From: Planctomycetota bacterium
GTDB lineage: Bacteria; Planctomycetota; Phycisphaerae; UBA1845
NCBI GenBank assembly: GCA_030616775.1
Contig: JAUWWQ010000003.1
Coordinates: forward strand, 74,794-138,793
Length of the DNA: 64,000 nt
Reading direction: 5' to 3'
The translations under genes were made by a program, and so were the position numbers. Position 1 is the first letter of the stretch, and each line of letters begins with the position of its first letter. The notes under the pieces are model-generated. The model had not been told where the DNA came from and ran no database searches. It was given only the letters and a program-made list of their open reading frames with translations. This document shows, in pieces, positions 1 through 64,000 of this stretch.

Positions 1-1
1 T

Positions 2-736
2 GCGATTATCTGGCCCTGGGGCCATAAAGAAGACCTTTGTGACGATCATCTGACATTCAAGGCTCTGGGCAAGCGGATGGCCGACGAGATCCTCGAAGTG
101 CGCGGTGTTCCATACGACACCCGTGGCTCGATTAACCGCGCCCTGTATCCCGTAATAGGAGGGTCAGTAGACTACTCCTATGGCGAGCTGGGCGTCTGGG
201 CGTTTGTCTTTGAGCTTGGCTATACGTTTTTCATGCCGTCCTATCAGATCCTCCCCACGAGCGAGGAGATCGGGCAAGCCCTGGCATATTTCTCGGACTG
301 GATCATCGACTGCAATAGTAACGGCATCCTGGACCTGGACGAGATTGTTCAAGGGATATCCACAGACTGCAATTACAATGGCACCCCCGATGTCTGTGAG
401 TCCGATCTGGACTCTGACAGTACAATCGATGCGTGCGATCCTGATATCGACGGTGATGGTGTTCTTAACGAATTGGATGCATGCCTCTACCGACCTGTGC
501 GGGCACCGACGATTATGGAGGGATTCCCGTTCGGTGACCTGGACCGGAACTGCAAAGTCGACCTTTTTGACTACCGGAACATGCACTTTTATTTCTGCTT
601 TTCTGAAAACGGCCCCGGTATTCCGAGTCCCTACAGATTCTGCCTCAGGGAAGTGGACGCCGACGGCGATGAAGACATCGACCTGGCCGACTTCGCCATA
701 ATCCAACGTACGTTCGACCCGGAAACCGGCGAATAG
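2..736 (+). CDS. Zinc carboxypeptidase (M14 family), C-terminal part, with calcium-binding repeats
   Basis: The gene is open at the left edge of the window, so the zinc-binding N-terminal part is not seen. Reading starts in frame at base 2. The first residues (IIWPWGH) and the later segment GGSVDYSYGELGVWAFVFEL match the end of M14 metallocarboxypeptidase domains, where the Glu of the last motif is catalytic. After this comes an acidic region with thrombospondin type 3-like loops (DPDIDGDGVLNELDAC) and two dockerin-like calcium loops (DLDRNCKVDLFDYRN and DADGDEDIDLADF). Such tails are common in secreted planctomycete proteins. The product is inferred to be exported and to trim peptides outside the cytoplasm, in keeping with the peptidase-rich content of the window. 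The M14 assignment is fairly firm, and the role of the tail is inferred. Confidence 0.75.
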   Translation, partial: AIIWPWGHKEDLCDDHLTFKALGKRMADEILEVRGVPYDTRGSINRALYPVIGGSVDYSYGELGVWAFVFELGYTFFMPSYQILPTSEEIGQALAYFSDWIIDCNSNGILDLDEIVQGISTDCNYNGTPDVCESDLDSDSTIDACDPDIDGDGVLNELDACLYRPVRAPTIMEGFPFGDLDRNCKVDLFDYRNMHFYFCFSENGPGIPSPYRFCLREVDADGDEDIDLADFAIIQRTFDPETGE

Positions 737-842
737 GTCACCGGCGGACGCAGGACTGCCGACCTTTCTTGAAGCGACTTGACCTCGGATGTCTGGCGGC
801 TGGTCCCGAGAATGAACACATCCCATGTTGGGCAATGCGGGG

Positions 843-1070
843 TCACGTGGCCGCACGCCGCCGCTGTCTGAGACGAGCCCGCAAGGCGGCACGTTGGCTG
901 ACCGGGCGGATAGATCGCGGTTCGCCGCTTGATCGGTGGTGTGATTCACCGGGTATTTCCGGTATGTATCTTTCCCTACATTGCCGACAGAACCGCGGCA
1001 ACACACGCTCAATACCGTTGACGATCACGGGAAACCCGCAGTGCGGGCAATGCGTATATAGTGGTGCCAT
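843..1070 (-). CDS. Small zinc-ribbon protein (hypothetical)
   Basis: This 75-residue reading frame begins with a CPHCGFP motif at residues 8-14 and a second FCRQC motif near residue 30. The C-x2-C pairs are spaced as in a short zinc ribbon. The rest of the protein is basic and of low complexity. The opposite strand also has an open frame containing C-x2-C pairs, so strand choice is uncertain. The leftward frame is preferred because the ribbon lies directly after a start codon. There is no convincing ribosome binding site. No function can be assigned. Confidence 0.35.
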   Translation of the reverse strand: MAPLYTHCPHCGFPVIVNGIERVLPRFCRQCRERYIPEIPGESHHRSSGEPRSIRPVSQRAALRARLRQRRRAAT

Positions 1071-1202
1071 CTTTCGTCACCCGCCAGATCAGCCGTTTGA
1101 ACTGGTGGAGTGCCCCCTCTGTGAATCGATTACCCCATTGCAACGTCGCCGTGTAATCCGCCTCATGTGGCGAGATTCGATGACGGAAGTGCTACCCCCT
1201 TG

Positions 1203-2498
1203 TCACTTCCCCCAAAAGCGACGATGGCTCGTGAATAAAGCGCTGCCCATGCGCTGAGCCGGATCATCGTCCGGTCTCAACCCTACAATCTCGTTGAGCA
1301 GCAGCACGGCATCCTGTGTGCCGATGGACATGATGTCGCTCGACAGCGGAGCCTCCATAAACTCCTGGTCCTCGATAAACGCATCGGCGGCCGATTGGTC
1401 GTCCATCAGAGCGCGGTCGTCGTCAACGTGATTGAGACCCAGCAGATGTCCAGCCTCGTGCGAACCGACGTTGCCGATGGCAATTCCCAGCTCGAAGGCT
1501 GTCGGAACACTTGAGAAAAGGTGCGGACCGAATGACTCCGTAAAGATTATGGCATCGTCGCAGAAGTCCACATTGTAGAGGTCCACATCCTCGGCGATCC
1601 CGAAAGCGCCGGGGTTGAAACCGCCGAAATATACCGTCGAGAACTGCGTTCCTGCAGGTGGCGGATCATCGGTGGTCCATATGTCGACGTTGTAGGGTAC
1701 GAAATTCTGTTCAAAGACTGTACGAATCGTTTCCTTGACCGTCTCTGTTTGACCACGGTAGAACGGCGAGATGGGGGCGGCGTCGAAAGGATCGAGCGTC
1801 ACCAGTCCGAGTGTCGGAAAATCCACAACAGCACCGTCGAAATCAAGCAGCAAAGCCTGCCCGACGGGACCCGGAACGGCCAACCCGTCCGACGCTTGAA
1901 CATCGATCTTGTAGGTGCCCGTGTATCCCCCGCTCCCGGCGAAGGCCGAGTGAGTCGCAACGAGGTAATATCGGTCGCCGCCGTGGCGTACGACCCATTC
2001 GATATAGGAGTCCAGGAATCGTGCGCTCGACCCGCCTCGGTCATCGTTGTTGTACACCAGTCGCTCCGCGGCATCGAAGATCCCTACGGAAATGTCGAGT
2101 GGCGAGCCGGTTGTATCCGCATCCACGATCAGTCGATCACCCGCTGCCAGCGGGCCCAGGAGGAATACGTCCAGATCCCCGACATCGGCCACAGTGCCCT
2201 GCAAGTGCGCTATCCCCTCTTCGTCAAACACCGCCACGATAGCCTGCAAGAACGAACCGTTCGGTTCTCCAGAGGTCTTTCCCGACATGCCCGTTGAAGG
2301 AGCATCCCGGTTCCCGTCGATCACGTCGGTAGTCGGTCCGTTTGTCGGTGGTGGGACAAAACCGGGATCGGTGCCACAGCCGGTGATTACCGACACTACA
2401 ATCAGGGCGGCCAGGTGCCCGATGCGCCGTGGCGCGGAAGCATAACACGAACAAACGGCAACGTCTGATCTCACGGTTTCAATACTCTCCCTGGCCAC
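1203..2498 (-). CDS. Lipoprotein with PPC domain and metzincin-type metalloprotease motif
   Basis: The N-terminus carries a hydrophobic stretch ending in a lipobox (VITGC, Cys41), so the product should be an anchored lipoprotein. Residues about 90-200 look like a bacterial pre-peptidase (PPC) beta-sandwich domain. The C-terminal half contains HEAGHLLGLNH at residues 347-357, which is the HExxHxxGxxH zinc motif of metzincin peptidases, with AIIFTESF and a GIAEDVD segment before it. It lies just downstream of a second, clearly related gene on the same strand (2660-3934). The two share the PPC-like region, the VYFGxF segment, the A(I/V)(I/V)F segment and the zinc motif, and so look like a tandem duplication. 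The start used is GTG at 2498. A later start before the signal sequence is possible. The substrate is unknown. Confidence 0.7.
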   Translation of the reverse strand: MARESIETVRSDVAVCSCYASAPRRIGHLAALIVVSVITGCGTDPGFVPPPTNGPTTDVIDGNRDAPSTGMSGKTSGEPNGSFLQAIVAVFDEEGIAHLQGTVADVGDLDVFLLGPLAAGDRLIVDADTTGSPLDISVGIFDAAERLVYNNDDRGGSSARFLDSYIEWVVRHGGDRYYLVATHSAFAGSGGYTGTYKIDVQASDGLAVPGPVGQALLLDFDGAVVDFPTLGLVTLDPFDAAPISPFYRGQTETVKETIRTVFEQNFVPYNVDIWTTDDPPPAGTQFSTVYFGGFNPGAFGIAEDVDLYNVDFCDDAIIFTESFGPHLFSSVPTAFELGIAIGNVGSHEAGHLLGLNHVDDDRALMDDQSAADAFIEDQEFMEAPLSSDIMSIGTQDAVLLLNEIVGLRPDDDPAQRMGSALFTSHRRFWGK

Positions 2499-2659
2499 AA
2501 CTCACGTCACGCACTCGTCCGGGGGTTGCGTCCATCACCTGGCGCCTATGCTCTCATGTTACCAGTACCGGTGGATGCGGACAACGATCCATCTGCATCG
2601 CCCCCACATACGAGTGTTACAGTCTATCGGCTGCTGCCACATCCGGCACGTGATCCCGG

Positions 2660-3934
2660 TTACTGGTCGTGTAGACAACAACCACTCAGGCGCAGCATGG
2701 AGCGTGCCGGCACATGGTCGCCATCGTCTCGTGGCGGGAGCAGCTGCCGCTGCGGGTTACGGCTCTTGGCGAACCAGAGCGCCGGGTCGCCGCCAACAGT
2801 GTCGAACAGATGCTGCACCGCATCCTGATACCCCAAGGGGAACACGGCAGCATAAATCGGCGATAGGTTAAACCTCTGATTGCGGAGCAGCTCGCTCAGG
2901 CTGGCGGTTACGTCCATTAGCCCGGCGGGGTCATTGGTGTGAATCATGCCCAGCAGATGGCCGATCTCATGACTGGCTACGTTGGCAACGGCCTGACCCA
3001 TCTGGGAAACGGACGGGCTTAACCGCATAAAGGCCGCGAAAGTATCGCAGAACACAATGGCCTGCTGCGATTTTGTTGCGTTGAACTCGTCCACGCCCTC
3101 GGCCACCCCGAGCAGTGCTTCGTCGAAACTGCCGAAGTAGACGCGGGTCATACCGGGTTCGAACCAGTCGCCCTCGCTGGTGGAGAGGATGGTCACGTCG
3201 AGCCCTTCGTAGTCTTCACGTACACGATCGACGATTACGTCGATCATCAGGTCCGTCTGTCCGGCGTAGTCTGAGGAAATGTCTGCGGCTTCGAATCGGG
3301 GGACGTCGATGGACGGGCGGCTGCCGATACGGACGTCGAATGCGCCGTCAAAGACCAGCAGCACGACATCAGGCCTTGGGTCTGGCAGGTCGACGGGAAA
3401 TTCCCTGGACGTGACCAGACCATAGTCGCCTGAGGAGTTGTACCCCGGCGTGGTGGAAACCGCGACGTAACAGGCTTCCGACTCATGCTGGATAACGACA
3501 TCAACGAAGGGCTCGGTCCTGCCCAGGTAAACGTTGCGATGATCGTTAACCAGCAATGCCGTACTGCTGTCATCGAATAAGGCGATCGCCCCATCGAGTG
3601 ACTCAGCCGCGGTCATGGTGACGAGAACCCGGTCGCCCGGTGTCACCGGCCCCAGGTCGTACACATCGACATCGTTGGTTCCGCTGACACGGCCACGAAT
3701 GACGCGCGCTTCGTCCGCGAGTTCGACGAACTCTGCTAATTCAAACAGATGGTTGGGATTGGCCTCGTAATAGGTGGACGCGCTGTTGAGGCCGAGCGTG
3801 GACAGGTTAAGAGTCGAACGAGGCCCGTCGGCATCTTCCGGGCCGAGGGCGACGCCGCACCCGCCAAGGATTAACACGCCGAACAACGCAACCCGGCGCG
3901 CATTGCCTCCATTCATCGGATTTCGGACGTACAC
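2660..3934 (-). CDS. Lipoprotein with metzincin-type metalloprotease motif, tandem paralogue
   Basis: A short signal sequence ends in the lipobox LILGGC (Cys26), which points to a lipid-anchored exported protein. Residues about 60-175 resemble a PPC domain (VYDLGPVTPGDRVLV). The zinc motif is HEIGHLLGMIH at residues 322-332, followed by GLMD. The sequence and domain order match the next gene downstream (1203-2498), so the pair probably arose by duplication and then diverged in the N-terminal third. About 160 bases separate the two genes, and no other gene is seen between them. They may be co-transcribed. Both are inferred to be cell-surface proteases; the catalytic motif is complete in each. 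Confidence 0.7.
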   Translation of the reverse strand: MYVRNPMNGGNARRVALFGVLILGGCGVALGPEDADGPRSTLNLSTLGLNSASTYYEANPNHLFELAEFVELADEARVIRGRVSGTNDVDVYDLGPVTPGDRVLVTMTAAESLDGAIALFDDSSTALLVNDHRNVYLGRTEPFVDVVIQHESEACYVAVSTTPGYNSSGDYGLVTSREFPVDLPDPRPDVVLLVFDGAFDVRIGSRPSIDVPRFEAADISSDYAGQTDLMIDVIVDRVREDYEGLDVTILSTSEGDWFEPGMTRVYFGSFDEALLGVAEGVDEFNATKSQQAIVFCDTFAAFMRLSPSVSQMGQAVANVASHEIGHLLGMIHTNDPAGLMDVTASLSELLRNQRFNLSPIYAAVFPLGYQDAVQHLFDTVGGDPALWFAKSRNPQRQLLPPRDDGDHVPARSMLRLSGCCLHDQ

Positions 3935-4305
3935 AGTCTCGCACCCCCCCCAAGAAGGCGGACAAGTTTCCCCAGCTACCCCCCCTCGCTGTTGGCGGGC
4001 GTTGTGGGTTGCAGCCGGTCGCAGCCAAGTCGCTCCGCGGCGACGCCCGGCCGCCTCCTCGGTGGCCGCCCACGCCGGTTGCCATCTACAACGAACTGTG
4101 CTTCGTCCCCTCCAAAAGAGGAATCTACGATATGCAGGGTGCGGCGGGCGCCGGAATCGTGAGCACTGGTCGGCCCGGCGGCCTGCGCCGCGACATTTGC
4201 GGACGCCCAGGCCGACATACTCGCTTTGACCGCTGGCCTGCCTCGGTCAGCGTCGCGGCCATTGTCCGTGCATAACCGCGGTTGGTGGCTATAATCTCGG
4301 GTTTG
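3935..4305. other. Divergent intergenic region between the metalloprotease pair and addA
   Basis: About 370 bases without a convincing gene. Short open frames are present on both strands, but they are rich in Arg, Pro and Gly and look like non-coding high-GC sequence. The only recognisable signal is a TATAAT box at 4290-4295, just before the addA start. A run of C at 3946-3953 lies beside the metalloprotease start. Confidence 0.5.
4290..4295 (+). promoter_or_regulatory. Possible -10 box for addA, close to the start codon
   Basis: A perfect TATAAT lies only ten bases before the ATG at 4306 (seven before the in-frame TTG at 4303). If used, transcription would start at or next to the start codon, giving a leaderless or almost leaderless message. 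No good -35 hexamer is visible at the normal spacing, and there is no Shine-Dalgarno sequence. Confidence 0.4.
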
Positions 4306-7300
4306 ATGCCGGCTCTTTCCTTCACAGATCAACAGCTTCAAGCCACGCGGACAACCGGGCGGAGTGTCATCGTCTCGGCGGCGGCTGGATCGGGTAAGAC
4401 GGCGGTTCTAGCTGAGCGCTGCGCCTACCTGGTATGCGATGCTCCGCCCGATGTTCGTTGCAATGTGGACGAGTTGCTCGTGCTGACGTTTACCGACGCA
4501 GCAGCGGCGGAAATGCGATCCCGAATTGTCGAGACCATTCGAGAGCGGTTAAGGCAGCACCCGCATGACAATCGGCTGAAGGAACAAGTGGCGCTGGTGG
4601 ACGCCGCCCAGATATCAACGATCCATTCGTTCTGTCTGTGGCTTGTGCGCCGCTGGTTCAATCACCTAGACGTGGATCCGGCTGCCACAGTCCTGGATGA
4701 CGAAGAGACGACGCTGCTGAAAGACGAGGTACTCGACGCCATGTTGTCCGGTCTCTATGCGACGAGTAACTTGCCCGACGAGCCGCTTGGACGGGCCGAC
4801 ACAGACGCGACCCGAGCCTCATCCGTCAACCGAGCCGCGGGCTTTAGCCCGCGCGGACACCCGTCCAACCTGGATTATGCAGCTCTTCGGGGCTGCGATT
4901 CACCGGCGAAACTGCGCAAGGCACTTGGCCCCGCATTCATACAACTGGTGGACGACTACGGGTTGGGGGAGGATCGGAACATCACCAGGTTCATTCTGAG
5001 GTTGTTCGACTTCCTCACCTCGCTGCCTGCGCCGGAGGCGTGGCTACGCGAGGCGTGCGAATCGCTATCGGATTACCCGGAGAGAGTCGTGCTGACCATG
5101 GTCAGCGCCCTGAAGATTGAGCTGGATCGGCAGGTCGAGCACTGCGAGCTGACGGCTTCAACCATCAAGGCCGGTCATCCGAGCGGTCACTTTTATGCTT
5201 CGCAGATTGGCAACTATAGCGAGCAGCTCCGCATCTGGGCCGAGGCACTGGGAGAGACCCAGAGCGGCGCGCGAAATGCGGGCTCCGGCACGAAGATCGG
5301 CCCAGAGATCAGGGAGGCACTTGCCAGGTTTGAGACTGTTCAACGGCAGATCGCCGACTTCGAATTCAGCAAGGCGCGTGGCCCCAGACTGCCCAAAGAT
5401 GTTGAGCTCGCGGTTAAAGCGGTGCGTGACGCGGCCAGTGCACAACTCTCAGACGTCAAGAAACGCCTCTTCGGCGAACGTGTCAAACGGCGATTCGGGC
5501 TGTTCTCGGTCGAGGAATTGACGGAGGGCCTGAAGCGAACGGCCCCATATGTAGCCACCGTTGCGGGGCTTACGCTTGCGTTTCGAGACGCCTACCAGCG
5601 AAGGAAACGCGGGCTCAGCGTCCTGGATTTCGCCGACCTCGAACGATTGGCGTTTAAGCTGCTGCGTAGCAACGACGATCCCCGGAAACCCTCGGATGTT
5701 GCACGGGCGTTGCATCGCCGGTTTGCCTACGTCCTTGTCGACGAGTTTCAGGATATCAATCCCATCCAGCAGGCGATCATCGAGCTGGTCAGTCGTGAAT
5801 CCGACTCCGATCGGCCTGATAACCTTTTTGTGGTCGGCGACGTGAAACAGAGCATTTACCGTTTTCGCCTGGCAGAGCCGTCGATCTTCACCGAGCGGCT
5901 GACAAGGTTCCGCAAGAAGGCCGGCAACGGCGCAGCGGTGTCTTTGCAGAGCAACTTCCGAAGCCGCTCGGAAATCCTGGAAGCCGTCAACGCGGTCTTT
6001 CGGCAGCTCATGCGTGAAGGCTGCTCAGACATCGTCTACGACGCAGAAGCGGAGCTTCGGCCGGGCCGTGACGTCGACCCGGACACGCCACACGAGCCGG
6101 TCGAACTTCACCTGCTCGAACGGTCCTGGAGAAAGGACACCGGCAATGACGAAGAGCCGGAACGCGGCGTGGCCGATCTCTCCGATCCCGCCCGATGGAC
6201 GGCGATTGAACGCGAGGCCTTTTTGATCGGATCCCGCATCCGCACTTTTATGGAGTCCGGCGGATTCAGGCTCGACGGCAAGCCGCTGCGTTACCGTGAT
6301 ATTGCCGTTCTACTTCGAGCGGCCAGGATCAACGCCGAGCGTATGGCTACGATGCTTACGTCGATGGGCGTTCCGGCCTATGCCGACGTGGGCGGCTCTC
6401 TGTTCGGGGCCCGTGAGATTCGTGATATAGTCGCGGCGCTGGAGCTGCTTGATAACTTCCAGCAGGACATACCCTTAGCAGCCGTTCTTCGCAGCGGCAT
6501 CATGGGCCAGGCGTTGTCCGAAGATGACCTGGTGGAAATACGGTGTCTCGATCGTAACATTCCATTTCATGCCGCCGTTCGCCAATATGTAAAGCGCGGC
6601 GCCGACCCCGGCCTTCGGGAGAGGCTGTCGGCGTTGCTAGAGCGCATCAATCGCTATCGCACCGAGGTGCGCCGCCGCCCGCTGGCCGACGTGCTATGGA
6701 GTCTGTACGAACGGCAGGGGTTCCTCGCGTATGTGGGCGGGCTTCCGGGCGGCGCCCAGCGCCGTGCGAACCTGCTGAGACTCCACGAGTTGGCCCGGCG
6801 GTTCGGCTCGTTTCGCCAGCAGGGCTTGCACCGGTTCCTGCGGTTTATTCAGTCACTAGAAGACCAGAAGCAGAGCATAGCGTCCGCCCCGGCTGTTTCT
6901 GAAGCGGACGATGTCGTCCGAATCATGAGTATTCATAAGGCCAAGGGTCTGGAGTTCCCCGTGATCTTCGTGGCCGGCCTGGGTACCAAGTTCAACCTCG
7001 GCGATCGCAGCGGACGGATGATCTTCGAGCGCTCCACCAAGATTGGATTGCGTGTCGTCGACACGGAGCAGATGATCGAATACCCCTCCGCCGCCCATTG
7101 GCAGGTGGCCAACGAGATTGAGCAGACTACGCGTCATGAAGAGCTTCGCATTCTCTATGTGGCTATGACTCGCGCCCGTGATAAGCTGGTCCTTGTCGGG
7201 TCTTCACGTGATATTCAACGGTTTAACGATTGTGAGCACCACCCTTCAGGTCGTGTGGTGCTTCCGCGCGAGCCAGTGCCCGCGGCTCTGTGTTCCTTGA

Positions 7301-8316
7301 GCGTAGCCACCGCGACGACACCGCTGGACTGGCTGATGCCTGTGCTGGTGGCTGCACCTTGCGGTGCCGTACGCCGTGGAGTCGACGGGGTATCTAGCGA
7401 TCATCCGTTGTTCGATGTGCAACTTCACGGTGTGGAGGAAATGGCAAGCTGGCGGGCGACGGATCGCTTGGATGATCGCGAGCCTGTGGCGCGACGGGCG
7501 GCTGCTCGATGTGGGCCGCTGCCCAGCGACGAACCGCTTGCACCGGGTGATCCAGGCGTCGAGGAGGTGTTATCGCGAATCGAGTACGCCTATCCGGAGC
7601 TGGCCTCCACGTCGGTGCCGGCATCAATCGCGGCCAGCGAATTCAAAGGGGCCTACGATTTCATCCGCAACCCAGAGCAGCGCCAAGACGGATGTAACCA
7701 GGACGACTTCCGGGTGCTACCGCGGAAGTATGCCGCATTTGCGCCGGAGGAAGCCGCACGTCGCGGCGTGCTCACCCACCGCATTCTACAACACCTGGAC
7801 TTTACAAGGGCGGCGGACGCAGGCACCGTGGCATCGGAATTGCAGCGGATGGCGGCGGAGGGCCTGCTCAGCACCGAGGATCTGGCGGTGTTGGATCAGG
7901 CTTCGATTGAATGGTTCGTGTCGACGCCATTGGGGGCTGCGATCCGGCAGGCCGGCGACGGGTACCGCCGTGAATTTCTGTACATCGCGGCCGAGCCGCT
8001 GGCCTACTTCGATCGCTCTATCGACCTGCCGCCGGGTGATCATGTACTGGTGCGCGGGATTGTCGATGGTATCCTACCGGTTGCGGATGGCATCGATATC
8101 GTCGATTTTAAGACGGACGCAATCGACCCTGAAGAGACCAGCGCTCGCGCCGAGCGGTACCGGCCGCAAATGGCTCTTTATGCTCAAGCGATGTCGCGCC
8201 TGTGGCGGCGACCGGTGCGAGCCTGCTGGCTGGTGTTTCTGACAGCGAAGAGATGTCACGTTTGGCGTGACGGCGCGTGGGAAGAAGGCCATCGCTCCGT
8301 CGTTCGGCGGTCTTGA
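4306..8316 (+). CDS. addA: AddA-type helicase-nuclease subunit (double-strand break repair)
   Basis: AddA is the UvrD-like helicase and nuclease subunit of the AddAB complex, which resects double-strand DNA ends for RecA-dependent repair. Visible motifs are Walker A GSGKT (residues 28-32), Walker B DEFQD (479-483), VVGDVKQSIYRFR, the SIHKAKGLEFP segment, and YVAMTRARDKL. The C-terminal RecB-type nuclease is marked by GIVDGI and DIVDFKTD around residues 1250-1275. An in-frame TTG at 4282 would add eight residues; ATG 4306 fits the family start better. Residues about 135-190 are longer than usual for the family and contain a palindromic repeat at 4832-4863 that encodes AAGFSPRGH (177-185). No addB is present in the window. 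putA follows after 32 bases, suggesting co-transcription. Confidence 0.88.
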   Translation: MPALSFTDQQLQATRTTGRSVIVSAAAGSGKTAVLAERCAYLVCDAPPDVRCNVDELLVLTFTDAAAAEMRSRIVETIRERLRQHPHDNRLKEQVALVDAAQISTIHSFCLWLVRRWFNHLDVDPAATVLDDEETTLLKDEVLDAMLSGLYATSNLPDEPLGRADTDATRASSVNRAAGFSPRGHPSNLDYAALRGCDSPAKLRKALGPAFIQLVDDYGLGEDRNITRFILRLFDFLTSLPAPEAWLREACESLSDYPERVVLTMVSALKIELDRQVEHCELTASTIKAGHPSGHFYASQIGNYSEQLRIWAEALGETQSGARNAGSGTKIGPEIREALARFETVQRQIADFEFSKARGPRLPKDVELAVKAVRDAASAQLSDVKKRLFGERVKRRFGLFSVEELTEGLKRTAPYVATVAGLTLAFRDAYQRRKRGLSVLDFADLERLAFKLLRSNDDPRKPSDVARALHRRFAYVLVDEFQDINPIQQAIIELVSRESDSDRPDNLFVVGDVKQSIYRFRLAEPSIFTERLTRFRKKAGNGAAVSLQSNFRSRSEILEAVNAVFRQLMREGCSDIVYDAEAELRPGRDVDPDTPHEPVELHLLERSWRKDTGNDEEPERGVADLSDPARWTAIEREAFLIGSRIRTFMESGGFRLDGKPLRYRDIAVLLRAARINAERMATMLTSMGVPAYADVGGSLFGAREIRDIVAALELLDNFQQDIPLAAVLRSGIMGQALSEDDLVEIRCLDRNIPFHAAVRQYVKRGADPGLRERLSALLERINRYRTEVRRRPLADVLWSLYERQGFLAYVGGLPGGAQRRANLLRLHELARRFGSFRQQGLHRFLRFIQSLEDQKQSIASAPAVSEADDVVRIMSIHKAKGLEFPVIFVAGLGTKFNLGDRSGRMIFERSTKIGLRVVDTEQMIEYPSAAHWQVANEIEQTTRHEELRILYVAMTRARDKLVLVGSSRDIQRFNDCEHHPSGRVVLPREPVPAALCSLSVATATTPLDWLMPVLVAAPCGAVRRGVDGVSSDHPLFDVQLHGVEEMASWRATDRLDDREPVARRAAARCGPLPSDEPLAPGDPGVEEVLSRIEYAYPELASTSVPASIAASEFKGAYDFIRNPEQRQDGCNQDDFRVLPRKYAAFAPEEAARRGVLTHRILQHLDFTRAADAGTVASELQRMAAEGLLSTEDLAVLDQASIEWFVSTPLGAAIRQAGDGYRREFLYIAAEPLAYFDRSIDLPPGDHVLVRGIVDGILPVADGIDIVDFKTDAIDPEETSARAERYRPQMALYAQAMSRLWRRPVRACWLVFLTAKRCHVWRDGAWEEGHRSVVRRS
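4832..4863 (+). repeat. Palindromic repeat inside addA, read in frame
   Basis: The core CGCGGGCTTTAGCCCGCG is a perfect palindrome with a TT centre (4836-4853), flanked by GAGC on the left and CGGACACCCG on the right. The same extended sequence occurs between genes at 17418 and, with CGCAGGC in place of CGCGGGC, inside mqnE at 60479. Here it adds no stop codon and encodes AAGFSPRGH, in the same frame as the mqnE copy. Confidence 0.85.
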
Positions 8317-8348
8317 CGGTACCAACGCCTGGAAGCAACGAATATCTC

Positions 8349-11300
8349 ATGCCCCACCGTGAACGATTCAACACACGGGTACGCGAGATCGGGCGGGAGA
8401 TCTTCGAACTCGCCCAAGCTGCACGTCCGCACATCTGGAACATGGGCTGGTGGCAGGAGCGGGCGGTTCGTATACTCGATCGCGATGAACTCCTGCTGAC
8501 ACGGGCATTTCAGTTTGTCGATTGCCTGCCATCGCTGAGTGACAATGCCCAGCTAACCCGGCATCTGGCGGAATATTTCGACGCCAGAAACCTGGATCTT
8601 CCGAAGGTCTTTTACGCCGCGATCGGGCCGGGGCGGCTACGCTCGCTGCGCGAGGAGATCATCGGGCAAGCCGTCCGGTTCGGTGCGATGCAAATGGCCG
8701 GGCGATTCATCACAGGCTACGACGTACCCAGCACAATCAAGACCATTGAGCGCCTGCGTGCCAAAACAATGGCGTTTACACTGGATGTGCTCGGCGAATC
8801 GACCACCAGTTATGCCCAGGCCGACCGGTATGCGCAGGTGTATCAACACCTGGTAGACGACTTGACACCGATGGCCGGTCGCTGGGAGAGAATTCCGATC
8901 ATCGACGAGGATTCCCACGGCCCGATGCCGCGAGCGAACCTGTCGATCAAGCTCACCGGTTTGGATCCCCATTTTGACGCTAAAGATCCGGACCGGGCGA
9001 TTGAAGAGGTCGGGCGGCGCTTGCGTCCACTGCTGCAGCGCGCCCGACGGGCGGGGGCATTCGTCAACATCGATATGGAATCCTACAAGCACCGCGACCT
9101 GACACTGGAGCTGTTCAAGCGGTTGCTGCTCGAAGACAGCCTGAGAGATTGGTGCGACGTGGGCATCGCGGTGCAGGCCTACCTCAAGGACGGTGAGCGT
9201 GACCTTGCGGATCTTCTCGAGTGGGGAAAACAAAGGGGGACGCGCTTCGGCATCCGGCTGGTGAAGGGCGCATATTGGGATGCGGAGACTGCAGCGGCGG
9301 TTCGCAATTACAAAGAGGCGCCTGTCTGGACGCGCAAGTGGGAATCCGACGCCTGCTATGAGCGTATGACCCGGGTCATGTTTCAGCACGCCCACCTGAT
9401 CCGGCCGGCTTTTGCCAGCCACAACGTGCGCTCGCTGGCCGTCGCCCTTGCAACGGCTGAGGAGTTGGGCATCTCCCGCAATGATTACGAAGTCCAAACG
9501 CTGTTTGGCATGGGCGATCCGCTCAAAACGGCGATGGTACGGTTGGGCCAGTGCGTCCGTGTGTACTGTCCCTACGGTGATCTGATGCCCGGTATGGGTT
9601 ATCTGATCCGGAGACTGCTGGAAAATACCTCCAACGAGGGATTCTTGAAACAGAGTTTCGACGATCGCGGGACACACGGGCGGCTGCTCTCCGACCCGGC
9701 GATTGTCAAGCCGCCCAGTGAACCGCTACCCGCGCGGCACTATCGAAACACGGACCCGGAGGAACCGATGGTCATGTTCACCAATGCGTCCAACACCAAC
9801 TTTGCCTTTGGCGAGAACCGCCAGAAGATGATCGGCGCGATCGGCTATGTTCGCGGTGAGTTCGGCCGAACTTATCCACTGGTCATCAACGACCAGACCG
9901 TATCGACGAAAGCCTGGTTCGATTCGATCAATCCCTCATGCCCGCGGGAGGTGATAGGCCAGGTCGCCCAGGCGACAACGGCTGACGTCGGTCAAGCGAT
10001 CAAGGCCGCCCGCAAGGCGTTTCAACAGTGGCGGGCGGTCCGGGCCGCGGATCGAGCCGACCTGCTTCGCAAGGCCGCCGATAGAATGGAAATGCGGCGG
10101 TTCGAGCTGGCGGCCACTATGATTCTTGAAGTCGGCAAGCCGTGGCGTGAGGCTGATGCCGATGTCACCGAAGCCGTCGACCACTGGCGCTATTACGCCG
10201 ATCAGATTCAGCGCATCGAGTCGTGCCCGCGATTGCGCAACATACCCGGCGAAGACAACATGCTCACTTATTCGCCTAAGGGTGTGTGCGCGGTGATATC
10301 GCCCTGGGCGTTTCCGCTGGCGATCTTGAGCGGGATGACCAGCGCGGCACTGGCCGCGGGAAACACGGTGGTGATGAAGCCCGCACGACAGGCGTCGGTT
10401 GTGGCGGCTAAGCTCGTCGAGATCCTCGGCGACGCGGGTATTCCGCGCGGGGTGGTCAACTTCGTACCCGGACCGGGGGAGACGATCGGCCAGCACCTCG
10501 TCGAACACGGCGACGTCAACCTGGTGGCTTTTACCGGTTCGCATGAGGTAGGGACCGGTGTCATCCGGGCAGGGGCCTATGTCCGACCGGGCCAAGGATT
10601 CATCAAGAAGATGATTGTCGAGATGGGCGGCAAGAACCCCATCATCGTCGACGACGATGCCGACCTGGATGGGGCGGTGCAAGCGATCATCGAGTCCGCG
10701 TTTGCCTTCGCCGGCCAGAAGTGCAGCAGTTGCAGCCGGGTGATCGTTCTTCAGGGGATATATGACGCTCTGCTGAGTCGGCTCTGCGAGGCCACCGAGA
10801 GTGTGCCGATCGGTCCCGCCGAGGCGCCGGCGACGATGGTTGGACCGGTGATCGACGAGGAGGCCCGCACGCGCATCGGCGAATACATCAACCTCGCCCG
10901 CGCCGAGGGGCGCATACTGGTGCAAGCGGGACTACCGGCTCAGTGCGACCAGGGATATTTCGTTCCGCCAACCATCGTCGTGGACGTCAAACCGGATGCC
11001 CGGATCGCCCAAGAGGAGATCTTCGGGCCTGTGCTTGTGGTGATCCGAGCGACCGACTTTACGGAGGCGCTGAAGATCGCCAATAACAGCCGATACGCCC
11101 TGACCGGCGGTCTCTTCTCCCGGAGCCCCGGCCACATCGACCGGACACGACGGGAGTTTGCGGTCGGCAATCTGTACATCAACCGTCGGATTACCGGTTC
11201 GCAGGTGGACGCGCAACCGTTCGGCGGCTTCAAGCTGAGCGGTACCGGTGTCAAGGCCGGTTCACCGGACTACTTGCTGCATTTTATGGACGCCCGCTGC

Positions 11301-11363
11301 ATTACCGAAAACACGCTGCGCAGTGGATTCGTGCCCACACAAGAGCGGACTGAAGTATCATGA
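8349..11363 (+). CDS. putA: Bifunctional proline dehydrogenase / P5C dehydrogenase
   Basis: PutA oxidises proline to glutamate in two steps: FAD-dependent proline dehydrogenase, then NAD-dependent 1-pyrroline-5-carboxylate dehydrogenase. The N-terminal half has PRODH-type segments (SIKLTGLDPHFD, FVNIDMESYKHRDLTLEL, RLVKGAYWD). The C-terminal half is an aldehyde dehydrogenase with the Glu motif VEMGGKNP and catalytic Cys in FAGQKCSS, then EEIFGPVLVV and QPFGGFKLSG. The ATG at 8349 gives 1004 residues. An upstream in-frame start at 8277 would overlap the end of addA and adds an unlikely sequence. No ribbon-helix-helix DNA-binding domain is present, so this form should be purely enzymatic. It fits the amino-acid and peptide catabolism seen later in the window. 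Confidence 0.92.
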   Translation: MPHRERFNTRVREIGREIFELAQAARPHIWNMGWWQERAVRILDRDELLLTRAFQFVDCLPSLSDNAQLTRHLAEYFDARNLDLPKVFYAAIGPGRLRSLREEIIGQAVRFGAMQMAGRFITGYDVPSTIKTIERLRAKTMAFTLDVLGESTTSYAQADRYAQVYQHLVDDLTPMAGRWERIPIIDEDSHGPMPRANLSIKLTGLDPHFDAKDPDRAIEEVGRRLRPLLQRARRAGAFVNIDMESYKHRDLTLELFKRLLLEDSLRDWCDVGIAVQAYLKDGERDLADLLEWGKQRGTRFGIRLVKGAYWDAETAAAVRNYKEAPVWTRKWESDACYERMTRVMFQHAHLIRPAFASHNVRSLAVALATAEELGISRNDYEVQTLFGMGDPLKTAMVRLGQCVRVYCPYGDLMPGMGYLIRRLLENTSNEGFLKQSFDDRGTHGRLLSDPAIVKPPSEPLPARHYRNTDPEEPMVMFTNASNTNFAFGENRQKMIGAIGYVRGEFGRTYPLVINDQTVSTKAWFDSINPSCPREVIGQVAQATTADVGQAIKAARKAFQQWRAVRAADRADLLRKAADRMEMRRFELAATMILEVGKPWREADADVTEAVDHWRYYADQIQRIESCPRLRNIPGEDNMLTYSPKGVCAVISPWAFPLAILSGMTSAALAAGNTVVMKPARQASVVAAKLVEILGDAGIPRGVVNFVPGPGETIGQHLVEHGDVNLVAFTGSHEVGTGVIRAGAYVRPGQGFIKKMIVEMGGKNPIIVDDDADLDGAVQAIIESAFAFAGQKCSSCSRVIVLQGIYDALLSRLCEATESVPIGPAEAPATMVGPVIDEEARTRIGEYINLARAEGRILVQAGLPAQCDQGYFVPPTIVVDVKPDARIAQEEIFGPVLVVIRATDFTEALKIANNSRYALTGGLFSRSPGHIDRTRREFAVGNLYINRRITGSQVDAQPFGGFKLSGTGVKAGSPDYLLHFMDARCITENTLRSGFVPTQERTEVS

Positions 11364-11438
11364 GTATTCCCGATCCCGCGTGCCTGCAGGTTAGTTAAGC
11401 CCCGGCGGCGGAATGAGCTTGCATTAGGAGACACAAGG

Positions 11439-11525
11439 ATGGCACTCGACACGTTCTTCGGCTCTACGTTTGTTAACGCGGCTATCATTGCAGTGCTTCT
11501 GTTGCTGCTGGCCGGTCTCTTCTAA
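11439..11525 (+). CDS. Possible 28-residue single-span membrane peptide
   Basis: A short frame (MALDTFFGSTFVNAAI..., ending LLLAGLF) has a good AGGAG ribosome binding site at 11426-11430, eight bases before ATG. The second half is one continuous hydrophobic segment long enough to cross a membrane. It lies 75 bases after putA and may be in the same transcript. No family is recognised. The ribosome binding site and the hydrophobic composition are the only support. Confidence 0.45.
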   Translation: MALDTFFGSTFVNAAIIAVLLLLLAGLF

Positions 11526-11549
11526 GGTGACATGTAGCACTGAGGCACC

Positions 11550-11577
11550 GGGCCGCAGGCTTTGGCCTGCGCGGGTA
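11550..11577 (+). repeat. Palindromic repeat, intergenic copy
   Basis: The core CCGCAGGCTTTGGCCTGCG is followed by CGGG. It belongs to the same family as the copies at 4832, 17418, 19746 and 60479 but has a G in the loop. It sits between the short peptide frame and the end of the convergent GT9 gene, where the hairpin could also act in termination. Confidence 0.75.
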
Positions 11578-11611
11578 TCCTTCCTCCGCAGTTCACCAGC
11601 CGCGCCGCGAG

Positions 11612-12859
11612 TCAGTTGGGCAGAGGTCCCTCGACTGTCAAGGATCCCAGAGAACACAGCCGGCTCGAATGGTCAGCCGTGTTGGCTTGGACGGCGCCGC
11701 TAACGGAAACGAGCATGTCCAGGCGCTGCACAATGGATTGGGGACTAAAGGACCGCTCGCGGTGGGCAATACATTGACCATGGCCGAGCGGGCAGACGCC
11801 GTCAGCGATACGGCAGGGGCTACAGCCGGCCCGAGATTGAATGGTCACAACGGCCGGGTAGTCCGAACCGATCACCGCATCGGTGGCGGCAAACAACGCC
11901 AGCGTTGGTATGCCCATCGTGCCCGCCAGGTGCATCGGAAACGAATCGCCGGTGACCACGGCGTCCATCTGCACAAGGACAGCCGCCAGGTCGGCTGCCG
12001 TGGCTGTCTGGCCGCAAAGGTCATGTGCAAACTCTGCACTGTGCGCCTCAGCGTGTCTTGTCGCGTCACCGGCACCGATGAGATAGACCTCGAATCTCGC
12101 GTCGATCAAGTATTGGACGAGCTGGTCCAGCAGATCCCGTGGGTACGACCGGAGGCTGTCGCTCCGTCCGACGTGCACGCATATGCGGGCCCGGTTGGTC
12201 ACGGGGAACCTCCATCGCTCTCGCACCTCTCGCGGGATAGCTACGTGTGGCGGGCTGCCCGGACGGGGCGTGTGCAGAATGACACTAAACAGATCGGCGC
12301 AGCTTCTCCGCCAGCCGTATGGCACGGCCTCTACTTCCTCAAAGGACAAGTAGTAGTCGTAGTGCTCGATCTGCTCGGCCAAAGGTGGGTATGGCAACTG
12401 TTTGCCGAGCCGCGGCATTAAACGTAGCACCTCACGAGGCGCATCCGGCGCGGCGATGTCGATTGTGACCTGGGGGTACCGCTCCTTCAGAGCAGCGAGG
12501 CACGAAGCCACAACCACGGTATCACCGCGCCGCCCGATGAACGGTAGGATCAAGCGGTGCTTCTTAAGCGGTTCTCCATGGTAAATGGGCAGCATGCGGT
12601 CCAGGCTTGCGATCAGTTTCAAGACTCCGTCGCGGAGCCCATACCCGGCCTCGGAATCGTAAACCACGTACTGGCAACCCGCGCGCAGGGCATAGGTCTC
12701 CTGTCTGCCGGCATCAAGCACACTAGCATCTGCGACGGCTTCGACAATCTGCACGGAGCCGCTCCATAGATAGCTGGTGGAATACGACACCACACCCTTG
12801 TGGGACATCGGCAAACAGATGACGGGGATGTAGAACAGTGATGCGAAAGCGGCTGACAC
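11612..12859 (-). CDS. Glycosyltransferase family 9 (heptosyltransferase-like)
   Basis: The protein resembles ADP-heptose:LPS heptosyltransferases. It has the GT9 N-terminal pattern LPFIGRRGDTVVVASCLAAL, an internal VHVGRSDSLRSYP segment, and the C-terminal GDSFPMHLAGTMGIPTLALF motif with the conserved Asp and His, followed by a Cys-rich CSPCRIADGVCPLGHGQC stretch. The N-terminal region to about residue 80 is less typical. The start is GTG 12859, 16 bases after nadK, or ATG 12808. Neither has a clear ribosome binding site. It is the last gene of the leftward ppiC-adk-ispA-dxs-nadK run. The acceptor sugar cannot be told from sequence, and transfer of an activated sugar to an envelope glycan is inferred. 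Confidence 0.75.
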   Translation of the reverse strand: MSAAFASLFYIPVICLPMSHKGVVSYSTSYLWSGSVQIVEAVADASVLDAGRQETYALRAGCQYVVYDSEAGYGLRDGVLKLIASLDRMLPIYHGEPLKKHRLILPFIGRRGDTVVVASCLAALKERYPQVTIDIAAPDAPREVLRLMPRLGKQLPYPPLAEQIEHYDYYLSFEEVEAVPYGWRRSCADLFSVILHTPRPGSPPHVAIPREVRERWRFPVTNRARICVHVGRSDSLRSYPRDLLDQLVQYLIDARFEVYLIGAGDATRHAEAHSAEFAHDLCGQTATAADLAAVLVQMDAVVTGDSFPMHLAGTMGIPTLALFAATDAVIGSDYPAVVTIQSRAGCSPCRIADGVCPLGHGQCIAHRERSFSPQSIVQRLDMLVSVSGAVQANTADHSSRLCSLGSLTVEGPLPN

Positions 12860-12875
12860 CCGGGCACAGAGGGCG

Positions 12876-13733
12876 TCAGTGGTAGTCGGGCGCCTGGCCC
12901 CAGTGCAGCTTTGTTACGAGATTGTGCCATTTGGCGTACAGGGGATTGTGCACGAGCACAAAATCGGTGTCGAACCGGCGTAAGGTGATGCGGTCTGAAG
13001 GTTGGAGCGGGCAGGAGACCTGGCCGTCGATAATGGCCGTCGTCCCCTCGCTCACGTCGCGCGCAACGATGTCGATCACAGATTCGCGTTCGACAACCAG
13101 GGGTCTGTGCGTGAGCGAATGCGGGCAAAGAGGTGTCAGCACAATGGCATCTACACCCGGCTGTATGATCGGCCCGCCGGCGGATAGATTGTGCGCCGTG
13201 GAGCCGCTCGGGGTACAGACAATCAACCCATCGCCACCCACCTCAGTCAGATGCTCGCCGTTGATCGATATGGCGAGTCTGATAATCCGAAACGGCGGAC
13301 CCGCCTGAATCACACAGTCGTTGACAGCCAGACTCCGGTCGCGTACACGCCCTTGGTGCTGAACGGCTACCTGTAAGACCGTGCGCCGGCTGATGATGGT
13401 ATCGTCGGATATCGCCCGGTCGAAGCAGCTCTTGAACTCGTCGACGGAGAACTCAGCGAGAAAGCCGAGCTTGCCGACGTTGACGCCGATGAGCGGGATC
13501 TGGTCCGCGCCGAGCGAACGGGCTACGCCGATGAGCGTACCATCGCCACCGAGAACAACGATCCGGTCGGCCCCGGCAGTTACTGCCGCCCGCCCGTCCA
13601 GACCCAAACTCGAACCGGAGACGGTGCATCGCGAGGCTGCAAAAGACAGCAGGTCCTCAAGCGCGCTGGCCGCATCGACCCTGTCGGGGTTGGAGAGAAA
13701 GTAAACCCGCTGCGACTGGGCAGTGCCGGGCAA
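12876..13733 (-). CDS. nadK: NAD kinase
   Basis: NAD kinase phosphorylates NAD to NADP using ATP. Visible motifs are VVLGGDGTLIGVAR (GGDGT), GVNVGKLGFLAE, LAVNDCVI, and CTPSGSTAHNLSAGGPI, all expected for the family. The open frame extends far upstream inside dxs, but that stretch is Arg-rich and not NAD kinase-like. A TTG at 13733, preceded by GGAGG at 13742-13746 with eight bases between, gives a normal-length protein of 285 residues starting just before QRVYFLSNPD. dxs ends 35 bases upstream, so translation probably continues through the operon. NADPH is consumed by the isoprenoid pathway fed by dxs, which suits this placement. Confidence 0.9.
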   Translation of the reverse strand: MPGTAQSQRVYFLSNPDRVDAASALEDLLSFAASRCTVSGSSLGLDGRAAVTAGADRIVVLGGDGTLIGVARSLGADQIPLIGVNVGKLGFLAEFSVDEFKSCFDRAISDDTIISRRTVLQVAVQHQGRVRDRSLAVNDCVIQAGPPFRIIRLAISINGEHLTEVGGDGLIVCTPSGSTAHNLSAGGPIIQPGVDAIVLTPLCPHSLTHRPLVVERESVIDIVARDVSEGTTAIIDGQVSCPLQPSDRITLRRFDTDFVLVHNPLYAKWHNLVTKLHWGQAPDYH

Positions 13734-13768
13734 GGTATTATCCTCCGCAAAATGAGCGGCAATAGCTC

Positions 13769-15697
13769 TTAAGCGGTGGGAGATTCCGCGCAGGCCGACA
13801 GCCTGCGGGCCGCTTCCACCGGTTCGCTCGTCTCGATGAGCGATTGAATGGTCGACGCGATTCCGGTTGCGTCGATGCCGCACTCGGCCAACTGTCCTCT
13901 GCGCGATCCGTGGGCGATGAGTCGATCCGCCGGTATCCCTAAGCGGACGATCCGCGACGCGGCAAGACCCAGCTCCTGAGCAGTTTCCAGAACGGCCGAG
14001 CCGAATCCGCCGGCCACCGAGTGATCTTCCACGGTCACCACCGGAGCCTCGGACCGAAACGCTGTACCAACCATCTCCCGGTCGATCGGCTTGGCAAATC
14101 GGGCGTTGACCACACCAATCTCGATACCGCTTTCTGCAAGTATTTCTGCAGCGGCCATAGCATACACCGCCGTGACGCCGTAGCACAGAACGGTGGCGTC
14201 ATCGCCGTCGCGAAGCCGCCGCGACTTACCTAGCGCAAACGGCGGGCAGTCGGGAACGGGAGCGGGAACGTTATCGCGCGGATAACGGATCGCACAGGGC
14301 TGATTCAGCACAAGACCGAACCTCATCGCCTGGCGCAGCTCAGCTTCGTCGACGGGGGCCATCAACACCATACCCGGGAAACCTCGTAGATAGCTGATGT
14401 CCAGGAAGCCGTGATGCACCGCACCGTCGCCACCGACGAGTCCGGCACGATCGAGACAGAACATGACCGGTAAGCCCTGGAGCACAACTTCCTGAAATAC
14501 CTGGTCGAAGGCCCGTTGGAGGAACGTCGAATAGATCGCCACGACGGGTCGTAGACCGGCCTTGGCCATGCCCGCCGCCAGGTCCACCGTACAGCTCTCT
14601 ACGATGCCAATGTCACGGCACCTGTCGGGAAACCGCCTCAGGAACTTGCTCAGGCCCGTACCGTCCGGCATGCCGGCAGTCATCGCATAAACCGTGTCGT
14701 CCTTTTCGGCTAGATCGATCAGGGAGTCTACGAAGGCAGTCGTCCAACTCTTGCCGGTTCCTCCTTTGAGGATGACCTTGCCGCCTTCGACAACAAACGG
14801 CTTGGGGCTGTGGTATTTACCCGGCTCTGCCGAGGCCCAGTCACATCCGTTCCCTTTTATTGTGTGAACGTGGAGCAATACCGGACGGTTGGCGCGTTTC
14901 AGCACTTCGAGAATCTCTATAAGGTGCTTGATGTCGTGCCCGTCGACCGGCCCGACATACTGCAACCCGAGGGCTTCAAACCACTGCCCGGGCGACATCG
15001 TGGCTTTGATGCCCTCTTTCAAGTGGGCAATCATCTCGAAGACCGGTTTGCCCAACAACGGCAGTTTCGGGAGGAGCTTCTTGGTGCGCTCCTTCATCCC
15101 ATCATAGAGACTGCTCGCCCGGAACTTGGCCAGATACGCGGCGATTCCGCCCTGGGTCGGTGAGATCCCCCATTCGTTATCGTTGAGAACCACGAGGAAC
15201 TGCCGTTTGAGCGTACCCGCCTGATTGAGTCCCTCGAAGGCAACGCCGTTGACAATGCTGGCGTCGCCGATTAGAGCCACGACCCTGCGGTCCCGGTCCA
15301 GGAGCTGATCCGCCCGAGCAATCCCTACCGCGGTTGCGATCGAGGTTCCGGCGTGGCCCACATTGAACAGATCGTACTCGCTTTCGTTAGTGTCAGGGAA
15401 ACCACTGATCCCACCTGCCTGACGAAGCGAATCGAAGCGGTCGTTCCGACCGGTCAGCAGCTTGTGCGGATAGCACTGATGGCCGACGTCCCACAGCAGC
15501 CTGTCTTTAGAGAAATCGAACACACGATGGAGTGCGATCGTCAACTCAGTGACACCGAGGTTGCTGGTCAAGTGCCCGCCGCGTCGCCCGACGACGTCCA
15601 GAATCCGCCGACGGATCTCTTCCGCCAGCACCGGTAGCTGGTCCAAAGGCAAAGCTCGGACATCGTCCGGGGAATGAATCTGATCCAACAAGCTCAT
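13769..15697 (-). CDS. dxs: 1-deoxy-D-xylulose-5-phosphate synthase
   Basis: DXS condenses pyruvate and glyceraldehyde 3-phosphate, with thiamine diphosphate, as the first step of the MEP isoprenoid pathway. The N-terminus is typical (RGGHLTSNLGVTELTIALHR, WDVGHQCYPHKLLTGR). The ThDP-binding motif appears as IGDASIVNGVAFEGLN followed by LNDNEWGISP. The transketolase-type central domain has the GLPVMFCLDRAGLVGGDG segment with DRAGLVG. Its length of 642 residues is normal. The last residues (AARRLSACAESPTA) overlap a degenerate palindromic repeat at 13786-13809, so the extreme C-terminus may have been extended by it. It lies between ispA and nadK. Confidence 0.95.
   Translation of the reverse strand: MSLLDQIHSPDDVRALPLDQLPVLAEEIRRRILDVVGRRGGHLTSNLGVTELTIALHRVFDFSKDRLLWDVGHQCYPHKLLTGRNDRFDSLRQAGGISGFPDTNESEYDLFNVGHAGTSIATAVGIARADQLLDRDRRVVALIGDASIVNGVAFEGLNQAGTLKRQFLVVLNDNEWGISPTQGGIAAYLAKFRASSLYDGMKERTKKLLPKLPLLGKPVFEMIAHLKEGIKATMSPGQWFEALGLQYVGPVDGHDIKHLIEILEVLKRANRPVLLHVHTIKGNGCDWASAEPGKYHSPKPFVVEGGKVILKGGTGKSWTTAFVDSLIDLAEKDDTVYAMTAGMPDGTGLSKFLRRFPDRCRDIGIVESCTVDLAAGMAKAGLRPVVAIYSTFLQRAFDQVFQEVVLQGLPVMFCLDRAGLVGGDGAVHHGFLDISYLRGFPGMVLMAPVDEAELRQAMRFGLVLNQPCAIRYPRDNVPAPVPDCPPFALGKSRRLRDGDDATVLCYGVTAVYAMAAAEILAESGIEIGVVNARFAKPIDREMVGTAFRSEAPVVTVEDHSVAGGFGSAVLETAQELGLAASRIVRLGIPADRLIAHGSRRGQLAECGIDATGIASTIQSLIETSEPVEAARRLSACAESPTA
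13786..13809 (-). repeat. Degenerate palindromic repeat at the 3' end of dxs
   Basis: Arms CCGCGCAGGC and GCCTGCGGG flank a CGACA loop. The plus-strand sequence resembles the reverse complement of the family seen at 60479 and 19775. It lies within the last codons of dxs, in a different reading frame from the addA and mqnE copies. Chance similarity in a GC-rich gene end is possible. Confidence 0.4.
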
Positions 15698-15801
15698 CGA
15701 TGGACGGCTCCAGCTACTAGACCGTCAAACTCCAGAGCACAGTGCTAGGAGGTAACGCGTAGTGTAACGAATCAGGTCGCGGCCGGTGACTTTCACAGCT
15801 T

Positions 15802-16686
15802 TCAATAATTTCGATCAACAACGTATCGTGCCAAGGCCCGCAGGTCATCCGCTTGGGGACCGAAGGTGCTTAGCTCTGCAATTGCGGCTTTTGCCTCCTC
15901 CGTCGCGGCGGTGCGACTCCGCTGAATTCCTACGCACTGCGGGAACGTTTGTTTATTGGCTAGAGCATCCTTGCCGACCTTTTTTCCCAGCTCCTCGGCC
16001 GTTGAGGTTACGTCCAATAAATCATCGGCAATTTGGAATGCACGCCCCAGACTTTGCCCGAAACACCCGCAGATGGCAATGGTATCAGTGTCACCACGCC
16101 CGGCCATTGCTCCAAGGCGGCAGGATGTCTCGAACAGGCTCGCCGTCTTGCGTTTGTGAATGTATGAGGCCAGTTCCAGCACCGGAGGTTTCGATTGGCC
16201 GAGAATGTCGGCTGTTTGACCACCGATCATCCCCGCCCAACCTGTTCCTAGGGCAAGCTCCAAGACCATGCGGGCTGCGACCGCCTGATCCTTCACATGG
16301 CGTGTAAGCAGTTCGAAGGCCAGTACCACCAGCGCGTCGCCCGCAAGGACCGCCGTGGCCTGGTCGAACTTTTTGTGACAGGTCGGTTGGCCTCGGCGAA
16401 GATCGTCATCGTCCATCGCTGGAAGGTCATCATGGATGAGGCTAAACGTGTGTACGCACTCGACGGCGGCGGCTATAGACCAGGCGTCAGCGGCCCTCCC
16501 GCCGACCAGCTCGCAACAGCGCACCACCAGATAGGGTCGAATGCGCTTCCCGGGGGCCAGCGCCGAGTAGCGAATCGCTTTGACCAGCTCGGATGGAACA
16601 TCATCGCCGGGCGTCAGGTATTCCCCGAATCGCCGGTCGAACTCGGATGCGAAGTCTTTAAGAGATTTGGAAAAGGAAGTTGTCAT
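15802..16686 (-). CDS. ispA: Polyprenyl (farnesyl/geranylgeranyl) diphosphate synthase
   Basis: This trans-prenyltransferase adds isopentenyl diphosphate to allylic diphosphates. The first Asp-rich motif is DDLPAMDDDDLRRG and the second is FQIADDLLD, with GKRIRPYL for the diphosphate site. The ATG at 16686 (MTTSFSKSLKDF) gives 294 residues, normal for FPP/GGPP synthases. Starts further upstream at 16731 and 16752 add a Cys-containing extension unlike the family. dxs follows directly, so one transcript would supply both precursor and chain elongation. Product chain length is not certain from sequence. Confidence 0.88.
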   Translation of the reverse strand: MTTSFSKSLKDFASEFDRRFGEYLTPGDDVPSELVKAIRYSALAPGKRIRPYLVVRCCELVGGRAADAWSIAAAVECVHTFSLIHDDLPAMDDDDLRRGQPTCHKKFDQATAVLAGDALVVLAFELLTRHVKDQAVAARMVLELALGTGWAGMIGGQTADILGQSKPPVLELASYIHKRKTASLFETSCRLGAMAGRGDTDTIAICGCFGQSLGRAFQIADDLLDVTSTAEELGKKVGKDALANKQTFPQCVGIQRSRTAATEEAKAAIAELSTFGPQADDLRALARYVVDRNY

Positions 16687-16765
16687 CGACACTCCGCACG
16701 TACAGGCCACATCACCGAGAACGTCCGTCATCACCGCGGTATTACCCGACACACATCCAGGTTAG

Positions 16766-17374
16766 CTAGATATTCGGCGATATCACGTTGACCAGACAGG
16801 CCGCCGCGTCGCGCAGCACCGCCAACGGCGGCTGGTCGCCGTTTACCCGCGAGATCAGCTTCTTGGGGTATGCCTCGAGCACCGGGCGGGTCTCGCGTTC
16901 GTACACTTCGATGCGGTTCTCGATAACCGAGCGGTCAACGTCGTCCGGACGGTCGGACTTCTTGGCCCGCCCCATCAGCCGCGCAACCAAAGCCTCCCGA
17001 TCCTCCATCAGCAGATAAACGATTCGCTTCACGTCGATGACTTTTGCAAGCAGCTCAACCTGCCTTGGCGTCCGTGGAATCCTGTCCAAAATCAGCGTGT
17101 GGTAGTCAGGATCGATCTCGCCGGCATTGATCCTCTCTTCAACATGATGACGGAAGACGCGGACGGTCAACTCGTCGGGAACGAGCCGGCCCTTGGTTGA
17201 ATAGGAAAGGAACTCCTTGCCAATCTCGGAGGTCTTGTCGAGACCGCGAAAGATGTCACCCATTGCAAGGTGCACCAGATTGGGCATCTGTCCCAATACA
17301 ACGCCTTGCGTCCCCTTGCCGGAACCGGGCCCACCGAAAATCAAAATCGACGTATAACCCTTCGTCTCAACCAC
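16766..17374 (-). CDS. adk: Adenylate kinase (short type)
   Basis: Adenylate kinase interconverts ATP, ADP and AMP. The P-loop is GGPGSGKGTQ, followed by VHLAMGDIFR for the AMP site and LILDRIPRTPRQ. The LID appears short and has no zinc-binding cysteines. At 202 residues it matches short nucleoside monophosphate kinases, so a related nucleotide kinase cannot be excluded. It stands 80 bases upstream of ispA and downstream of the PpiC-like gene on the same strand. Confidence 0.82.
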   Translation of the reverse strand: MVETKGYTSILIFGGPGSGKGTQGVVLGQMPNLVHLAMGDIFRGLDKTSEIGKEFLSYSTKGRLVPDELTVRVFRHHVEERINAGEIDPDYHTLILDRIPRTPRQVELLAKVIDVKRIVYLLMEDREALVARLMGRAKKSDRPDDVDRSVIENRIEVYERETRPVLEAYPKKLISRVNGDQPPLAVLRDAAACLVNVISPNI

Positions 17375-17417
17375 CTGGTTTTCCTTAAGTAGCCTTACGG
17401 TCTCAATGCGTCTCAGC

Positions 17418-17449
17418 GAGCCGCGGGCTTTGGCCCGCGCGGACGTCCG
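17418..17449 (+). repeat. Palindromic repeat between adk and the PpiC-like gene
   Basis: The sequence GAGCCGCGGGCTTTGGCCCG followed by CGCGGACGTCCG matches the addA copy over the whole element, including the right flank CGGAC..CCG, apart from the loop base and two flank bases. It sits in the 86-base gap between two genes of one leftward operon, so it would be transcribed as a hairpin in the message. Confidence 0.85.
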
Positions 17450-17460
17450 GGCCCCGCCAT

Positions 17461-18543
17461 TTAGCGATCATGATCCTCGTGTTTCCGGTTGAACGCTTCC
17501 GCTAAGGCCGGGTCGTGAATCTCAATGGTAGCCTCCCGAAACAGCTTCTCAAAGAGTTCGTACATGGCCGGTGCGGCCACACGCCTACGCACCGACTGCT
17601 CCAGTTCAGCCCGAACTTGCTCAAACTCCCGCTCCTCAGCCGGCAAGATCTGTTCCACCTTGATTAGATGATACCACTCACCGATGCGAACCGCATCCGA
17701 CACTTCTCCCGGCTTGAGAGAAAAAGCCGCTTCGCGGAAAAGGGCCGGTACTTCCTCATCTCCGGCGGAGAAAGGATCGAGCAGGCCCTCGCTCTTGGCA
17801 CTGGCTGTGTTGGCACTATATCGCCCGGCCAGCTCGGCAAAGTCTTCCCCGGCCGCAAGTCTCTCCTTCACCCGTGCGACCTCGGCAAGTGTGCCAAGCT
17901 GAATGTGACGGACCTGCACGCGCTCGTCGTAAAGCCGGCCAAATTCCCGCCGTAGTTGTCCTTCTGTTAGCAACTGCTGCGATTCGACGATCTTCCTCAG
18001 ATATGTGTTGCGTCGCGTGATGATGTCGAACTCCTCGCGAGACATGCTTCGTTGCGAAAGGATTGTCTCGAGTAGGCGTTCCGCGGCCTTGCGGTCGAAC
18101 GGCTCCGGCGTGACGGACGAGAGTGGATCGGCCAGATTCCGCAAGGCCTGCTCGTACTCGCGATCCACATCCACTTGCGTGATGGTCAGGCCCTTATCCG
18201 CAGCAGCCATTGATACGGCTTCCAGACCGATCAACTGCTCCATAACCTCCACACCGCGCGCTTTGAGAAGAAGGTCGAGCACACGGCGGCGGGCGATCGG
18301 TCGGCCGTTGACCGTTGCAATGGTCGGCTCTTTAGTCTCAGTATTCGGCGGGATTAGCACCTGGCGATTCGTGACCGCCTGCTGATGGGAGAGTCCGGCA
18401 GACGCAGCCCCGGCTTGATCTCGCCGTTGCCAGGCCGCAGCTACGGAGTCTGCCGGTGCCTTTTCGGGGGCGTCACAACCGCTTAGAGCAACGGCGCACA
18501 GGAGCGCCGTCCAAGCATACGCCCGATTGAGTGGCTTGCTCAT
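17461..18543 (-). CDS. PpiC/SurA-like peptidyl-prolyl isomerase lipoprotein
   Basis: The protein has a signal sequence with lipobox ALSGC, so it is inferred to be a lipid-anchored periplasmic foldase. Residues about 60-210 form a SurA-type N-terminal helical region. The parvulin domain follows, with VQVRHIQL, FAELAGRYS and GEVSDAVRIGEWYHLIKV. A charged helical C-terminus ends the protein. The ATG at 18543 places the signal sequence at the N-terminus; an upstream start at 18561 adds six residues. It heads the leftward operon. It would assist folding or export of envelope proteins. Confidence 0.82.
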   Translation of the reverse strand: MSKPLNRAYAWTALLCAVALSGCDAPEKAPADSVAAAWQRRDQAGAASAGLSHQQAVTNRQVLIPPNTETKEPTIATVNGRPIARRRVLDLLLKARGVEVMEQLIGLEAVSMAAADKGLTITQVDVDREYEQALRNLADPLSSVTPEPFDRKAAERLLETILSQRSMSREEFDIITRRNTYLRKIVESQQLLTEGQLRREFGRLYDERVQVRHIQLGTLAEVARVKERLAAGEDFAELAGRYSANTASAKSEGLLDPFSAGDEEVPALFREAAFSLKPGEVSDAVRIGEWYHLIKVEQILPAEEREFEQVRAELEQSVRRRVAAPAMYELFEKLFREATIEIHDPALAEAFNRKHEDHDR

Positions 18544-18748
18544 TTGCAGTTCGGTCTCCACCGCCCATTCATTCCTTGGGCTTGCCTACACGGACATGTA
18601 TCGACGGTAGCATGACGCTCAAGACCGGTCAACAACGTTGTACGAAGGTGAGGGGAGTCCGTCAGTGGCAGTAATCGAGTAGGGATTGTATCATGCTCCA
18701 CCACCGTAGTGCAAGGGAAGTGTCCTTCGTGCGGTGTGAGGAGCTCTT

Positions 18749-19537
18749 ATGAGTCCCAGCGCATCGCCTGTTGAAGTGGTCATCCTTGGCAGCGGCACGT
18801 CGCACGGCGTGCCGATGATCGGTTGCCAATGTGCGGTGTGCGCTTCGAGCGATCCCCGCGATAAGCGCAGCCGGCCGAGCATCTTCGTGCACCTGGGCGA
18901 CCAGCGCATCCTGGTTGACACCGCTCCCGAGCTCAGGCTTCAGTGCGTGGCCAACGGCATCGACCGCGTAGACGCGGCGCTTTTTACGCATCACCACGCC
19001 GACCATGTTACCGGCCTTGATGACGTGCGGCGGTTCAACTGGCTCATGCAGCAGCCGCTGCGCTGTTATGGTACGGAGCGTACGCTCGGAAGTCTGCGAC
19101 AGATGTTCTTGTACGCGTTCGAGCACGCCCCGGATTCGCCGCACAGCAGACCCGAACTGGTGCTACACACCATCGACGCCGGCCCGTTCACTATCGGTGG
19201 TGAAACGATCATTCCGGTTCCGCTGATGCACGGATCACTGCCGGTGTTGGGCTTTCGCTTCGGCAACTTCGCCTATTGCACGGACTGCAGCCACATCCCA
19301 CCCGAGTCGATGTCGCTGTTGCAGGATCTTGACGTGCTGATGCTCGATGCCGTTCGCCGCACGCCCCACCCGGCGCATTTCAATCTGGAGCAAGCCGTTG
19401 AAATGGCTCGTACTATCCGTCCGCGCCAAACGTACTTCACACACATTGCCCATCAGCTCTCCCACGAGCAGACCAACAGGGAACTTCCTGAAGGCATGGC
19501 CCTGGCCTATGATGGGCTACGTTTTGTAGCCTCGTAA
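18749..19537 (+). CDS. Metallo-beta-lactamase-fold phosphodiesterase (PhnP-like)
   Basis: The MBL signature THHHADHVTGLDD is complete, with later ligands in CTDCSHIP and MLDAVRR and a terminal His in YFTHIAHQLSHE. The N-terminus has GSGTSHGVPMIGCQCAVC, which matches the extra Cys site of PhnP and related cyclic phosphodiesterases. PhnP opens phosphoribosyl 1,2-cyclic phosphate, but no other phn gene is near, so the substrate is open. A strong GAGGAG ribosome binding site lies seven bases before ATG 18749. The gene is divergent from the ppiC-adk operon. Confidence 0.8.
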   Translation: MSPSASPVEVVILGSGTSHGVPMIGCQCAVCASSDPRDKRSRPSIFVHLGDQRILVDTAPELRLQCVANGIDRVDAALFTHHHADHVTGLDDVRRFNWLMQQPLRCYGTERTLGSLRQMFLYAFEHAPDSPHSRPELVLHTIDAGPFTIGGETIIPVPLMHGSLPVLGFRFGNFAYCTDCSHIPPESMSLLQDLDVLMLDAVRRTPHPAHFNLEQAVEMARTIRPRQTYFTHIAHQLSHEQTNRELPEGMALAYDGLRFVAS

Positions 19538-19634
19538 AGAGCTGTGAATCCGATAGCACCGAACGCGCCGCGAGGTGCGGGGAAATCTGTCGCGACGCGT
19601 TGCGAGACTCCCCCTCGTAATCCCGGCTTTGCGA

Positions 19635-19840
19635 GTACCATGTTTCACAAGTAATACGACTATAAGCTGTGCCGAGAATCCTTTCTCGGAACCGCCAGAG
19701 GACCGAGAAGGGATTCTCGGTCCAGCGAAAGTCCTGCTACTATCTGAGCCGCGGGCTTCAGCCCGCGCGGTGTTCCGCGCAGGCTAAAGCCTGCGGCTCG
19801 GCGCGTGATCTATAGTCGTAGTATTTATGAAACACGGTGC
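19635..19840. repeat. Nested fold-back element with 31-base terminal inverted repeats
   Basis: The outer arms at 19635-19665 and 19810-19840 are inverted repeats matching at 25 of 31 bases. Inside are a second inverted pair (19672-19689 and 19703-19720, 17 of 18 bases) and then two head-to-head copies of the palindromic repeat (19746-19799). The element fills most of the gap between two convergent genes, and its right arm reaches the stop codon of the sulfatase gene. It codes for no protein. It could be a miniature transposable element, a bidirectional terminator, or both. Confidence 0.7.
19746..19799. repeat. Inverted pair of palindromic repeats
   Basis: The left copy is GAGCCGCGGGCTTCAGCCCG plus CGCGG, and the right copy is its inverted relative with CGCAGGCTAAAGCCTGCGGC. 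Only four bases (TGTT) separate them. The left copy has the GCGGGC arm, like the addA copy, and the right has the GCAGGC arm, like the mqnE copy, so both subtypes occur side by side. Paired REP elements in other bacteria are arranged in the same way. Confidence 0.8.
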
Positions 19841-21252
19841 TAGTTGCGAGATCCTATGTATCCCAATGCTCTTAGCGCATCAATATCAACGTCAGGCGTC
19901 AGGTCATGTACGGCCACGTCGGCGGGAGGGTCCGGCATGATTGCCATAAATTCGGCGACGCGCTGTGGGTGATCCTTCGCCATGTCCCGATTGGCATTTG
20001 GATCGGTTCGCAGATCGAAGAGCCGCGGCACCGGGTCATAGGCTTTTCGGATCATCTGATGCCCCTCCCAGATTACACTCCGAAGGTGCACGCCGTAGTC
20101 GGTCTCACTGAACATAGGCCACGGATCGACGCGTTCACCTCGCATAAGAGGAACAAGAGAACGCCCGCGGGTGGGCGGAGCCGGGATTCCCACAAGCTGA
20201 AGTACCGTGGGCATCACGTCTTTCAGGCCCACACTCTGTCTGACCACCCCAGGCGCTAATCCCGGCCCGACAATGACCAACGGCACTCGCAGGCATTCAG
20301 GATAGATCGTACCGTAGTGGCCCACCGAGCCGTGTTCGCCGAATTCTTCGCCGTGGTCGGATAAAAAAACGACAATGGTGCGTTCAAGCTCACCGCATCG
20401 CTCCAAGAACTCGAAAAACCCACCGAGGAGCTGGTCGGCCCGGGCCACACCAGCGTCATATAAATCGGATAGGAACTTGATATTGCCCGGCGATAGACGG
20501 CGCCCTTGTTTCTTGAAATCGAAATCATCACGGAGATAGTCATCGAAGGGTTCCGCGTCCGGCGATCGGAACCTCGAAGCCCACGGCTCCCAGGGTTCGT
20601 ACGGCGCATGCAGGTCGTAGCCGTGCACGAAAATGAAGTAGGGTTCTTCGGGTTGAAATCGCTCGATCTGTTCTTGTGCCAGTACGATGGCCTTGTCTAG
20701 TGCACATGATTTCAAACCGTTTTTCCCTTCCCCGGAAACCACGTAACGCTCGAATCCACGGCCGAAGCCGTAATAAGCAGCCACGTTTCCTCCTCCCGTG
20801 TAGGCAAACGTTCGGTACCCGTCCCGCTTGAGCACCTCGGGCAGTGTGGGAATTCGATTCCAGAGACACACGCCCGGCGTAGTGACCCCGTGGGTCGTGG
20901 GGTAAAGTCCCGTAAACAACGTCATGTGCGCCGGCGCGGTCCAAGAACACTCGGAAATGACACTTTCAAAACGCACGCCGCGTTCGGCCAGCCGGTCGAC
21001 TGACGGACTCGTGTTCCGTTTGTAGCCGTAGCAGCCCAACCGATCGGGCCGGAGCGTGTCCACCGAAATCAAGATCACGTTCCATTTACCATCTCGCTGC
21101 ATCGCCACGGACACCGGCTTGGCACTACTCTCAGCGGGTTTGCATCCCGCAACAAAGAAGATGCCGACCACAAGCCCAAACAGAAAGGCCTGTGCTGATG
21201 CAACATGGGCACCGTGACGAATCGAGTTGGATGTCGGACTTACGACTCTCAT
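19840..21252 (-). CDS. Sulfatase / alkaline phosphatase superfamily lipoprotein
   Basis: The signal sequence ends in lipobox FVAGC. The N-terminal metal site is ISVDTLRPDRLGCYGY, the nucleophile region is SWTAPAHMTLFTGLYPTTHG, and the second metal site is FLSDHGEEFGEHG. The classical formylglycine motif C/S-x-P-S-R is not present. The WTAPAH form suggests a Thr-type hydrolase or phosphatase relative instead of a standard sulfatase. A TAGGAG ribosome binding site precedes ATG 21252. It lies downstream of a GT-C membrane protein, so action on an envelope glycan is possible but inferred. Confidence 0.78.
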   Translation of the reverse strand: MRVVSPTSNSIRHGAHVASAQAFLFGLVVGIFFVAGCKPAESSAKPVSVAMQRDGKWNVILISVDTLRPDRLGCYGYKRNTSPSVDRLAERGVRFESVISECSWTAPAHMTLFTGLYPTTHGVTTPGVCLWNRIPTLPEVLKRDGYRTFAYTGGGNVAAYYGFGRGFERYVVSGEGKNGLKSCALDKAIVLAQEQIERFQPEEPYFIFVHGYDLHAPYEPWEPWASRFRSPDAEPFDDYLRDDFDFKKQGRRLSPGNIKFLSDLYDAGVARADQLLGGFFEFLERCGELERTIVVFLSDHGEEFGEHGSVGHYGTIYPECLRVPLVIVGPGLAPGVVRQSVGLKDVMPTVLQLVGIPAPPTRGRSLVPLMRGERVDPWPMFSETDYGVHLRSVIWEGHQMIRKAYDPVPRLFDLRTDPNANRDMAKDHPQRVAEFMAIMPDPPADVAVHDLTPDVDIDALRALGYIGSRN

Positions 21253-21467
21253 TGCTCACAACTCCTACGTGCGCAGGCTGCCCTCTTCCGGCCCTACGTC
21301 CTATATCCCTTATCGAAACATGGATACGCCTAGTTGAGCTGGGAGGACGCCAAATATGAGAGGCATTTGCTGCGTGCCCGCTACGATCAGCTTCGATCCG
21401 CATCAACCTTAGGAGATGAGGCGCGTGCGTGTGAGCACCCCGCCTTAAATTCCGAGACGATCGCAGT

Positions 21468-23057
21468 TCAGTGATCGGTCCACGCGACGGGACCCGCAGG
21501 CGGCGTATGTCTCTTTTGCATCTCGATCAACGTTCCATCCTCAAGCCCAACGGACGCGTATGCGTATCGCTCGACGCATCGCGGGTCGGTCACGAAGTCA
21601 AACAGCGCATAACCGGTGCGGACAGGAATCCTTTCCGGGATGGCATAAACAGGCTCAGCGAAGCGACCTGAAGAATGATACAGAACGATGTCCGGTTTAC
21701 GTTCGAAGACGTAGTCCGTATTGTAGCGGGCGTGGCCGTGAACGGCTCCGTGGAAGACGTCGCCATACAAGCCGACGGTCCGATCGGTAAGGCCTAGCAT
21801 GTCGATCAGTGGCCGGCGACTGAAATATCCGAAGGCCCCCGGGACAATGGTGGCGACCACCGTATCGGGAGGTGTGTTCTGTTCCAGCCACTGACCTACC
21901 TTGGCCCATGATCGAGCGAGCTTTACATCGCCGTAATACCCTGATGCCTGTTGGCGATATGTAAGCACGTTGGAGACGCCAAACGCCGCGACCAGCACTA
22001 CCAGATATGCGCATTTGGTCACAGGTGCTAAACGGAGACGGATCGCGGACCATCCCCACGCGAGCAGCAAAAACCACGCGGGCACCGTGGGAAGCAAGAA
22101 CCTGAACATGGCGAAGTTGTCACCGCCGACGTAAAGCACGTAACTTCCCCACAAGACGATCCATCCGCCCAGAAACGCGATCGGCACCTGTCTGTGGACG
22201 CGCTGCTTCCAGGCGACGACCAGCACCATAAACACCGCCGCAAGCAACAGGATGTTGGCTCTTACCGCAGGTAGGATATAGTAACCCCCGTCGTTGAGCC
22301 GCCGGGCCAGCTCAAATGTCACCTTGGCGTGATAGGTGTTTGGCACCCACGCTCCGTAATACAGGTACCGGAGCATCAACATGACCGCCATCACAGCCGC
22401 ATAACCGATGAGCACCCGGATCGAACGCCGCTCACAGATGAAAAACGCACCTGCGTATGCTGCAAGGAGAACCCCTTCCGGGCGGGTAAGCGTGGCGAGA
22501 ACCAGCAGGACGCCGGTCCTTATCGACAAAGCGGTCGTACGCCGGTCCTCCAGAATGGACATCAACGATGCGGTTACGAGCAACAGAAACAGGGCAGTCT
22601 CCATGCCTGATGCGGACCAAAAGAAGATGACCGGGCTGCTGGCCAAGCCAACCCCTAAGACGGCCAGGTCCCACCCACCGACGCGACCGGTCTTGTACAA
22701 GCCGTGTAGCAGCAGTGTGATTGCACCGCCGCCACAACAAATCCCCAGGGCGTAAGCGAGCGTTTCAAAATCCGGCACAGCCACGCCAGCAATACCGAGC
22801 ATGAATGTCCAGAGTGGCGAGGAGAATCCCTCGACTCGCTCGCTGACGTTGAAGACCGCACCATGCCCCTCGGCAATGTTGCGGGCGTATCTAAGGAAGA
22901 TGTAGGAGTCGTCGATCAGGTCTACGTCGAGAACCCACGCCAGAGTGACAAGAGTGGCCACACTTGCCAGCAAAACAATCGCAAAGGTGGCAGGACGCAC
23001 ACGCGGCGCAGTCTGATCAGTCGCATTCGATGCTGGATGATCCGGGCGCGCAATCAT
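21468..23057 (-). CDS. Polytopic membrane glycosyltransferase (GT-C fold, ArnT/AftB-like)
   Basis: The protein has about ten to twelve hydrophobic spans. A conserved loop after the first span reads DLIDDSYIFLRYARNIAEGHG and then VFNVSERVEGFSSPLWT. This acidic loop pattern is typical of GT-C enzymes that use polyprenyl-phosphate sugars. The C-terminal soluble part contains VVATIVPGAFGYFSRRPLIDMLGL. A GAGGT ribosome binding site precedes ATG 23057. The nearby sulfatase-like gene on the same strand suggests a joint role in cell-surface glycan assembly. The sugar and acceptor are not known. Confidence 0.72.
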   Translation of the reverse strand: MIARPDHPASNATDQTAPRVRPATFAIVLLASVATLVTLAWVLDVDLIDDSYIFLRYARNIAEGHGAVFNVSERVEGFSSPLWTFMLGIAGVAVPDFETLAYALGICCGGGAITLLLHGLYKTGRVGGWDLAVLGVGLASSPVIFFWSASGMETALFLLLVTASLMSILEDRRTTALSIRTGVLLVLATLTRPEGVLLAAYAGAFFICERRSIRVLIGYAAVMAVMLMLRYLYYGAWVPNTYHAKVTFELARRLNDGGYYILPAVRANILLLAAVFMVLVVAWKQRVHRQVPIAFLGGWIVLWGSYVLYVGGDNFAMFRFLLPTVPAWFLLLAWGWSAIRLRLAPVTKCAYLVVLVAAFGVSNVLTYRQQASGYYGDVKLARSWAKVGQWLEQNTPPDTVVATIVPGAFGYFSRRPLIDMLGLTDRTVGLYGDVFHGAVHGHARYNTDYVFERKPDIVLYHSSGRFAEPVYAIPERIPVRTGYALFDFVTDPRCVERYAYASVGLEDGTLIEMQKRHTPPAGPVAWTDH

Positions 23058-23230
23058 GGACCTCTACCGTTGCAGCGACAAAAGCCTGACGATGAGGATT
23101 ATCGGAAGCTAGCCAACCCAGCTTGATTGATCCGCTGGTAAACCCCGACTGCTCTGTCCCTTACCCATCCTCAGCATGGATGGCACCCGCGCGGGCGTGC
23201 GCACAGAGGTAATGAGCTTAGAGATCAGGT

Positions 23231-23623
23231 CTAATCGCCGTTCGCACTGAGTCCGATGGCCGAGGCGGCGGCGTGGTGTTCGGTGTGGGTGATGGACAGT
23301 AGGACGCGGGTGATGCCTTTGTCCGCCGCGATGCGGGCGGTTTCGCCGATCAGGGTCACATGTGGTTGACCCAGCTTGTCGGGTAGGATCTCCATGTCGG
23401 TCCAGGCGATTTTGCCCCGCCACCCGGTGCCGATCATCTTGAGGATCGCCTCCTTAGCCGCCCAGCGCCCGGCGATAAACGGAACCGGGTTTCGATACCG
23501 CGAGGCGCTCTGCTGCTCGGCGGGAGTGAGCACTCGGTCGAGAAATCGCCGGCCGTGGTTTTCCAACACCTTGGCGATCCGGCTGCACTCGACCAAGTCG
23601 ATGCCGTGACCCAGGACGGACAT
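23231..23623 (-). CDS. acpS: Holo-[acyl-carrier-protein] synthase
   Basis: AcpS transfers 4'-phosphopantetheine from coenzyme A to apo-ACP, activating it for fatty acid synthesis. The family motifs GHGIDLVECSRI and FIAGRWAAKEAILKMIGTG are clear, with the magnesium-binding Asp and Glu present, and SITHTEHHAAASAI closes the domain. The length of 130 residues is normal. The frame ends with two or three extra residues. It is upstream of the GT-C gene on the same strand, with a gap of about 170 bases in which nothing is recognised. Confidence 0.92.
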   Translation of the reverse strand: MSVLGHGIDLVECSRIAKVLENHGRRFLDRVLTPAEQQSASRYRNPVPFIAGRWAAKEAILKMIGTGWRGKIAWTDMEILPDKLGQPHVTLIGETARIAADKGITRVLLSITHTEHHAAASAIGLSANGD

Positions 23624-24054
23624 ACACCCAAGCTACAGCCAACGCGCCGAATCTGCAAAGAATGGGCAGGTCGCGTGGCCCACTCAGGGCGGCAAGCATG
23701 CCCACGCAAGCGTGGAGCATGCCACCCGCCGCCGCCCGGAAAGGATGAGGTATGAAGGATGAAAGCTAACACCCACTCCAGTTCATCCTTCATCCTTCAT
23801 ATTTCATCCTTCTCGAAGCCGCCCTGGTCCCTCCGCGGCTCGGATCTGCTGGGGGCTCCTGAATAGATCAGTTATTGGCCGCTGCTTGTGGCCATTCGGG
23901 TCCGGCCCGATTCTGCCGTAGGAACCGGCGTGCTATGGAATACGCCAAGTCCTGGAGATACAATGGCTGCAAGGAAGCGAAGTGGGCGTAGGCCCGGTAA
24001 GCCCGTGCGATCAATCGCGCGAGACGGATCAGAGGGCACAGGAGGGTGTGAAGG
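23624..24054. other. Intergenic region with inverted AAGGATGAA repeats
   Basis: About 430 bases upstream of acpS and of the PEP-CTERM gene. Near its left side is an inverted repeat of ATGAAGGATGAA (23752-23763) and TTCATCCTTCAT (23782-23793) within a longer run of the same unit (23741-23811). A leftward open frame at 23868-24104 encodes 78 residues but matches nothing I recognise and overlaps the PEP-CTERM start, so it is not called. Confidence 0.5.
23741..23811. repeat. Inverted and tandem AAGGATGA repeat
   Basis: Units of AAGGATGA and its complement TTCATCCTT occur several times, giving perfect 12-base inverted arms with an 18-base loop. The sequence is low in complexity and unlike the surrounding GC-rich DNA. 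It lies upstream of acpS on the opposite side of its start. Similar short-word repeats are found between genes in many large bacterial genomes. Confidence 0.65.
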
Positions 24055-24777
24055 ATGCGAGTCGAACCGGCTTTTCGTTTGGCGGTTGCTGCCGGCCTGA
24101 GCATGGTCTTGGCCGGCCCGGCCTCGGCATCATTCTACCTGATGCAGATCGAGCAGGTCATCGGCGGGGTCGACGGCGACACCTCGGCTCAAGCGATCCA
24201 GTTGCGCATGAGATTCCCCGGAGACAGCGACCTGCAATTCGCACGGATTCGTGCCTGGGATGCCGCCGGTGACAATCCGATCACGCTGATTGACTTCGAT
24301 GCGGGTGTGCCCAACAACAACCTTGGGGACCGCATTCTCGCTGCAAGCCCGGGATTTGCCGACTATACAGAGACGGCACTTGCCAGCGATTTTACACTTA
24401 CAAACCTGATCCCCGAGTCCTACCTATCCGCTGGCCGGATAACCTATGAGGGTGACGACGGCATCATATACTGGCTGCTGAGCTTCGGCGGGGCAGGTTA
24501 CATGGGACCAACCACCGGCTCGAGCGCCAACGATGCTGACGGCGATTTCGGTCCGCCGTTTGTTGGTCCGTTGCCCTCGAGCGGCCTGCAAAGTCTCCTG
24601 TTCCAGGGAACTGCGATGGATCCGAGCACATCCAACCTGGCCGATTATGCTCTTACGGTTGGCCCGGCGGTATTTACGAACAACGCCGGAGTCAGTGCTG
24701 CTGTCGTTCCCGAGCCGGGCACGTTGTCCCTTCTTGCTTTCAGTTTTTGGATGCTGACAAGACGCCGGACTCGTTAG
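24055..24777 (+). CDS. PEP-CTERM sorting-domain protein
   Basis: A signal peptide (AVAAGLSMVLAGPASA) is followed by a beta-rich extracellular domain of unknown function. The last 25 residues are VVPEPGTLSLLAFSFWMLTR plus RRTR, that is, a PEP motif, a hydrophobic span and a basic tail. This is the PEP-CTERM signal recognised by exosortase. The mature protein should be anchored or exported with surface polysaccharide. An AGGAGG ribosome binding site lies nine bases before ATG 24055. The stop codon overlaps the stop of the convergent IPTL-CTERM gene. No exosortase gene is in the window. Confidence 0.88.
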   Translation: MRVEPAFRLAVAAGLSMVLAGPASASFYLMQIEQVIGGVDGDTSAQAIQLRMRFPGDSDLQFARIRAWDAAGDNPITLIDFDAGVPNNNLGDRILAASPGFADYTETALASDFTLTNLIPESYLSAGRITYEGDDGIIYWLLSFGGAGYMGPTTGSSANDADGDFGPPFVGPLPSSGLQSLLFQGTAMDPSTSNLADYALTVGPAVFTNNAGVSAAVVPEPGTLSLLAFSFWMLTRRRTR

Positions 24778-25478
24778 AGTTGAGCGTAGCACTGTGCGCT
24801 GTTGCAGCGCAACGGCGAAGTGTTCTCGCAACGAGGTTGCGGTGCTGTAGTGTCAACTGGTGCGTGGCCGGGCCGGTGTGCAATCACCAGGGCGCCGGCG
24901 CCGATCAGCAGAAATGCGAGCACGATCAAAGCCCACTCCGACACCGTTGGGATAGCCTGGCCGCCGGTGACCGTGATGGTCCCATGATGAAGCGTCGTGG
25001 CCAGCTCCCCCCAACTACTGTCACCGGCATAACTGGAAAGTAGCACATCCCAAACCCCGTTGGCGTCTATGCCGACTTGCACGGGAAAACCCGACAACGG
25101 CCCCGAAAAAGTAACCGGGTGGTCGACGAACTCTCCGTTGTCATCACTGCTGCCGTTCAATGTCAACGAGCCGGTTAAGTCGGCGTCAAACGGCGTGAAG
25201 GTTCCGAGCCCAGGCCAGGGGTCGTCGAGTTGCACGATGTCCACAGGCGGAGCAGGCGTAAAAAACACTGTCCCGGTATTGCCGGGACGCGAATCGATGA
25301 CCACCTGGATAGTCACGCCGAAGGTGGATTGGCCATCGATGTCTCCAAAAACCACCACCATCCCGGTTTCGCCCGGTGACATGGCCAGATCGGCAATCGA
25401 AAGCGTAGGCGCTGCAGCCGCGATTGGACCGACCACCAGAGCCGATAACAATCCCGCCAGATATCCGCGAAATGGCAT
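24774..25478 (-). CDS. IPTL-CTERM sorting-domain protein
   Basis: The signal peptide (GYLAGLLSALVVGPIAAAAP) leads into a cohesin-like beta domain of about 120 residues (LSIADLAMSPGETGMVVVF). Near the end is IPTVSEWALIVLAFLLIGAG and then ALVIAHR, the IPTL-CTERM sorting signal, which belongs to the same general system as PEP-CTERM. The protein runs on for some 30 residues beyond the basic tail (GHAPVDTTAPQ...), whereas such signals normally end the protein. The original stop may have been lost. ATG 25478 places the signal peptide correctly. The gene faces the PEP-CTERM gene tail to tail. Confidence 0.8.
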   Translation of the reverse strand: MPFRGYLAGLLSALVVGPIAAAAPTLSIADLAMSPGETGMVVVFGDIDGQSTFGVTIQVVIDSRPGNTGTVFFTPAPPVDIVQLDDPWPGLGTFTPFDADLTGSLTLNGSSDDNGEFVDHPVTFSGPLSGFPVQVGIDANGVWDVLLSSYAGDSSWGELATTLHHGTITVTGGQAIPTVSEWALIVLAFLLIGAGALVIAHRPGHAPVDTTAPQPRCENTSPLRCNSAQCYAQL

Positions 25479-25583
25479 CACACCCCAAGACCCCCCCTCG
25501 CGCCTTGATTCTACCGGCGATCCCTGCCGAAGACCAGCACGACCACCGCAGATCACGACAATCCGTGAGGTTTTCGGAGCTGA

Positions 25584-25802
25584 TTATCCGGGCGTATACC
25601 GAACGGCGGCAGGAGGCCGACCTACAATCTGCTCGTACGAGGCGGGGTCGGTCGCACCTTCAGTAGAGATGATGAGGACGCGGCTGTTGTTGTCGATGCC
25701 GAGGCGTGCCCGTACCGTGTGTGCGTCCTGGCGGTCCAGCAGTTCAAAAAGAGCGCCCAGGCCGGCTGCTCCACTCTCGCCAGAAACCACGCCGGCCGTC
25801 AT
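25584..25802 (-). pseudogene. C-terminal remnant of diaminopropionate ammonia-lyase
   Basis: Only the last 70 or so residues remain. The segment VVSGESGAAGLGAL followed by SRVLIISTEGATDPASYEQI corresponds to the C-terminal end of the PLP enzyme diaminopropionate ammonia-lyase (the YgeX type), which degrades 2,3-diaminopropionate. The PLP lysine and most of the catalytic domain are absent. Homology stops near 25802, exactly where a different broken gene begins on the other strand. It has an intact stop codon. It is a dead fragment unless the short peptide has been reused. Confidence 0.65.
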
Positions 25803-25899
25803 TCTGCGAGCCCTCAAACCCGACGAACCGGTCGAGATCGTCGTAAAACGCGACGGCAAGGAAATGCGCCTGACGATCACGCCAACGCTGCGGAAATAG
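25803..25899 (+). pseudogene. C-terminal remnant of a PDZ-domain protein
   Basis: In frame from about 25799 the translation reads VILRALKPDEPVEIVVKRDG and then KEMRLTITPTLRK before a TAG stop. This is the last strand-helix unit of a PDZ domain, as found at the end of HtrA-like or site-2 proteases. Nothing of the rest of that protein is present upstream, where the opposite strand holds the ammonia-lyase remnant. It is judged a fragment left by rearrangement. Confidence 0.55.
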
Positions 25900-26087
25900 C
25901 CTGCTGGCGCCTGGCGATCCATTCTTGGTGGTCAAGCAATAGCCGCAAGAGCCGTGGGGCCGAGACCCGCGCATTGCGAATGGGTTCCGGGTCTGAGCGG
26001 CTTCCGGAAATAGCGGACGACCCGGGATTGCGACTCGGCGATGTCGCTCCGACGCCCCTCTCGGAGTCGGTTTCCCGCCTGATACTA

Positions 26088-27014
26088 CTACTCGGTTACG
26101 AATCGACCGTCGACGAACTCGATCCGTTGGTTCTCGACTACCGATTGAAAGCGCACGCGCACCTCAGTGCTGCGACCCTTTTCTTCCGACACAGACATCG
26201 CCACCGGAAAACGATCGACTGCACCACGCCCCAACGCGACTTTCACGTTATCCCCGAAGGCATACCGCTCGATGGGCAAAGACTTCTCAATTCGCTGGAA
26301 TTCTGCCTCCACATAGAGTGAGCGCAGCGAGAAAACTCCGACGATGCTATCGATTACTTGGGTCCCTGGCTGAAGTGTGACCGTTCCCTTGAGCATGGTG
26401 GGTTTATTCACCGGTACGGCCCGCCCTGCCATGTCCGTGAATTGCCGTTTGTGGAGTAGGGACTCGACGTGCTTCCAGAGGAGCGCTGGTTCTTTCCCAG
26501 GTTCTCGGATGTGAAGCTCACGAAACTCTGTGATTGTTCTGGCACGATCTCGATCGGGTTCCGGTATGTCGAGCAGGATCTTCCGGATTCGTGGCAGGAT
26601 CGTCACGCGAATGCCGAGATGGGGGACAACATCGACCACGGAGCGCCAGTCGACCGATGCGGCGTCACGGACGGACATCGCATCGTGCCCGTATGACTGA
26701 GCCTTCGTGAGAGCTTTGTGGGAAAACCCGCTCTTTGAAACGAGCACGAGTTTGTTGGTATTGAGCGCGCGGTGCTTGGCGTGCATGGTGTCGACCCACT
26801 CAACTGTTGCGGGTCTGCGGCCTGAGCGGCACTCAAGACAGAGGAGAAATGGATGAGGTCCTGATCGGAATTCAACGACGACATCCACCTCGCGTCTCTC
26901 CCCGGTCGTCTTGTCGATCAGCAACCGCGATTCTTCCACTTTGGCGCCAAACGGCTGAAGTTGACGGGTGAGCTTGAAGACGAGCGACTGGAACGCGTTG
27001 GTACGCTTTGGCAT
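26088..27014 (-). CDS. Mrr-like restriction endonuclease-fold protein (orphan)
   Basis: Residues about 40-115 fit the PD-(D/E)XK nuclease fold of Mrr-type proteins: VDVVVEF (Asp44), CLECRSG (Glu61 and Arg63 where Lys is usual), then WVDTMHAKHRAL and NKLVLVSKSGFSHKALTKA. The second half is unlike known target-recognition domains. No methyltransferase or helicase gene is nearby, so this is an orphan. Arg in place of the catalytic Lys leaves activity in doubt. The gene stands between two gene remnants and a tRNA fragment, which suggests acquired DNA. A role in DNA restriction is possible, but a binding role is equally open. Confidence 0.6.
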   Translation of the reverse strand: MPKRTNAFQSLVFKLTRQLQPFGAKVEESRLLIDKTTGERREVDVVVEFRSGPHPFLLCLECRSGRRPATVEWVDTMHAKHRALNTNKLVLVSKSGFSHKALTKAQSYGHDAMSVRDAASVDWRSVVDVVPHLGIRVTILPRIRKILLDIPEPDRDRARTITEFRELHIREPGKEPALLWKHVESLLHKRQFTDMAGRAVPVNKPTMLKGTVTLQPGTQVIDSIVGVFSLRSLYVEAEFQRIEKSLPIERYAFGDNVKVALGRGAVDRFPVAMSVSEEKGRSTEVRVRFQSVVENQRIEFVDGRFVTE

Positions 27015-27346
27015 ATGGCGAAGAATAGCCGAAAGTGGGAATTCCGGCTACCCTGTGATTGGAGGATGAAGGGACTCTTCTCGAGAAAACTCGGGCGCAC
27101 CAGCGCTGCTTACCCTCTCCTGCTCACCGGCTCTTTTATTTCCCGCCCCAGGCGGGCGAAACTCGGGGTGACTGGATTCGAACCAGCGACCTCTTGACCC
27201 CCAGTCAAGCGGGGTACCCCATCCCGTTGCGAAGCACGGGGCACCACCCGCTGTCAGGGCCAATCCCAGCAGGGCTCTTCCTCAAGAAGCGTCAGGCATG
27301 AAGCACATCCGAGGCGCCTGTGCCACACGGCCCCGGTGAGACGCAC
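27015..27346. other. Intergenic region holding a tRNA-Pro fragment
   Basis: About 330 bases between the Mrr-like gene and the OPT transporter. It contains a short hairpin (CCCGCCCCAGGCGGG at 27142-27156) and the partial tRNA-Pro at 27163-27210. The remainder shows no gene that can be supported. Confidence 0.6.
27163..27210 (-). tRNA. tRNA-Pro(GGG), 3' part only
   Basis: Read on the minus strand, the anticodon arm is CTTGA-CTGGGGG-TCAAG with anticodon GGG, followed by a T arm (GCTGG-TTCGAAT-CCAGT), the acceptor 3' strand CACCCCG and discriminator A. This is the 3' part of a proline tRNA. The matching 5' acceptor strand CGGGGTG and the D arm are absent; the sequence upstream of the anticodon stem (GGGGTACCCC) does not fold as a D arm. 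No CCA is encoded. A 3' tRNA piece of this size is what tyrosine recombinase-mediated integration leaves as an attachment-site copy, though simple deletion is possible. Confidence 0.6.
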
Positions 27347-29857
27347 TTACATGTGGATCTCCGGATCGTCGCCGCTCGGTTTGGCCCGACAGCAATCCCA
27401 GAAGACGAACACGCACAGCCCCAAAAAGAGAATCAGGCCGAGCCAGTTCTCGACACGAGTCAGTGATTCAGGATTCACACCGGCATCGATCATCCTACCG
27501 CTCATATCCATAAACGGCATGATTTTGCCAACCAGGGTTTCGGTGGTGCCCACCATCTGCTTGGTGCCCAGCAACAGCTCGTCCAGCGCTGTGGTGAAGT
27601 TGACCAGCACCTCCATGATGGCTCCGCCGGCGATCAATCCGGAGGCGATCAGAATCCCCTTATTGTTGCGGGCCTTGGAGAGCTTCTCGTTGCTGGTGCT
27701 CTTCTTCACCAGCATGCCGACGAAAGCCCCGATGAGGATGGGAGTGTTGATGTACATCGGCAGGTACATGCCGAGCCCGAAGGCGATCGCGGGAATACCG
27801 ATCAGCTCGACCAGCAGGGCCACGATTACGCCGATCCCGTAGAGCAGCCACGGCACCTCGCCGGTGCCCAGGAAGCTCTTCAATGCACCGGCCATCATGT
27901 TGGCCTGGGGGGCATCGAGCGCTCCCTCACCGATGTAACCAGGCTGATAGGCCAGCACCATGATCGTCAGGCACACGAACACCACCGAGACGAACGAACC
28001 AATGATTGCATTCCAGGCGATTTTCTTGGGGCTGCCGCCCAGCCAGTAGCCGAGCTTGAAGTTCGTGATCAGTCCGCCGGCCATCCCCAGGGCTGTGCAG
28101 ACGACACCACCCACCAGCAGCGTGGCCAGCATCCCGAGGTCACCTCTCGGCAGACCCACCGCCACCAGGATCACCGCCGTGATGATGATCGTCGTAACCG
28201 TCATGCCGGAGATCGGCGTCACCGAGATCATGGCGATGCACCAGGCGGACACCGTGGTGAACAGGAAGGCGATCACCAGAACGATGACCACCGAAACGAA
28301 CGTCAGGAAGCCGGCGTGTTCCATTCCGGAAAAAACCACAGTCCGGAAGAAAATGGCCATGCCGATAGCGGTCAGGATGCCGAGGATGGCCATCGTGGGA
28401 TAGCTTATGTCCTCGTCGGTACGGATCGGTTCGGCGGTGGGGGCACCCTTGGATCTGAACAGCGCGCCGAGTGCCTTGCGCAGGGCTGTGACGATCACCC
28501 TGCCCATCTTGAGAATCGACAGCACGCCGGCAGTGAAAATCGCACCGATGCCAATGATGCGGGGGATCTGGTACCAGATGTCAGAGGCGGTTGGATCGAG
28601 CGCGAACGCGAGCAGCTCGCTATCTTGGGCCCTGATCACCCAGCCGCGCCGCGTGTCATTGATGCCCCACGCCTGTCCGGCCTCCTGCACCGTGACCCTC
28701 GTTTTCTTGGGGTCCGCGACGTCGTAACCATGCCCGTCAAATGCAGCCGTGAGCTGAACCATCAGCTCATCGCGGCGCGCTTCGCGGGCAGCCTTTGCTT
28801 CCTCGACCTCTTCGCCAACGGGTGTCTTGCCAACTTCTGCGAGTTCGTCCAGTAGAGACACTGCAGACACAGGAAGCGCGAAGCGTGCGGTCTTCTCCGG
28901 CAACCCGTCGGTTGCCTCGAACGCGGGGTTCAGCCGCTGCAGGGTGTCGAAATCGAGGCGACCGAGAAGCGGAGTGATCGCCAGGACCGACAGAAAGGAG
29001 CCGGCGCAGATGATCGACGCGAAGCGCAGACCGATGATGTACCCCAGGCCGAGGTAGTAGGCCCCGGCACCCATCGAGACGACCGCCTTGACCGTGACCG
29101 TTAGTGTCGCAAACAGCCCCTCCGCCCCGAATGCCAACGTTTCCACGCCCTGTTTGCCGACCGCCTCGAGCTTGGCGTATCCGGTGGTGAACATGTCACT
29201 GAACAGCTTCAGCCCGGTGGCCACAAATGTGTAAATGGCGGACAAGACGAAGGAGTAAATCAGGATCCACGCTTGACTGGTGCTGCCCGATGCACCGGTG
29301 ACCAGGATCTCATTCGTGGCCGTGGCCTCGGGGAATGGCAGCTTGCCGTGCATCTCCTTGACGAAGTAACGGCGGAAGGGGATCAAAAAGATGACACCCA
29401 GGATCGCCCCGTAGAACGGTACCAGGGCAATCTGCAGGAAGAGGGAGAAGTGGCCGATGTCCAGATGCTCCGGCTTGTTCAGCTCGAGGATATAGATAGC
29501 CGGCATGGTGAAGCACATGCCGCCCGCGACGTAGCCGGACGTCGTGCTGATCGCCAGGGCGTAGACGTTCTCCAGGATGGAGCTGGCCCGCATGCCCGCC
29601 TTCAGCAGGAACCCAGAAAGGCCTACCGCGAGAATGGAGATCGGGATGGCCGTCTCGATACCCTGCCCGGCTTTTAGGGCCAGGAACGTGGCCGCCACCG
29701 AGAACACGACGTTCATGATCAGCCCGAAGACGATCGCTCGGGTGGTGATCTCCGGAACGGTCGCGCCCGGCGGCACCATCGGGACGTATTCCTCGCCCGG
29801 TTTCAGCTCACGATAGGCGTTTTCAGGAAATTTAGTGTAAGTTTGGGGCTCAGCCAT
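27347..29857 (-). CDS. Oligopeptide transporter, OPT family
   Basis: The protein has the many-span pattern of the OPT superfamily, with early segments EITTRAIVFGLIMNVVFSVA and ALKAGQGIETAIPISILAVG, and PFPEATATNEILVTG in a conserved loop. OPT carriers import oligopeptides or metal-peptide complexes with protons. A hydrophilic insertion of about 130 residues at 301-430 interrupts the membrane domain and contains a charged coiled stretch. A ribosome binding site (AAGGATATGGAG) precedes ATG 29857. It is followed upstream by a POT-like transporter and PepT, consistent with peptide uptake and breakdown. Confidence 0.85.
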   Translation of the reverse strand: MAEPQTYTKFPENAYRELKPGEEYVPMVPPGATVPEITTRAIVFGLIMNVVFSVAATFLALKAGQGIETAIPISILAVGLSGFLLKAGMRASSILENVYALAISTTSGYVAGGMCFTMPAIYILELNKPEHLDIGHFSLFLQIALVPFYGAILGVIFLIPFRRYFVKEMHGKLPFPEATATNEILVTGASGSTSQAWILIYSFVLSAIYTFVATGLKLFSDMFTTGYAKLEAVGKQGVETLAFGAEGLFATLTVTVKAVVSMGAGAYYLGLGYIIGLRFASIICAGSFLSVLAITPLLGRLDFDTLQRLNPAFEATDGLPEKTARFALPVSAVSLLDELAEVGKTPVGEEVEEAKAAREARRDELMVQLTAAFDGHGYDVADPKKTRVTVQEAGQAWGINDTRRGWVIRAQDSELLAFALDPTASDIWYQIPRIIGIGAIFTAGVLSILKMGRVIVTALRKALGALFRSKGAPTAEPIRTDEDISYPTMAILGILTAIGMAIFFRTVVFSGMEHAGFLTFVSVVIVLVIAFLFTTVSAWCIAMISVTPISGMTVTTIIITAVILVAVGLPRGDLGMLATLLVGGVVCTALGMAGGLITNFKLGYWLGGSPKKIAWNAIIGSFVSVVFVCLTIMVLAYQPGYIGEGALDAPQANMMAGALKSFLGTGEVPWLLYGIGVIVALLVELIGIPAIAFGLGMYLPMYINTPILIGAFVGMLVKKSTSNEKLSKARNNKGILIASGLIAGGAIMEVLVNFTTALDELLLGTKQMVGTTETLVGKIMPFMDMSGRMIDAGVNPESLTRVENWLGLILFLGLCVFVFWDCCRAKPSGDDPEIHM

Positions 29858-29952
29858 GCTCCATATCCTTCTTAAGGCGGATCAGGACACCAAGGGCCCG
29901 GCTCCGCGCCAGTGACCAGGCCACAGGTTAGGGCACTAAACCTACCATCCCA

Positions 29953-29977
29953 AGCCGCGGCTTTCAACCCGGGCGGA
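29953..29977 (+). repeat. Degenerate palindromic repeat
   Basis: AGCCGCGGCTTTCAACCCGG plus GCGGA resembles the repeat family in both flanks and in the CTTT loop, but has lost pairing in the arms. It lies between the OPT and POT-like transporter genes. It may be a decayed copy or a chance match. Confidence 0.35.
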
Positions 29978-30144
29978 TTCTCGCCGTGGGTCTCAGGAAA
30001 AACGGGATCCATCGGGCCGGGCAGGCTGGTCCCTGCAGGCCGTGGGGGCACCATGCCGCAGGATGGCAGCGGCATAGGGGCGCAAACCTTGCGCGGGGCA
30101 CCACACAGCCATTGCCGTGTGATCACCGAGTGCCCAAACCGCCA

Positions 30145-31716
30145 TCAATCAGCCTTGGTCTTGAAATCCTTACCGATCCATCCTTTGGCAAGGATCAGCA
30201 GGACCGTGGAGGAAACCGCAATCAGGGCGTAGATGAGCCACATAGTCTCGGTGTTCGTCGGGCCCTCCTCGGGGCAGTATCGTTGGAGGAACCAGCCGGA
30301 GTAAAGCGGTACGATGACCTTGGTCAGGAACCAGGGGAATTGAGCGACGCCCATGTAGGCGCCGGTCCGGCCTTCCGGAGCGATCTCAGCGGCATATTGC
30401 ATAAAGCGCGGCTGCCACATCGCCTCGCCGAGCGTCATGATGAGCAGGTATGTGACCAGCGTCCAGGGCGTGGGCCCGAGTGCGAGCAAGAACGTCGGCG
30501 CTGCCATGACGAAGGTCCCCAGGATCATCATACTGTAGACCTTTCGCTTGTGGGTGATGGCGGTCACGATCGGCACAAGGATGAAAATTAGCAAGGGGTT
30601 GAAGTTGACCGCCTTTTCAAAGTTCGTGCTGAGCCAGGGCCACGACTCGCGGAATCCCCGCTCGATGTACATGGGAAGAGTGAGCCAGTTGTGGGCGAAC
30701 AACGTCTGCACGGGGATAAGGCAAAAGATGAAAAGGGCGAACTTCGCATCCGCGAGAGGGTGATTCTTCAGCCACTTTCGACATCCATTGCGCCATCGCC
30801 CCGGAATAATCGAGTACACGGCAATGAGAAAGAGGGATACGTACAGACCAATGGGGTGAAGGTAATCCGGCAGACTCTTGGGCCAATAAAAGAAGAGGAC
30901 CGACAGACCAATGAGGGCGACCCAAACGGCAAGCCAGAATGCAGCGGGAAGACGGACCTTCTCCTGCGATTCCGTCTCGACCATCTCCTGTTCGTGAGGC
31001 TTCTCCTCTTTCTGCTTGTCGTCTGCCTGCTTCTCCCTCTCGGCCTTGGCACTGCGTATGGCGTACTCCACGGTTTTTCGCGACAAGATGGCGAAGGTCA
31101 AGACCAGTGCCAGGACGGTGAACGCAATGTACACCCAATATGTGCCCGAGATCCCGACGCGCTCGCGTACCGGTGTCATCCAGAACGGCAGCCAGCCACC
31201 GAGATTCATCAGCGCATACAGCATGGCGAACCCCATCGCTGCGGTCTTAGGGGTCGTGAACTGACGTACGGCGGCGTAGGCGGCCGGCTGGTACATCCCG
31301 TACCCGATGAGTACGAACAGAATCCCGAACATCGCAAAAAGATGTACGGGTGACCATAAACCAGCCGCCCCGAGGCCGATCGTGGGACCGAGCGGGAGGA
31401 ACACCCGCCCCACAATCAACAGTACAAAGGCCAGGAGCAGAGCTGTGCGCACGCCCCATCTGTCGGCGAGCCCCCCAAGAAAAAACATGGCGATCGTGAT
31501 GCCGGCAGTCTGAACGCCGACCATGAACCCGGCATGAACATCATTGAGCCCCACATAACGGTTGAAGTACATGGCTAAGTAGCCAAGGAAACCCCAATAG
31601 GCAAAACCCTCAATGACGTAGGGCAGATTGACACCCCACAGAGCGCGGGGGGCGTGGACCAGGTCGATGAAGGGCTGGACGATCTCTCGTAAGGGGCTTT
31701 TCTTCTCTTCGGCCAT
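30145..31716 (-). CDS. MFS transporter, POT/peptide-transporter-like
   Basis: Twelve or so membrane spans are visible, with an MFS loop-2-type motif (GGLADRWGVRTALLL). The order of spans and the FAYWGFLGYLAMYFNRYVGL segment resemble proton-dependent peptide transporters. A strongly charged cytoplasmic loop near residues 210-255 (KAEREKQADDKQKEEKPHEQ) splits the two halves. The protein is similar in plan to the second transporter at 37080-38597. Its neighbours are the OPT carrier and PepT, so peptides are the likely substrate. Substrate choice is inferred from context. Confidence 0.72.
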   Translation of the reverse strand: MAEEKKSPLREIVQPFIDLVHAPRALWGVNLPYVIEGFAYWGFLGYLAMYFNRYVGLNDVHAGFMVGVQTAGITIAMFFLGGLADRWGVRTALLLAFVLLIVGRVFLPLGPTIGLGAAGLWSPVHLFAMFGILFVLIGYGMYQPAAYAAVRQFTTPKTAAMGFAMLYALMNLGGWLPFWMTPVRERVGISGTYWVYIAFTVLALVLTFAILSRKTVEYAIRSAKAEREKQADDKQKEEKPHEQEMVETESQEKVRLPAAFWLAVWVALIGLSVLFFYWPKSLPDYLHPIGLYVSLFLIAVYSIIPGRWRNGCRKWLKNHPLADAKFALFIFCLIPVQTLFAHNWLTLPMYIERGFRESWPWLSTNFEKAVNFNPLLIFILVPIVTAITHKRKVYSMMILGTFVMAAPTFLLALGPTPWTLVTYLLIMTLGEAMWQPRFMQYAAEIAPEGRTGAYMGVAQFPWFLTKVIVPLYSGWFLQRYCPEEGPTNTETMWLIYALIAVSSTVLLILAKGWIGKDFKTKAD

Positions 31717-31845
31717 TGCTCCATGATACCTTTCATAAAGGCCGAGCTACGACCGTCAGGGAGTGGGTGACTGACTATTGAGTCCCGCTCGCCTATGCTC
31801 GCAGCCCGGATCAGAAAACGCTCCCAACTCGGGGCAACGGGGAGC

Positions 31846-33078
31846 CTACGACTTTTCTTTTCCCCACAGTTGGGCCAGCTCGATCAGAACCTTGACCGCC
31901 GATTCCATCTGTTCGAGGCAGGCAAACTCGAGCGGCGAGTGGAAGTTGTGCATCCCGACCGACATGTTCGGCGTCGGCAGGCCCATCTCGCTTAGGCGCG
32001 ATCCGTCGGTGCCGCCGCGGATCGATTGGAAGTTTAACTCCAGCCCGGCGTTGTGGATCGCTTTCGCGGCCAGGTCAACCGCACGCGGCTCCTTGGTAAG
32101 ATGCTCGATCATGTTGCGATACTGCTTCTTGACCTTTATGTCGATCTTCGCACCGGGATGCTCAGCGAGGATTGAGGCCGCCACGGTCTTAAGGATTTTG
32201 GCTTGGTCCTTCAGCTCGTCGGCCACGAAGCTGCGAAGCAGAATCCGGATTTTGGTCTCGGGCACTCCGCCCTCGATCACGTAAGGGTGTAGGAAGCCGT
32301 CGCGATCCGACTCCGTCTCCGGTGACAAACGCTGCCAGGGCATACGCGTCAGGAACAGACCCGCCAACCTTATCGCATTAATCATCACATCCTTGGCGAA
32401 GCCCGGATGGATGTTCTTGCCGGTGATCGTCACCGTAGCGAGATCGGCCGAGAAGGTCTCGTTCTCGAGGCTGGCCTCCGCTTCGCCGTCGAGCGTGTAC
32501 GCGCACGTAGCGTCGATCTTCTTGATGTCGACCTTGTCACAACCGCGCCCGACTTCCTCGTCGCAGGTAAACACAACCCGGATCGGCCCGTGCTTGATAT
32601 CAGGGTTGGCCATAAGGTGTCCGGTCGCGTGCATGATCACGGCGATGCCGGCCTTGTCGTCCGCACCGAGCAGGGTTGTCCCGTCGGCCGTGATGAACGT
32701 CTTGCCCTTCAGCTCGGCCATGCCTTTTGTCTCGGCCGTGAGGATCACCCTGGACTCGTCGCCGGGCAGGACAATGTCCTTCCCATCGTAGTTCTTGATG
32801 ATCTGCGGTTTGACTTGCTTGGCTGTGAATTCAGGCGACGTGTCCATATGCGACAGCCAGGCGATCGTGGGAGCCCCATCAACCGTTGCGGGAATGGTGC
32901 CCATGACAATCCCGTACTCGTCGACCCCGACGTTGTCGAGCTTGAGGTCCGTAAGTTCCCGGGCCAAGATTTTGCCGAGTTCAAGCTGCCCCTCACAGCT
33001 CGGGTATTTGTCCGTCTCCTCGACTGACGTCGTCTCAACCTTGACGTAGCGGCAAAACCGATCCAGCAGCTTCTCCAT
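31846..33078 (-). CDS. pepT: Peptidase T (tripeptide aminopeptidase)
   Basis: PepT is a zinc aminopeptidase of the M20 family that removes N-terminal residues from tripeptides in the cytoplasm. Conserved metal-site segments are IAWLSHMDTSPEF, TLLGADDKAGIAVIM, FTCDEEVGRGCDKVD, TLDGEAEASLENETF and the C-terminal MHNFHSPLEFACL. The ATG at 33078 has a GGAG ribosome binding site eight bases upstream; a GTG one codon earlier is less likely. It lies beside two transporters for peptides and divergent from the tricorn-like protease. Confidence 0.93.
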   Translation of the reverse strand: MEKLLDRFCRYVKVETTSVEETDKYPSCEGQLELGKILARELTDLKLDNVGVDEYGIVMGTIPATVDGAPTIAWLSHMDTSPEFTAKQVKPQIIKNYDGKDIVLPGDESRVILTAETKGMAELKGKTFITADGTTLLGADDKAGIAVIMHATGHLMANPDIKHGPIRVVFTCDEEVGRGCDKVDIKKIDATCAYTLDGEAEASLENETFSADLATVTITGKNIHPGFAKDVMINAIRLAGLFLTRMPWQRLSPETESDRDGFLHPYVIEGGVPETKIRILLRSFVADELKDQAKILKTVAASILAEHPGAKIDIKVKKQYRNMIEHLTKEPRAVDLAAKAIHNAGLELNFQSIRGGTDGSRLSEMGLPTPNMSVGMHNFHSPLEFACLEQMESAVKVLIELAQLWGKEKS

Positions 33079-33457
33079 CACGCATCTCCATCAGGAAACG
33101 ACCTGTTGCCAACCGCCGCGAGCGTCCGCCCAGCCTGAGGCGCGCATCCAAACCGCCCACGCCGGCGGTCCTCAGCGGCGAAGCCGCTTTGTACGGCCTT
33201 TGGAGCCGAAATGCAACTCTCACGCGAGGCAACGTGAGGAGAGCGTCCGCGATCATGTCGTACAAGATTAAACAGCCCTGGCCGCTCAATGTCCGCGTGA
33301 ACCCCTTGTCGCCACCGCGTCGGATGGGTACTTTTGGTGGTTCCTGGAAGGCGCGGCGATTACACCGGGCCTGAATCTGTTTCTGAAAACCTGTGGAGCG
33401 GGCGGAGTTGGCAACCGCCGTCCGAAGCTCATCCTGCCGTTAGAAAGGGGCAACATC
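33079..33457. other. Divergent intergenic region between pepT and the tricorn-like gene
   Basis: About 380 bases holding the promoters of two divergent genes. A small hairpin (GCGGCGAAGCCGC) is at 33176-33188. No consensus promoter, operator or gene stands out. Confidence 0.45.
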
Positions 33458-36400
33458 ATGCTGCAAAGTGTAATGCGGGAAGGAGTCATCCTGGCAGCCG
33501 TTTTTGCATGTGGGTGTGCGGTCCGGGCGCAGAGCCATCTGATGCGCTACGCTGACGTGCACAAGGACAAGATCGTCTTTACGTACGAGGGCGATCTGTG
33601 GCTGGTCTCGAGCCAGGGCGGCGATGCCCGGCGCGTCACCAGCGACCCGGGATCGGAAGTGTGGGCGAAGTTCTCGCCGGACGGCCGGCACATCGCCTTT
33701 ACCGGGCAATATGACGGCGGGACGGACGTCTACGTCATGGACGCTCGGGGCGGTGTGCCTCAGCGTCTGACGCATCATCCGTCCGGCAATCGCGTGCTCG
33801 GCTGGTTCCCCGATGGCAAGCACGTCCTGTTCCGCTCACGGCGGGAATATCCGACTCGCGCGGATATGATCTACAAGATCTCCGTCGATGGCGGCATGCC
33901 CACCAAGCTGCCCGTCGACCGGGCGGGACTTACCGCGCTTTCCCCTGATGCCAAGCAGATTGCCTATAACCGCATCAGCCGCGAGGCCCGAACCTGGAAG
34001 CGTCACCAGGGTGGCACCGCTCAGGACATCTGGCTGGGGAGTCTGGAGAAGGGCGATTTTCACAAGATCACCGATTGGCCCGGTACGGACAACTTCCCGA
34101 TGTGGCAGGGGAACTCGATCTACTTCGCCTCTGATCGTAAGTTCGGCACGCTCAACATCTATAAATACGATCTGGCCACCGGCAAGATCACACCGATGAC
34201 CTCTTATAAGGACTACGACGTCAAGTATCCGTCCATCGGCCCCGACCAGATCGTGTATCAGTACGGCGAATCACTACACTCGTTGGACATGAAGTCCGGC
34301 AAGAGCCGGCTGGTTTCCGTAAACGTTCCGAGTGATCTGGTGCGGATGAGGCCGGAGTCCGTAAAGGTCGCCCCGCGCACAGGCTCATTCGGGCTGTCGC
34401 CAAGCGGGAAGCGCATGCTCTTGGAAGCTCGCGGCGAGATCCTCAACCTCCCGGTCGAAGACGGCGAGCCGATCAACCTCACCAAGACCCCTGAGACGCG
34501 AGAGAAGAATGCCGCCTGGTCGCCCGACGGCCGGTGGGTTGCTTTCACGTCAGACAGGACCGGCGAGGAGGAGGTGTACCTTGTCGACCAGAAGGGTGAG
34601 AAACCGTGGCGACAGCTCACCAAAGGCGGACTGGGTTTTCGCATGCAGCCGGTCTGGTCGCCGGACAGCAAGTATCTGCTCTTTTCCGACAAGTTCCTGA
34701 GGCTCAACCTGGTCGTCGCGGAAACGGGGGCCATCGCCGTCATCGACCAGGGCGAGTACGACGATGGCTGGGAGCGCTGGGGCATCCAAGACTACGTCTG
34801 GTCACCCGATAGCGAGTGGATCGCCTATACCAAGTTGGAGCAGAGCATCTACGAGGCGATCTTCCTGTACTCGATGGCTGACAAGACCGCACACCGCGTG
34901 ACTGACGAGACGTACCCGGACTGGAGTCCGTCGTTCGATCCGAAAGGCCGCTACCTGTACTTCCTGTCGAATCGAGACTTCAAACCCGTTATGGGCTTCG
35001 TCGATCAGAACCACGTCTTCCTCGATATGTGCAGACCCTACGTCGTGGTGCTCAAAGATGGCGAGCCTACCCCGTTTGCACCCAAGGACTCCGAAGAAGA
35101 GGTCAAAGAGCCTGAGGAGGAAGAGACACCCGGTGACAAGGAGGAAGAAGAGACACCGGATAAGGAGGAGAAGGAAGCCGAGCCTGACGAGGAGGGAGAC
35201 GGTGAGGCCGACAAACCCGTAGAGATCGACACCGGGGGCATCGAGCGACGCATTGTCGCGGCTGAGGGTGTACCGGCGGGCAATTACTTCCGCCTCGAGG
35301 CCACCGACAAAGGTTTCCTGTATCTCAAGAAGGACGAGCACGAGTTTACGAAGTACCAGAGCGTCACCGACGAGACGGGCGGCAAGCTCGATCTGTATCA
35401 CTACGACCTCGAGGAAAAGGAGGCCGAGAAAATCCTCGGCGGAATTTCCAATTACCACTTGTCCGGGGACGGCAAGAAGCTCGTCTATCGTGCCGGTGAT
35501 CGATACGGCGTTGTCGACACCGGCAAGGAGGCCAAGGTCGGAGACGGCGAGGTGAAGCTCGACCGGGTACGCATCAAGGTCAACCGGAACCAGGAATTTC
35601 TCCAGATTTTCAACGAAGCCTGGCGCGTGCAGCGGGACTGGTTCTATGATCCGGCCCTTCACGGTGTGGACTGGAAAGCGACGGGGGAGAAGTACCGCAG
35701 GTTCGTTCCCTACTGCGGCAACCGCAGCGATCTGAACTACCTGATCGGTGAGATGATCGCCGAACTGAACATTGGACATACATATGTCAGGGGCGGAGAC
35801 ATCCAGCGCAGCGCCAAGAGGGTGCCCACAGGCATGCTTGGCGCCGACTTCGACACGGTCCCCGGCGCCGACTACTATCGCATCGCTCATATCATCCCGG
35901 GCACGCCATGGGACCGGAGCGAACGCTCACCACTCACCGAGCCGGGCTGCCCGATCAAGGTCGGCCATTTTCTGATCGCAATCGACGGGGAGGAGGTAAC
36001 CACCGCGGACAGCGTCTTTGCATTCCTGCAAGACAAGGCCGACGCAGTCGTGACGCTGACCTACAACGACAAGCCGACCGCGGAAAACGCTAAGACCTGT
36101 CGTGTCAAGACGATCCGCAGCGAAAGGGCGATCCGCTACCGTGAGTGGGTGGATAACAATCGTGCGTTCGTTACCGAGGCTACTGACGGCAGGGCCGGAT
36201 ATCTACATATCCCGAACATGAGCTCGTACGGCCTGATCGAGTTTGCCAAAGCCTTCTATCCTCAGTACTACAAAGAAGCCCTGGTTATCGACGAGCGGTA
36301 CAATGGTGGTGGTTTTACGGGTGACATGATCATTGACCGGCTGGAGCGCAAGATCTGGGCCCTGGTGCAACCGCGTGAAGGGAAGTCGCTGCGCCACCCG

Positions 36401-36799
36401 GAACGGGCCTTCCACGGGCATTATGTCGTGCTGATCAACGCGGATACCGGCTCGAACGGTGAGTACTTCGCCGAGGCCATCAAGCGTAACAAGATGGCCA
36501 AGATCATCGGTATGCGAACCTGGGGCGGGGCCGTCGGCATCGAGCCCCACCAGAGAATGCTCGACGGTGGCGGGGTTACGCCGCCGCAGTTCGCCCCGTT
36601 CGGTATGGATCGGACGTGGCTGATCGAGGGCCACGGCGTCGACCCCGACATCGAGGTGCAGAACATGCCCGGCGATGTGCTCCGGGGTAAGGACGCCCAA
36701 CTGGAAGCCGGTATCGAGTATATCCTGAAACGGCTCGAAGAGGATCCGATGGAGATTCCGTCGCCACCGGCCTATCCGGACAAGAGCAAGCAGCAATAG
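33458..36799 (+). CDS. Tricorn-like protease with beta-propeller, PDZ and S41 domains
   Basis: The N-terminus is a signal sequence, so unlike archaeal tricorn this protein is exported. Repeated PD40-type blades follow (FSPDGRHIAFTG, WSPDGRWVAFTSD, WSPDSKYLLFSD). An acidic stretch rich in Glu at about residues 544-592 separates the propellers from the C-terminal part. A PDZ segment lies near 810-848 (IKVGHFLIAIDGEEV). The peptidase S41 core contains ERYNGGGFTGD and TGSNGEYF with Ser999 as the probable nucleophile, then GMRTWGGAVGI. It should cut peptides outside the cytoplasm, feeding the nearby transporters and PepT. An AAGGGG ribosome binding site supports ATG 33458. Confidence 0.88.
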   Translation: MLQSVMREGVILAAVFACGCAVRAQSHLMRYADVHKDKIVFTYEGDLWLVSSQGGDARRVTSDPGSEVWAKFSPDGRHIAFTGQYDGGTDVYVMDARGGVPQRLTHHPSGNRVLGWFPDGKHVLFRSRREYPTRADMIYKISVDGGMPTKLPVDRAGLTALSPDAKQIAYNRISREARTWKRHQGGTAQDIWLGSLEKGDFHKITDWPGTDNFPMWQGNSIYFASDRKFGTLNIYKYDLATGKITPMTSYKDYDVKYPSIGPDQIVYQYGESLHSLDMKSGKSRLVSVNVPSDLVRMRPESVKVAPRTGSFGLSPSGKRMLLEARGEILNLPVEDGEPINLTKTPETREKNAAWSPDGRWVAFTSDRTGEEEVYLVDQKGEKPWRQLTKGGLGFRMQPVWSPDSKYLLFSDKFLRLNLVVAETGAIAVIDQGEYDDGWERWGIQDYVWSPDSEWIAYTKLEQSIYEAIFLYSMADKTAHRVTDETYPDWSPSFDPKGRYLYFLSNRDFKPVMGFVDQNHVFLDMCRPYVVVLKDGEPTPFAPKDSEEEVKEPEEEETPGDKEEEETPDKEEKEAEPDEEGDGEADKPVEIDTGGIERRIVAAEGVPAGNYFRLEATDKGFLYLKKDEHEFTKYQSVTDETGGKLDLYHYDLEEKEAEKILGGISNYHLSGDGKKLVYRAGDRYGVVDTGKEAKVGDGEVKLDRVRIKVNRNQEFLQIFNEAWRVQRDWFYDPALHGVDWKATGEKYRRFVPYCGNRSDLNYLIGEMIAELNIGHTYVRGGDIQRSAKRVPTGMLGADFDTVPGADYYRIAHIIPGTPWDRSERSPLTEPGCPIKVGHFLIAIDGEEVTTADSVFAFLQDKADAVVTLTYNDKPTAENAKTCRVKTIRSERAIRYREWVDNNRAFVTEATDGRAGYLHIPNMSSYGLIEFAKAFYPQYYKEALVIDERYNGGGFTGDMIIDRLERKIWALVQPREGKSLRHPERAFHGHYVVLINADTGSNGEYFAEAIKRNKMAKIIGMRTWGGAVGIEPHQRMLDGGGVTPPQFAPFGMDRTWLIEGHGVDPDIEVQNMPGDVLRGKDAQLEAGIEYILKRLEEDPMEIPSPPAYPDKSKQQ

Positions 36800-36862
36800 C
36801 CTGCACTACTGATAGACCTGCTGGGAATCAGTTCGGGATCCATGTAGCGCCGGGCCTTGTAC

Positions 36863-37008
36863 GTGTTTAGCGTGGGCACCTGGACCCCCCTCCCTGGCAG
36901 GGAGGGGCTGGGGAAGGGTCGGCCTTGTGGAGGTCCGGTGTTGGCGACCAACCTGAGACCCCCCTGTAGTCCCCCCTTGCAGGGGGGACGGTTAAGATCG
37001 CTAAACAC
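36863..37008. repeat. Fold-back element with internal hairpins
   Basis: Perfect ten-base outer arms GTGTTTAGCG (36863-36872) and CGCTAAACAC (36999-37008) enclose two strong hairpins: CCCCTCCCTGGCAGGGAGGG at 36887 and GTCCCCCC-TTGCA-GGGGGGAC at 36969-36989. A third hairpin (CCGGGG/CCCCGG) follows at 37012-37028. The element fills the gap between convergent genes, so it may serve as a terminator for both. Confidence 0.6.
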
Positions 37009-37079
37009 ATACCGGGGCTTGTCCCCGGCGCTGCTTACTGAACCTCGACGGCTGAAGGCTGAGGGCTGACGGCTTCGAT

Positions 37080-38597
37080 CTATGCATTCATGTCCGCCCA
37101 GCGCTTGGCCAGTCTTCCGTAAATGGCCAGGGCAATGGCGGCCAGGACACCGATCGCGGCGAAAGGAATCCAAACCTTGTACTGAGGATCGTAGGTATCC
37201 CAAAGAATCTTCGTGGCGCTGGGCCCGTCAACACCGAGTACCTCTTGCAGCTTGGCGAAGGCCTCGGTGCGGGGTACACCGGCTGCCTCTTCCAGTGTGT
37301 GCACCGATCCGTCCCAGGCCTTACCTTCCCCGAAGGGTGTTTCCTCCATCATGTACTTCAAGGCCAGCGTCGCTTTTTCGCCGACACGATTGTAGATCTT
37401 ACCGGCGATATAGTTGCCGAAACCGCCGCCGATCCCGATGGGAATGTTAACGTATCCCAGGTATAGGCCCTTCTTCCCCGGCGGTGCGATTAGTGCCAGG
37501 TACTCGTTCTTCTTCGGCCCGGTAAGCATCTCCCCGAGCGAGAAGCAGAAGATACCCAACAGAAGCATCCACCCGTTGCCCGTCAACCCGGCCACCAGAA
37601 CGCCCGCCGTGGCCCCCAACATTCCAAAAAACATCACTTCCAACGTGCGCATTTTGCGAACCGCCCAGGATACGGGAATAATGAAAAGAACGATGAGCAG
37701 GGCGTTCAGGGAGATCAGTATTTGTTGCGGAACGCGCAGACGCCCATCCGGTCCTACCTCCTCCCAGGAATCAAACGGCATGTGAGCCGCGATCATGGAA
37801 CTATCCACCCAGTCTTGGATGAAGTTCGGTTGTAAATCCCAGAGCTGATACATCATCGCCCAAAAACACGACATGATTAGCAGCCAGGCGACCAAGCGAG
37901 GTTCAAAGATGTTTCTCAGCGTCCTGATGAAGACCTGGAAGGGGTTCTCGGTCTTTGATGCCCCTGAAGCTACGTCCGGCAGTGCGATCAACATGAACAG
38001 GTTCAGGCATGTAAATCCGGCACAGGCGAGGAAGAGATTTCGCCAGTCCGCCGTACTATGATTAACCAGAATCAACGCCGAGACAATGTGGCCTATATAG
38101 GATCCGACATTGACGACCCAATAGAAAACACCCCATCCCAGCGAAGACTGTTTTTTTGTCAATTGATGGCCCAATGTCGCCTGCAGACCGGGTTTGAAGA
38201 AGGCGGTCCCAAAGGCGAGCACCAGAACACCGCCAAAGAAGCCATAGTAACTGTGAAAGAACGCCATCATCAGATAGCCGGTGACGTTCACGATTACGGA
38301 GAACAGGATGGTCTTCCTGTACCCATAGCGGTCAGCCAATCCACCTGTGACCATCGGGAAAAGTGACTGAAAGATGAACCACCACAGAAAAATCCACCCC
38401 TTGTGCTCTGCGGTGAGATGCAACCCGCCGGGCTCATCCGCCTGCATGATGTAGATGGGAGCCACCGGGCGCAGTGTGTAATACGCCAGCCGCTCCCACA
38501 TCTCGACAACGTTGCACATCCAGTAAGTAGAGTTGAATCCCTTCTTCGAATCGGGATTGGCGGTAGTGGACGAGTCTGCTGAGGGATCACCAGTCAT
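37080..38597 (-). CDS. POT-family (MFS) peptide transporter
   Basis: The start of the membrane domain, WMCNVVEMWERLAYYTLRPV, matches the E-x-x-E-R-type motif in helix 1 of proton-coupled peptide transporters (here EMWERLAYY). Later segments GGLADRYGYRKTILFS and FFKPGLQATLGHQL also fit the family. About twelve to fourteen spans are present. An AGGAG ribosome binding site precedes ATG 38597. It converges with the tricorn-like gene and is the second such carrier in the region. Di- and tripeptide uptake is inferred. Confidence 0.8.
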   Translation of the reverse strand: MTGDPSADSSTTANPDSKKGFNSTYWMCNVVEMWERLAYYTLRPVAPIYIMQADEPGGLHLTAEHKGWIFLWWFIFQSLFPMVTGGLADRYGYRKTILFSVIVNVTGYLMMAFFHSYYGFFGGVLVLAFGTAFFKPGLQATLGHQLTKKQSSLGWGVFYWVVNVGSYIGHIVSALILVNHSTADWRNLFLACAGFTCLNLFMLIALPDVASGASKTENPFQVFIRTLRNIFEPRLVAWLLIMSCFWAMMYQLWDLQPNFIQDWVDSSMIAAHMPFDSWEEVGPDGRLRVPQQILISLNALLIVLFIIPVSWAVRKMRTLEVMFFGMLGATAGVLVAGLTGNGWMLLLGIFCFSLGEMLTGPKKNEYLALIAPPGKKGLYLGYVNIPIGIGGGFGNYIAGKIYNRVGEKATLALKYMMEETPFGEGKAWDGSVHTLEEAAGVPRTEAFAKLQEVLGVDGPSATKILWDTYDPQYKVWIPFAAIGVLAAIALAIYGRLAKRWADMNA

Positions 38598-38797
38598 GGC
38601 AACTCCTGGGAATCAAAGGCAAGCCACTGTCTGTCAGCGGTGAGACTCCAGCTCTGCCGCAGCTCACCTTGTTCCTACACAGCATCCGCGAGGCGCGAAC
38701 AGCAAGAGGTACAGTATGGAGAGCGACGTCTGCAGTAGGCGCGCAAACCGGCCGATTGTACCGATCTCCGTCCAACACCCCAGAGACGACGACCAAA

Positions 38798-40759
38798 TCA
38801 CGGAGTCTCATCTGTCTGGGATGTCTCGCCGAAGACGAGCATCAGGCTCTGATTGGCACGCAGTTTATTGACAGCCCGGCGAAGTCCGTCGAAATCGCCC
38901 GGCCCAAGCGTCTCGGTCGTGACAGCGACATTGCGGCGCAGCCGGACGGTCTTTTCTGTCACCTTTACCGTCTGCGCTACACTTCCCCAACTCCCCTCTG
39001 CCGGTGTCAGTGAAGCAGGGACTACCCAAACCTTCCACCCGTCGGGCAATTCAACCGTCACGTCGACGACCTCGCGGAACCGACCCGCCAGACGCACATC
39101 CGTTTGCCGGCGTGATTGAGCCAGCGGCATGGGCACATCAGCCAGAAAGATCGGGCCATCGCCGAAACGCAGTAGGTGCCGAGTCCCATACCGCTTCAGT
39201 CCGTCCTTGCTGGCGATGTTGACCGTCGCCCGGAGCACGCGGTTGGAGAGGGTAGTGATCGAATGGCCAGTGACCTCAAAGCCGGTCACAAGACGACCCG
39301 CCAACCCACTGACCAGTTTCTTCTGTGCCTTCCCGGTCTCGAGCCGCAGCGGGTCGAAGAACAACCCGGTGAGGCGAAGACGTAGTTCACCTGATGCCTG
39401 GCCCTTTGCGTCAACGGTGATCTTACCGGTAATCTGCAATTCGCTCGGCTCGGCCTCCCCGCGCCCTTGTACATACGTCTTGCGCAGCGCTCCGGAGGCA
39501 TCCACGCCCAACAACCAGTGTCGTCCCCAATGCCCCGGGTTCTCAAACACACCATGTTGGGGATGGATGTACATAGGACCCTCCGGCAGGTCCACCACGA
39601 CACCCATTCCCGCCAGCGCCGAACTGGTCGGCACTTGTTCATCCCAAACCGTCGCGTCGACTGCCACATCGGCAACGGCCTCCATCCCAAGTGATCGTAG
39701 AGCGGCTAGATACAGTGCAGCCGACTCGAGCGGATTGCCGTAATTCGCTCGAAACACCTCGGCTGCGCTTCTACAGGTCAGCGACCGCAGCGACTTGGGC
39801 GAGTCCACGACGTTGAAGGAATCGTGCAGCTTCTTGGCGATCTTCCGCACCCGCTGAGTCGCATCGACTTCGTCTTCCACAGCGGATTTGCAAAATGTCT
39901 TGATGGTGTCATCCGGCTGCCCCGCCTGCTCGACGCGATCCGACATGGTGGAAACCCATGCAGTAGCGCTCGGCGCAGTAGTGAACCTCAACCGACCGCA
40001 TCGCTGCTGCCAGGGCAGAGATTGCGGTTCGGCGCGCCCACCGGCCAGATCCTTGAAAGTCCAGCGGTAGGTGACCACACCGTTTGCGGCCGATTTGCCG
40101 AAATCGCTGCGCGCCGTGTCGGTCCGGTCAACCTGATGGTGCAGCGCCGTGCCCTCCGGCAGGGTCACGGTAACGACCCGCTCCACGGTGGGATAGTCCT
40201 CGTTGAGGCGCAGATCGGCCTCGACCCACGGCAAGACTCCGGCCGGGGTCACCACTTCATAGTCAAGCTCGATGACGGCGTTGGTTTCGATGCCACTGAA
40301 CGAGACGATCTGCTGCTGCCAGTTGGCGTACTCCGGCCAGCCGGCCACGTCGTTGGGAGCAGCGATGTTGAACGAATAGTCCGGTACCCGCAGTATTTCT
40401 CCGTTGGGCAGATGGGTCCGGGCCGTGTGGACGACCAGCTTGTCTTGTCCGTGAACGAAATCAATTCGCGGATCGCCGACCCGGCGGATGGGGCGTCTGC
40501 TAAGCAGCTTCAGCCACCGATGATCCCGGCGGTGGACCGTTCCGTCCCTCTGCAATGTCCAGTGCTGCGCCCAACGAAGGATGACGGCATCATCGTCGGG
40601 GAATTGGGCAGCTCCGATGGAAAGGTCAGGCGTGGCTTTCTGGCCCATCGACGCTCCCGCCGCCGGGGAGTTACAGGCCAGCGCCGTGCTGAACATCAAC
40701 GTCGCGGCAGTCAAGATGAGACGCGACGTACAACTGTCTTTCGGGTCGAGGTTGTTCAT
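38798..40759 (-). CDS. DUF3857/transglutaminase-like protein, catalytic residues not conserved
   Basis: A signal sequence (LTAATLMFSTALACNSPAAG) is followed by a DUF3857 domain (residues about 50-250) and a transglutaminase-like region. Where active members have a Gly-x-Cys, this protein has NYGNPLESAALYLAALRSLG, and the His and Asp positions are also changed. It therefore looks like a non-catalytic member. Its ATG overlaps the stop of the upstream gene (ATGA at 40756-40759), which indicates translational coupling with the active-looking homologue at 40756-42858. The pair may form an exported complex; the substrate is unknown. Confidence 0.72.
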   Translation of the reverse strand: MNNLDPKDSCTSRLILTAATLMFSTALACNSPAAGASMGQKATPDLSIGAAQFPDDDAVILRWAQHWTLQRDGTVHRRDHRWLKLLSRRPIRRVGDPRIDFVHGQDKLVVHTARTHLPNGEILRVPDYSFNIAAPNDVAGWPEYANWQQQIVSFSGIETNAVIELDYEVVTPAGVLPWVEADLRLNEDYPTVERVVTVTLPEGTALHHQVDRTDTARSDFGKSAANGVVTYRWTFKDLAGGRAEPQSLPWQQRCGRLRFTTAPSATAWVSTMSDRVEQAGQPDDTIKTFCKSAVEDEVDATQRVRKIAKKLHDSFNVVDSPKSLRSLTCRSAAEVFRANYGNPLESAALYLAALRSLGMEAVADVAVDATVWDEQVPTSSALAGMGVVVDLPEGPMYIHPQHGVFENPGHWGRHWLLGVDASGALRKTYVQGRGEAEPSELQITGKITVDAKGQASGELRLRLTGLFFDPLRLETGKAQKKLVSGLAGRLVTGFEVTGHSITTLSNRVLRATVNIASKDGLKRYGTRHLLRFGDGPIFLADVPMPLAQSRRQTDVRLAGRFREVVDVTVELPDGWKVWVVPASLTPAEGSWGSVAQTVKVTEKTVRLRRNVAVTTETLGPGDFDGLRRAVNKLRANQSLMLVFGETSQTDETP

Positions 40760-42858
40760 CGTGTCCCTCCTTGTCCGCTTGTGCGGGATACATTCGCGCG
40801 TTTCGCCAGCTCGCTATCACTATCGCCGACGGTGCAGACAATCCACTCCTCGCTCAGCTCGTTCATTGTGTCGATCGCCTTCTTGTAGTCCGGGTAGTCC
40901 TCCGCGGGGACAACACCGTTTTTTAGCCTGAACTCGAAGCGGTAGGTCAACTCACCATCGCCTGGGGTGACTTCAAAGGACAGCCCCGCCGACGCGGAAT
41001 CCAGGGTCTTGGGTTCCGGTACGTGGTCAACCTTCCAGCCCGCCGGGAGCTTGAGTGTCTCTTCATAGCGAATCAGCCGCGTCGCCCAGAACCGCAGTCC
41101 GTACTTGCGTTCCTTGAGGTCCCCGGGGTCCAGGAAGCTGGCCCGGAAGAACCTGTTCAGCGGATGGGACAACAGCGGTAAACGGAACATGTGTACGCCG
41201 TTTCCGCCGGATGCATAACCCTCCGCCGACACCTTCATGTCGACATATCCGTCGCGCGTGTAGTCATACGGGTCGATGTACTCCAAGTCCCCGAGGTGAG
41301 CGTTCGGAGCGATGTTCAGGGCACGTTCGAAGGCCGCCCGCTTCTCGGGGTCCGGGATGCCGTTCACCGCACGTCGCAGACGGTTATCCGCGCCGCCGTG
41401 AAGGTCCATCGTGATTCGTGTCGACAGCGTACCGTCGTCGCGAATCTCACCCACGCTGCGAACGGCTCGCATGTTGTATTCGGGCTCATAGTGTGGGGAG
41501 AGTGTCAGATCCTGTCCCTCGGGTGTGCCGTAGACCAGGCCCTGCAGGTCCTCAAAGCTCGACCAGGTTGCACGGAACAGCGGAACCCACGTCGGATCGA
41601 GGATGCGGAAGCTGCCGTCCTTGTTGCGCATTACCGTGATCGTGTGATTGAACTGATCGGCGGGGATTTGCTCGACGCGCGAGCCCGCCATGGTCAGTGC
41701 CGGGTAGACCTCATGTCCGAGCACTCGAAGCATGGTGACCAACATCCCCGCCTTGTCCTTGCACACCCCGCCGCGATCGCGGAACGTGTTCCTGCTGTCA
41801 TGCAGAGTGTACCCTTCGCGCGCTCCGCTCTGCTTGGTGCCGTAGTAGCGGACGTTGTCCGCCACCCAGTGCGTGCAGGCAACGATCTTCTCCTCCTCGG
41901 TCTTCAGACCTGCTGTGATCTCGTACACCTTTGCCCGGATGGCGTCGTCGGCGTCGAATTGGGGCTCGTTGACCTCGTAGAACCACCGCGATTTCGCTTC
42001 CCAGTCCTCCAGCGTAGCCATCACCAGCTTGGGTACGCAGTCGTCAAGGGCGATCATCCGCGGCTCGCGCTTGACGGCAGGAATACCCTCCGCCTCCCAG
42101 GTGTACACGTGGTAGTCGTCGTCGAACCACAGGGATGACTTCAGCGTACCGTTATACACCTCGTATTGAACAGGCTTGTCCTTGGGCATGTGAACGGAGT
42201 AGCGCTTCTTGAGGATCGGATGTCTGGTCTGGAAAAGCGTGACCTCATGCCAATGGCCCGGGATCGGTGGGATCAGTGTCTCTCCGCCTGCACCACCGCC
42301 GGAGCCCGCCCCACTGCCAGCCAGATACGCGATGTTGAAGCCGATCTTGCTGACCCGGATCTCCAGCGTATCGCCGATCTCCAGATGTGGGATCGGCAAC
42401 AGGTACTGCTTGTTACCCCAGAATATCATCCCCTGCTGGGCGAACGACGTCGGCTGGATGATCAGCGACGTAAGATCCACCTCTTCAACGGTTTCGTCTT
42501 TGCGGTGGATGCGAACCGCTTTCACCGTGACTCGGTAGGTGTCGGGGTCAAACTCCCACCGTAGGACCGATTGCGACCGCGCTCCGGCGTCGGTCAGAAT
42601 CTTGATCAACCGGCAACTTTCGGTTGTGGCCAGCCCGCTATCCTGGACGTAGACATCCGCCTCGTCCAGTACGTAGACCAACGCGGCATCATCAAAATCC
42701 TTCGCCTCGCCCGCGGCCGCGATCAGCTCCTTGATCTCCTCCTCGGTCGCAGGCCGGGGAGGACCGCCAAGCGCCGGCATCGTCCACACAACCGCCAGGC
42801 CAAGCAGGGGAATGACCCTGGTCAACAGTCTGTCACCTTTCATGAGATACCCTTTCAT
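40756..42858 (-). CDS. DUF3857 and transglutaminase-like protein, triad intact
   Basis: After a signal sequence (LLTRVIPLLGLAVVWTMPAL) there is a DUF3857 domain and then a transglutaminase-like fold. The Cys is in RDRGGVCKDKAGML, the His in FNHTITV and the Asp in RILDPTW, so the triad is complete (about Cys366, His405, Asp421 from ATG 42858). A Gly/Ser-rich linker lies inside the DUF3857 region. GGAAGG before ATG 42858 supports that start; ATG 42843 is an alternative. Proteins of this type may cut or cross-link peptides at the surface. It is directly coupled to the next gene and followed upstream by oligoendopeptidase F. Confidence 0.75.
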   Translation of the reverse strand: MKGYLMKGDRLLTRVIPLLGLAVVWTMPALGGPPRPATEEEIKELIAAAGEAKDFDDAALVYVLDEADVYVQDSGLATTESCRLIKILTDAGARSQSVLRWEFDPDTYRVTVKAVRIHRKDETVEEVDLTSLIIQPTSFAQQGMIFWGNKQYLLPIPHLEIGDTLEIRVSKIGFNIAYLAGSGAGSGGGAGGETLIPPIPGHWHEVTLFQTRHPILKKRYSVHMPKDKPVQYEVYNGTLKSSLWFDDDYHVYTWEAEGIPAVKREPRMIALDDCVPKLVMATLEDWEAKSRWFYEVNEPQFDADDAIRAKVYEITAGLKTEEEKIVACTHWVADNVRYYGTKQSGAREGYTLHDSRNTFRDRGGVCKDKAGMLVTMLRVLGHEVYPALTMAGSRVEQIPADQFNHTITVMRNKDGSFRILDPTWVPLFRATWSSFEDLQGLVYGTPEGQDLTLSPHYEPEYNMRAVRSVGEIRDDGTLSTRITMDLHGGADNRLRRAVNGIPDPEKRAAFERALNIAPNAHLGDLEYIDPYDYTRDGYVDMKVSAEGYASGGNGVHMFRLPLLSHPLNRFFRASFLDPGDLKERKYGLRFWATRLIRYEETLKLPAGWKVDHVPEPKTLDSASAGLSFEVTPGDGELTYRFEFRLKNGVVPAEDYPDYKKAIDTMNELSEEWIVCTVGDSDSELAKRANVSRTSGQGGTR

Positions 42859-43008
42859 CGCCTTCCAATATGCTTCTCTCTCGTCTCTCTTTTCTTTAAG
42901 CCCCAGATCATGCCCCAACTGCCCTTACGCTCACGCCAGTTATAAAGACTTCGCTGACCGACAGAGCAGGACTGCACAGGCTGGACTATCCGGGCCCCTA
43001 ACGTAGCT

Positions 43009-44916
43009 CTAGTCGGTCAATCCCAGCTTCGTTAACAGCTCCTCCGTCTGATCAAGCAGCTTCTCGAACAGCTTCATGGCGTCCTGAATCGGCTCGGGCG
43101 TGGTCATGTCCACGCGGGCCACCTTGAGCATGTCCACGGGGTACTTGCTACCGCCGCCCTTCAAGAACTCCATATACGCCTCGCGCGCACCGGGCTCACC
43201 TTGCATGATCCGGTTGGCGATATTCGAGGCCGCACAGTAGCTGGTGGCGTACTTGTACACGTAGAAGTTGTAGTAGAAGTGCGGAATACGGACCCAGTAG
43301 TTGTCGACCAGGTCATCGTGGGTATAGTCCGGGCCGTAGTACTTCTTCATGATCTTGCCGTACGCGGCACCCATTGAATCGGCGGTAAGAGGCTCACGTG
43401 CCTCGGCCATCTCGTGAATCCGCTGCTCGAACTCGCTGAACATCGTTTGCCTGAAGACCGTTCCCCGGATGCCCTCCAGGAACTCGCCCAGCAGGAACAG
43501 CTTCTTCTTCGGGTCGGTGGTCTGCTTCAGCACGTAATTCTGCATCAGGATCTCGTTGCAGGTCGATGCCACCTCTGCGCAGAAAGTGCTGTAGTCGCTA
43601 TACACGTACGGTTGAATACCGCGCGCGTAGAACGAATGCATGGAGTGCCCCATCTCATGAGCCAGCGTCGACATGTCGTCGTACGAGTCATGAAAATTCA
43701 TCAGGATGTACGGCTGAGTCAGGTAAGTGCCGCTCGAATAAGCCCCACTTCGTTTACCCTTATTGGGGTACACGTCCACCCACCGCGAGTCGAATCCCCT
43801 CTTCATCTGAGTGAGGTAGTCGTTCCCCAGCGGCTCGAGGGCGGTCACGATGGTCTTGACGGCGTCTTCGTATTTGTACTCGAGCTTCTGGTCGCCAATG
43901 AACGGCGCAAACAGGTCGTAGGCATGCACACCGTCATCCAGTTTCAAGACGCGCTTGCGGATCGTCTGATAGCGGTGCAGCAAGGGCAGGTTTTCGTTGA
44001 TCGTATTGACCAGGTTGTTGTAGACCTTGACGGGAATGTTGCTGCCGTGGAGCGAAGCAGCCAGGCAACCGTCATACCCTCGGGCCTTGACGGTGAGGAT
44101 GTGGCTTTGAACCGCGCCGTTGAGCAGGGCCGCTGCGGTATTGCGGTGCTTGGCGAACGTTCCCACGATGGCGTCGTAGACATCCTTGCGCACGCGCCGG
44201 TCGGGCGAACGCATGTACAGATAGAAGGCTTGCTCGTCGATCTCCCTGGTCTTCCCCTCCGCATCGACGATCTCGGGGAACACGGTGTCGGCGTTGGAGA
44301 AGAGGTTATACGCGTTACCAGGGGTGCTTCGGACCTCGCCCGCCAAGGCCAGCAGCTCCTCTTCCCGTGGCGACAGCACATATTGCTTCTGCCTGAACAG
44401 GTCGTCGAAGGCGTGCCGGTACAGCTCCAGCTCCGGTTTTTCCCGCATCCAGGAATCGATCTGCTCAAACGGCATCGCGGTGAGCTCGGGCTTTTCCCAG
44501 GACATCAGTTGTCCGTACTTGATGGCCAGCGATCGGGCACGCGACCTCATACCCTGATGCTTGCCTTCGCGGGTGTCCTCATCCGCCGTCAGCGACGCAT
44601 AGACATAGACCCTCGAGATCCGTGGCTCCGCCTCGTCTCGGGCTTTCAGGAACTTGTACAGTTGGTCGGGACCTTGGCTTAGAGTGCCCTTGAACTTCGC
44701 CAAGGCCTCCATCTCCTTCTCGACGGCGGCGAACTCCGTTTCCCACTCATCCACCGTGCGGAAGATGGTCTCCGTAGCCCAAAGATACTTCGTGTCGATC
44801 TCGCCGCGCTTGGGGACCTTCTCAGCCCCCCCGGCTACGGCGCGGGCTGCAATCACCGAAAACGCAGTGACGACGACGATACTCATCCATCCAGGTATTA
44901 CGGCATGCCGTTTCAT
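43009..44916 (-). CDS. pepF: Oligoendopeptidase F-like M3 metallopeptidase, probably exported
   Basis: The zinc motif is TLAHEMGHSMHSFYA near residue 420, followed by the third ligand in FCAEVASTCNEIL, as in M3B oligoendopeptidases. N-terminal helical segments such as LEEFLEG and YVYASLTADEDT also fit PepF. A signal sequence precedes them (MSIVVVTAFSVIAARAVAGG), so this copy is probably periplasmic, whereas most PepF proteins are cytoplasmic. ATG 44916 is preferred over the upstream TTG 44931. It would hydrolyse oligopeptides of moderate length, between the tricorn-like protease and the transporters. Confidence 0.88.
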   Translation of the reverse strand: MKRHAVIPGWMSIVVVTAFSVIAARAVAGGAEKVPKRGEIDTKYLWATETIFRTVDEWETEFAAVEKEMEALAKFKGTLSQGPDQLYKFLKARDEAEPRISRVYVYASLTADEDTREGKHQGMRSRARSLAIKYGQLMSWEKPELTAMPFEQIDSWMREKPELELYRHAFDDLFRQKQYVLSPREEELLALAGEVRSTPGNAYNLFSNADTVFPEIVDAEGKTREIDEQAFYLYMRSPDRRVRKDVYDAIVGTFAKHRNTAAALLNGAVQSHILTVKARGYDGCLAASLHGSNIPVKVYNNLVNTINENLPLLHRYQTIRKRVLKLDDGVHAYDLFAPFIGDQKLEYKYEDAVKTIVTALEPLGNDYLTQMKRGFDSRWVDVYPNKGKRSGAYSSGTYLTQPYILMNFHDSYDDMSTLAHEMGHSMHSFYARGIQPYVYSDYSTFCAEVASTCNEILMQNYVLKQTTDPKKKLFLLGEFLEGIRGTVFRQTMFSEFEQRIHEMAEAREPLTADSMGAAYGKIMKKYYGPDYTHDDLVDNYWVRIPHFYYNFYVYKYATSYCAASNIANRIMQGEPGAREAYMEFLKGGGSKYPVDMLKVARVDMTTPEPIQDAMKLFEKLLDQTEELLTKLGLTD

Positions 44917-45086
44917 GGGAGTTTCTCGCAACGGGATCCCTCATCGCTTGTCCGATGGCAGCCCCGCCTGCCGCCGTCGGACCTCACAGACCGCTGAGCC
45001 TATCGCCTAGGCCCATCCGCAGCAATACCACCGGGTCCAAAACCCTTGTTACTCCGTCGCAAACGCGATTTCTCACCGCAGGCGGG

Positions 45087-46352
45087 TTATGTGGTGCTCG
45101 TGTGATGGTCTGGCTGGGGGGCGGGCTTTGGTCGACGGTCCACCATGCCGCGCGGCGCGGTCTTGACCGTCGCATTGCTCAACGCCTGTTCCAGATCGGC
45201 AATGATCTCATCGGCGTTCTCGATGCCGATGGACAATCTTACCAGCCCGTCTGTGATATGGGCCCGCCGTCGAGCCTCCGGCCCCATGGTCGCGTGGGTC
45301 ATGCTGGGCGGGTGCTGAATCAGCGTTTCCACGCCGCCCAGGCTTACAGCCAGCGTGCAAAGCTTGACCGAGTTCATCACCCTCCTGCCGGCCTCCACGC
45401 CGCCCTTCAACTCGAAGCTGATTATTCCACCAGCTCCTGCCATCTGCGTCCGGGCGAGTTCATACTGCGGATGACTCGTCAGCCCCGGGTACCGAACCCA
45501 TTCCACGGCGGAATGACTGGCAAGAAACTCCGCGATCTTCTGGGCGTTTACGCAGTGCTGTTTCATACGCAGAGCCAGCGTTTTGATGCCTCGGTGAACG
45601 AGAAAGGACTCAAACGGCGGGAGCACCCCGCCGAGCTGGTTTAGCATCTTACGGAACGCCCCGTAACGTGTCTCGTCCCTGACGACGATCACACCGCCGA
45701 CAACGTCGGCGTGGCCGTTGAGGAACTTCGTCAGGCTGTGCACGACGATATCAGTTCCCCAGCGGAACGGTTGTTGGAGGATCGGGCTCATAAAGGTATT
45801 GTCCACGACCACTAAAGCTCCTCGCTCGTGGGCCAACCGACAAACAGCCTTAAGGTCAGCGATCATCAGCGTTGGATTCCCCGGCGTCTCCACGTAGACG
45901 ACCTTCGTGTTAGGGCGGAAGGCACGTTCTATGGCGGCCAAGTCCGATGTGTCTACGCCGGTCGATTCGATGCCGTAGCGGGTCAACACGGTCTCCACAA
46001 GTGTGCAGGTCGGACCATAGACCGCGTCGCTTAAGATCATGTGATCGCCTGCCTCCAGGAGGGAAGCGAATGTTGTGTGGATCGCAGCCATACCGCTGGC
46101 GCAGGCCAGGGCACGGTGTCCCCCTTCCAGGGCGGCGATGCATTTTTCCAGGGCTTCGACAGTTGGATTGCCCATTCGTGAGTAGATGTACCCGTGCTCC
46201 TCACCGGCGAAGAGGGCGGCTCCCTGCTCAGCATCGGTAAAATAGAATGTTGAGGTCGCGTAGATCGGTGGGATCACTGGACCGAACTGATACCGATCGG
46301 TTCCGGCGTGAACGACCAGTGTTTCGGGTGACGCCTTGTCGTGTTGTGTCAT
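45087..46352 (-). CDS. PLP trans-sulfuration enzyme (cystathionine/methionine gamma-lyase type)
   Basis: The Cys/Met metabolism PLP fold is clear: PPIYATSTFYFTDAEQGA, YSRMGNPTVEALE, ACASGMAAI, VYVETPGNPTLMIADL, VDNTFMSPILQQP and the PLP lysine Lys209 in HSLTKFLNGHADVVGG. Family members split or build cystathionine, homocysteine or methionine. The strong similarity to the gamma-lyase group is general, and the exact substrate cannot be fixed. GAAAGGGA before ATG 46352 supports the start. It stands at the end of the peptide-use region, where sulfur amino acids would be released. Confidence 0.85.
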   Translation of the reverse strand: MTQHDKASPETLVVHAGTDRYQFGPVIPPIYATSTFYFTDAEQGAALFAGEEHGYIYSRMGNPTVEALEKCIAALEGGHRALACASGMAAIHTTFASLLEAGDHMILSDAVYGPTCTLVETVLTRYGIESTGVDTSDLAAIERAFRPNTKVVYVETPGNPTLMIADLKAVCRLAHERGALVVVDNTFMSPILQQPFRWGTDIVVHSLTKFLNGHADVVGGVIVVRDETRYGAFRKMLNQLGGVLPPFESFLVHRGIKTLALRMKQHCVNAQKIAEFLASHSAVEWVRYPGLTSHPQYELARTQMAGAGGIISFELKGGVEAGRRVMNSVKLCTLAVSLGGVETLIQHPPSMTHATMGPEARRRAHITDGLVRLSIGIENADEIIADLEQALSNATVKTAPRGMVDRRPKPAPQPDHHTSTT

Positions 46353-46431
46353 TTTTGCATCCCTTTCTGGTGGTGGATGAGGCTCTCAGCGCTAGGATAG
46401 CACAAACTCAGCGCCGCGAAACTGGCTGGCA

Positions 46432-46713
46432 ATGCACGTACCCGGCGAGCGGCCGTCCCAGGGCATCTCTCAAGCCACCTTCGGGCGCTTGGTCGAAGCC
46501 GCCCGCCACAAAGTAGCAAACGCTCTGGTCAACGGCAAGATGCTCGTAATCAAGGGAGGTGTAATAGCTATGTCGGACGGAAGGACATTTGTATGCAGGG
46601 ATTGTAGCCATCGATTTAAGGTTCCGTACGGCACGGGCCGACCGGCCCGGTGCCCTTCGTGCTCCAGTACGAACTTCGGCCGTGCTGCCGAGAAGCACAG
46701 CCAGCGAGGTTGA
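46432..46713 (+). CDS. Small zinc-ribbon protein
   Basis: The C-terminal half has FVCRDCSHRFKVPYGTGRPA followed by RCPSCSSTNFG, a C-x2-C pair repeated after about 14 residues, as in short rubredoxin-like or zinc-ribbon proteins. The segment KVANALVNGKMLVIKGG before it resembles small proteins linked to metal-cofactor (NifX-like) chemistry, but this is weak. ATG 46432 gives 93 residues. An ATG at 46570 has a perfect GGAGGT nine bases upstream and would give 47 residues with only the ribbon. Because that GGAGGT also encodes the conserved-looking Gly-Gly, the long form is kept. It is divergent from the gamma-lyase gene. Confidence 0.55.
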   Translation: MHVPGERPSQGISQATFGRLVEAARHKVANALVNGKMLVIKGGVIAMSDGRTFVCRDCSHRFKVPYGTGRPARCPSCSSTNFGRAAEKHSQRG

Positions 46714-46748
46714 TGGCACAGCCGGGGGCAGGGTCGCCGGGTCCGCTC

Positions 46749-47045
46749 ATGGCGGTGGATACCACCAATGTGCTGGTAGTCGGTGCGGTGGCTGCGCCGG
46801 GACTTGTGCCGCTTCGGCGGACGGAGCGCAACATGCTATTCGCCATCGTTGGCGCCGGGGGTATATCCGAGATCGCTTCGGGACAGGCTACACTTCACCG
46901 CATCCGAACTCCGACCGACGAAGTGACCTTGAATCTGACGGATCCGATTCAACTGCGGGATGCCCTTGCGCTTAAGCCGCTCAAGCAGGGGGACATCGTG
47001 TATGTGTATGCCGCCCAGCCTAACACGGTCTTCGGCGGCGGGTGA
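46749..47045 (+). pseudogene. C-terminal fragment of a Wza-type polysaccharide export protein
   Basis: The translation contains VLVVGAVAAPGLVPLRRTER, AIVGAGGISEIASGQATLHR and LKQGDIVYVYAAQPNTVFGG. This is the pattern of a SLBB domain and the end of outer-membrane polysaccharide export proteins. The N-terminal export domain and signal sequence are missing. It could be a remnant of a capsule or exopolysaccharide locus like the one at 53.3-57.1 kb. It is called a fragment, though a short self-standing SLBB protein cannot be excluded. Confidence 0.5.
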
Positions 47046-47076
47046 GGAGGATGGAACCGGCCAAAAGGAGCAGACC

Positions 47077-47192
47077 GTAGGGTGGGTCATCCGACCTACC
47101 TGTTTGCTCCGTGGTGGAGGGTATTATCCGTACCTCGACCCCGGCGGATACAAGGCGCACGCTATCCGGTGGGTTCACAGAATCCACCCTAC
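47077..47192. repeat. Fold-back repeat with GTAGGGTGG arms
   Basis: Perfect nine-base arms GTAGGGTGG (47077-47085) and CCACCCTAC (47184-47192) flank about 98 bases. The right side reads GGTGGGTTCACAGAATCCAC, a sequence type that recurs between genes in planctomycetes and some other phyla. It fills the gap after the export-protein fragment and ahead of the convergent PD-(D/E)XK gene. Confidence 0.6.
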
Positions 47193-47303
47193 CTTGCTTC
47201 GGCAGTTCCATGACCTGGACGCACGGGACTCGCGAAGGTTCGCGCCGGAACCAACCTTCTGGCTCACAGGCGAAAGCTGTACACCCTATCCTTTGATGAC
47301 GCC

Positions 47304-48770
47304 TCACGCCTTTGATGCTGACGGTTTGTTGTCGGACCGTGCATCTACAAGGACAACATAGCGGTCGTTTTCCATTTTCAGCTCACGGAGAATCCCATGG
47401 ACCCGAAGTAGTTCATGGTCTGAAAAAAATATGATGACCTTGAATCCGACCTTCGCATCGCTCGCTTTCTTGTAGATATCCTGTTGCCTCTTGAGGTTCC
47501 TTTTCAGCTGCGTGTTGGTGGCCAATTTGAACTCGACAAGAGTCTTGTCCGCCGCCCCACGCGAAATCTTGAAGTCAGCCGCTCCCCTCCCGTCATCTAC
47601 TTCACGACTGACGTCCGACGGTGTTCCGTGCCACACAAGCCGGAAGAGAATATGTACATCCCGCTCCCGCCGCACTGGTTCCCCCTGGGCGTCATAGAAG
47701 ATTCTGTGTCCTCCCTTGTTTTCGATTACATCTTTGAAGAACCCGATTTTTTGGCGCGTCTCTTCTTCCGTGTCTCCGGCAACTCTGTAGAACGCGGTTT
47801 CCTGTTGCAGGAGGCAAGCAAGACTCCCGAACTGCTTTACGTACAGCAAGTCGGATTGCCGTACTTTGGCTGAACTACTGGCGACAGCCTCATCACCTCT
47901 GTCCTCCTTGAGCTTGATGTAGTAGTCTATTAATTGCGGGTACTTCAAAACAGTAGATGCAACCGCGCGGTCGTACTCTTCCGTTGTCCACTCTCGATCG
48001 CGCGGAATCATCGAATAGAAGTAGTTGTTTATCTCTGCACGCAGCTGGTCGTTGTCAACGGCATTGGGGATGTCCTCAAAGCTGTTGAACATGTCATTGT
48101 GGTTGATCCACGTTTCGTCCTTGGTCAGAATATCCTTCGGTGTTAAAAGGACGAAGTCGTCCCCACAGAACGGAAGCACGTATGGTTTCGGCATCCACCT
48201 CTCGGTTTCATAGCTGAAGTACGCGCGCGGCGCAGAGACGGTACGAACGAGATCTTCCGAAAGATGCTCTGCCGCAAAGGTAGCGGTGTAGGCGAGCAAG
48301 TAGTCCTTAATCAGGTTCGTCGTGAAATCGCTGATCATGTCTCTCCCGACGCCTGACTTGATCAGACACAGCTTCTCCAGGTGGCTTCCTCGCGTAATCT
48401 GTTCCTGCCCGAAGTTCTGGAACACATGAACCAGGTTGGCATCGAGCGCCCGCGCAAAACCCACCCCGAGGCCCCGTCCCGTATTCCCAGATTCACAGAA
48501 GCCAAGCCAGTTCTGCTTGACCTCGCCAAAGCAGTACCACGCCTTCATAAGAGCAGTAGATATCTCCCTTTGCTCTGACTTCAATCTCAGAAAACGGAGA
48601 TAGCGGATGATGTCATCATGCAGGCCGTGGTATTCTGGCTTGTCGCTGTTGAAGAGGAGGAAAGGATCAATGAAGAGCGGAAGATCCGCAATTAGCGAGA
48701 CGTTGAAGGCTCCGTACTGATCAAGGACATCCTCCGGTATTCCGAAAAAGTCTGTGAAGTAGAGCTGCAT
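47304..48770 (-). CDS. Uncharacterised protein with C-terminal PD-(D/E)XK nuclease motif
   Basis: The first 330 residues are a conserved domain of unknown function beginning LYFTDFFGIPEDVLDQYGAF and including LPLFIDPFLLFNS, EVKQNWLGFCESGN, and GVGRDMISDFTTNLIKDYLL. The C-terminal part carries an apparent PD-(D/E)XK active site: Asp399, Glu413-Phe-Lys415, and Gln429-x3-Tyr433 in the following helix. A GAGGCGG ribosome binding site precedes ATG 48770. The coding DNA is visibly richer in A and T than its neighbours, which suggests transfer. The next gene upstream is DUF2513. A defence role is inferred from the nuclease motif and composition, not shown. Confidence 0.6.
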   Translation of the reverse strand: MQLYFTDFFGIPEDVLDQYGAFNVSLIADLPLFIDPFLLFNSDKPEYHGLHDDIIRYLRFLRLKSEQREISTALMKAWYCFGEVKQNWLGFCESGNTGRGLGVGFARALDANLVHVFQNFGQEQITRGSHLEKLCLIKSGVGRDMISDFTTNLIKDYLLAYTATFAAEHLSEDLVRTVSAPRAYFSYETERWMPKPYVLPFCGDDFVLLTPKDILTKDETWINHNDMFNSFEDIPNAVDNDQLRAEINNYFYSMIPRDREWTTEEYDRAVASTVLKYPQLIDYYIKLKEDRGDEAVASSSAKVRQSDLLYVKQFGSLACLLQQETAFYRVAGDTEEETRQKIGFFKDVIENKGGHRIFYDAQGEPVRRERDVHILFRLVWHGTPSDVSREVDDGRGAADFKISRGAADKTLVEFKLATNTQLKRNLKRQQDIYKKASDAKVGFKVIIFFSDHELLRVHGILRELKMENDRYVVLVDARSDNKPSASKA

Positions 48771-48859
48771 TTGACCGCCTCATCCAACAACCATTAAAGA
48801 CTGCACGTAAACCGGGCGATGCGCGGGGTCTTCTCGTGTGCGTTGCGTGCACGAGTTGG

Positions 48860-49225
48860 CTAGGCATCCACAGCCCGCAGCGCTAGTTTCGTCGCCAGAG
48901 CGCTAATGACACTGAACGCCAGGGTTCCGCCCTTGGACTGAATTACGTCACGAATCTGACGCCATACGCTGTCGCTCTTGATTTTCGCCAAGAACTCCTG
49001 GCCATCCCACGTTAGTTCGAAGGGGATGACGTAAATCACGCGATCGCTTGTCGATGACTTCACTGGCTCGCACCGGAGAAACCCCGCGTCGTGGAGCAGC
49101 ACCATGTGATACTTGATGCTGGTTTCGTCGTACCCCTCGATCGGCGGGATTTCTACGTGCTCTGGTGTCTCCTTCTCTTCGAAGAAGATGAGTAGCTTAC
49201 GGATTAGGTCGAAATCGCGTTTCAT
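48860..49225 (-). CDS. DUF2513 family protein
   Basis: Starting at ATG 49225 (MKRDFDLIRKLLIFFEE), the 121 residues fit DUF2513, a small winged-helix-like family (IKYHMVLLHDAGFL, FELTWDGQEFLAKIKSD, VWRQIRDVIQSKGGTLAF). The open frame continues upstream, but that part is not DUF2513-like. Family members are often found on mobile DNA; their function is unknown. It lies 89 bases upstream of the PD-(D/E)XK protein on the same strand, so the two may be an operon. A DNA-binding regulator of the downstream gene is one reading. Confidence 0.7.
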   Translation of the reverse strand: MKRDFDLIRKLLIFFEEKETPEHVEIPPIEGYDETSIKYHMVLLHDAGFLRCEPVKSSTSDRVIYVIPFELTWDGQEFLAKIKSDSVWRQIRDVIQSKGGTLAFSVISALATKLALRAVDA

Positions 49226-49602
49226 TAGCCCCGGATGCCTCACATTTACTGTACAGGCGCGTAGGCTGCGCCGTGTGCGCCACCACCGATTGCCCTCGAT
49301 CTGGTCCACGGAGCGGACCCTACAAGCTGAGACGATGGGTTGAGACCGCGAAAGGGACCGACCAAGTTGTCGCGGGCTTTTTGCACCGCCAAGACTCTTG
49401 CTGACGGACGAGCTTTTCGGCCGAGTTGGTCGAACTGTGGATACTATAGACCGAGGTCCCTCCGCCCGCAAGGACGGTATTCCCGGGCTGGTAGGGCCGG
49501 CGTGCGTGACAGTCCCCCGCCCCGCTGGGGCGGGCGGCTCAGGAGTGTCCCTGTCCCACGGGTTCCGCTACGGGCACCTCGGCCGCCATTCGGAGACGGA
49601 GG
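49226..49602. other. Intergenic region between metF and the DUF2513 gene
   Basis: About 380 bases. A perfect hairpin CCCGCCCC-GCT-GGGGCGGG is at 49516-49534, some 70 bases past the metF stop, but no T-run follows, so a terminator role is uncertain. The open frames here are short and unsupported. Confidence 0.5.
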
Positions 49603-50499
49603 TTACGAAGACAGATGTGCTTCAGCGGACGGGTACGCTTTGATGAACTGATAGATGGCCCGTGTCGCGGTGGACCGGTTCAAGGTATAGAAGTGGATTC
49701 CCGCCACCTCCTGCTCCAAAAGAGCCAGGCATTGCTGTGTCGAGTGATACATCCCGACATGGCGCACGGCTTCGTGGTCATCTTCCACGGCTTCGATCTT
49801 TCTCAGCAGATCCTGAGGGATTGTCGCCCCGCACATTTGTGTGAAGCGTTTGATTTGCTTCCCACTCAGAATCGGCATGATCCCGGCAAGAATCGGTATA
49901 TTGATCCCGGCGGCAGCGACCCGATCTCGAAAGGAGAAGAAATAGTCATTGTTGAAGAATAGCTGTGTGATCAGAAAATTGACGCCGGCATCAACCTTTC
50001 GTCTGAGGTTCTCGAGGTCTTGCTCCAGGTTCGGCGCTTCCGGATGCCCCTCTGGATAGCAGGCTCCGCCGATGCACAGGTCCACATGCCGCTCCCGGAT
50101 GAAGGCGGCCAACTCGCTGGCATATCGAAAGCCTCCTTCCGTGGGGACGAAGTTGGCCTGCCCTTCAGGTGGATCGCCTCGAAGCGCCAAGATGTTCGTG
50201 ATGCCGCGATTTTTCAGGTCGTCGACGATGCGAGCGATGGCGGCCCGCGTCGATCCCACGCACGTCAAATGAGCCATGCTTTCGATGCCGATGTCGCTCT
50301 TGATACGCGCCACCAAATCCAGCGTCCTCCGTCGCGTAGTCCCGCCGGACCCGTAGGTGACCGAGACATACGTAGGATCGAGCGGCTTGAGGGACTCAAT
50401 GGTGCGATAGAGATCCCAAAAACCGATGTCGTCCTTCGGCGGAAAGAACTCGAAAGAGAGGGCCGGTCTTTTGTCGTCGAGCAGCTCGCGGATACGCAT
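49603..50499 (-). CDS. metF: 5,10-methylenetetrahydrofolate reductase
   Basis: MetF reduces methylene-THF to methyl-THF using FAD, providing methyl groups for methionine. The N-terminal LSFEFFPPKDDIGFWDLYRTI carries the catalytic Glu and NADH-site residues. VSVTYGSGGTTRRRTLDLV, LRGDPPEG, and FLITQLFFNNDYFF follow in the expected order. ATG 50499 gives 298 residues, normal for the family, and begins 16 bases after the end of tRNA-Tyr on the same strand. It fits with gcvT and gcvH nearby, which also supply methylene-THF. Confidence 0.93.
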   Translation of the reverse strand: MRIRELLDDKRPALSFEFFPPKDDIGFWDLYRTIESLKPLDPTYVSVTYGSGGTTRRRTLDLVARIKSDIGIESMAHLTCVGSTRAAIARIVDDLKNRGITNILALRGDPPEGQANFVPTEGGFRYASELAAFIRERHVDLCIGGACYPEGHPEAPNLEQDLENLRRKVDAGVNFLITQLFFNNDYFFSFRDRVAAAGINIPILAGIMPILSGKQIKRFTQMCGATIPQDLLRKIEAVEDDHEAVRHVGMYHSTQQCLALLEQEVAGIHFYTLNRSTATRAIYQFIKAYPSAEAHLSS

Positions 50500-50515
50500 C
50501 GTTTTCGATATTGAC

Positions 50516-50599
50516 TGGGCGCGGAAGGATTCGAACCTTCGAAGGCTTACGCCAACGGGTTTACAGCCCGTCCCCTTTGGCCAACTCGGGCACACGCCC
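50516..50599 (-). tRNA. tRNA-Tyr(GTA)
   Basis: A complete 84-base tRNA on the minus strand. The acceptor strands are GGGCGTG and CGCGCCC with discriminator A. The anticodon arm is ACGGG-CTGTAAA-CCCGT with anticodon GTA. A long variable arm (class II) is followed by the T loop TTCGAAT. CCA is not encoded. It is immediately upstream of metF and may be co-transcribed with it. Confidence 0.93.
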
Positions 50600-51432
50600 T
50601 GTTAACGTGCCCGGTGAGCGCCGTGCCCAGCCGGATCATCGTGCAAAAGCGGCGTCTTTCTATAGCAAGAAACGTGCCGTGGCAAGAGGCGTGGCCTAAC
50701 AGGGCTTCCACGGCACTGGAAGCGGCGATGCCCGCAACGACGCTACCGGGTCGATAGACGGCGAAGGCATGGCCACCCAAACCCCGGATCACCCTGACAC
50801 GGCGATTATCCAGCCCGCCACAGCTCCACCAGCATCATCGTTTAGCTGTGACAGGCACCCTTGCAAGGAGGCACCGACGCTAAGCGTTACGGCGGCCCCC
50901 TTATTCCTTACCTGTAGTGCTGGCTTACCGCGGCAACAATTGTGCTTTGTTGCTGAACTTCTTCTACCGTTAATGCAATGGCGAGATCGGCTCCTCGGTG
51001 GCCTGGCCGGCCGGGATCACATCGCCGCGATCCGCCCCAGCCATGAGGTGGTCACGCGGTCTGCATGAGGAAATCCAACAGCCCGAACATCACCGCCAAC
51101 AAGAAAGCCGTGAAGGCTACAAAGAGCGTCGGCATAGTGGTCGATCTCCAACTCCTGTGGTTTCTCGAAACGGCCCGCCGCCCCCGCGCCAGGGACAACG
51201 GCAATGATCAAGTGTACTCGACCTTTGGAGCAATGGGCAAGAAGCGCCGGCAACCGGCTCGCCCGCCCGCGTCGCGGTGCCGATCCCGGGCCATTGAACT
51301 TGGGCCGGTTCCCACTGCGCCCGCGCCCACGTGACAGCCCGGCGTTTGCAGCGTTGACACCCATCTTGCCGCTTCCTAAGTTAGCCGGAGCTGGCCACGA
51401 GAAGGCCTACCCGGGACTTGGCCCTGGTCGTG
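50600..51432. other. Long intergenic region between tRNA-Tyr and gcvT
   Basis: About 830 bases. A weak promoter for tRNA-Tyr may lie on the minus strand (TTGCCA at 50685-50680, TATAGA at 50664-50659, spacer 15). A possible 27-residue membrane peptide is at 51052-51135. No glycine riboswitch-like sequence is seen ahead of gcvT. The rest shows nothing recognisable. Confidence 0.4.
51052..51135 (-). CDS. Possible 27-residue membrane peptide
   Basis: The frame encodes MPTLFVAFTAFLLAVMFGLL and then DFLMQTA. It has one hydrophobic segment and a GGAG about ten bases before the ATG. Its size and composition resemble the short frame at 11439-11525, though the sequences differ. No homologue is recognised. 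Chance is a real alternative. Confidence 0.28.
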   Translation of the reverse strand: MPTLFVAFTAFLLAVMFGLLDFLMQTA

Positions 51433-52533
51433 ATGACGGAAACCGCCCTCAAGACACCGTTGTACGAAACGCACCTCGCCGCAGGTGCGCGGATGGTGGA
51501 GTTCGCCGGGTGGCTCATGCCCGTACAGTTCGCCGGAATCACGGAGGAGCACATACACACGCGGACTGCATGCAGCGTCTTTGACGTGTCGCACATGGGC
51601 CGGCTGAAGCTGACCGGTGATGACTGCGAGTCGTTCCTGAATCGCTTATGTACGCGCAACCTGGCCGGTGCGGAAACAGGACGGTCGTATTATTCACACA
51701 TGTGCCGCGAGGACGGCGGGATTCTGGACGATCTTATTGTCTCCCGGTTTGAATCCTACTGGGGGATTGTCTGCAACGGTGTGAACCGGGAGAAGATATT
51801 CGCCTGGCTGATCGAGCATAGTCCCGGGACCGACGTCACCATCGAGGATCAGACCCTATCGACGGCGATGTTGGCCGTCCAAGGACCGAAGACGGTGGAG
51901 CTGGCCGGCGAGATTGTCGACGTTGACCTGTGCTCGATGAAACGCTACCGGTTCAGGGTGTTCGAGCTGCTGGGGATGCCGATCAGCGTCTATCGCAGCG
52001 GTTACACCGGCGAGGACGGGTTTGAGGTGGTTGTCCCAGGGGGCTTTGTCAAGCTGCTGTTGCCCAAGCTGCTGGGCACCAAGGACAGGCCTCACCCGGT
52101 GATAAAGCCCGCCGGCCTGGGGGCCCGGGACACGCTGCGGATCGAGGCGGGCATGCCCCTCTACGGGCACGAGCTGACCGAGCAATGGGATTCGCTCACC
52201 GCCGGGCAGGGCTGGTGCGTCGATTTGACCAAGGATTTCGTAGGTGCCGAGCCGATGCGAAAACTGCAGGCACAGGGGCTGCCGCGCCGGCTGGTTGGGC
52301 TACAATTGGAAGGACGCCGAATCGCCCGGCAGCACTACAAGGTGTATAGCGGGGATCAGGAAGTTGGCGAGGTGACCAGCGGAACACTGAGCCCCACACT
52401 GGGCAAGAGCATCGCAATGGCTCTGATTGCCAACGAGCACGCGCAGGAAGCTATGCGTCTTGAGATCGAGATCGGCGGCAAGCGGGTTGCCGCCAAGGTC
52501 GTTAAACTTCCGTTCTATCAGCGTCCGAAGTAG
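51433..52533 (+). CDS. gcvT: Glycine cleavage system T protein (aminomethyltransferase)
   Basis: GcvT takes the aminomethyl group from lipoyl-H protein and makes methylene-THF and ammonia. The family pattern is seen in TPLYETHLAAGARMVEFAGW, FDVSHMGRLKLTG, YRSGYTGEDGFEV, GLGARDTLRIEAGMPLYGHE and VTSGTLSPTLGKSIAMA. ATG 51433 begins MTETALKTPLY, as in the family; an upstream TTG at 51418 adds five residues. gcvH follows after about 70 bases. The P-protein genes are not in the window. Confidence 0.93.
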   Translation: MTETALKTPLYETHLAAGARMVEFAGWLMPVQFAGITEEHIHTRTACSVFDVSHMGRLKLTGDDCESFLNRLCTRNLAGAETGRSYYSHMCREDGGILDDLIVSRFESYWGIVCNGVNREKIFAWLIEHSPGTDVTIEDQTLSTAMLAVQGPKTVELAGEIVDVDLCSMKRYRFRVFELLGMPISVYRSGYTGEDGFEVVVPGGFVKLLLPKLLGTKDRPHPVIKPAGLGARDTLRIEAGMPLYGHELTEQWDSLTAGQGWCVDLTKDFVGAEPMRKLQAQGLPRRLVGLQLEGRRIARQHYKVYSGDQEVGEVTSGTLSPTLGKSIAMALIANEHAQEAMRLEIEIGGKRVAAKVVKLPFYQRPK

Positions 52534-52604
52534 ACGGTGAAACGAATCTCCGAATAGGTATGTAGGGATATTGGCGAGAGCCGGCGGCGCGCCGGAGGGA
52601 ATTC

Positions 52605-52991
52605 ATGAAGGTTCCAACCGATCGTAAGTATTCCGAAACGCACGAATGGTTTCTCATCGATGACGACATCGTAACCATGGGCATTACCCAGTACGCCGCG
52701 GACGAACTCACCGACATCACTTATGTTGAACTGCCCGAGGTCGGTACGTCAGTCGCCGCAGGTGATCAGCTCGGCGAGGTCGAATCCGTCAAAGCCACCT
52801 CAGAGATACTCACGGCCGTGGGAGGCGAGGTGATCGAGGTCAACACTGCCCTGGCGGATCACCCTGAACTGATCAACGACGACGCCTTCGAAGAAGGCTG
52901 GATTGTAAAGATCCGGCCCGAGTCGACCGAGCCGCTGACGGCGCTTCTGGACGCAAAAGAGTACCGCCGCTACGTTCGCAACGCGGGCTGA
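52605..52991 (+). CDS. gcvH: Glycine cleavage system H protein
   Basis: The lipoyl carrier of glycine cleavage. The lipoylated lysine is Lys63 in GEVESVKATSEI. The remaining pattern (YSETHEWFLIDDDIVTMGIT, LPEVGTSVAAGDQLGEVESV, NDDAFEEGWIVKI) matches the family over its full length of 128 residues. A GGAGGG ribosome binding site stands just before ATG 52605. It is the second gene of a gcvT-gcvH operon. Confidence 0.95.
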   Translation: MKVPTDRKYSETHEWFLIDDDIVTMGITQYAADELTDITYVELPEVGTSVAAGDQLGEVESVKATSEILTAVGGEVIEVNTALADHPELINDDAFEEGWIVKIRPESTEPLTALLDAKEYRRYVRNAG

Positions 52992-53323
52992 GCCCTGCGG
53001 CTCGATGCGCTGCATGCATATGGACCTGCATTGGCAACGGGGCCGTTTGCACACATGCCTGGCCTGGGCCCAGCAGCGCATAACCTCCTGCGATATAGAA
53101 CGTTAAAACTATACCCGCCCCAGGTGGGTCTTCTATACGCGTCCTCGTAGGCTGCATTCCTCTCCGTGCAGCTCGCAAGCGAGCGCGCCCCGCCTGATCG
53201 CACGCGCAACCAATCTCGCGCCTCACGAAAACCGATAAAACGCGTACCTGGAGCTTCCCAGGTGCGATTGGGGATGCTCGGTTCAGAGACGCACTTTCCG
53301 GTGCGCCACCGGTTGGAATCCGC
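52992..53323. other. Intergenic region upstream of the exopolysaccharide operon
   Basis: About 330 bases. It holds a fold-back at 53094-53137 (outer arms TATAGAA and TTCTATA, inner stem ACCCGCC and GGTGGGT) and a small hairpin GCTCGCAAGCGAGC near 53166. No gene is supported. Confidence 0.5.
53094..53137. repeat. Nested hairpin after gcvH
   Basis: Outer arms TATAGAA (53094-53100) and TTCTATA (53131-53137) enclose ACCCGCC-CCA-GGTGGGT. It lies about 100 bases past the gcvH stop and may act as a terminator or an RNA structure. The function is not shown by sequence. Confidence 0.45.
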
Positions 53324-54715
53324 ATGCTTCCGCTCATCGCCCGCCATTTGATCTGTCCGGTCCACGAGTGGTTGCTCGGTAGGCGGACATTTCGCAATCT
53401 GCGAGAGCTGGAGCGGTCGCAATGGCTTGCCCCGGACGACATACGAGCACTGCAGCGGGCCAAGCTCCAGGTGTTGCTGCACCATGCCCAGAGCAACACG
53501 CCCTTCTACCGGCGGCGGTTTGCGGAGGCCGGCGTCGACATCGAGGATCCGGAGCCGGTTGAAGCTCTTGGCCGACTGCCACCCCTCCACAAGTGCGAGA
53601 TCCGGGCATCGCTCGATGACATGCTATGGCACGACGCGCCGGGAGGTGTGTTTGAACACAACACGGGTGGGTCTACCGGCGAACCACTGATCTTCTACTT
53701 CGATCGACGACGGCAAGGTTACGACCAGGCGGCGCGCATCCGCAGCCACCGCTGGTTCGGAGTTGATATCGGCCATCGGGAGTTGTACATCTGGGGCTCC
53801 CCCATCGAATCAAACCGGACGGATCATGTCAAGCATCTGCGCGACGCCCTGTTTAATCACCGACTGCTCACCGCGTTCGACATGTCGCCGCAGCGCATGG
53901 ACGAGTACCTCGATGAATTTGACCGATACGGTCCCGTTTGTGTGTTCGGTTATCCCAGCAGCATAGCTCTGCTCGCTCGTCATGCGCGATCCTCAGGGCG
54001 GCAGCTCGATACGCACCACCTTCGGGCGGTGTTCGTGACGGGTGAGGTCTGCTACCCGCATGATCGCGAGGCGATTACCTCGTATTTCGGCGTCCCGGTG
54101 GCTGACGGATATGGGAGCCGAGAGGCCGGCTTTATCGCCCACGAATGCCCGCTGGGGAGCATGCACATAACCGCGGAGAATGTGATCGTCGAGATCATCG
54201 ACAAGACCGGTGAGCCGGTACCGGTGGGCGAGACCGGTGAGATCGTGGTGACGCATCTCGACACCTACGCGATGCCCTTTATCCGCTATCGCACGGGTGA
54301 CGTGGGGCGGCTCAAACCCGGTCGATGTCCGTGTGGAAGAGGCTTGCCGATGATGGACGTCGTCCAAGGGCGAACGACGGATTTTCTGTACCTGCCCGAC
54401 GGCACGGTCAAGCACGCCTTGTCTATTATCTATCCGCTGCGTGAGCTGGCCGGTGTGCGACAGTTTCGTGTCACTCAGCATGAGGACTACAGCGTTACGG
54501 TGGACATTGTGGCTGAGGACAAACCCGGGCGAATCACCCGGGAAGCCGTCGCCAGACGGGTGCGTCCGGTGGTCGGCGAGCGGGTCGACTTGCGTGTCGA
54601 TCTGGTCGACCGGATCGCGACTGCGGATTCCGGGAAACATCGCTATGTCATTTCGCAGGCGAGGCCGGGTGCTTGCCGCACGTCTGAGGATGAGGAGGTG
54701 AATGTCGGTGTCTAG
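53324..54715 (+). CDS. CapK/PaaK-like adenylate-forming protein
   Basis: The protein resembles the phenylacetate-CoA ligase/CapK family found in capsule and exopolysaccharide clusters. The nucleotide-binding loop is HNTGGSTGEPL, with ADGYGSREAGFIAHEC and MPFIRYRTGDVGRL further on. A Cys-x-Cys-Gly in GRCPCGRGLP may bind metal. Its place before FemAB and a glycosyltransferase of the PEP-CTERM type suggests it activates a small acid that is attached to the surface polymer. Its 3' end overlaps the next gene by 14 bases, so translation is likely coupled. Confidence 0.8.
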   Translation: MLPLIARHLICPVHEWLLGRRTFRNLRELERSQWLAPDDIRALQRAKLQVLLHHAQSNTPFYRRRFAEAGVDIEDPEPVEALGRLPPLHKCEIRASLDDMLWHDAPGGVFEHNTGGSTGEPLIFYFDRRRQGYDQAARIRSHRWFGVDIGHRELYIWGSPIESNRTDHVKHLRDALFNHRLLTAFDMSPQRMDEYLDEFDRYGPVCVFGYPSSIALLARHARSSGRQLDTHHLRAVFVTGEVCYPHDREAITSYFGVPVADGYGSREAGFIAHECPLGSMHITAENVIVEIIDKTGEPVPVGETGEIVVTHLDTYAMPFIRYRTGDVGRLKPGRCPCGRGLPMMDVVQGRTTDFLYLPDGTVKHALSIIYPLRELAGVRQFRVTQHEDYSVTVDIVAEDKPGRITREAVARRVRPVVGERVDLRVDLVDRIATADSGKHRYVISQARPGACRTSEDEEVNVGV

Positions 54716-55820
54716 CGCTCCCACCGTCGCAGTTGAACCGATGAGGATGCCGGCGGAAAGCCCACAAACACCCGCCGTGTCACCTTGCCGAGTTGCCAAA
54801 CTCAGTGCAGACCGGCAGGCTGAATGGGATGCGTATGTAGCGTCACACCCGGAAGGGACACTCTTTCACACGGTCGCATGGCGCGGCGCCGTCAGAGATG
54901 CATTCGGCCATCAGGACATCTACCTGGCGGCCTTACGGGAGGACCGCATTGTCGGCGCACTGCCGATGTTCCTGATGGCCAGTCTGATCGCGGGGCGGAT
55001 CCTCGTGAGCGTTCCGTACGGTGTGGGGGGCGGGATCATCGCGGACGACCACGCCGCGACCGTGGGCCTGTTTGACGCCGCAAAGCGAATCGCCAGCCAG
55101 CAGCGCTGCTCGACAATCGACTTGCGCAGTGAGAGAGCCACGCTTTCTAATGTACCCGTTGTCGATCGGTATGTGGGTTTCCGCCGCGAGATGCCTGAGC
55201 ATGTTGGTGATGTTCTGGGGTGGCTTCCCCGCAAGGCCAGGGCCGCCGCTCGCAACGCCCGTGACAAGTATCGCCTCACGGTCTCTTTCGGCGATGAACA
55301 TCTCCGTGAAGCCTGGACACTGTACTCGATCAGCATGCGCCGCCTGGCGTCGCTGACCTATCCGCTTGTCTTCTTCGAACGGCTCGTAGCCTACACGCCT
55401 CACCGACACTGGGTTTCGATCGTTCAGTGGAACGGACAGACCGTGGCAGGGCTGGTCACATTCCTGTTCAAAGACAGCGTGATGCCGTATTTCATCGGCA
55501 CCACGGATGACGCCAGACGGTGCAGCGCAGCCAACTTCATCTATCTGGCCGCGATGGAGAGGGGTGTGCAGTCCGGCTATCGCATCTTTGATTTCGGTCG
55601 ATCGCGTCGGGACAACACCGGTAGCTACGACTTCAAACGTTTTAACGGATTTCAACCCCGCCCGCTGGGGTATCAGTATTACACTGCGCCGGGCCACAGT
55701 GCACCGGACTTGTCACCGAGTAATCCGAAGTTTCGTTTCGCGCGCCGCCTTTGGACGCATCTACCGTTGTGGGTCACGCGGACTCTCGGGGCGCGGGTCG
55801 CAAGACACATTCCAGGATAA
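54702..55820 (+). CDS. FemAB-like protein, PEP-CTERM system-associated
   Basis: The protein has an acetyltransferase-type FemAB fold: FHTVAWRGAVRDAFGH near the N-terminus, then a central PRKARAAARNARDKYRL, and the C-terminal FDFGRSRRDNTGSYDFKRFN. The last pattern is typical of the FemAB group found in PEP-CTERM/exosortase polysaccharide loci. FemAB enzymes add amino acids to wall or glycan precursors. Its start overlaps the CapK-like gene, and the glycosyltransferase follows after four bases, so the three form one tight operon. Confidence 0.82.
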   Translation: MSVSSAPTVAVEPMRMPAESPQTPAVSPCRVAKLSADRQAEWDAYVASHPEGTLFHTVAWRGAVRDAFGHQDIYLAALREDRIVGALPMFLMASLIAGRILVSVPYGVGGGIIADDHAATVGLFDAAKRIASQQRCSTIDLRSERATLSNVPVVDRYVGFRREMPEHVGDVLGWLPRKARAAARNARDKYRLTVSFGDEHLREAWTLYSISMRRLASLTYPLVFFERLVAYTPHRHWVSIVQWNGQTVAGLVTFLFKDSVMPYFIGTTDDARRCSAANFIYLAAMERGVQSGYRIFDFGRSRRDNTGSYDFKRFNGFQPRPLGYQYYTAPGHSAPDLSPSNPKFRFARRLWTHLPLWVTRTLGARVARHIPG

Positions 55821-55824
55821 CGAG

Positions 55825-57144
55825 ATGAACATTCTGTATCTGGCTCATCGCATTCCTTATCCGCCCGACAAGGGCGACAAGCTGCGCTCCTTTCGACAGA
55901 TCGAGTATCTTGCCAGGCGTCACCGGGTCTGGTGCGCGTGCTTTGTCGACACGCGGTCCGATGAGCAATACGTTAATCCGCTTAGAGCTTACTGCCATGA
56001 CGTAGCCGCCATCCGACTGAACCGCACCCGTTCCACGATGCGCGGTCTTTTTGGCTTGCTCCGCGGTGGAACCGTCACCGAATCGTTCTACACGTATTCC
56101 GCAATGTACGCTGCTGTGCGCCGGTGGTGTGAGTCGGTCAAGTTCGACGCGGTTGCTGCGTTTTCTTCGAGTATGGCGCCCTCTGCGCTGCAAGTACCGG
56201 TCAAGCGGCGCGTGCTGGACCTTTGCGATCTGGACAGTCAAAAGTGGCTCGAGTACGCGGCGGCCTCTCGTGGTCCGGCGCGGTGGCTGTACCATACGGA
56301 GGGGCGTCGACTGGCACCCAAAGAGCGGGCCTGGATCGACGCTTTCGATGCCACCCTGCTCATAACCGAGGCGGAGGCGGCGGCACTGGACGGAGCCGCC
56401 AGGCCCGGCAAACTCCATATCGTCGGCAACGGTGTTTCCCTGCCTGAGCTGGCTACTCGTGATAGCAGTGACGATGTTGTGTCAGCGCCTCAGCAGGTGG
56501 CATCCAGTGCCAAGGGTGTTCACGAGTCGTCCCGACCTCCTACCGTCGGCTTCGTCGGCGTCATGGATTACCGACCGAACGTTGATGCGGTGTGTTGGTT
56601 TGTATCTCAGTGCTGGCCTGATATTCGAGCGCTGTGTCCTGAGGCTGTCTTTCGCATTGTCGGCCGGTCACCCACGCGGCGGATCCGTAGACTCGCGATC
56701 ATACCGGGTGTAGAGGTTGCCGGCAGCGTTGAGGATGTCCTCGCAGAGGTGCGACGGTTTGATGTAAGTGTGGCGCCGATGCGCATTGCCCGCGGCCTGC
56801 AGAACAAGGTGCTCGAAGCCATGGCGGCGGCTAAGCCGGTCGTGCTCACCAGTAAGGCGGCCACAGGTATTGCCGGCCGACACGCTCAAGAATTTCTCAT
56901 CGCCGATCGGCCTTCGAACATCGTCCAGAACGTGGTATGGCTGCTGACTGATCGAGCCGAGCGTGAGCGTCTGGGTCGGGCCGCCCGGCGATTCGTCGCC
57001 GTGCATCACTGCTGGGAGGAGGCGTTGCGTATGTTCGAGCTGGTTGTGACCGGTGTCCTGGAGCGGACGACTCGTCGTGTTTCGCTGCCCCAAAGACCGG
57101 TCCCGGTGCAGGCCGAAGAACTTGCTGTACCCGCGGGTGTCTGA
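55825..57144 (+). CDS. Glycosyltransferase family 4, PEP-CTERM/EpsH1-associated
   Basis: The N-terminus MNILYLAHRIPYPPDKGDKL is close to that of the sugar transferase group (TIGR03087-type) linked to PEP-CTERM and EpsH1 systems. A GT4 C-terminal domain has PTVGFVGVMDYRPNVDAV, a RIVGRSP segment, and RIARGLQNKVLEAMAAAKPV with the conserved Glu. The open frame begins earlier inside femAB, but ATG 55825 is the natural start, four bases after its stop. It should build the exopolysaccharide to which sorted proteins are related. Confidence 0.85.
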   Translation: MNILYLAHRIPYPPDKGDKLRSFRQIEYLARRHRVWCACFVDTRSDEQYVNPLRAYCHDVAAIRLNRTRSTMRGLFGLLRGGTVTESFYTYSAMYAAVRRWCESVKFDAVAAFSSSMAPSALQVPVKRRVLDLCDLDSQKWLEYAAASRGPARWLYHTEGRRLAPKERAWIDAFDATLLITEAEAAALDGAARPGKLHIVGNGVSLPELATRDSSDDVVSAPQQVASSAKGVHESSRPPTVGFVGVMDYRPNVDAVCWFVSQCWPDIRALCPEAVFRIVGRSPTRRIRRLAIIPGVEVAGSVEDVLAEVRRFDVSVAPMRIARGLQNKVLEAMAAAKPVVLTSKAATGIAGRHAQEFLIADRPSNIVQNVVWLLTDRAERERLGRAARRFVAVHHCWEEALRMFELVVTGVLERTTRRVSLPQRPVPVQAEELAVPAGV

Positions 57145-57399
57145 AAAGAACACCCGTCCTTGACCAGCTTCCGTCAGGGCGGGTTCATACCGGTCATTCC
57201 CCTCACCGATCTACACGGTCTCGCACAGCGAGGCCGTGGCTTGATGCTTCTACGGCCTGTCCCGCCTACGGCGGGTCAGACCGTGCCACCCCCAAATGGG
57301 ATGCACCCCAGATTCGGAGCCCCCGCCCCACATGCTTGTTATGCCCCTCAGGCCAGTTATAATTCAGGAGGTGGGCGTGCTGCGGGCACCTCGCACACG
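57145..57399. other. Intergenic region with a short CG-rich repeat
   Basis: About 255 bases between the glycosyltransferase and the hypothetical protein. It includes CCTGTCCCGCCTACGGCGGG followed by TCAGAC near 57257, a short dyad of a type often found between genes. The open frame of the following gene extends through it, but this stretch is not protein-like. Confidence 0.45.
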
Positions 57400-57894
57400 A
57401 TGCCCGATGTTCAAGCCCGCGTTCGGTTCCCCCGGAGATTCCAGGCCATTAAGATCGGTGGACGTAAATACGAGTCGCCAGGAGTTGCACCGCTCGGCCC
57501 TCGGACGCCGCACCCGGTGTTCTGGGTGATTGCCGCCGCCCTGGTCGTGATTGCAACGACGCTGGTGCTCCGTTCCGATAACCTGCCGATAGGAGGGGTC
57601 GCGCTAGGGCAACCGGTGACCAGTGCCGGTGGGCGGGGAGTTTTCGCCTTCTCCGGGCAGATGTCCAAGGGCAGTTACGGCGTCTACATGGTGGACGTCG
57701 ACGCAATGACCATCTGGGTCTACGAATACCTGCCGCAGAAGGGCTGTTTGCGACTGGCGGCGGCCCGAACGTGGCGTTATGATCGTTACCTGGAGAACCA
57801 CAACATCTGCGACCTGCCGCCGGACATCGTCGAGCAAATGGTAGACGAGCAACGGCAGTACAGGCTGCAGTCAAGCGAAAGTCAGATGCCATGA
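57400..57894 (+). CDS. Hypothetical membrane protein, single span
   Basis: From ATG 57400 the protein has a basic N-terminus, one membrane span (PVFWVIAAALVVIATTLVL) and an exported C-terminal domain of about 95 residues (GVYMVDVDAMTIWVYEYLPQ; LAAARTWRYDRYLENHNICD). I do not recognise a named family, but this type of small domain recurs in planctomycete proteins. A longer frame from 57160 has an unlikely N-terminus. An AGGAGG lies 30 bases upstream, too far for normal use. It lies just before the membrane-anchored HTH gene. Confidence 0.55.
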   Translation: MPDVQARVRFPRRFQAIKIGGRKYESPGVAPLGPRTPHPVFWVIAAALVVIATTLVLRSDNLPIGGVALGQPVTSAGGRGVFAFSGQMSKGSYGVYMVDVDAMTIWVYEYLPQKGCLRLAAARTWRYDRYLENHNICDLPPDIVEQMVDEQRQYRLQSSESQMP

Positions 57895-57936
57895 CTGCAG
57901 CATCTGACCTAGCGGTACGAGGTAAGGTGCGGACCC

Positions 57937-58911
57937 ATGGCTAAGATGTTCTACTCAGGACAAGAGGCTGCTGCGCGGCTCGGCAAGACCGAGGAACAGC
58001 TAAAGGACCTCGTTCGCGCAGGGCAGCTTCGCGAGTTCCGCGACGCCGGCACGGTCAACTACAAACTTGAGGACGTGGAAGCGATGGCTGGCCCAGCCGT
58101 TGCCGACAGCGATGAGTCCGCTGATGCCGGCGCCTCGGGAAGTGGGGACATCGTGCTCGAGCCGGTGGAGGACTCCAGCATCGAGGTTTCCCCGTCGGGC
58201 AGCGATGTCGTCAGCCTCGAGGAGACCGACGCGGAAGCAAGCGCCGCGGGGGTTACGACAACAGCTGCGAAGGCAAAAGACTCTACGGTTGTCCCCTCGG
58301 TGGGCGTGAACGTTTTCGACGATGACGAACTCGACGAGCAAGTGGACCCGCTGGCGCAGACGGCGGTGACCGACGTGGCCGGCCTAGGAATGGAGGGTAC
58401 CGGCAGCGGCTCAGGCATTTTGGATCTAACGCGGGAGAGCGACGACACCTCGCTCGGCCAGGAGCTTCTGGACGAGATCTACACCGCGGAGGGCGAGGGC
58501 GAAGCCACCGTGGAAATGGGCGACGACACCCGGGCCGGTCTTGAGGCGGCTATTCCAGCAGAGGAAGCCACTGAACCGGAAGAGGCGTTTGAGGTTGAGG
58601 AGGAGACGGAGACGGAGACGGAGACGGAGGCCGAGCCAGTCGTGGCCGAGAAGCCGCGAGCGGTTGTCAAAGAGATGGTGGTCGAATACGGTCCGGATGC
58701 CGTGTCGACGAGTTTGACGGCTTTGATGGTTGTCGCCGTGGTGGTCATGTGGTTCGCCGGGTTGGGAGCAGCGGCGCTGGTGCGCGGCATAACACCGTCC
58801 CTGCTCCAGACCGTCTATGCGAACCTGTGGATCTATGCCACCAGTGCATTGGTTGTTGGCGCCGTTGCGGCGGCAATAACCTTTTTCGTAGTTAAGAAGC
58901 GGTCCGGGTAG
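57937..58911 (+). CDS. Membrane-anchored helix-turn-helix (excisionase/MerR-type) protein
   Basis: Residues 1-55 (FYSGQEAAARLGKTEEQLKD, LREFRDAGTVNYKLEDVEAM) form a DNA-binding-type HTH like those of the MerR or excisionase families. A long acidic, low-complexity middle follows, including a perfect ETETETET run encoded by a GAGACG tandem repeat. The last 70 residues have two membrane spans (LMVVAVVVMWFAGLGAAALV and LVVGAVAAAITFFVV). Proteins of this plan are common in planctomycetes. The combination suggests a membrane-tethered regulator or localisation factor. Confidence 0.65.
   Translation: MAKMFYSGQEAAARLGKTEEQLKDLVRAGQLREFRDAGTVNYKLEDVEAMAGPAVADSDESADAGASGSGDIVLEPVEDSSIEVSPSGSDVVSLEETDAEASAAGVTTTAAKAKDSTVVPSVGVNVFDDDELDEQVDPLAQTAVTDVAGLGMEGTGSGSGILDLTRESDDTSLGQELLDEIYTAEGEGEATVEMGDDTRAGLEAAIPAEEATEPEEAFEVEEETETETETEAEPVVAEKPRAVVKEMVVEYGPDAVSTSLTALMVVAVVVMWFAGLGAAALVRGITPSLLQTVYANLWIYATSALVVGAVAAAITFFVVKKRSG
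58603..58626 (+). repeat. GAGACG tandem repeat within the HTH protein gene
   Basis: Four perfect six-base units, encoding ETETETET. Copy number could vary by slippage without shifting the frame, so only linker length would change. Confidence 0.8.
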
Positions 58912-59161
58912 GGCCGTGTGTCGAAGGCGCGGTGCATAGCGCGGCCGAATCAGGCGCGGGTTTCTCCGGCGCCATTGAGAGTGGGAGATCCACCGGTCAC
59001 TACGTAGGTTTTGCATTGTGACCCGGATCCCATTCAGATACGCGAAATGGAGCTTGGTTGGAGGCAGGTGAGGCCTTGATGGGACCAAGCGGGCACCGGT
59101 TAGTGCAATGAGGCGAATATGGCGATCGGGCCGGAACTTCTGCAGGCATAGGAGATATGTG

Positions 59162-60043
59162 ATGCGCGGTGGCGGATGGATGGTTGGCTGTGTCGTGAGT
59201 GGTTTTTCACTGGCTGTGTTGAGTGGGTGCGTGCCGCTGGAGAAGCACCGGCGGTTGGACGCGGCGCGTCGCAATCTGACCGCGGAGAAGGAATCGCTGG
59301 CTCAGGAACTCTTCGACGCGCGTAACGTCAACGATTCGCTGCGCACGCGGGTCAGCTCGTTGGACCGGGAACTGGACACCAAGGACGAACTGGTCGCCAA
59401 TCTCCGCAAGGAGAACGAACTCCTCGATGAGATGCGGAAGACCGCACAGTCCGCCCTGGAGGGGATGGCCGACCGGCAGGTACTGCCCGACATCGGCATC
59501 ACCAGTCCGAGATTGCCCGCCCGCTTGGACAGCGCCTTGAAGCGCTTTGCGGACGAGCATCCCACCGCGGTGGTGTACGATCCCGGGAGGGGGACGGTGA
59601 AGTGGAAGGCTGATCTGCTGTTCGCCCTGGGCAGCGACGTGGTCAAGGAGTCCTCCAAGGAGTCATTGCGGAGTTTTACGGAGGTCATCAAATCGTCAGC
59701 CGCCGCTGACTTCGAGGTGATCGTGGTAGGCCACACGGATAATACACCGATCGTCAGACCCACCACCAAGACCAAGCATCCGACCAACTGGCATCTTTCC
59801 GGCCATCGTGCCATATCCGTGGCATTTGCTCTCCAGAAGTACGGATACGCTCCGAAGCAAATCGGCGTGATGGGATACGGTGAGTACCGGCCCATCGCGG
59901 ATAACGCCACGGAGGCAGGCAAGAGCCAGAATCGCCGCGTGGAGATCTACCTGATGCCGAAAGGAACGATCTCTCGGGCGTCGACGGACACCAGTTGGCG
60001 GATCGAAGGGGAAGCGCTGGCATTCGTGCCCCTGTCGCCCTGA
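59162..60043 (+). CDS. OmpA-family lipoprotein with coiled coil
   Basis: The lipobox AVLSGC follows a short signal. Residues about 30-100 are a predicted coiled coil (LTAEKESLAQELFDARNVND...). The C-terminal OmpA/MotB-like peptidoglycan-binding domain carries DFEVIVVGHTDNTPI, HLSGHRAISVAFALQKYG and MGYGEYRPIADN...QNRRVEIYL. It should link the outer membrane to the wall. ATG 59162 has AGGAG seven bases upstream and is preferred to 59108. Confidence 0.85.
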   Translation: MRGGGWMVGCVVSGFSLAVLSGCVPLEKHRRLDAARRNLTAEKESLAQELFDARNVNDSLRTRVSSLDRELDTKDELVANLRKENELLDEMRKTAQSALEGMADRQVLPDIGITSPRLPARLDSALKRFADEHPTAVVYDPGRGTVKWKADLLFALGSDVVKESSKESLRSFTEVIKSSAAADFEVIVVGHTDNTPIVRPTTKTKHPTNWHLSGHRAISVAFALQKYGYAPKQIGVMGYGEYRPIADNATEAGKSQNRRVEIYLMPKGTISRASTDTSWRIEGEALAFVPLSP

Positions 60044-60225
60044 CGGAGACATGCGGCTACTCGTGGTACCGCCCCAATCCTGGTCAGAGGGGCGGTCGTC
60101 GCACCGAGAGTCATGGATTATACCCTTCCGGTGTGGCGTCAGGTCTGCCACAGTGCGAGCACGGTGCTTGTATGTAAGGCCGCCGTCCACCAACTGCGAG
60201 ATACCTGCCAAGTCAAGTGTGCCAG

Positions 60226-61467
60226 ATGGCAGCCACCACAGGACAACAGTTCCGAGACATCCGGGACAAGCTTGACGCCGGCGGGCCTCTGACCCTCGAG
60301 GACGGCGTGCGGCTTTATGAATCGCGCGACATCCACACCCTCGGGGAGCTGGCCAATAGCATTCGCGAGCGCCTCCACGGCCGCCGGGCCTACTACAACT
60401 TCAACCTGCACATCAACTACACGAACTATTGCGTTCTTCGCTGCAAGTTCTGCTCGTTCCACCGCCCCTATCCGAAAGGAGCCGCAGGCTTTAGCCTGCG
60501 CGGACACTCAAAGCAGAAAAACATCGACAGTTCGGTCCATGACAACGCCGGCTACGAGCTGTCGATTGACGAAATCGTCACCCGGGCAAAAGGCGTTTAC
60601 GCACGCGGTGCAACGGAAGTGCACATTACAGGCGGCTTGCATCCTGCCCTCCCGTTCTCGTATTACACCGACATGTGCAAGGCGATTCGTGAAGCCTGCC
60701 CGCACATTCACATCAAAGCCTTTACCGCAATCGAGATCATCCATTTCGCGCGAATCAGCAAGCCGCGGCTGTCGATTGGCGAAGTCCTGACTCGCCTGCG
60801 GGAGGCCGGTCTGAGCAGCCTCCCCGGCGGAGGGGCGGAAATCTTCGACGACCGCGTGCATGATGAGGCCTTTAAGACGAAGGTGGGCGAGGCGGAGTGG
60901 TTCGATGTCCATCGCACCGCCCACGAGCTGGGCATCTTCACCAACGCGACGATGCTGTACGGCCACGTCGAAACACCGGCTGAACGGATCCAACATCTGA
61001 TCAAACTGAGTGAACACCAGAAGGAGAGCCTGCGATCAGGCAAGGCCCATTTCAACTGTGTCGTCCCACTTTCCTTCGTTCCTGAAGGAAGTGAACTGTC
61101 TCACCTGCCGGGTCCAAGTGGTCTCGATGACCTAAAGACGCTGGCGATTAGTCGCATGATGTGTCCCAACATCCCCCACATCAAGGCCTTTTGGATCATG
61201 CAGACACCGAAGCTGGCCCAGGTGTCCCTCAACTGGGGGGTCGATGATATCGACGGCACGGTGGTTTACTACGATATCACCAAACGCGAGGGCGGCGGGA
61301 CCACCCGCCAGGAGCTGACTGTCGACAAGCTCAGACGGCTAATTGTCGAGGCCGGCTGCAGACCGGTCGAACGCGACAGCCTGTACCGCCCCGTGATCCG
61401 CGATGAAACCACATGGCAAATCGAGGGTCAGTCGTGGTCCGTGACGTACTCCCCGAATCGGGCCTGA
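60226..61467 (+). CDS. mqnE: Aminofutalosine synthase (radical SAM, menaquinone pathway)
   Basis: MqnE makes aminodeoxyfutalosine in the futalosine route to menaquinone. The radical SAM cluster is Cys69-x3-Cys73-x2-Cys76 in NYCVLRCKFCSFH. Other matches are HITGGLHPALPF, SLPGGGAEIFDD, FTNATMLYGHVE, and PVERDSLYR at the end. Just after the cluster, residues about 83-108 are longer than usual and contain a palindromic repeat that encodes AAGFSLRGH (86-94). The start may be ATG 60226 or GTG 60217. No other mqn gene is in the window. Confidence 0.87.
   Translation: MAATTGQQFRDIRDKLDAGGPLTLEDGVRLYESRDIHTLGELANSIRERLHGRRAYYNFNLHINYTNYCVLRCKFCSFHRPYPKGAAGFSLRGHSKQKNIDSSVHDNAGYELSIDEIVTRAKGVYARGATEVHITGGLHPALPFSYYTDMCKAIREACPHIHIKAFTAIEIIHFARISKPRLSIGEVLTRLREAGLSSLPGGGAEIFDDRVHDEAFKTKVGEAEWFDVHRTAHELGIFTNATMLYGHVETPAERIQHLIKLSEHQKESLRSGKAHFNCVVPLSFVPEGSELSHLPGPSGLDDLKTLAISRMMCPNIPHIKAFWIMQTPKLAQVSLNWGVDDIDGTVVYYDITKREGGGTTRQELTVDKLRRLIVEAGCRPVERDSLYRPVIRDETTWQIEGQSWSVTYSPNRA
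60479..60510 (+). repeat. Palindromic repeat inside mqnE, read in frame
   Basis: The core CGCAGGCTTTAGCCTGCG (60483-60500) is a perfect palindrome, with GAGC to its left and CGGACACTC to its right. It is read in the same frame as the copy in addA and gives AAGFSLRGH where addA has AAGFSPRGH. It lies ten residues after the third iron-sulfur cysteine. Confidence 0.85.
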
Positions 61468-61488
61468 CACGCTAACGGGGAGGCCGGG

Positions 61489-61833
61489 TCACGCCTCGAT
61501 CGGTAGATAGAGGACCAGGACCAGGTCCTCCCTGGATACCAGTGGGTCGTGGGCTTTCTCCAGCTCGTGAGTCTTGCGCCACTCGTATTTGCTGGACTTG
61601 ACCCACTCCAACAGCCTCATCCAGACCTCGAGGACGTTCCCGTTGGGATCCCCGTGCAGCTTGCAGATCGTGACGGCGTACAGGCCTCCAGCGAAATCCT
61701 TCACTTCGATGTCGCCCTCAGGTTCGATGTCGTGGTCGATGGCGATCCAGAACTCGTAGCCATACTCCTTGCGGTCTGGAGAGGGGCTGGGATTGTTGAA
61801 TACGAAGACCGGTGGGCCCGGGTCTGGCGGCAA
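61489..61833 (-). pseudogene. GyrI-like/AraC effector-binding domain, N-terminally truncated
   Basis: The sequence FNNPSPSPDRKEYGYEFWIA, DIEVKDFAGGLYAVTICKLH and LVLVLYLPIE matches the C-terminal two thirds of the GyrI-like small-molecule-binding domain. The first 50-60 residues expected in this fold are missing: the frame opens directly at the FNNPSPSP turn, and the upstream DNA belongs to the arsR promoter. It is therefore probably a broken gene. A short functional form is possible but unlikely. Confidence 0.6.
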
Positions 61834-61888
61834 ACCTCACCTCGGCGAAGCGGCTCGGGAAGGAGGACACGAGCTGACAGGATTTTAC

Positions 61889-61916
61889 TTGACATATCGT
61901 CAGATCACGATATATT
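61889..61916 (+). promoter_or_regulatory. arsR promoter with overlapping operator
   Basis: TTGACA (61889-61894) and TATATT (61911-61916) are spaced by 16 bases. A perfect seven-base inverted repeat ATATCGT-CAGATC-ACGATAT (61894-61913) lies across the spacer, where a repressor would block RNA polymerase. The gene's ATG is at 61926, about ten bases after the -10 box, so the transcript should have almost no leader. Autoregulation by the ArsR product is inferred. Confidence 0.7.
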
Positions 61917-61925
61917 AATATTGAG

Positions 61926-62237
61926 ATGTCAAAAACTAAGGACATAAAGCGGACTCCTGGAGAGGTGATCGAGCGGGTGGCGGCGGCGCTGCGGGTGCTG
62001 GCCCACCCCCACCGGCTGCAAATTGTCGAGCGCCTGATGGAGGCGGATTTGACCGTGGGAGAGCTGGCCGAGGCCCTGGAGATTCCGCCAAGCGCCTGCA
62101 GCCAGCATCTGAACCTGATGCGGGCGCACGGGCTGTTGACCGGCCAGCGCGACGGGCGGGCGGTTCATTACCGGGTGACCGCTCCGGCCGCCGTCAGTAT
62201 CATCCGCTGCATTCACAAGCACGAGCTTGGGGGTTGA
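61926..62237 (+). CDS. ArsR-family winged-helix repressor
   Basis: A 103-residue protein with the ArsR fold: VAAALRVLAHPHRLQIVERL, LTVGELAEALEIPPSACSQH and the wing LLTGQRDGRAVHYRVTAP. The ELCVCDL metal site of arsenic sensors is absent, and a single Cys in the recognition helix is present. Another signal, such as redox state, is possible. The AhpD-like gene follows about 100 bases downstream, and the promoter has an inverted repeat suited to self-control. Confidence 0.85.
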   Translation: MSKTKDIKRTPGEVIERVAAALRVLAHPHRLQIVERLMEADLTVGELAEALEIPPSACSQHLNLMRAHGLLTGQRDGRAVHYRVTAPAAVSIIRCIHKHELGG

Positions 62238-62337
62238 CCCGCGGTCCGTGCCCTCGGAACTCCCGGAGGCTTCGATATTGTCTGATTTGCGGTTCAATGT
62301 GGTCTTTTTTGGCAAACATGGATAGAAGGAGCCGGAT

Positions 62338-62685
62338 ATGGCAAACAGAGCTGAAGCGTTTTTCACGCAGTGGGAAGAGGATCAGGGAAAGATGAAAGAG
62401 CTGGCCCCCGATGTGATGCGGGGGTTCGGCGGGCTGTTTCAGGCCGTCATGAAAGACGGGGCCCTTTCGGTACGCGAGAAGGAGCTTATCGCGCTGGCGG
62501 TCGGCGTTGCGGTGCCCTGCATCCCCTGCATCAATTTACACGTGAAGAAATGCCTGGAGGCGGGTGCCACGCGTGAGCAGATTCTTGAAGCGGCCGGCGT
62601 AACCGTCATGATGCGCGGCGGCCCGTCGCTCACGCACATACCGGAGGTCATCGAGGCCTTGGAGCACTTGGAGCAGACAACATGA
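62338..62685 (+). CDS. Carboxymuconolactone decarboxylase/AhpD-like protein
   Basis: The C-x2-C-x3-H pattern of the AhpD-type active site appears as PCIPCINLHVKK. It is followed by GATREQILEAAGVTVMMRGG, typical of the family. The AAGGAG before ATG 62338 supports the start. The 115-residue length is normal. These proteins often work as peroxide or disulfide reductases. Control by the upstream ArsR-like regulator is likely from their order. Confidence 0.82.
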   Translation: MANRAEAFFTQWEEDQGKMKELAPDVMRGFGGLFQAVMKDGALSVREKELIALAVGVAVPCIPCINLHVKKCLEAGATREQILEAAGVTVMMRGGPSLTHIPEVIEALEHLEQTT

Positions 62686-62759
62686 TGGCCGAATGACGAA
62701 TGGAGAATGTAGAATTGCGAGTGAAAAACAAGCGGCAAGGATAACGAGGCGGCGGCAGG

Positions 62760-62993
62760 CCCGGGCCACTTCCCGCCTGGGGCGCTTATGCCATTTCGCT
62801 ATTCGTCATTCTGCTCTCGGCCGCCCCGATCACCATTGATCCGATCTTCTCAGGGCTGGCCTGGTCGCTGATCTTCGGCCTGTTGGCCTCGACGATCTTC
62901 ACCCTGTTCGTGATCCCCATCGCCTACTGGCTGCTGTACGCTGGCAAGCCCGGCCACGGTGCTACGTCACCTGAGGCCAGCCCGCAACATTAG
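62760..62993 (+). pseudogene. C-terminal fragment of an RND efflux transporter
   Basis: With no good start codon, the frame reads AISLFVILLSAAPITIDPIF and then SGLAWSLIFGLLASTIFTLF, VIPIAYWLLYAGK before a TAG stop at 62991. This matches the last membrane spans of AcrB/CzcA-type pumps (the GLASTIFTLFVIP pattern). The other thousand residues are absent. It is a broken gene next to the ArsR and AhpD-like genes. Confidence 0.65.
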
Positions 62994-63317
62994 CCGGGGC
63001 AGGGTCTTGCCGGACTACGGTGCAAGCAATGCCGAACAAACGTTCCAGATCGTCGGAGGAGACGAGCCGAATCTTTCCCCGGAACCGGAGAATATAATAG
63101 ACCGGTGGTAAGGCGGGAACTGCTGCTCAATCGCGGTACAATACTGTGCAGTATATGGATTTGTGGCTGGGTACCGATGTTATACCGGAACATGCCGGGA
63201 TGAGGGCAACGTGTCGTTGAGTCGGCTACGTAGCCGCGAGGGCGGCATTGTCGCAGCCAGAATCCGTGGTGGCTCGTCAAGCCCACATATACTGCTGCCA
63301 CGAAGAGAGACGCAGAC
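62994..63317. other. Intergenic region upstream of the HtrA-type gene
   Basis: About 320 bases. A perfect six-base dyad ATACTG-TG-CAGTAT lies at 63141-63154 and could be an operator. A TATAAT is near 63092, but no matching -35 hexamer is seen. No gene is supported. Confidence 0.4.
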
Positions 63318-64000
63318 ATGATCACCGGTGGACCAGACCGAGAATACGATCGATACCCTGTGCAAACTTATCAGCGCTCGCGTGGGCTGAGCTGGGTGAT
63401 CATGCTTGGCGTGTGGGTCGTGGTGTTCTTACTGGTCTGGTCGTTTGTCAGGCCGGAGCAGCCCGCGCCGCTGCACGATCCCAACGCCGAACCCAGGGTT
63501 GTCACGCCCCGTGCGGATCTCGTCGCCGATGAGAAGGCCACCATCGAGATCTTCCGTGAGGCCTCACCGGCTGTGGTGTACATCACCAGCACCGAACTCG
63601 GTCGCAGTTTCTTCGGGGTCGATGTCTTTGAGATACCCCGCGGTGCGGGTTCCGGGTTTATCTACGACCGCGACGGTCACATCGTCACCAACTTTCACGT
63701 CATTCAGGATGGCACACGCTGGACGGTGACACTCGCGGACGAATCGCAATGGCCGGCCCGAGTGGTCGGCTTTGAGCCCGACAAGGACATCGCGGTTTTG
63801 AAGATCGAGGCACCGAAGGAGCGGTTGAAGCCGATCACCGTTGGCACCTCCCACGATCTCCAGGTGGGCCAGAAGGTGCTCGCCATCGGCAACCCCTTCG
63901 GGTTCGACCAGACCTTGACCCTGGGCGTGGTCAGCGCGTTGGGCCGCGAGATAGAGGCGGTGACCGGTCGCAAGATTCGCGGTGTGATTCAGACGGACGC
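63318..64000 (+). CDS. HtrA/DegP-type serine protease, N-terminal part
   Basis: The gene runs off the right edge of the window. One membrane span (LSWVIMLGVWVVVFLLVWSF) near residues 25-45 anchors it. The trypsin-like domain shows GAGSGFIYDRDGHIVTNFHV with the catalytic His, DKDIAVLKIEAP with the Asp, and AIGNPFGFDQTLTLGVVSAL. The Ser motif and any PDZ domain lie beyond base 64000. It should be a periplasmic quality-control protease. Confidence 0.9.
   Translation, partial: MITGGPDREYDRYPVQTYQRSRGLSWVIMLGVWVVVFLLVWSFVRPEQPAPLHDPNAEPRVVTPRADLVADEKATIEIFREASPAVVYITSTELGRSFFGVDVFEIPRGAGSGFIYDRDGHIVTNFHVIQDGTRWTVTLADESQWPARVVGFEPDKDIAVLKIEAPKERLKPITVGTSHDLQVGQKVLAIGNPFGFDQTLTLGVVSALGREIEAVTGRKIRGVIQTD

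Follow-up and report, generated by a model that had tools for sequence, protein, structure and literature searches.

The window analysed here, a 64,000-nucleotide stretch of a Planctomycetota genome, carries several copies of a palindromic repeat, two of which lie inside the protein-coding genes addA and mqnE. The initial annotation had placed copies at 4832, 11550, 17418 and 60479 and an inverted pair at 19746, and all of them are present, the pair at 19746 (plus strand) and 19774 (minus strand). The features of the window are:

4306..8316 (alternative start 4282), plus strand: addA-like gene carrying a REP copy; ORF above the NCBIfam TIGR02785 cut-off
4832..4857, plus strand: REP copy in addA, read RAAGFSPRG; matched by pattern and weight matrix; same copy in the sister species G002, absent in G004
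11550..11575, plus strand: intergenic REP copy; pattern match
17418..17443, plus strand: intergenic REP copy; pattern match
19746..19771, plus strand: REP copy forming the left member of an inverted, REPIN-like pair; pattern match
19774..19799, minus strand: right half of the pair; its 28-nt spacing recurs 22 times genome-wide
60217..61467, plus strand: mqnE gene carrying a REP copy; TIGR03700, Foldseek match to MqnE 6xig
60463..60555, plus strand: MqnE hypervariable loop 3' of the CxxxCxxC motif; alignments of relatives and AlphaFold model
60479..60504, plus strand: REP copy in mqnE, read GAAGFSLRG; matched by pattern and weight matrix; the corresponding position in G002 holds a decayed or altered copy

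The repeat is a REP-type element, CYGAGCCGCRGGCTTYAGCCYGCGCGGA, laid out as CY-GAGCCGCRGGC-TTYA-GCCYGCGCGGA, with eight stem pairs, one bulged C and the loop TTYA. It had been described as a 32-base palindrome; the palindromic repeat is real, but what is conserved is a unit of about 26-33 nt in which the stem accounts for 8 bp. All eight stem pairs are retained in more than 90% of 169 copies, and pair 7-18 shows a two-sided exchange between G-C and A-T (79 copies A-T, 75 G-C). Conservation begins at CY, immediately 5' of GAG, and the unpaired conserved motif is GAG(C), not the GTAG tetranucleotide that precedes many REP hairpins. REP tags are described as "most often GTAG", and RAYTs as recognising GTAG-tagged REPs (PMC8266576); GTAG is therefore the usual tag and not a universal one. 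Nor is the CGTC terminal tag of Rickettsia RPE-4 and RPE-6 present: the element ends in GAGC / GCGCGGA, and CGTC occurs 3' of some copies without being conserved.

Within the window, six matches were found against 0.86 expected, a number reached by no shuffle. The 4.45-Mb genome to which the window belongs (G000) contains about 140 to 170 dispersed copies: a 16-nt core gave 139 matches genome-wide versus one with a reversed-pattern control, and a weight matrix applied to 763 kb of REP-bearing segments gave 191 hits versus none in the reversed control. Many copies form inverted pairs of the REPIN/BIME kind (22 at exactly 28-nt spacing and 7 at 58-66 nt genome-wide), and tandem arrays with 33-39 nt spacing are also present. 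The inverted pair of the window is embedded in a larger palindrome of MITE-like form (19640-19880) with outer repeats TGTTTCAYAAGT...ATGAAACACGGTRCT, and pairs with identical flanking sequence occur at several places in the same genome and in G002.

As is typical of REP elements, the copies are predominantly intergenic. The in-gene count covers the REP-bearing segments (763 kb), whose ORFs were called from codon usage with a home-made program trained on these segments. Of 160 good copies, 34 fall in ORFs against a coding share of 79% (binomial p about 1e-53), showing that genes are avoided. Well inside ORFs there are nonetheless 29 copies, inserted in frame in unrelated genes as reported for RPE-4/6; the hosts include AddA, MqnE, Mfd, GatB and DapF, and some carry more than one copy: three in AlaS, two in CysS, four in a UvrA-like protein and two in a xanthine-dehydrogenase-like (XDH) protein. 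The initial annotation read the addA and mqnE copies as AAGFSPRGH and AAGFSLRGH; they appear as RAAGFSPRGH and GAAGFSLRGH in ORFs that match addA_Gpos and MqnE. It also attached weight to their common frame and orientation, a point that did not survive the wider count. Internal copies use the three frames of the coding strand 11, 5 and 3 times and two frames of the opposite strand 5 times each, the always-stopped sixth frame never. The frame blocked by TTTAG holds three copies only, all with TTCAG. With all five open frames used, and the AddA/MqnE frame accounting for 5 of the 29, the frame shared by the two window copies is attributable to chance, and a frame preference of the repeat was rejected.

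Of the paired findings named beforehand as speaking against insertion, absence of frame preference and absence of boundaries among in-gene copies, only the former was obtained. The addA ORF scores 827.7 bits against NCBIfam addA_Gpos (TIGR02785; cut-off 707.65). In G004 its site is empty (DPTRDSPT-----PSD versus DATRASSVNRAAGFSPRGHPSN), exactly the REP-coded residues being missing, and the REP-coded residues of GatB are likewise missing in G004 and G026. These empty sites bear out the proposal that a mobile palindromic repeat has entered genes in frame. In the suggested comparison with relatives, the segment was thus missing from AddA of G004; in MqnE it falls in a loop whose length in relatives varies between 9 and 67 residues. 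Relatives also vary at the REP positions of CysS, UvrA and Mfd in alignments.

The mqnE ORF scores 421.4 bits against NCBIfam MqnE (TIGR03700), slightly below the cut-off of 434.55, and the best PDB match of its AlphaFold model by Foldseek is the solved MqnE 6xig. Mapping the insert on this model, as had been suggested, places it in a region of low confidence: pLDDT is mostly over 90 and falls under 50 at residues 87-103, overlapping the REP-coded residues 83-91. The loop, which follows the CxxxCxxC motif, has received independent REPs in G000, in G013 (a long-loop form) and in G047 (an inverted pair in another frame).

The sister species G002 (CP070827.1, Phycisphaerales bin11), which belongs to the same genus as the window's species, carries REPs at the identical nucleotide in AddA, Mfd and XDH, and eroded copies in FTCD and MqnE. 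About half of its elements have a 25-nt loop, GGAATGGAATCYCGATCTATCGGGA, instead of TTYA. Nine orthologous loci with matching flanks clearly carry the long loop in G002 and the short loop in G000 (838379, 2323109, 2479636, 2649573, 2651446, 3161577, 3474810, 3612945 and 3003251), and a tenth (5144362) matches on one flank only. The loop replacement is exemplified by L285, L301 and L297 in G002 and by L323 and L324 in the window's genome. Since the outer-stem type, A-T or G-C, agrees at 9 of the 10 loci, the insertion looks, from sequence comparison, to be shared by the two species, with the loop alone changed. The NrnA-like and dGTPase loci have the long loop in both. At a VWA protein the outgroup G001 has the short loop, which indicates a change from short to long there. 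The change adds 21 nt and preserves the frame; either nested insertion or copying off another element could have produced it. No earlier report of loop exchange at the same locus between species was found in the literature searched.

The genome of the window encodes eight Y1_Tnp genes, all of them stand-alone and none flanked by the exact consensus REP. The nearest case is a stand-alone RAYT at C88:25700-26900 (L098 / L132), which has a related variant, GAGCCGCGGGCGCCAGCCCGCGGACAT, in its flanks; there this palindrome and a second one, CACCGGGCTCGCGCCCGGTGCTCCG, make up an array. In four relatives (G021, G036, G042 and G049), a RAYT gene lies between inverted copies of the window's own REP. 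RAYTs of this kind, here termed clade A, score higher to NCBIfam REP_Tyr_transpos than to IS200; clade A was not found in the window's genome, and REP copy number does not track its presence across genomes. The HUH motif is kept in all 23 RAYTs compared. The solved structures nearest to the RAYT carry no annotation beyond transposase. In the RAYT tree, most AlaS-resident RAYTs stand apart from free-standing ones with moderate support.

RAYT genes were also found nested, in frame and free of stops, within housekeeping enzymes of related Phycisphaerae (PurH, AlaS, ValS and LeuS). About 20 of 60 genomes carry such a gene, a lower bound in which clade B lay outside the systematic search and which includes two weaker cases, an N-terminal fusion to MutS (G030) and one in a restriction-type protein (G018). 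In ValS (G021, G036), LeuS (G036) and PurH (G042, G049), the whole REP-RAYT-REP unit is in frame and stop-free within the ORF. The occurrences given by an extended search, by host and clade, are:

PurH, clade A: G042, G046, G059, G049
PurH, clade B: G001, G009, G013, G051, G030 (truncated in G030 by the contig end)
AlaS, clade C: G013, G015, G017, G019, G029, G031, G033, G048 (two in G048)
ValS: G038

Pfam placed Y1_Tnp between split halves of the host domain in 8 of 8 ORFs scanned (ValS, PurH, LeuS and AlaS), and the G001 PurH scores above the REP_Tyr_transpos cut-off of NCBIfam. The PurH alignment shows a single loop with eight inserts from two unrelated RAYT clades, empty in G000, G002 and G011. 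The G042 and G046 assemblies are single contigs, and no better PurH was present among the matches listed for G042, which argues against an assembly error or a spare copy. For the G042 PurH-RAYT chimera, AlphaFold gave a mean pLDDT of 50.5 from an input of 11 sequences only, and this poor model was set aside. In AlaS, the site that holds RAYTs in G013, G015 and G033 holds a REP pair in the window's genome. At the same AlaS site, G002 carries an in-frame GGGACGAA minisatellite (L247). Nested AlaS RAYTs of relatives (L361, L363, L492, L494 and L529) are surrounded by other repeat peptides, SRDREGAN and PLPYGRGSD, which look like in-frame translations of another REP family. A literature search that left subscription papers and preprints aside turned up no description of housekeeping enzymes with RAYT genes nested in frame.

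Taken together, these observations make it very probable that the repeat is a REP of the type moved by RAYTs, that its in-gene copies survive in tolerant loops, and that REP-flanked RAYTs live in enzymes in the same manner. The element would be a non-autonomous single-strand hairpin, of the type mobilised by Y1/HUH transposases. A copy landing in a gene would survive only where the frame is kept, no stop is introduced and the site is a tolerant surface loop; many such landings may be harmless, given that a stop interrupts the hairpin in just one of its six frames. Harmless copies would then be inherited and slowly erode. The REP-flanked RAYT genes within PurH, AlaS, ValS and LeuS may represent the autonomous version in the same clade with the same habit. 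A RAYT as the mover is suggested by these flanks; the GAGC tag, which differs from the GTAG of studied RAYTs, counts against it, as do the want of exact-consensus flanks at the eight Y1_Tnp genes of the window's genome, the failure to find clade A there and a REP copy number that varies independently of clade A across genomes.

A rival reading, in which gene-calling errors or chance matches account for the in-gene copies of what is otherwise a plain intergenic REP or a transcription terminator, is very improbable. The avoidance of genes fits that idea, and a few in-gene calls do fall near the ends of genes or in ORFs of doubtful standing (C10, C46 and the tail of C12). Against it, copies interrupt proteins of curated families in mid-sequence, between conserved stretches, the control was free of chance matches, and copies recur in a sister species of about 88% identity and are missing from other relatives. 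The alignments refute such an origin for AddA, MqnE, GatB, Mfd, AlaS and CysS. Selection of the in-frame copies for a function, for example as linkers, translation regulators or recruited peptides, could account for the persistence of several copies between two species (Mfd, AddA, XDH) and for the independent hits on MqnE in three lineages. We regard it as improbable, since the copies use all open frames and both strands, encode unrelated peptides, are eroded or lost in relatives and, in MqnE, form a segment predicted to be disordered.

Spread by another mobile element, be it a MITE dependent on a DDE transposase or something RPE-like whose mover is unknown, would leave the RAYT link incidental. 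This is unlikely, even with many inverted pairs of the genome lying within the longer MITE-like element with outer repeats and with the cognate RAYT not found there: the bulk of copies lies outside the MITE, and the same REP flanks RAYT genes, inverted and in frame within host genes, in four relatives. Movement by a RAYT is the reading we retain. REP-flanked RAYT transposons of this clade probably persist as in-frame, translated insertions in single-copy essential enzymes (PurH, AlaS, ValS, LeuS), one loop of the host protein accommodating the entire transposase and the short REPs of AddA and MqnE being non-autonomous relatives. A frameshift or careless loss of the element would harm the host when the transposase forms part of an essential enzyme chain, and the lifestyle would be intein-like without splicing. 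On this reading the host enzymes would be translated together with the insert and remain functional, and the nested RAYTs may be active.

In-gene REPs were previously a curiosity from one 2013 survey. A sister-species pair with empty, filled, eroded and loop-swapped sites makes the life history of a REP traceable locus by locus, and RAYT genes with REP flanks in frame inside single essential enzymes constitute a surprising lifestyle for a mobile element. They raise the questions of whether an essential tRNA synthetase or PurH can fold and work when one of its loops holds a complete HUH transposase, and whether nesting shelters the element from loss. For annotation, "transposase" hits on such proteins are to be read as part of housekeeping enzymes.

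The closest known systems are REP/REPIN elements with their RAYTs (REPtrons), which likewise are short bulged hairpins, dispersed and mostly intergenic, with inverted pairs and RAYT flanks. Di Nocera et al. (2013) reported REPs inside coding genes of several species and phyla, including uvrA, recB and tRNA synthetases, and suggested insertion into loops (PMC3733652). The present family differs in its GAGC tag, which is neither GTAG nor CGTC, in the loop exchange between species and in the nesting of RAYT genes in host enzymes. The initial comparison with Rickettsia palindromic elements holds for in-frame insertion into unrelated protein genes; the element itself belongs to the REP/RAYT world, though RPE-4 and RPE-6 are themselves CGTC-tagged REPs (PMC3733652). 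Unlike RPE-4/6, it lacks that tag, avoids genes overall and resides in a planctomycete known from metagenomes. RAYTs share the Y1/HUH superfamily with IS200/IS605 transposases, but clade A scores higher to REP_Tyr_transpos and its flanks are REPs. Nested RAYTs resemble inteins as mobile, nuclease-bearing, in-frame inserts in conserved enzymes, whereas they occupy variable loops rather than active sites; Pfam found only host domains and Y1_Tnp, and no Hint/intein domain, in the eight ORFs scanned, so that no protein splicing is implied. Because in-frame REPs were already known from the 2013 survey and from RPE-4/6, the feature in the window, a REP family with a GAGC tag, belongs to a known kind: its behaviour is familiar, its family and lineage are new.

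Follow-up and report, generated by a model that had tools for sequence, protein, structure and literature searches.

Shedu (SduA) is a single-gene defence system with a C-terminal PD-(D/E)XK nuclease. The 488-residue protein analysed here, encoded in a window of 64,000 nucleotides (the whole stretch of DNA under analysis), resembles Shedu in its C-terminal region, which aligns with the Shedu nuclease domain at a VIA-align Z of 4.9, within the range of chance arrangements (below 8), and SduA itself is matched by one of 33 relatives (2.9e-4). However, the window protein has no SduA/DUF4263 match at E <= 1, and no match was found for its N-terminal domain. Type II restriction endonucleases (OkrAI/BamHI and PspGI/Ecl18kI) and McrC resemble residues 301-481 in their PD-(D/E)XK fold, whereas a PDB sequence search with the 488-residue protein gave no meaningful match, and the window protein adds an N-terminal domain of 250 residues. 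A further comparison is offered by RosmerTA, whose toxins are described as diverse in PMC10440598. A homologue on the Roseomonas plasmid pTT14-2 (L007:6829-9461) lies 8 nt behind an RmrA-like gene (XRE plus IrrE-type peptidase), as if it were a RosmerTA toxin; yet no second RmrA-linked locus was seen, and the window has no RmrA, its neighbouring gene being DUF2513.

In sequence, the window protein matches the PADLOC component PDC-M36A (E 3.2e-20 over residues 5-250), as do 33/33 relatives scanned, and it matches phrog_30194 over its whole length (E 1.9e-29, residues 3-487); it has no Pfam match. It differs from PDC-M36 in that the second component, PDC-M36B, is missing from all 18 members of the window's branch, its own genome included, whereas all four tested members of the other branch, serving as positive controls, possess it; that PADLOC demands both components is inferred from their A/B names. 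Two small paralogous genes downstream of the large gene match PDC-M36B in L103 and L107, and the same order of a large gene and two small ones is seen by eye in L046, L059 and L105. Given the lack of PDC-M36B, the gene of the window's branch would act, if at all, alone. Some E. coli relatives bear the RefSeq name DUF8370, among them a protein of strain AF3 that is 47% identical to the window protein; the name comes without a function, and no match named DUF8370 was found in the Pfam copy used. The earlier note had presented the pair as undescribed, which is right only in part: a PADLOC candidate and a RefSeq name exist, but no printed description was found, and DUF2513, PDC-M36, DUF8370 and the accessions of six relatives are all unnamed in the open-licence PMC papers searched. 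PDC systems are termed unpublished candidates in PMC11811056.

The gene for the 488-residue protein occupies positions 47304..48770 of the minus strand, and a DUF2513 gene (121 residues) lies in line with it at 48860..49225 on the same strand, with a gap of 89 nt. Both are poor in GC, at 51.8% for the large gene and 54.4% for the DUF2513 gene versus 59.7% for the window. The large gene has the lowest GC among the 31 window ORFs of at least 250 residues, and fewer than 0.1% of stretches of equal length reach a value that low. On one side, the pair adjoins a dispersed repeat (about 47065..47200, plus strand). The genome gave 12 matches to it in all, self and short ones included, of which five are good additional copies (83-90% over 92-140 bp). 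The arrangement, the low GC and the repeat had all been pointed out in the earlier note, and each was recovered here. Broken-looking ORFs (46432-47045), zinc-ribbon-like and polysaccharide-export-like by eye, separate the insert from the nearest housekeeping gene on that side. In addition, a tRNA-Tyr gene (50516-50599, minus strand) lies near the low-GC insert and might mark an old integration site; no clean direct repeats were found around the insert. In an empty-site comparison, metF was not found in any of nine relatives' stretches around the neighbour gene, which is cystathionine gamma-synthase-like by eye, and the comparison gave no insertion boundary. A scan of 46700-49700 gave no sigma-70-type promoter (1.1 in shuffles) and one weak terminator-like site (2.7 in shuffles), neither count being informative.

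The C-terminal PD-(D/E)XK region of the protein (residues 301-481; 47328..47870, minus strand) aligns with restriction enzymes. Residues D399, E413, K415, Q429 and Y433 (the last two as Q429-x3-Y433), read beforehand as a nuclease-type active site, are indeed invariant in all eight rows of close relatives. In a diverse alignment of 33 rows, which includes L019 without a nuclease core (its E413 matches by chance) and L012 without D399, E413 is kept throughout (33/33), and each of D399, K415 and Q429 is shared by 90% of the rows or more. The window protein carries the D - (E/D)xK catalytic triad of PD-(D/E)XK nucleases. A crude D..ExK..Q pattern was matched by 45/48 proteins, the miss in L002 being a cut artefact; as several matching strings precede the true core, we relied on the alignments. 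Pfam assigned Mrr_cat to 3/33 relatives and PDDEXK_9 to 2/33. The homologue beside Septu PtuA (L012:7983-9425) lacks the stretch bearing the Asp of position 399, and is possibly a dead nuclease.

Structural comparison of the model of residues 301-481 by VIA-align gave a Wolbachia CidB chain, which we take to be a PD-(D/E)XK protein, as the top row (Z 7.1), along with OkrAI (6.8), BamHI (6.3), McrC (5.5), PspGI (5.5), Can2 (5.3), Ecl18kI (5.0) and the Shedu nuclease domain (4.9), all of these values being below 8, in the range of chance arrangements, and each of them weak singly. Most of the best rows are PD-(D/E)XK enzymes, with a Z of 5 to 7, which points to a PD-(D/E)XK core fold. A full-length model built on eight rows, with a pLDDT of 69.8 overall and a poor N-terminus, had no Foldseek match at E <= 0.001. 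Altogether, the motif and the modelled fold support well the reading of the protein as a nuclease, which would presumably cut DNA.

The N-terminal domain (residues 4-252; 48015..48761, minus strand) has conserved residues of its own: D29, P36, E83, G90, G98, D144, S147, D148 and P211 are invariant in 25/25 rows, and D35 is kept in 24/25. Modelled alone on these 25 rows, the domain reached a pLDDT of 82.5 and a pTM of 0.81, and is mostly helical with a long two-strand hairpin. Foldseek against the PDB gave a best E of 1.2, VIA-align placed 0/207 chains at Z >=2, and no viral predicted structure matched at E <= 0.001; such misses do not amount to proof of a new fold. The domain agrees with its earlier description as conserved and without recognised identity. 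The conserved D29, D35, E83, D144, S147 and D148 suggest a metal or nucleotide site.

A 453-residue protein from the window's phylum (L019:8699-10060) has the same N-terminal domain (E 1.9e-57) and a different C-terminus, which holds no nuclease core and no Pfam match; this non-nuclease C-terminus includes a stretch rich in glycine and asparagine and is hydrophobic at its end. From this one case, the domain appears able to couple to another effector. It is conceivable, though on balance rather doubtful, that the N-terminal domain is a new infection sensor or a second enzyme able to work with more than one kind of effector, and that it marks out a separate single-gene type of defence with optional helpers. 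The effectors would then usually be a PD-(D/E)XK nuclease and in L019 a quite different tail, and the helpers would be the M36B pair, RmrA and perhaps DUF2513. If so, P4 satellites, prophages, plasmids and lytic-phage-like contigs would all make use of this type.

Relatives of the large gene are widespread. Within the window's phylum they were found in 4/294 genomes (the window's own among them), within the phylum to which a Thermomonas genome belongs in 15/398, and among plasmids in 16/72,556 records. Four Bradyrhizobium plasmids were matched, and the two of these that were fetched carry only a C-terminal piece. Alignment queries detected the family in 8 and then in 24 viral contigs (overlapping sets), and a query with the single window sequence matched none of the viral contigs. 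In E. coli, two satellite-borne versions occur in 17 and 13 of 5,426 genomes.

Many of these relatives lie on mobile elements. The P4-like satellite of E. coli AF3 has the order tRNA-Leu, integrase, family gene, psu, ogr/Delta and sid, and in E. coli KMi029 an integrase, the family gene and psu lie next to ssrA. Similarly, the family gene in L054 is flanked by an integrase (PF00589) and Psu (PF07455, E 4.7e-88), and it stands right behind an integrase in L094 and L101, and by eye in L095. The locus of E. coli strain 4012 is not P4, and has the family gene beside mobilisation genes. In prophages, the gene lies between the GpA terminase and a lambda-type portal (L045, and L017, whose copy is 75% identical and comes from the window's phylum) or between an integrase and a terminase (L053). 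In T4-like viral contigs it sits among tail genes, adjoining the tail sheath gene in L057; the copy in another such contig (L058:4937-6194) is broken into two ORFs, that of L057, in a like setting, being intact.

Defence genes lie beside some relatives as well. They comprise type IIG restriction-modification (RM) in L002 and L011, a type III methyltransferase in L018, a type II methyltransferase in L107, type I RM in L056 (HsdM) and L049, TIR in L044 and L096, a SIR2-like gene in L110, Septu PtuA in L012 and Dsr1 in L015. In a matched control, 76 neighbours of 13 homologues gave 151 PADLOC families at E <= 1e-10, versus 5 from 78 control proteins; these are counts of HMM families and not of loci, and one methyltransferase can match dozens. 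The control covered 13/18 bacterial genomes, the short-contig G388, G669, G405, G375 and G263 being excluded, with one hand-picked control region per genome and ORFs of <110 or >=1500 residues dropped. A nameable defence neighbour is found at 4/13 matched loci (L002, L044, L049 and L046, the last with its own partner M36B only); three lie in prophages (L017, L045 and, by eye, L039), and 6/13 resemble plain chromosome by eye (L019, L038, L041, L043, L047 and L050). The enrichment in defence neighbours is real, and is carried by a minority of loci.

The results computed here are the domain layout, the catalytic residues, the PD-(D/E)XK-like C-terminal fold, the mobile and defence-rich settings and the lack of a fixed partner. 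They support the assignment of the large protein as a two-domain PD-(D/E)XK member of a defence-associated mobile family. Going further, we propose, with a probability of about 0.6, that the large gene moves horizontally and works on its own against phages, as a form of competition between elements, through a nuclease whose N-terminal domain acts as sensor; the sensing and the protection are both deduced from layout and placement. In this mechanism, the N-terminal domain would sense infection, and would keep the C-terminal nuclease silent or aim it; the C-terminal domain, a predicted metal-dependent DNA endonuclease, would upon infection cut either the invader's DNA or all DNA of the cell, by which the phage would be stopped. 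A defence role is supported by the E. coli gene, which alone fills the P4 int-psu slot, described in PMC9122126 as a reservoir and hotspot of interchangeable antiviral systems, and by the defence-gene neighbours elsewhere. Against it, PADLOC PDC labels are predictions, and candidates of the same series, PDC-M63AB and PDC-S04, gave no defence upon testing according to PMC12409345; moreover, the window protein had no match in 50,697 deposited phage genomes.

The same settings can be read in other ways. The positions next to integrases and within structural modules of prophages and satellites, as well as among the tail genes of T4-like viral contigs, where the tail sheath is confirmed, would also suit a nuclease that works for the mobile element itself and not to protect the cell: it might help to take over the DNA of a host or helper, counter a defence or act in recombination. 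We regard this as unlikely, because the family also occurs on plasmids and in chromosomes where restriction, Septu, Dsr1 and TIR genes adjoin it and phage genes are lacking, and the P4 slot is one of exchangeable antiviral systems. Somewhat less likely still is a restriction enzyme on its own, specific for a sequence or a modification (type II, or similar to type IV), that has lost its methyltransferase or does not need one. The nearest folds of the C-terminal region do include OkrAI, BamHI, PspGI, Ecl18kI and the McrC subunit, and methyltransferases adjoin the gene in L002, L011, L018 and L107, and by eye in L008; but in the P4 slot it stands alone, with no methyltransferase, and its N-terminal domain, long and invariant, showed no match to a known DNA-recognition fold.

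The remaining alternative takes the large gene and DUF2513 together, as the earlier note had done: a two-gene defence module in which DUF2513 would regulate or neutralise the nuclease, or a toxin-antitoxin form of it. The DUF2513 assignment itself is firm (PF10711, E 4.2e-27, 94.9 bits against a curated cut-off of 29.6; phrog_585, E 2e-25), with no PADLOC match, and by eye the protein may be of winged-helix type. The two genes lie 89 nt apart on one strand, both low in GC, and the RmrA-linked homologue of L007 would allow for swapping of partners; moreover, DUF2513 can itself stand close behind other defence enzymes, as in Picosynechococcus (L136:704-4381), 3 nt behind a IIG enzyme, and in Pseudomonas BYT-1 (L140:2738-4363), where about 30 nt separate it from the type VI retron reverse transcriptase that precedes it. 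Against the module, DUF2513 was found in 0/35 other family-bearing genomes or records (1/11 in one set, that one being the window's own, and 0/25 in a second), some viral records being fragments and the search excluding viral contigs L094-L110, the E. coli genomes and G623. Conversely, none of the ten other DUF2513 loci of the phylum sample has the large-gene family; among its 294 genomes, DUF2513 occurs in 11 and the large gene in 4, and only the window's genome has both. The printed lists of plasmid records for the two families share no accession. A viral scan for DUF2513 found none. A conserved pairing is rejected on this missing co-occurrence in both directions, and a module of the two genes is very improbable. 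The check suggested earlier, whether relatives sit mainly in conserved housekeeping settings without DUF2513, accordingly splits: the absence of DUF2513 strikes the module, but the settings are not mainly conserved housekeeping ones, and the interpretation of the large gene as a defence gene is left untouched.

DUF2513 has settings of its own. In phages it lies between the tail chaperone and the tape measure region, elsewhere with the tape measure two genes on, and at another locus it is near an integrase and a repressor. It looks like a separate small phage or plasmid accessory protein, and a chance companion of the large gene in a shared low-GC insert.

With DUF2513 removed from the list of suspected partners, an anonymous pair is reduced to one testable gene of a predicted family for which no printed description was found. 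The E. coli relative, alone in a known antiviral hotspot, could be assayed at once in laboratory strains, and the N-terminal domain, confidently modelled and without structural match, could represent a new way of sensing phage.

Several relatives lie in longer runs of genes. On the Paenarthrobacter plasmid pA (L011:1197-8572), a IIG-type methyltransferase, a DEAD helicase, a GIY-YIG nuclease and a PDC-M36A homologue follow one another with overlapping ends, a run that looks like a composite defence operon. A 94-residue gene (L039:8811-9095), Cas2/SinR-like by eye and with no Pfam match, lies about 33 nt upstream of another homologue. In L107 (1307-8105), a PDC-M36A-B-B cassette continues a run of two cytosine methyltransferase-like genes and one NERD-like gene.
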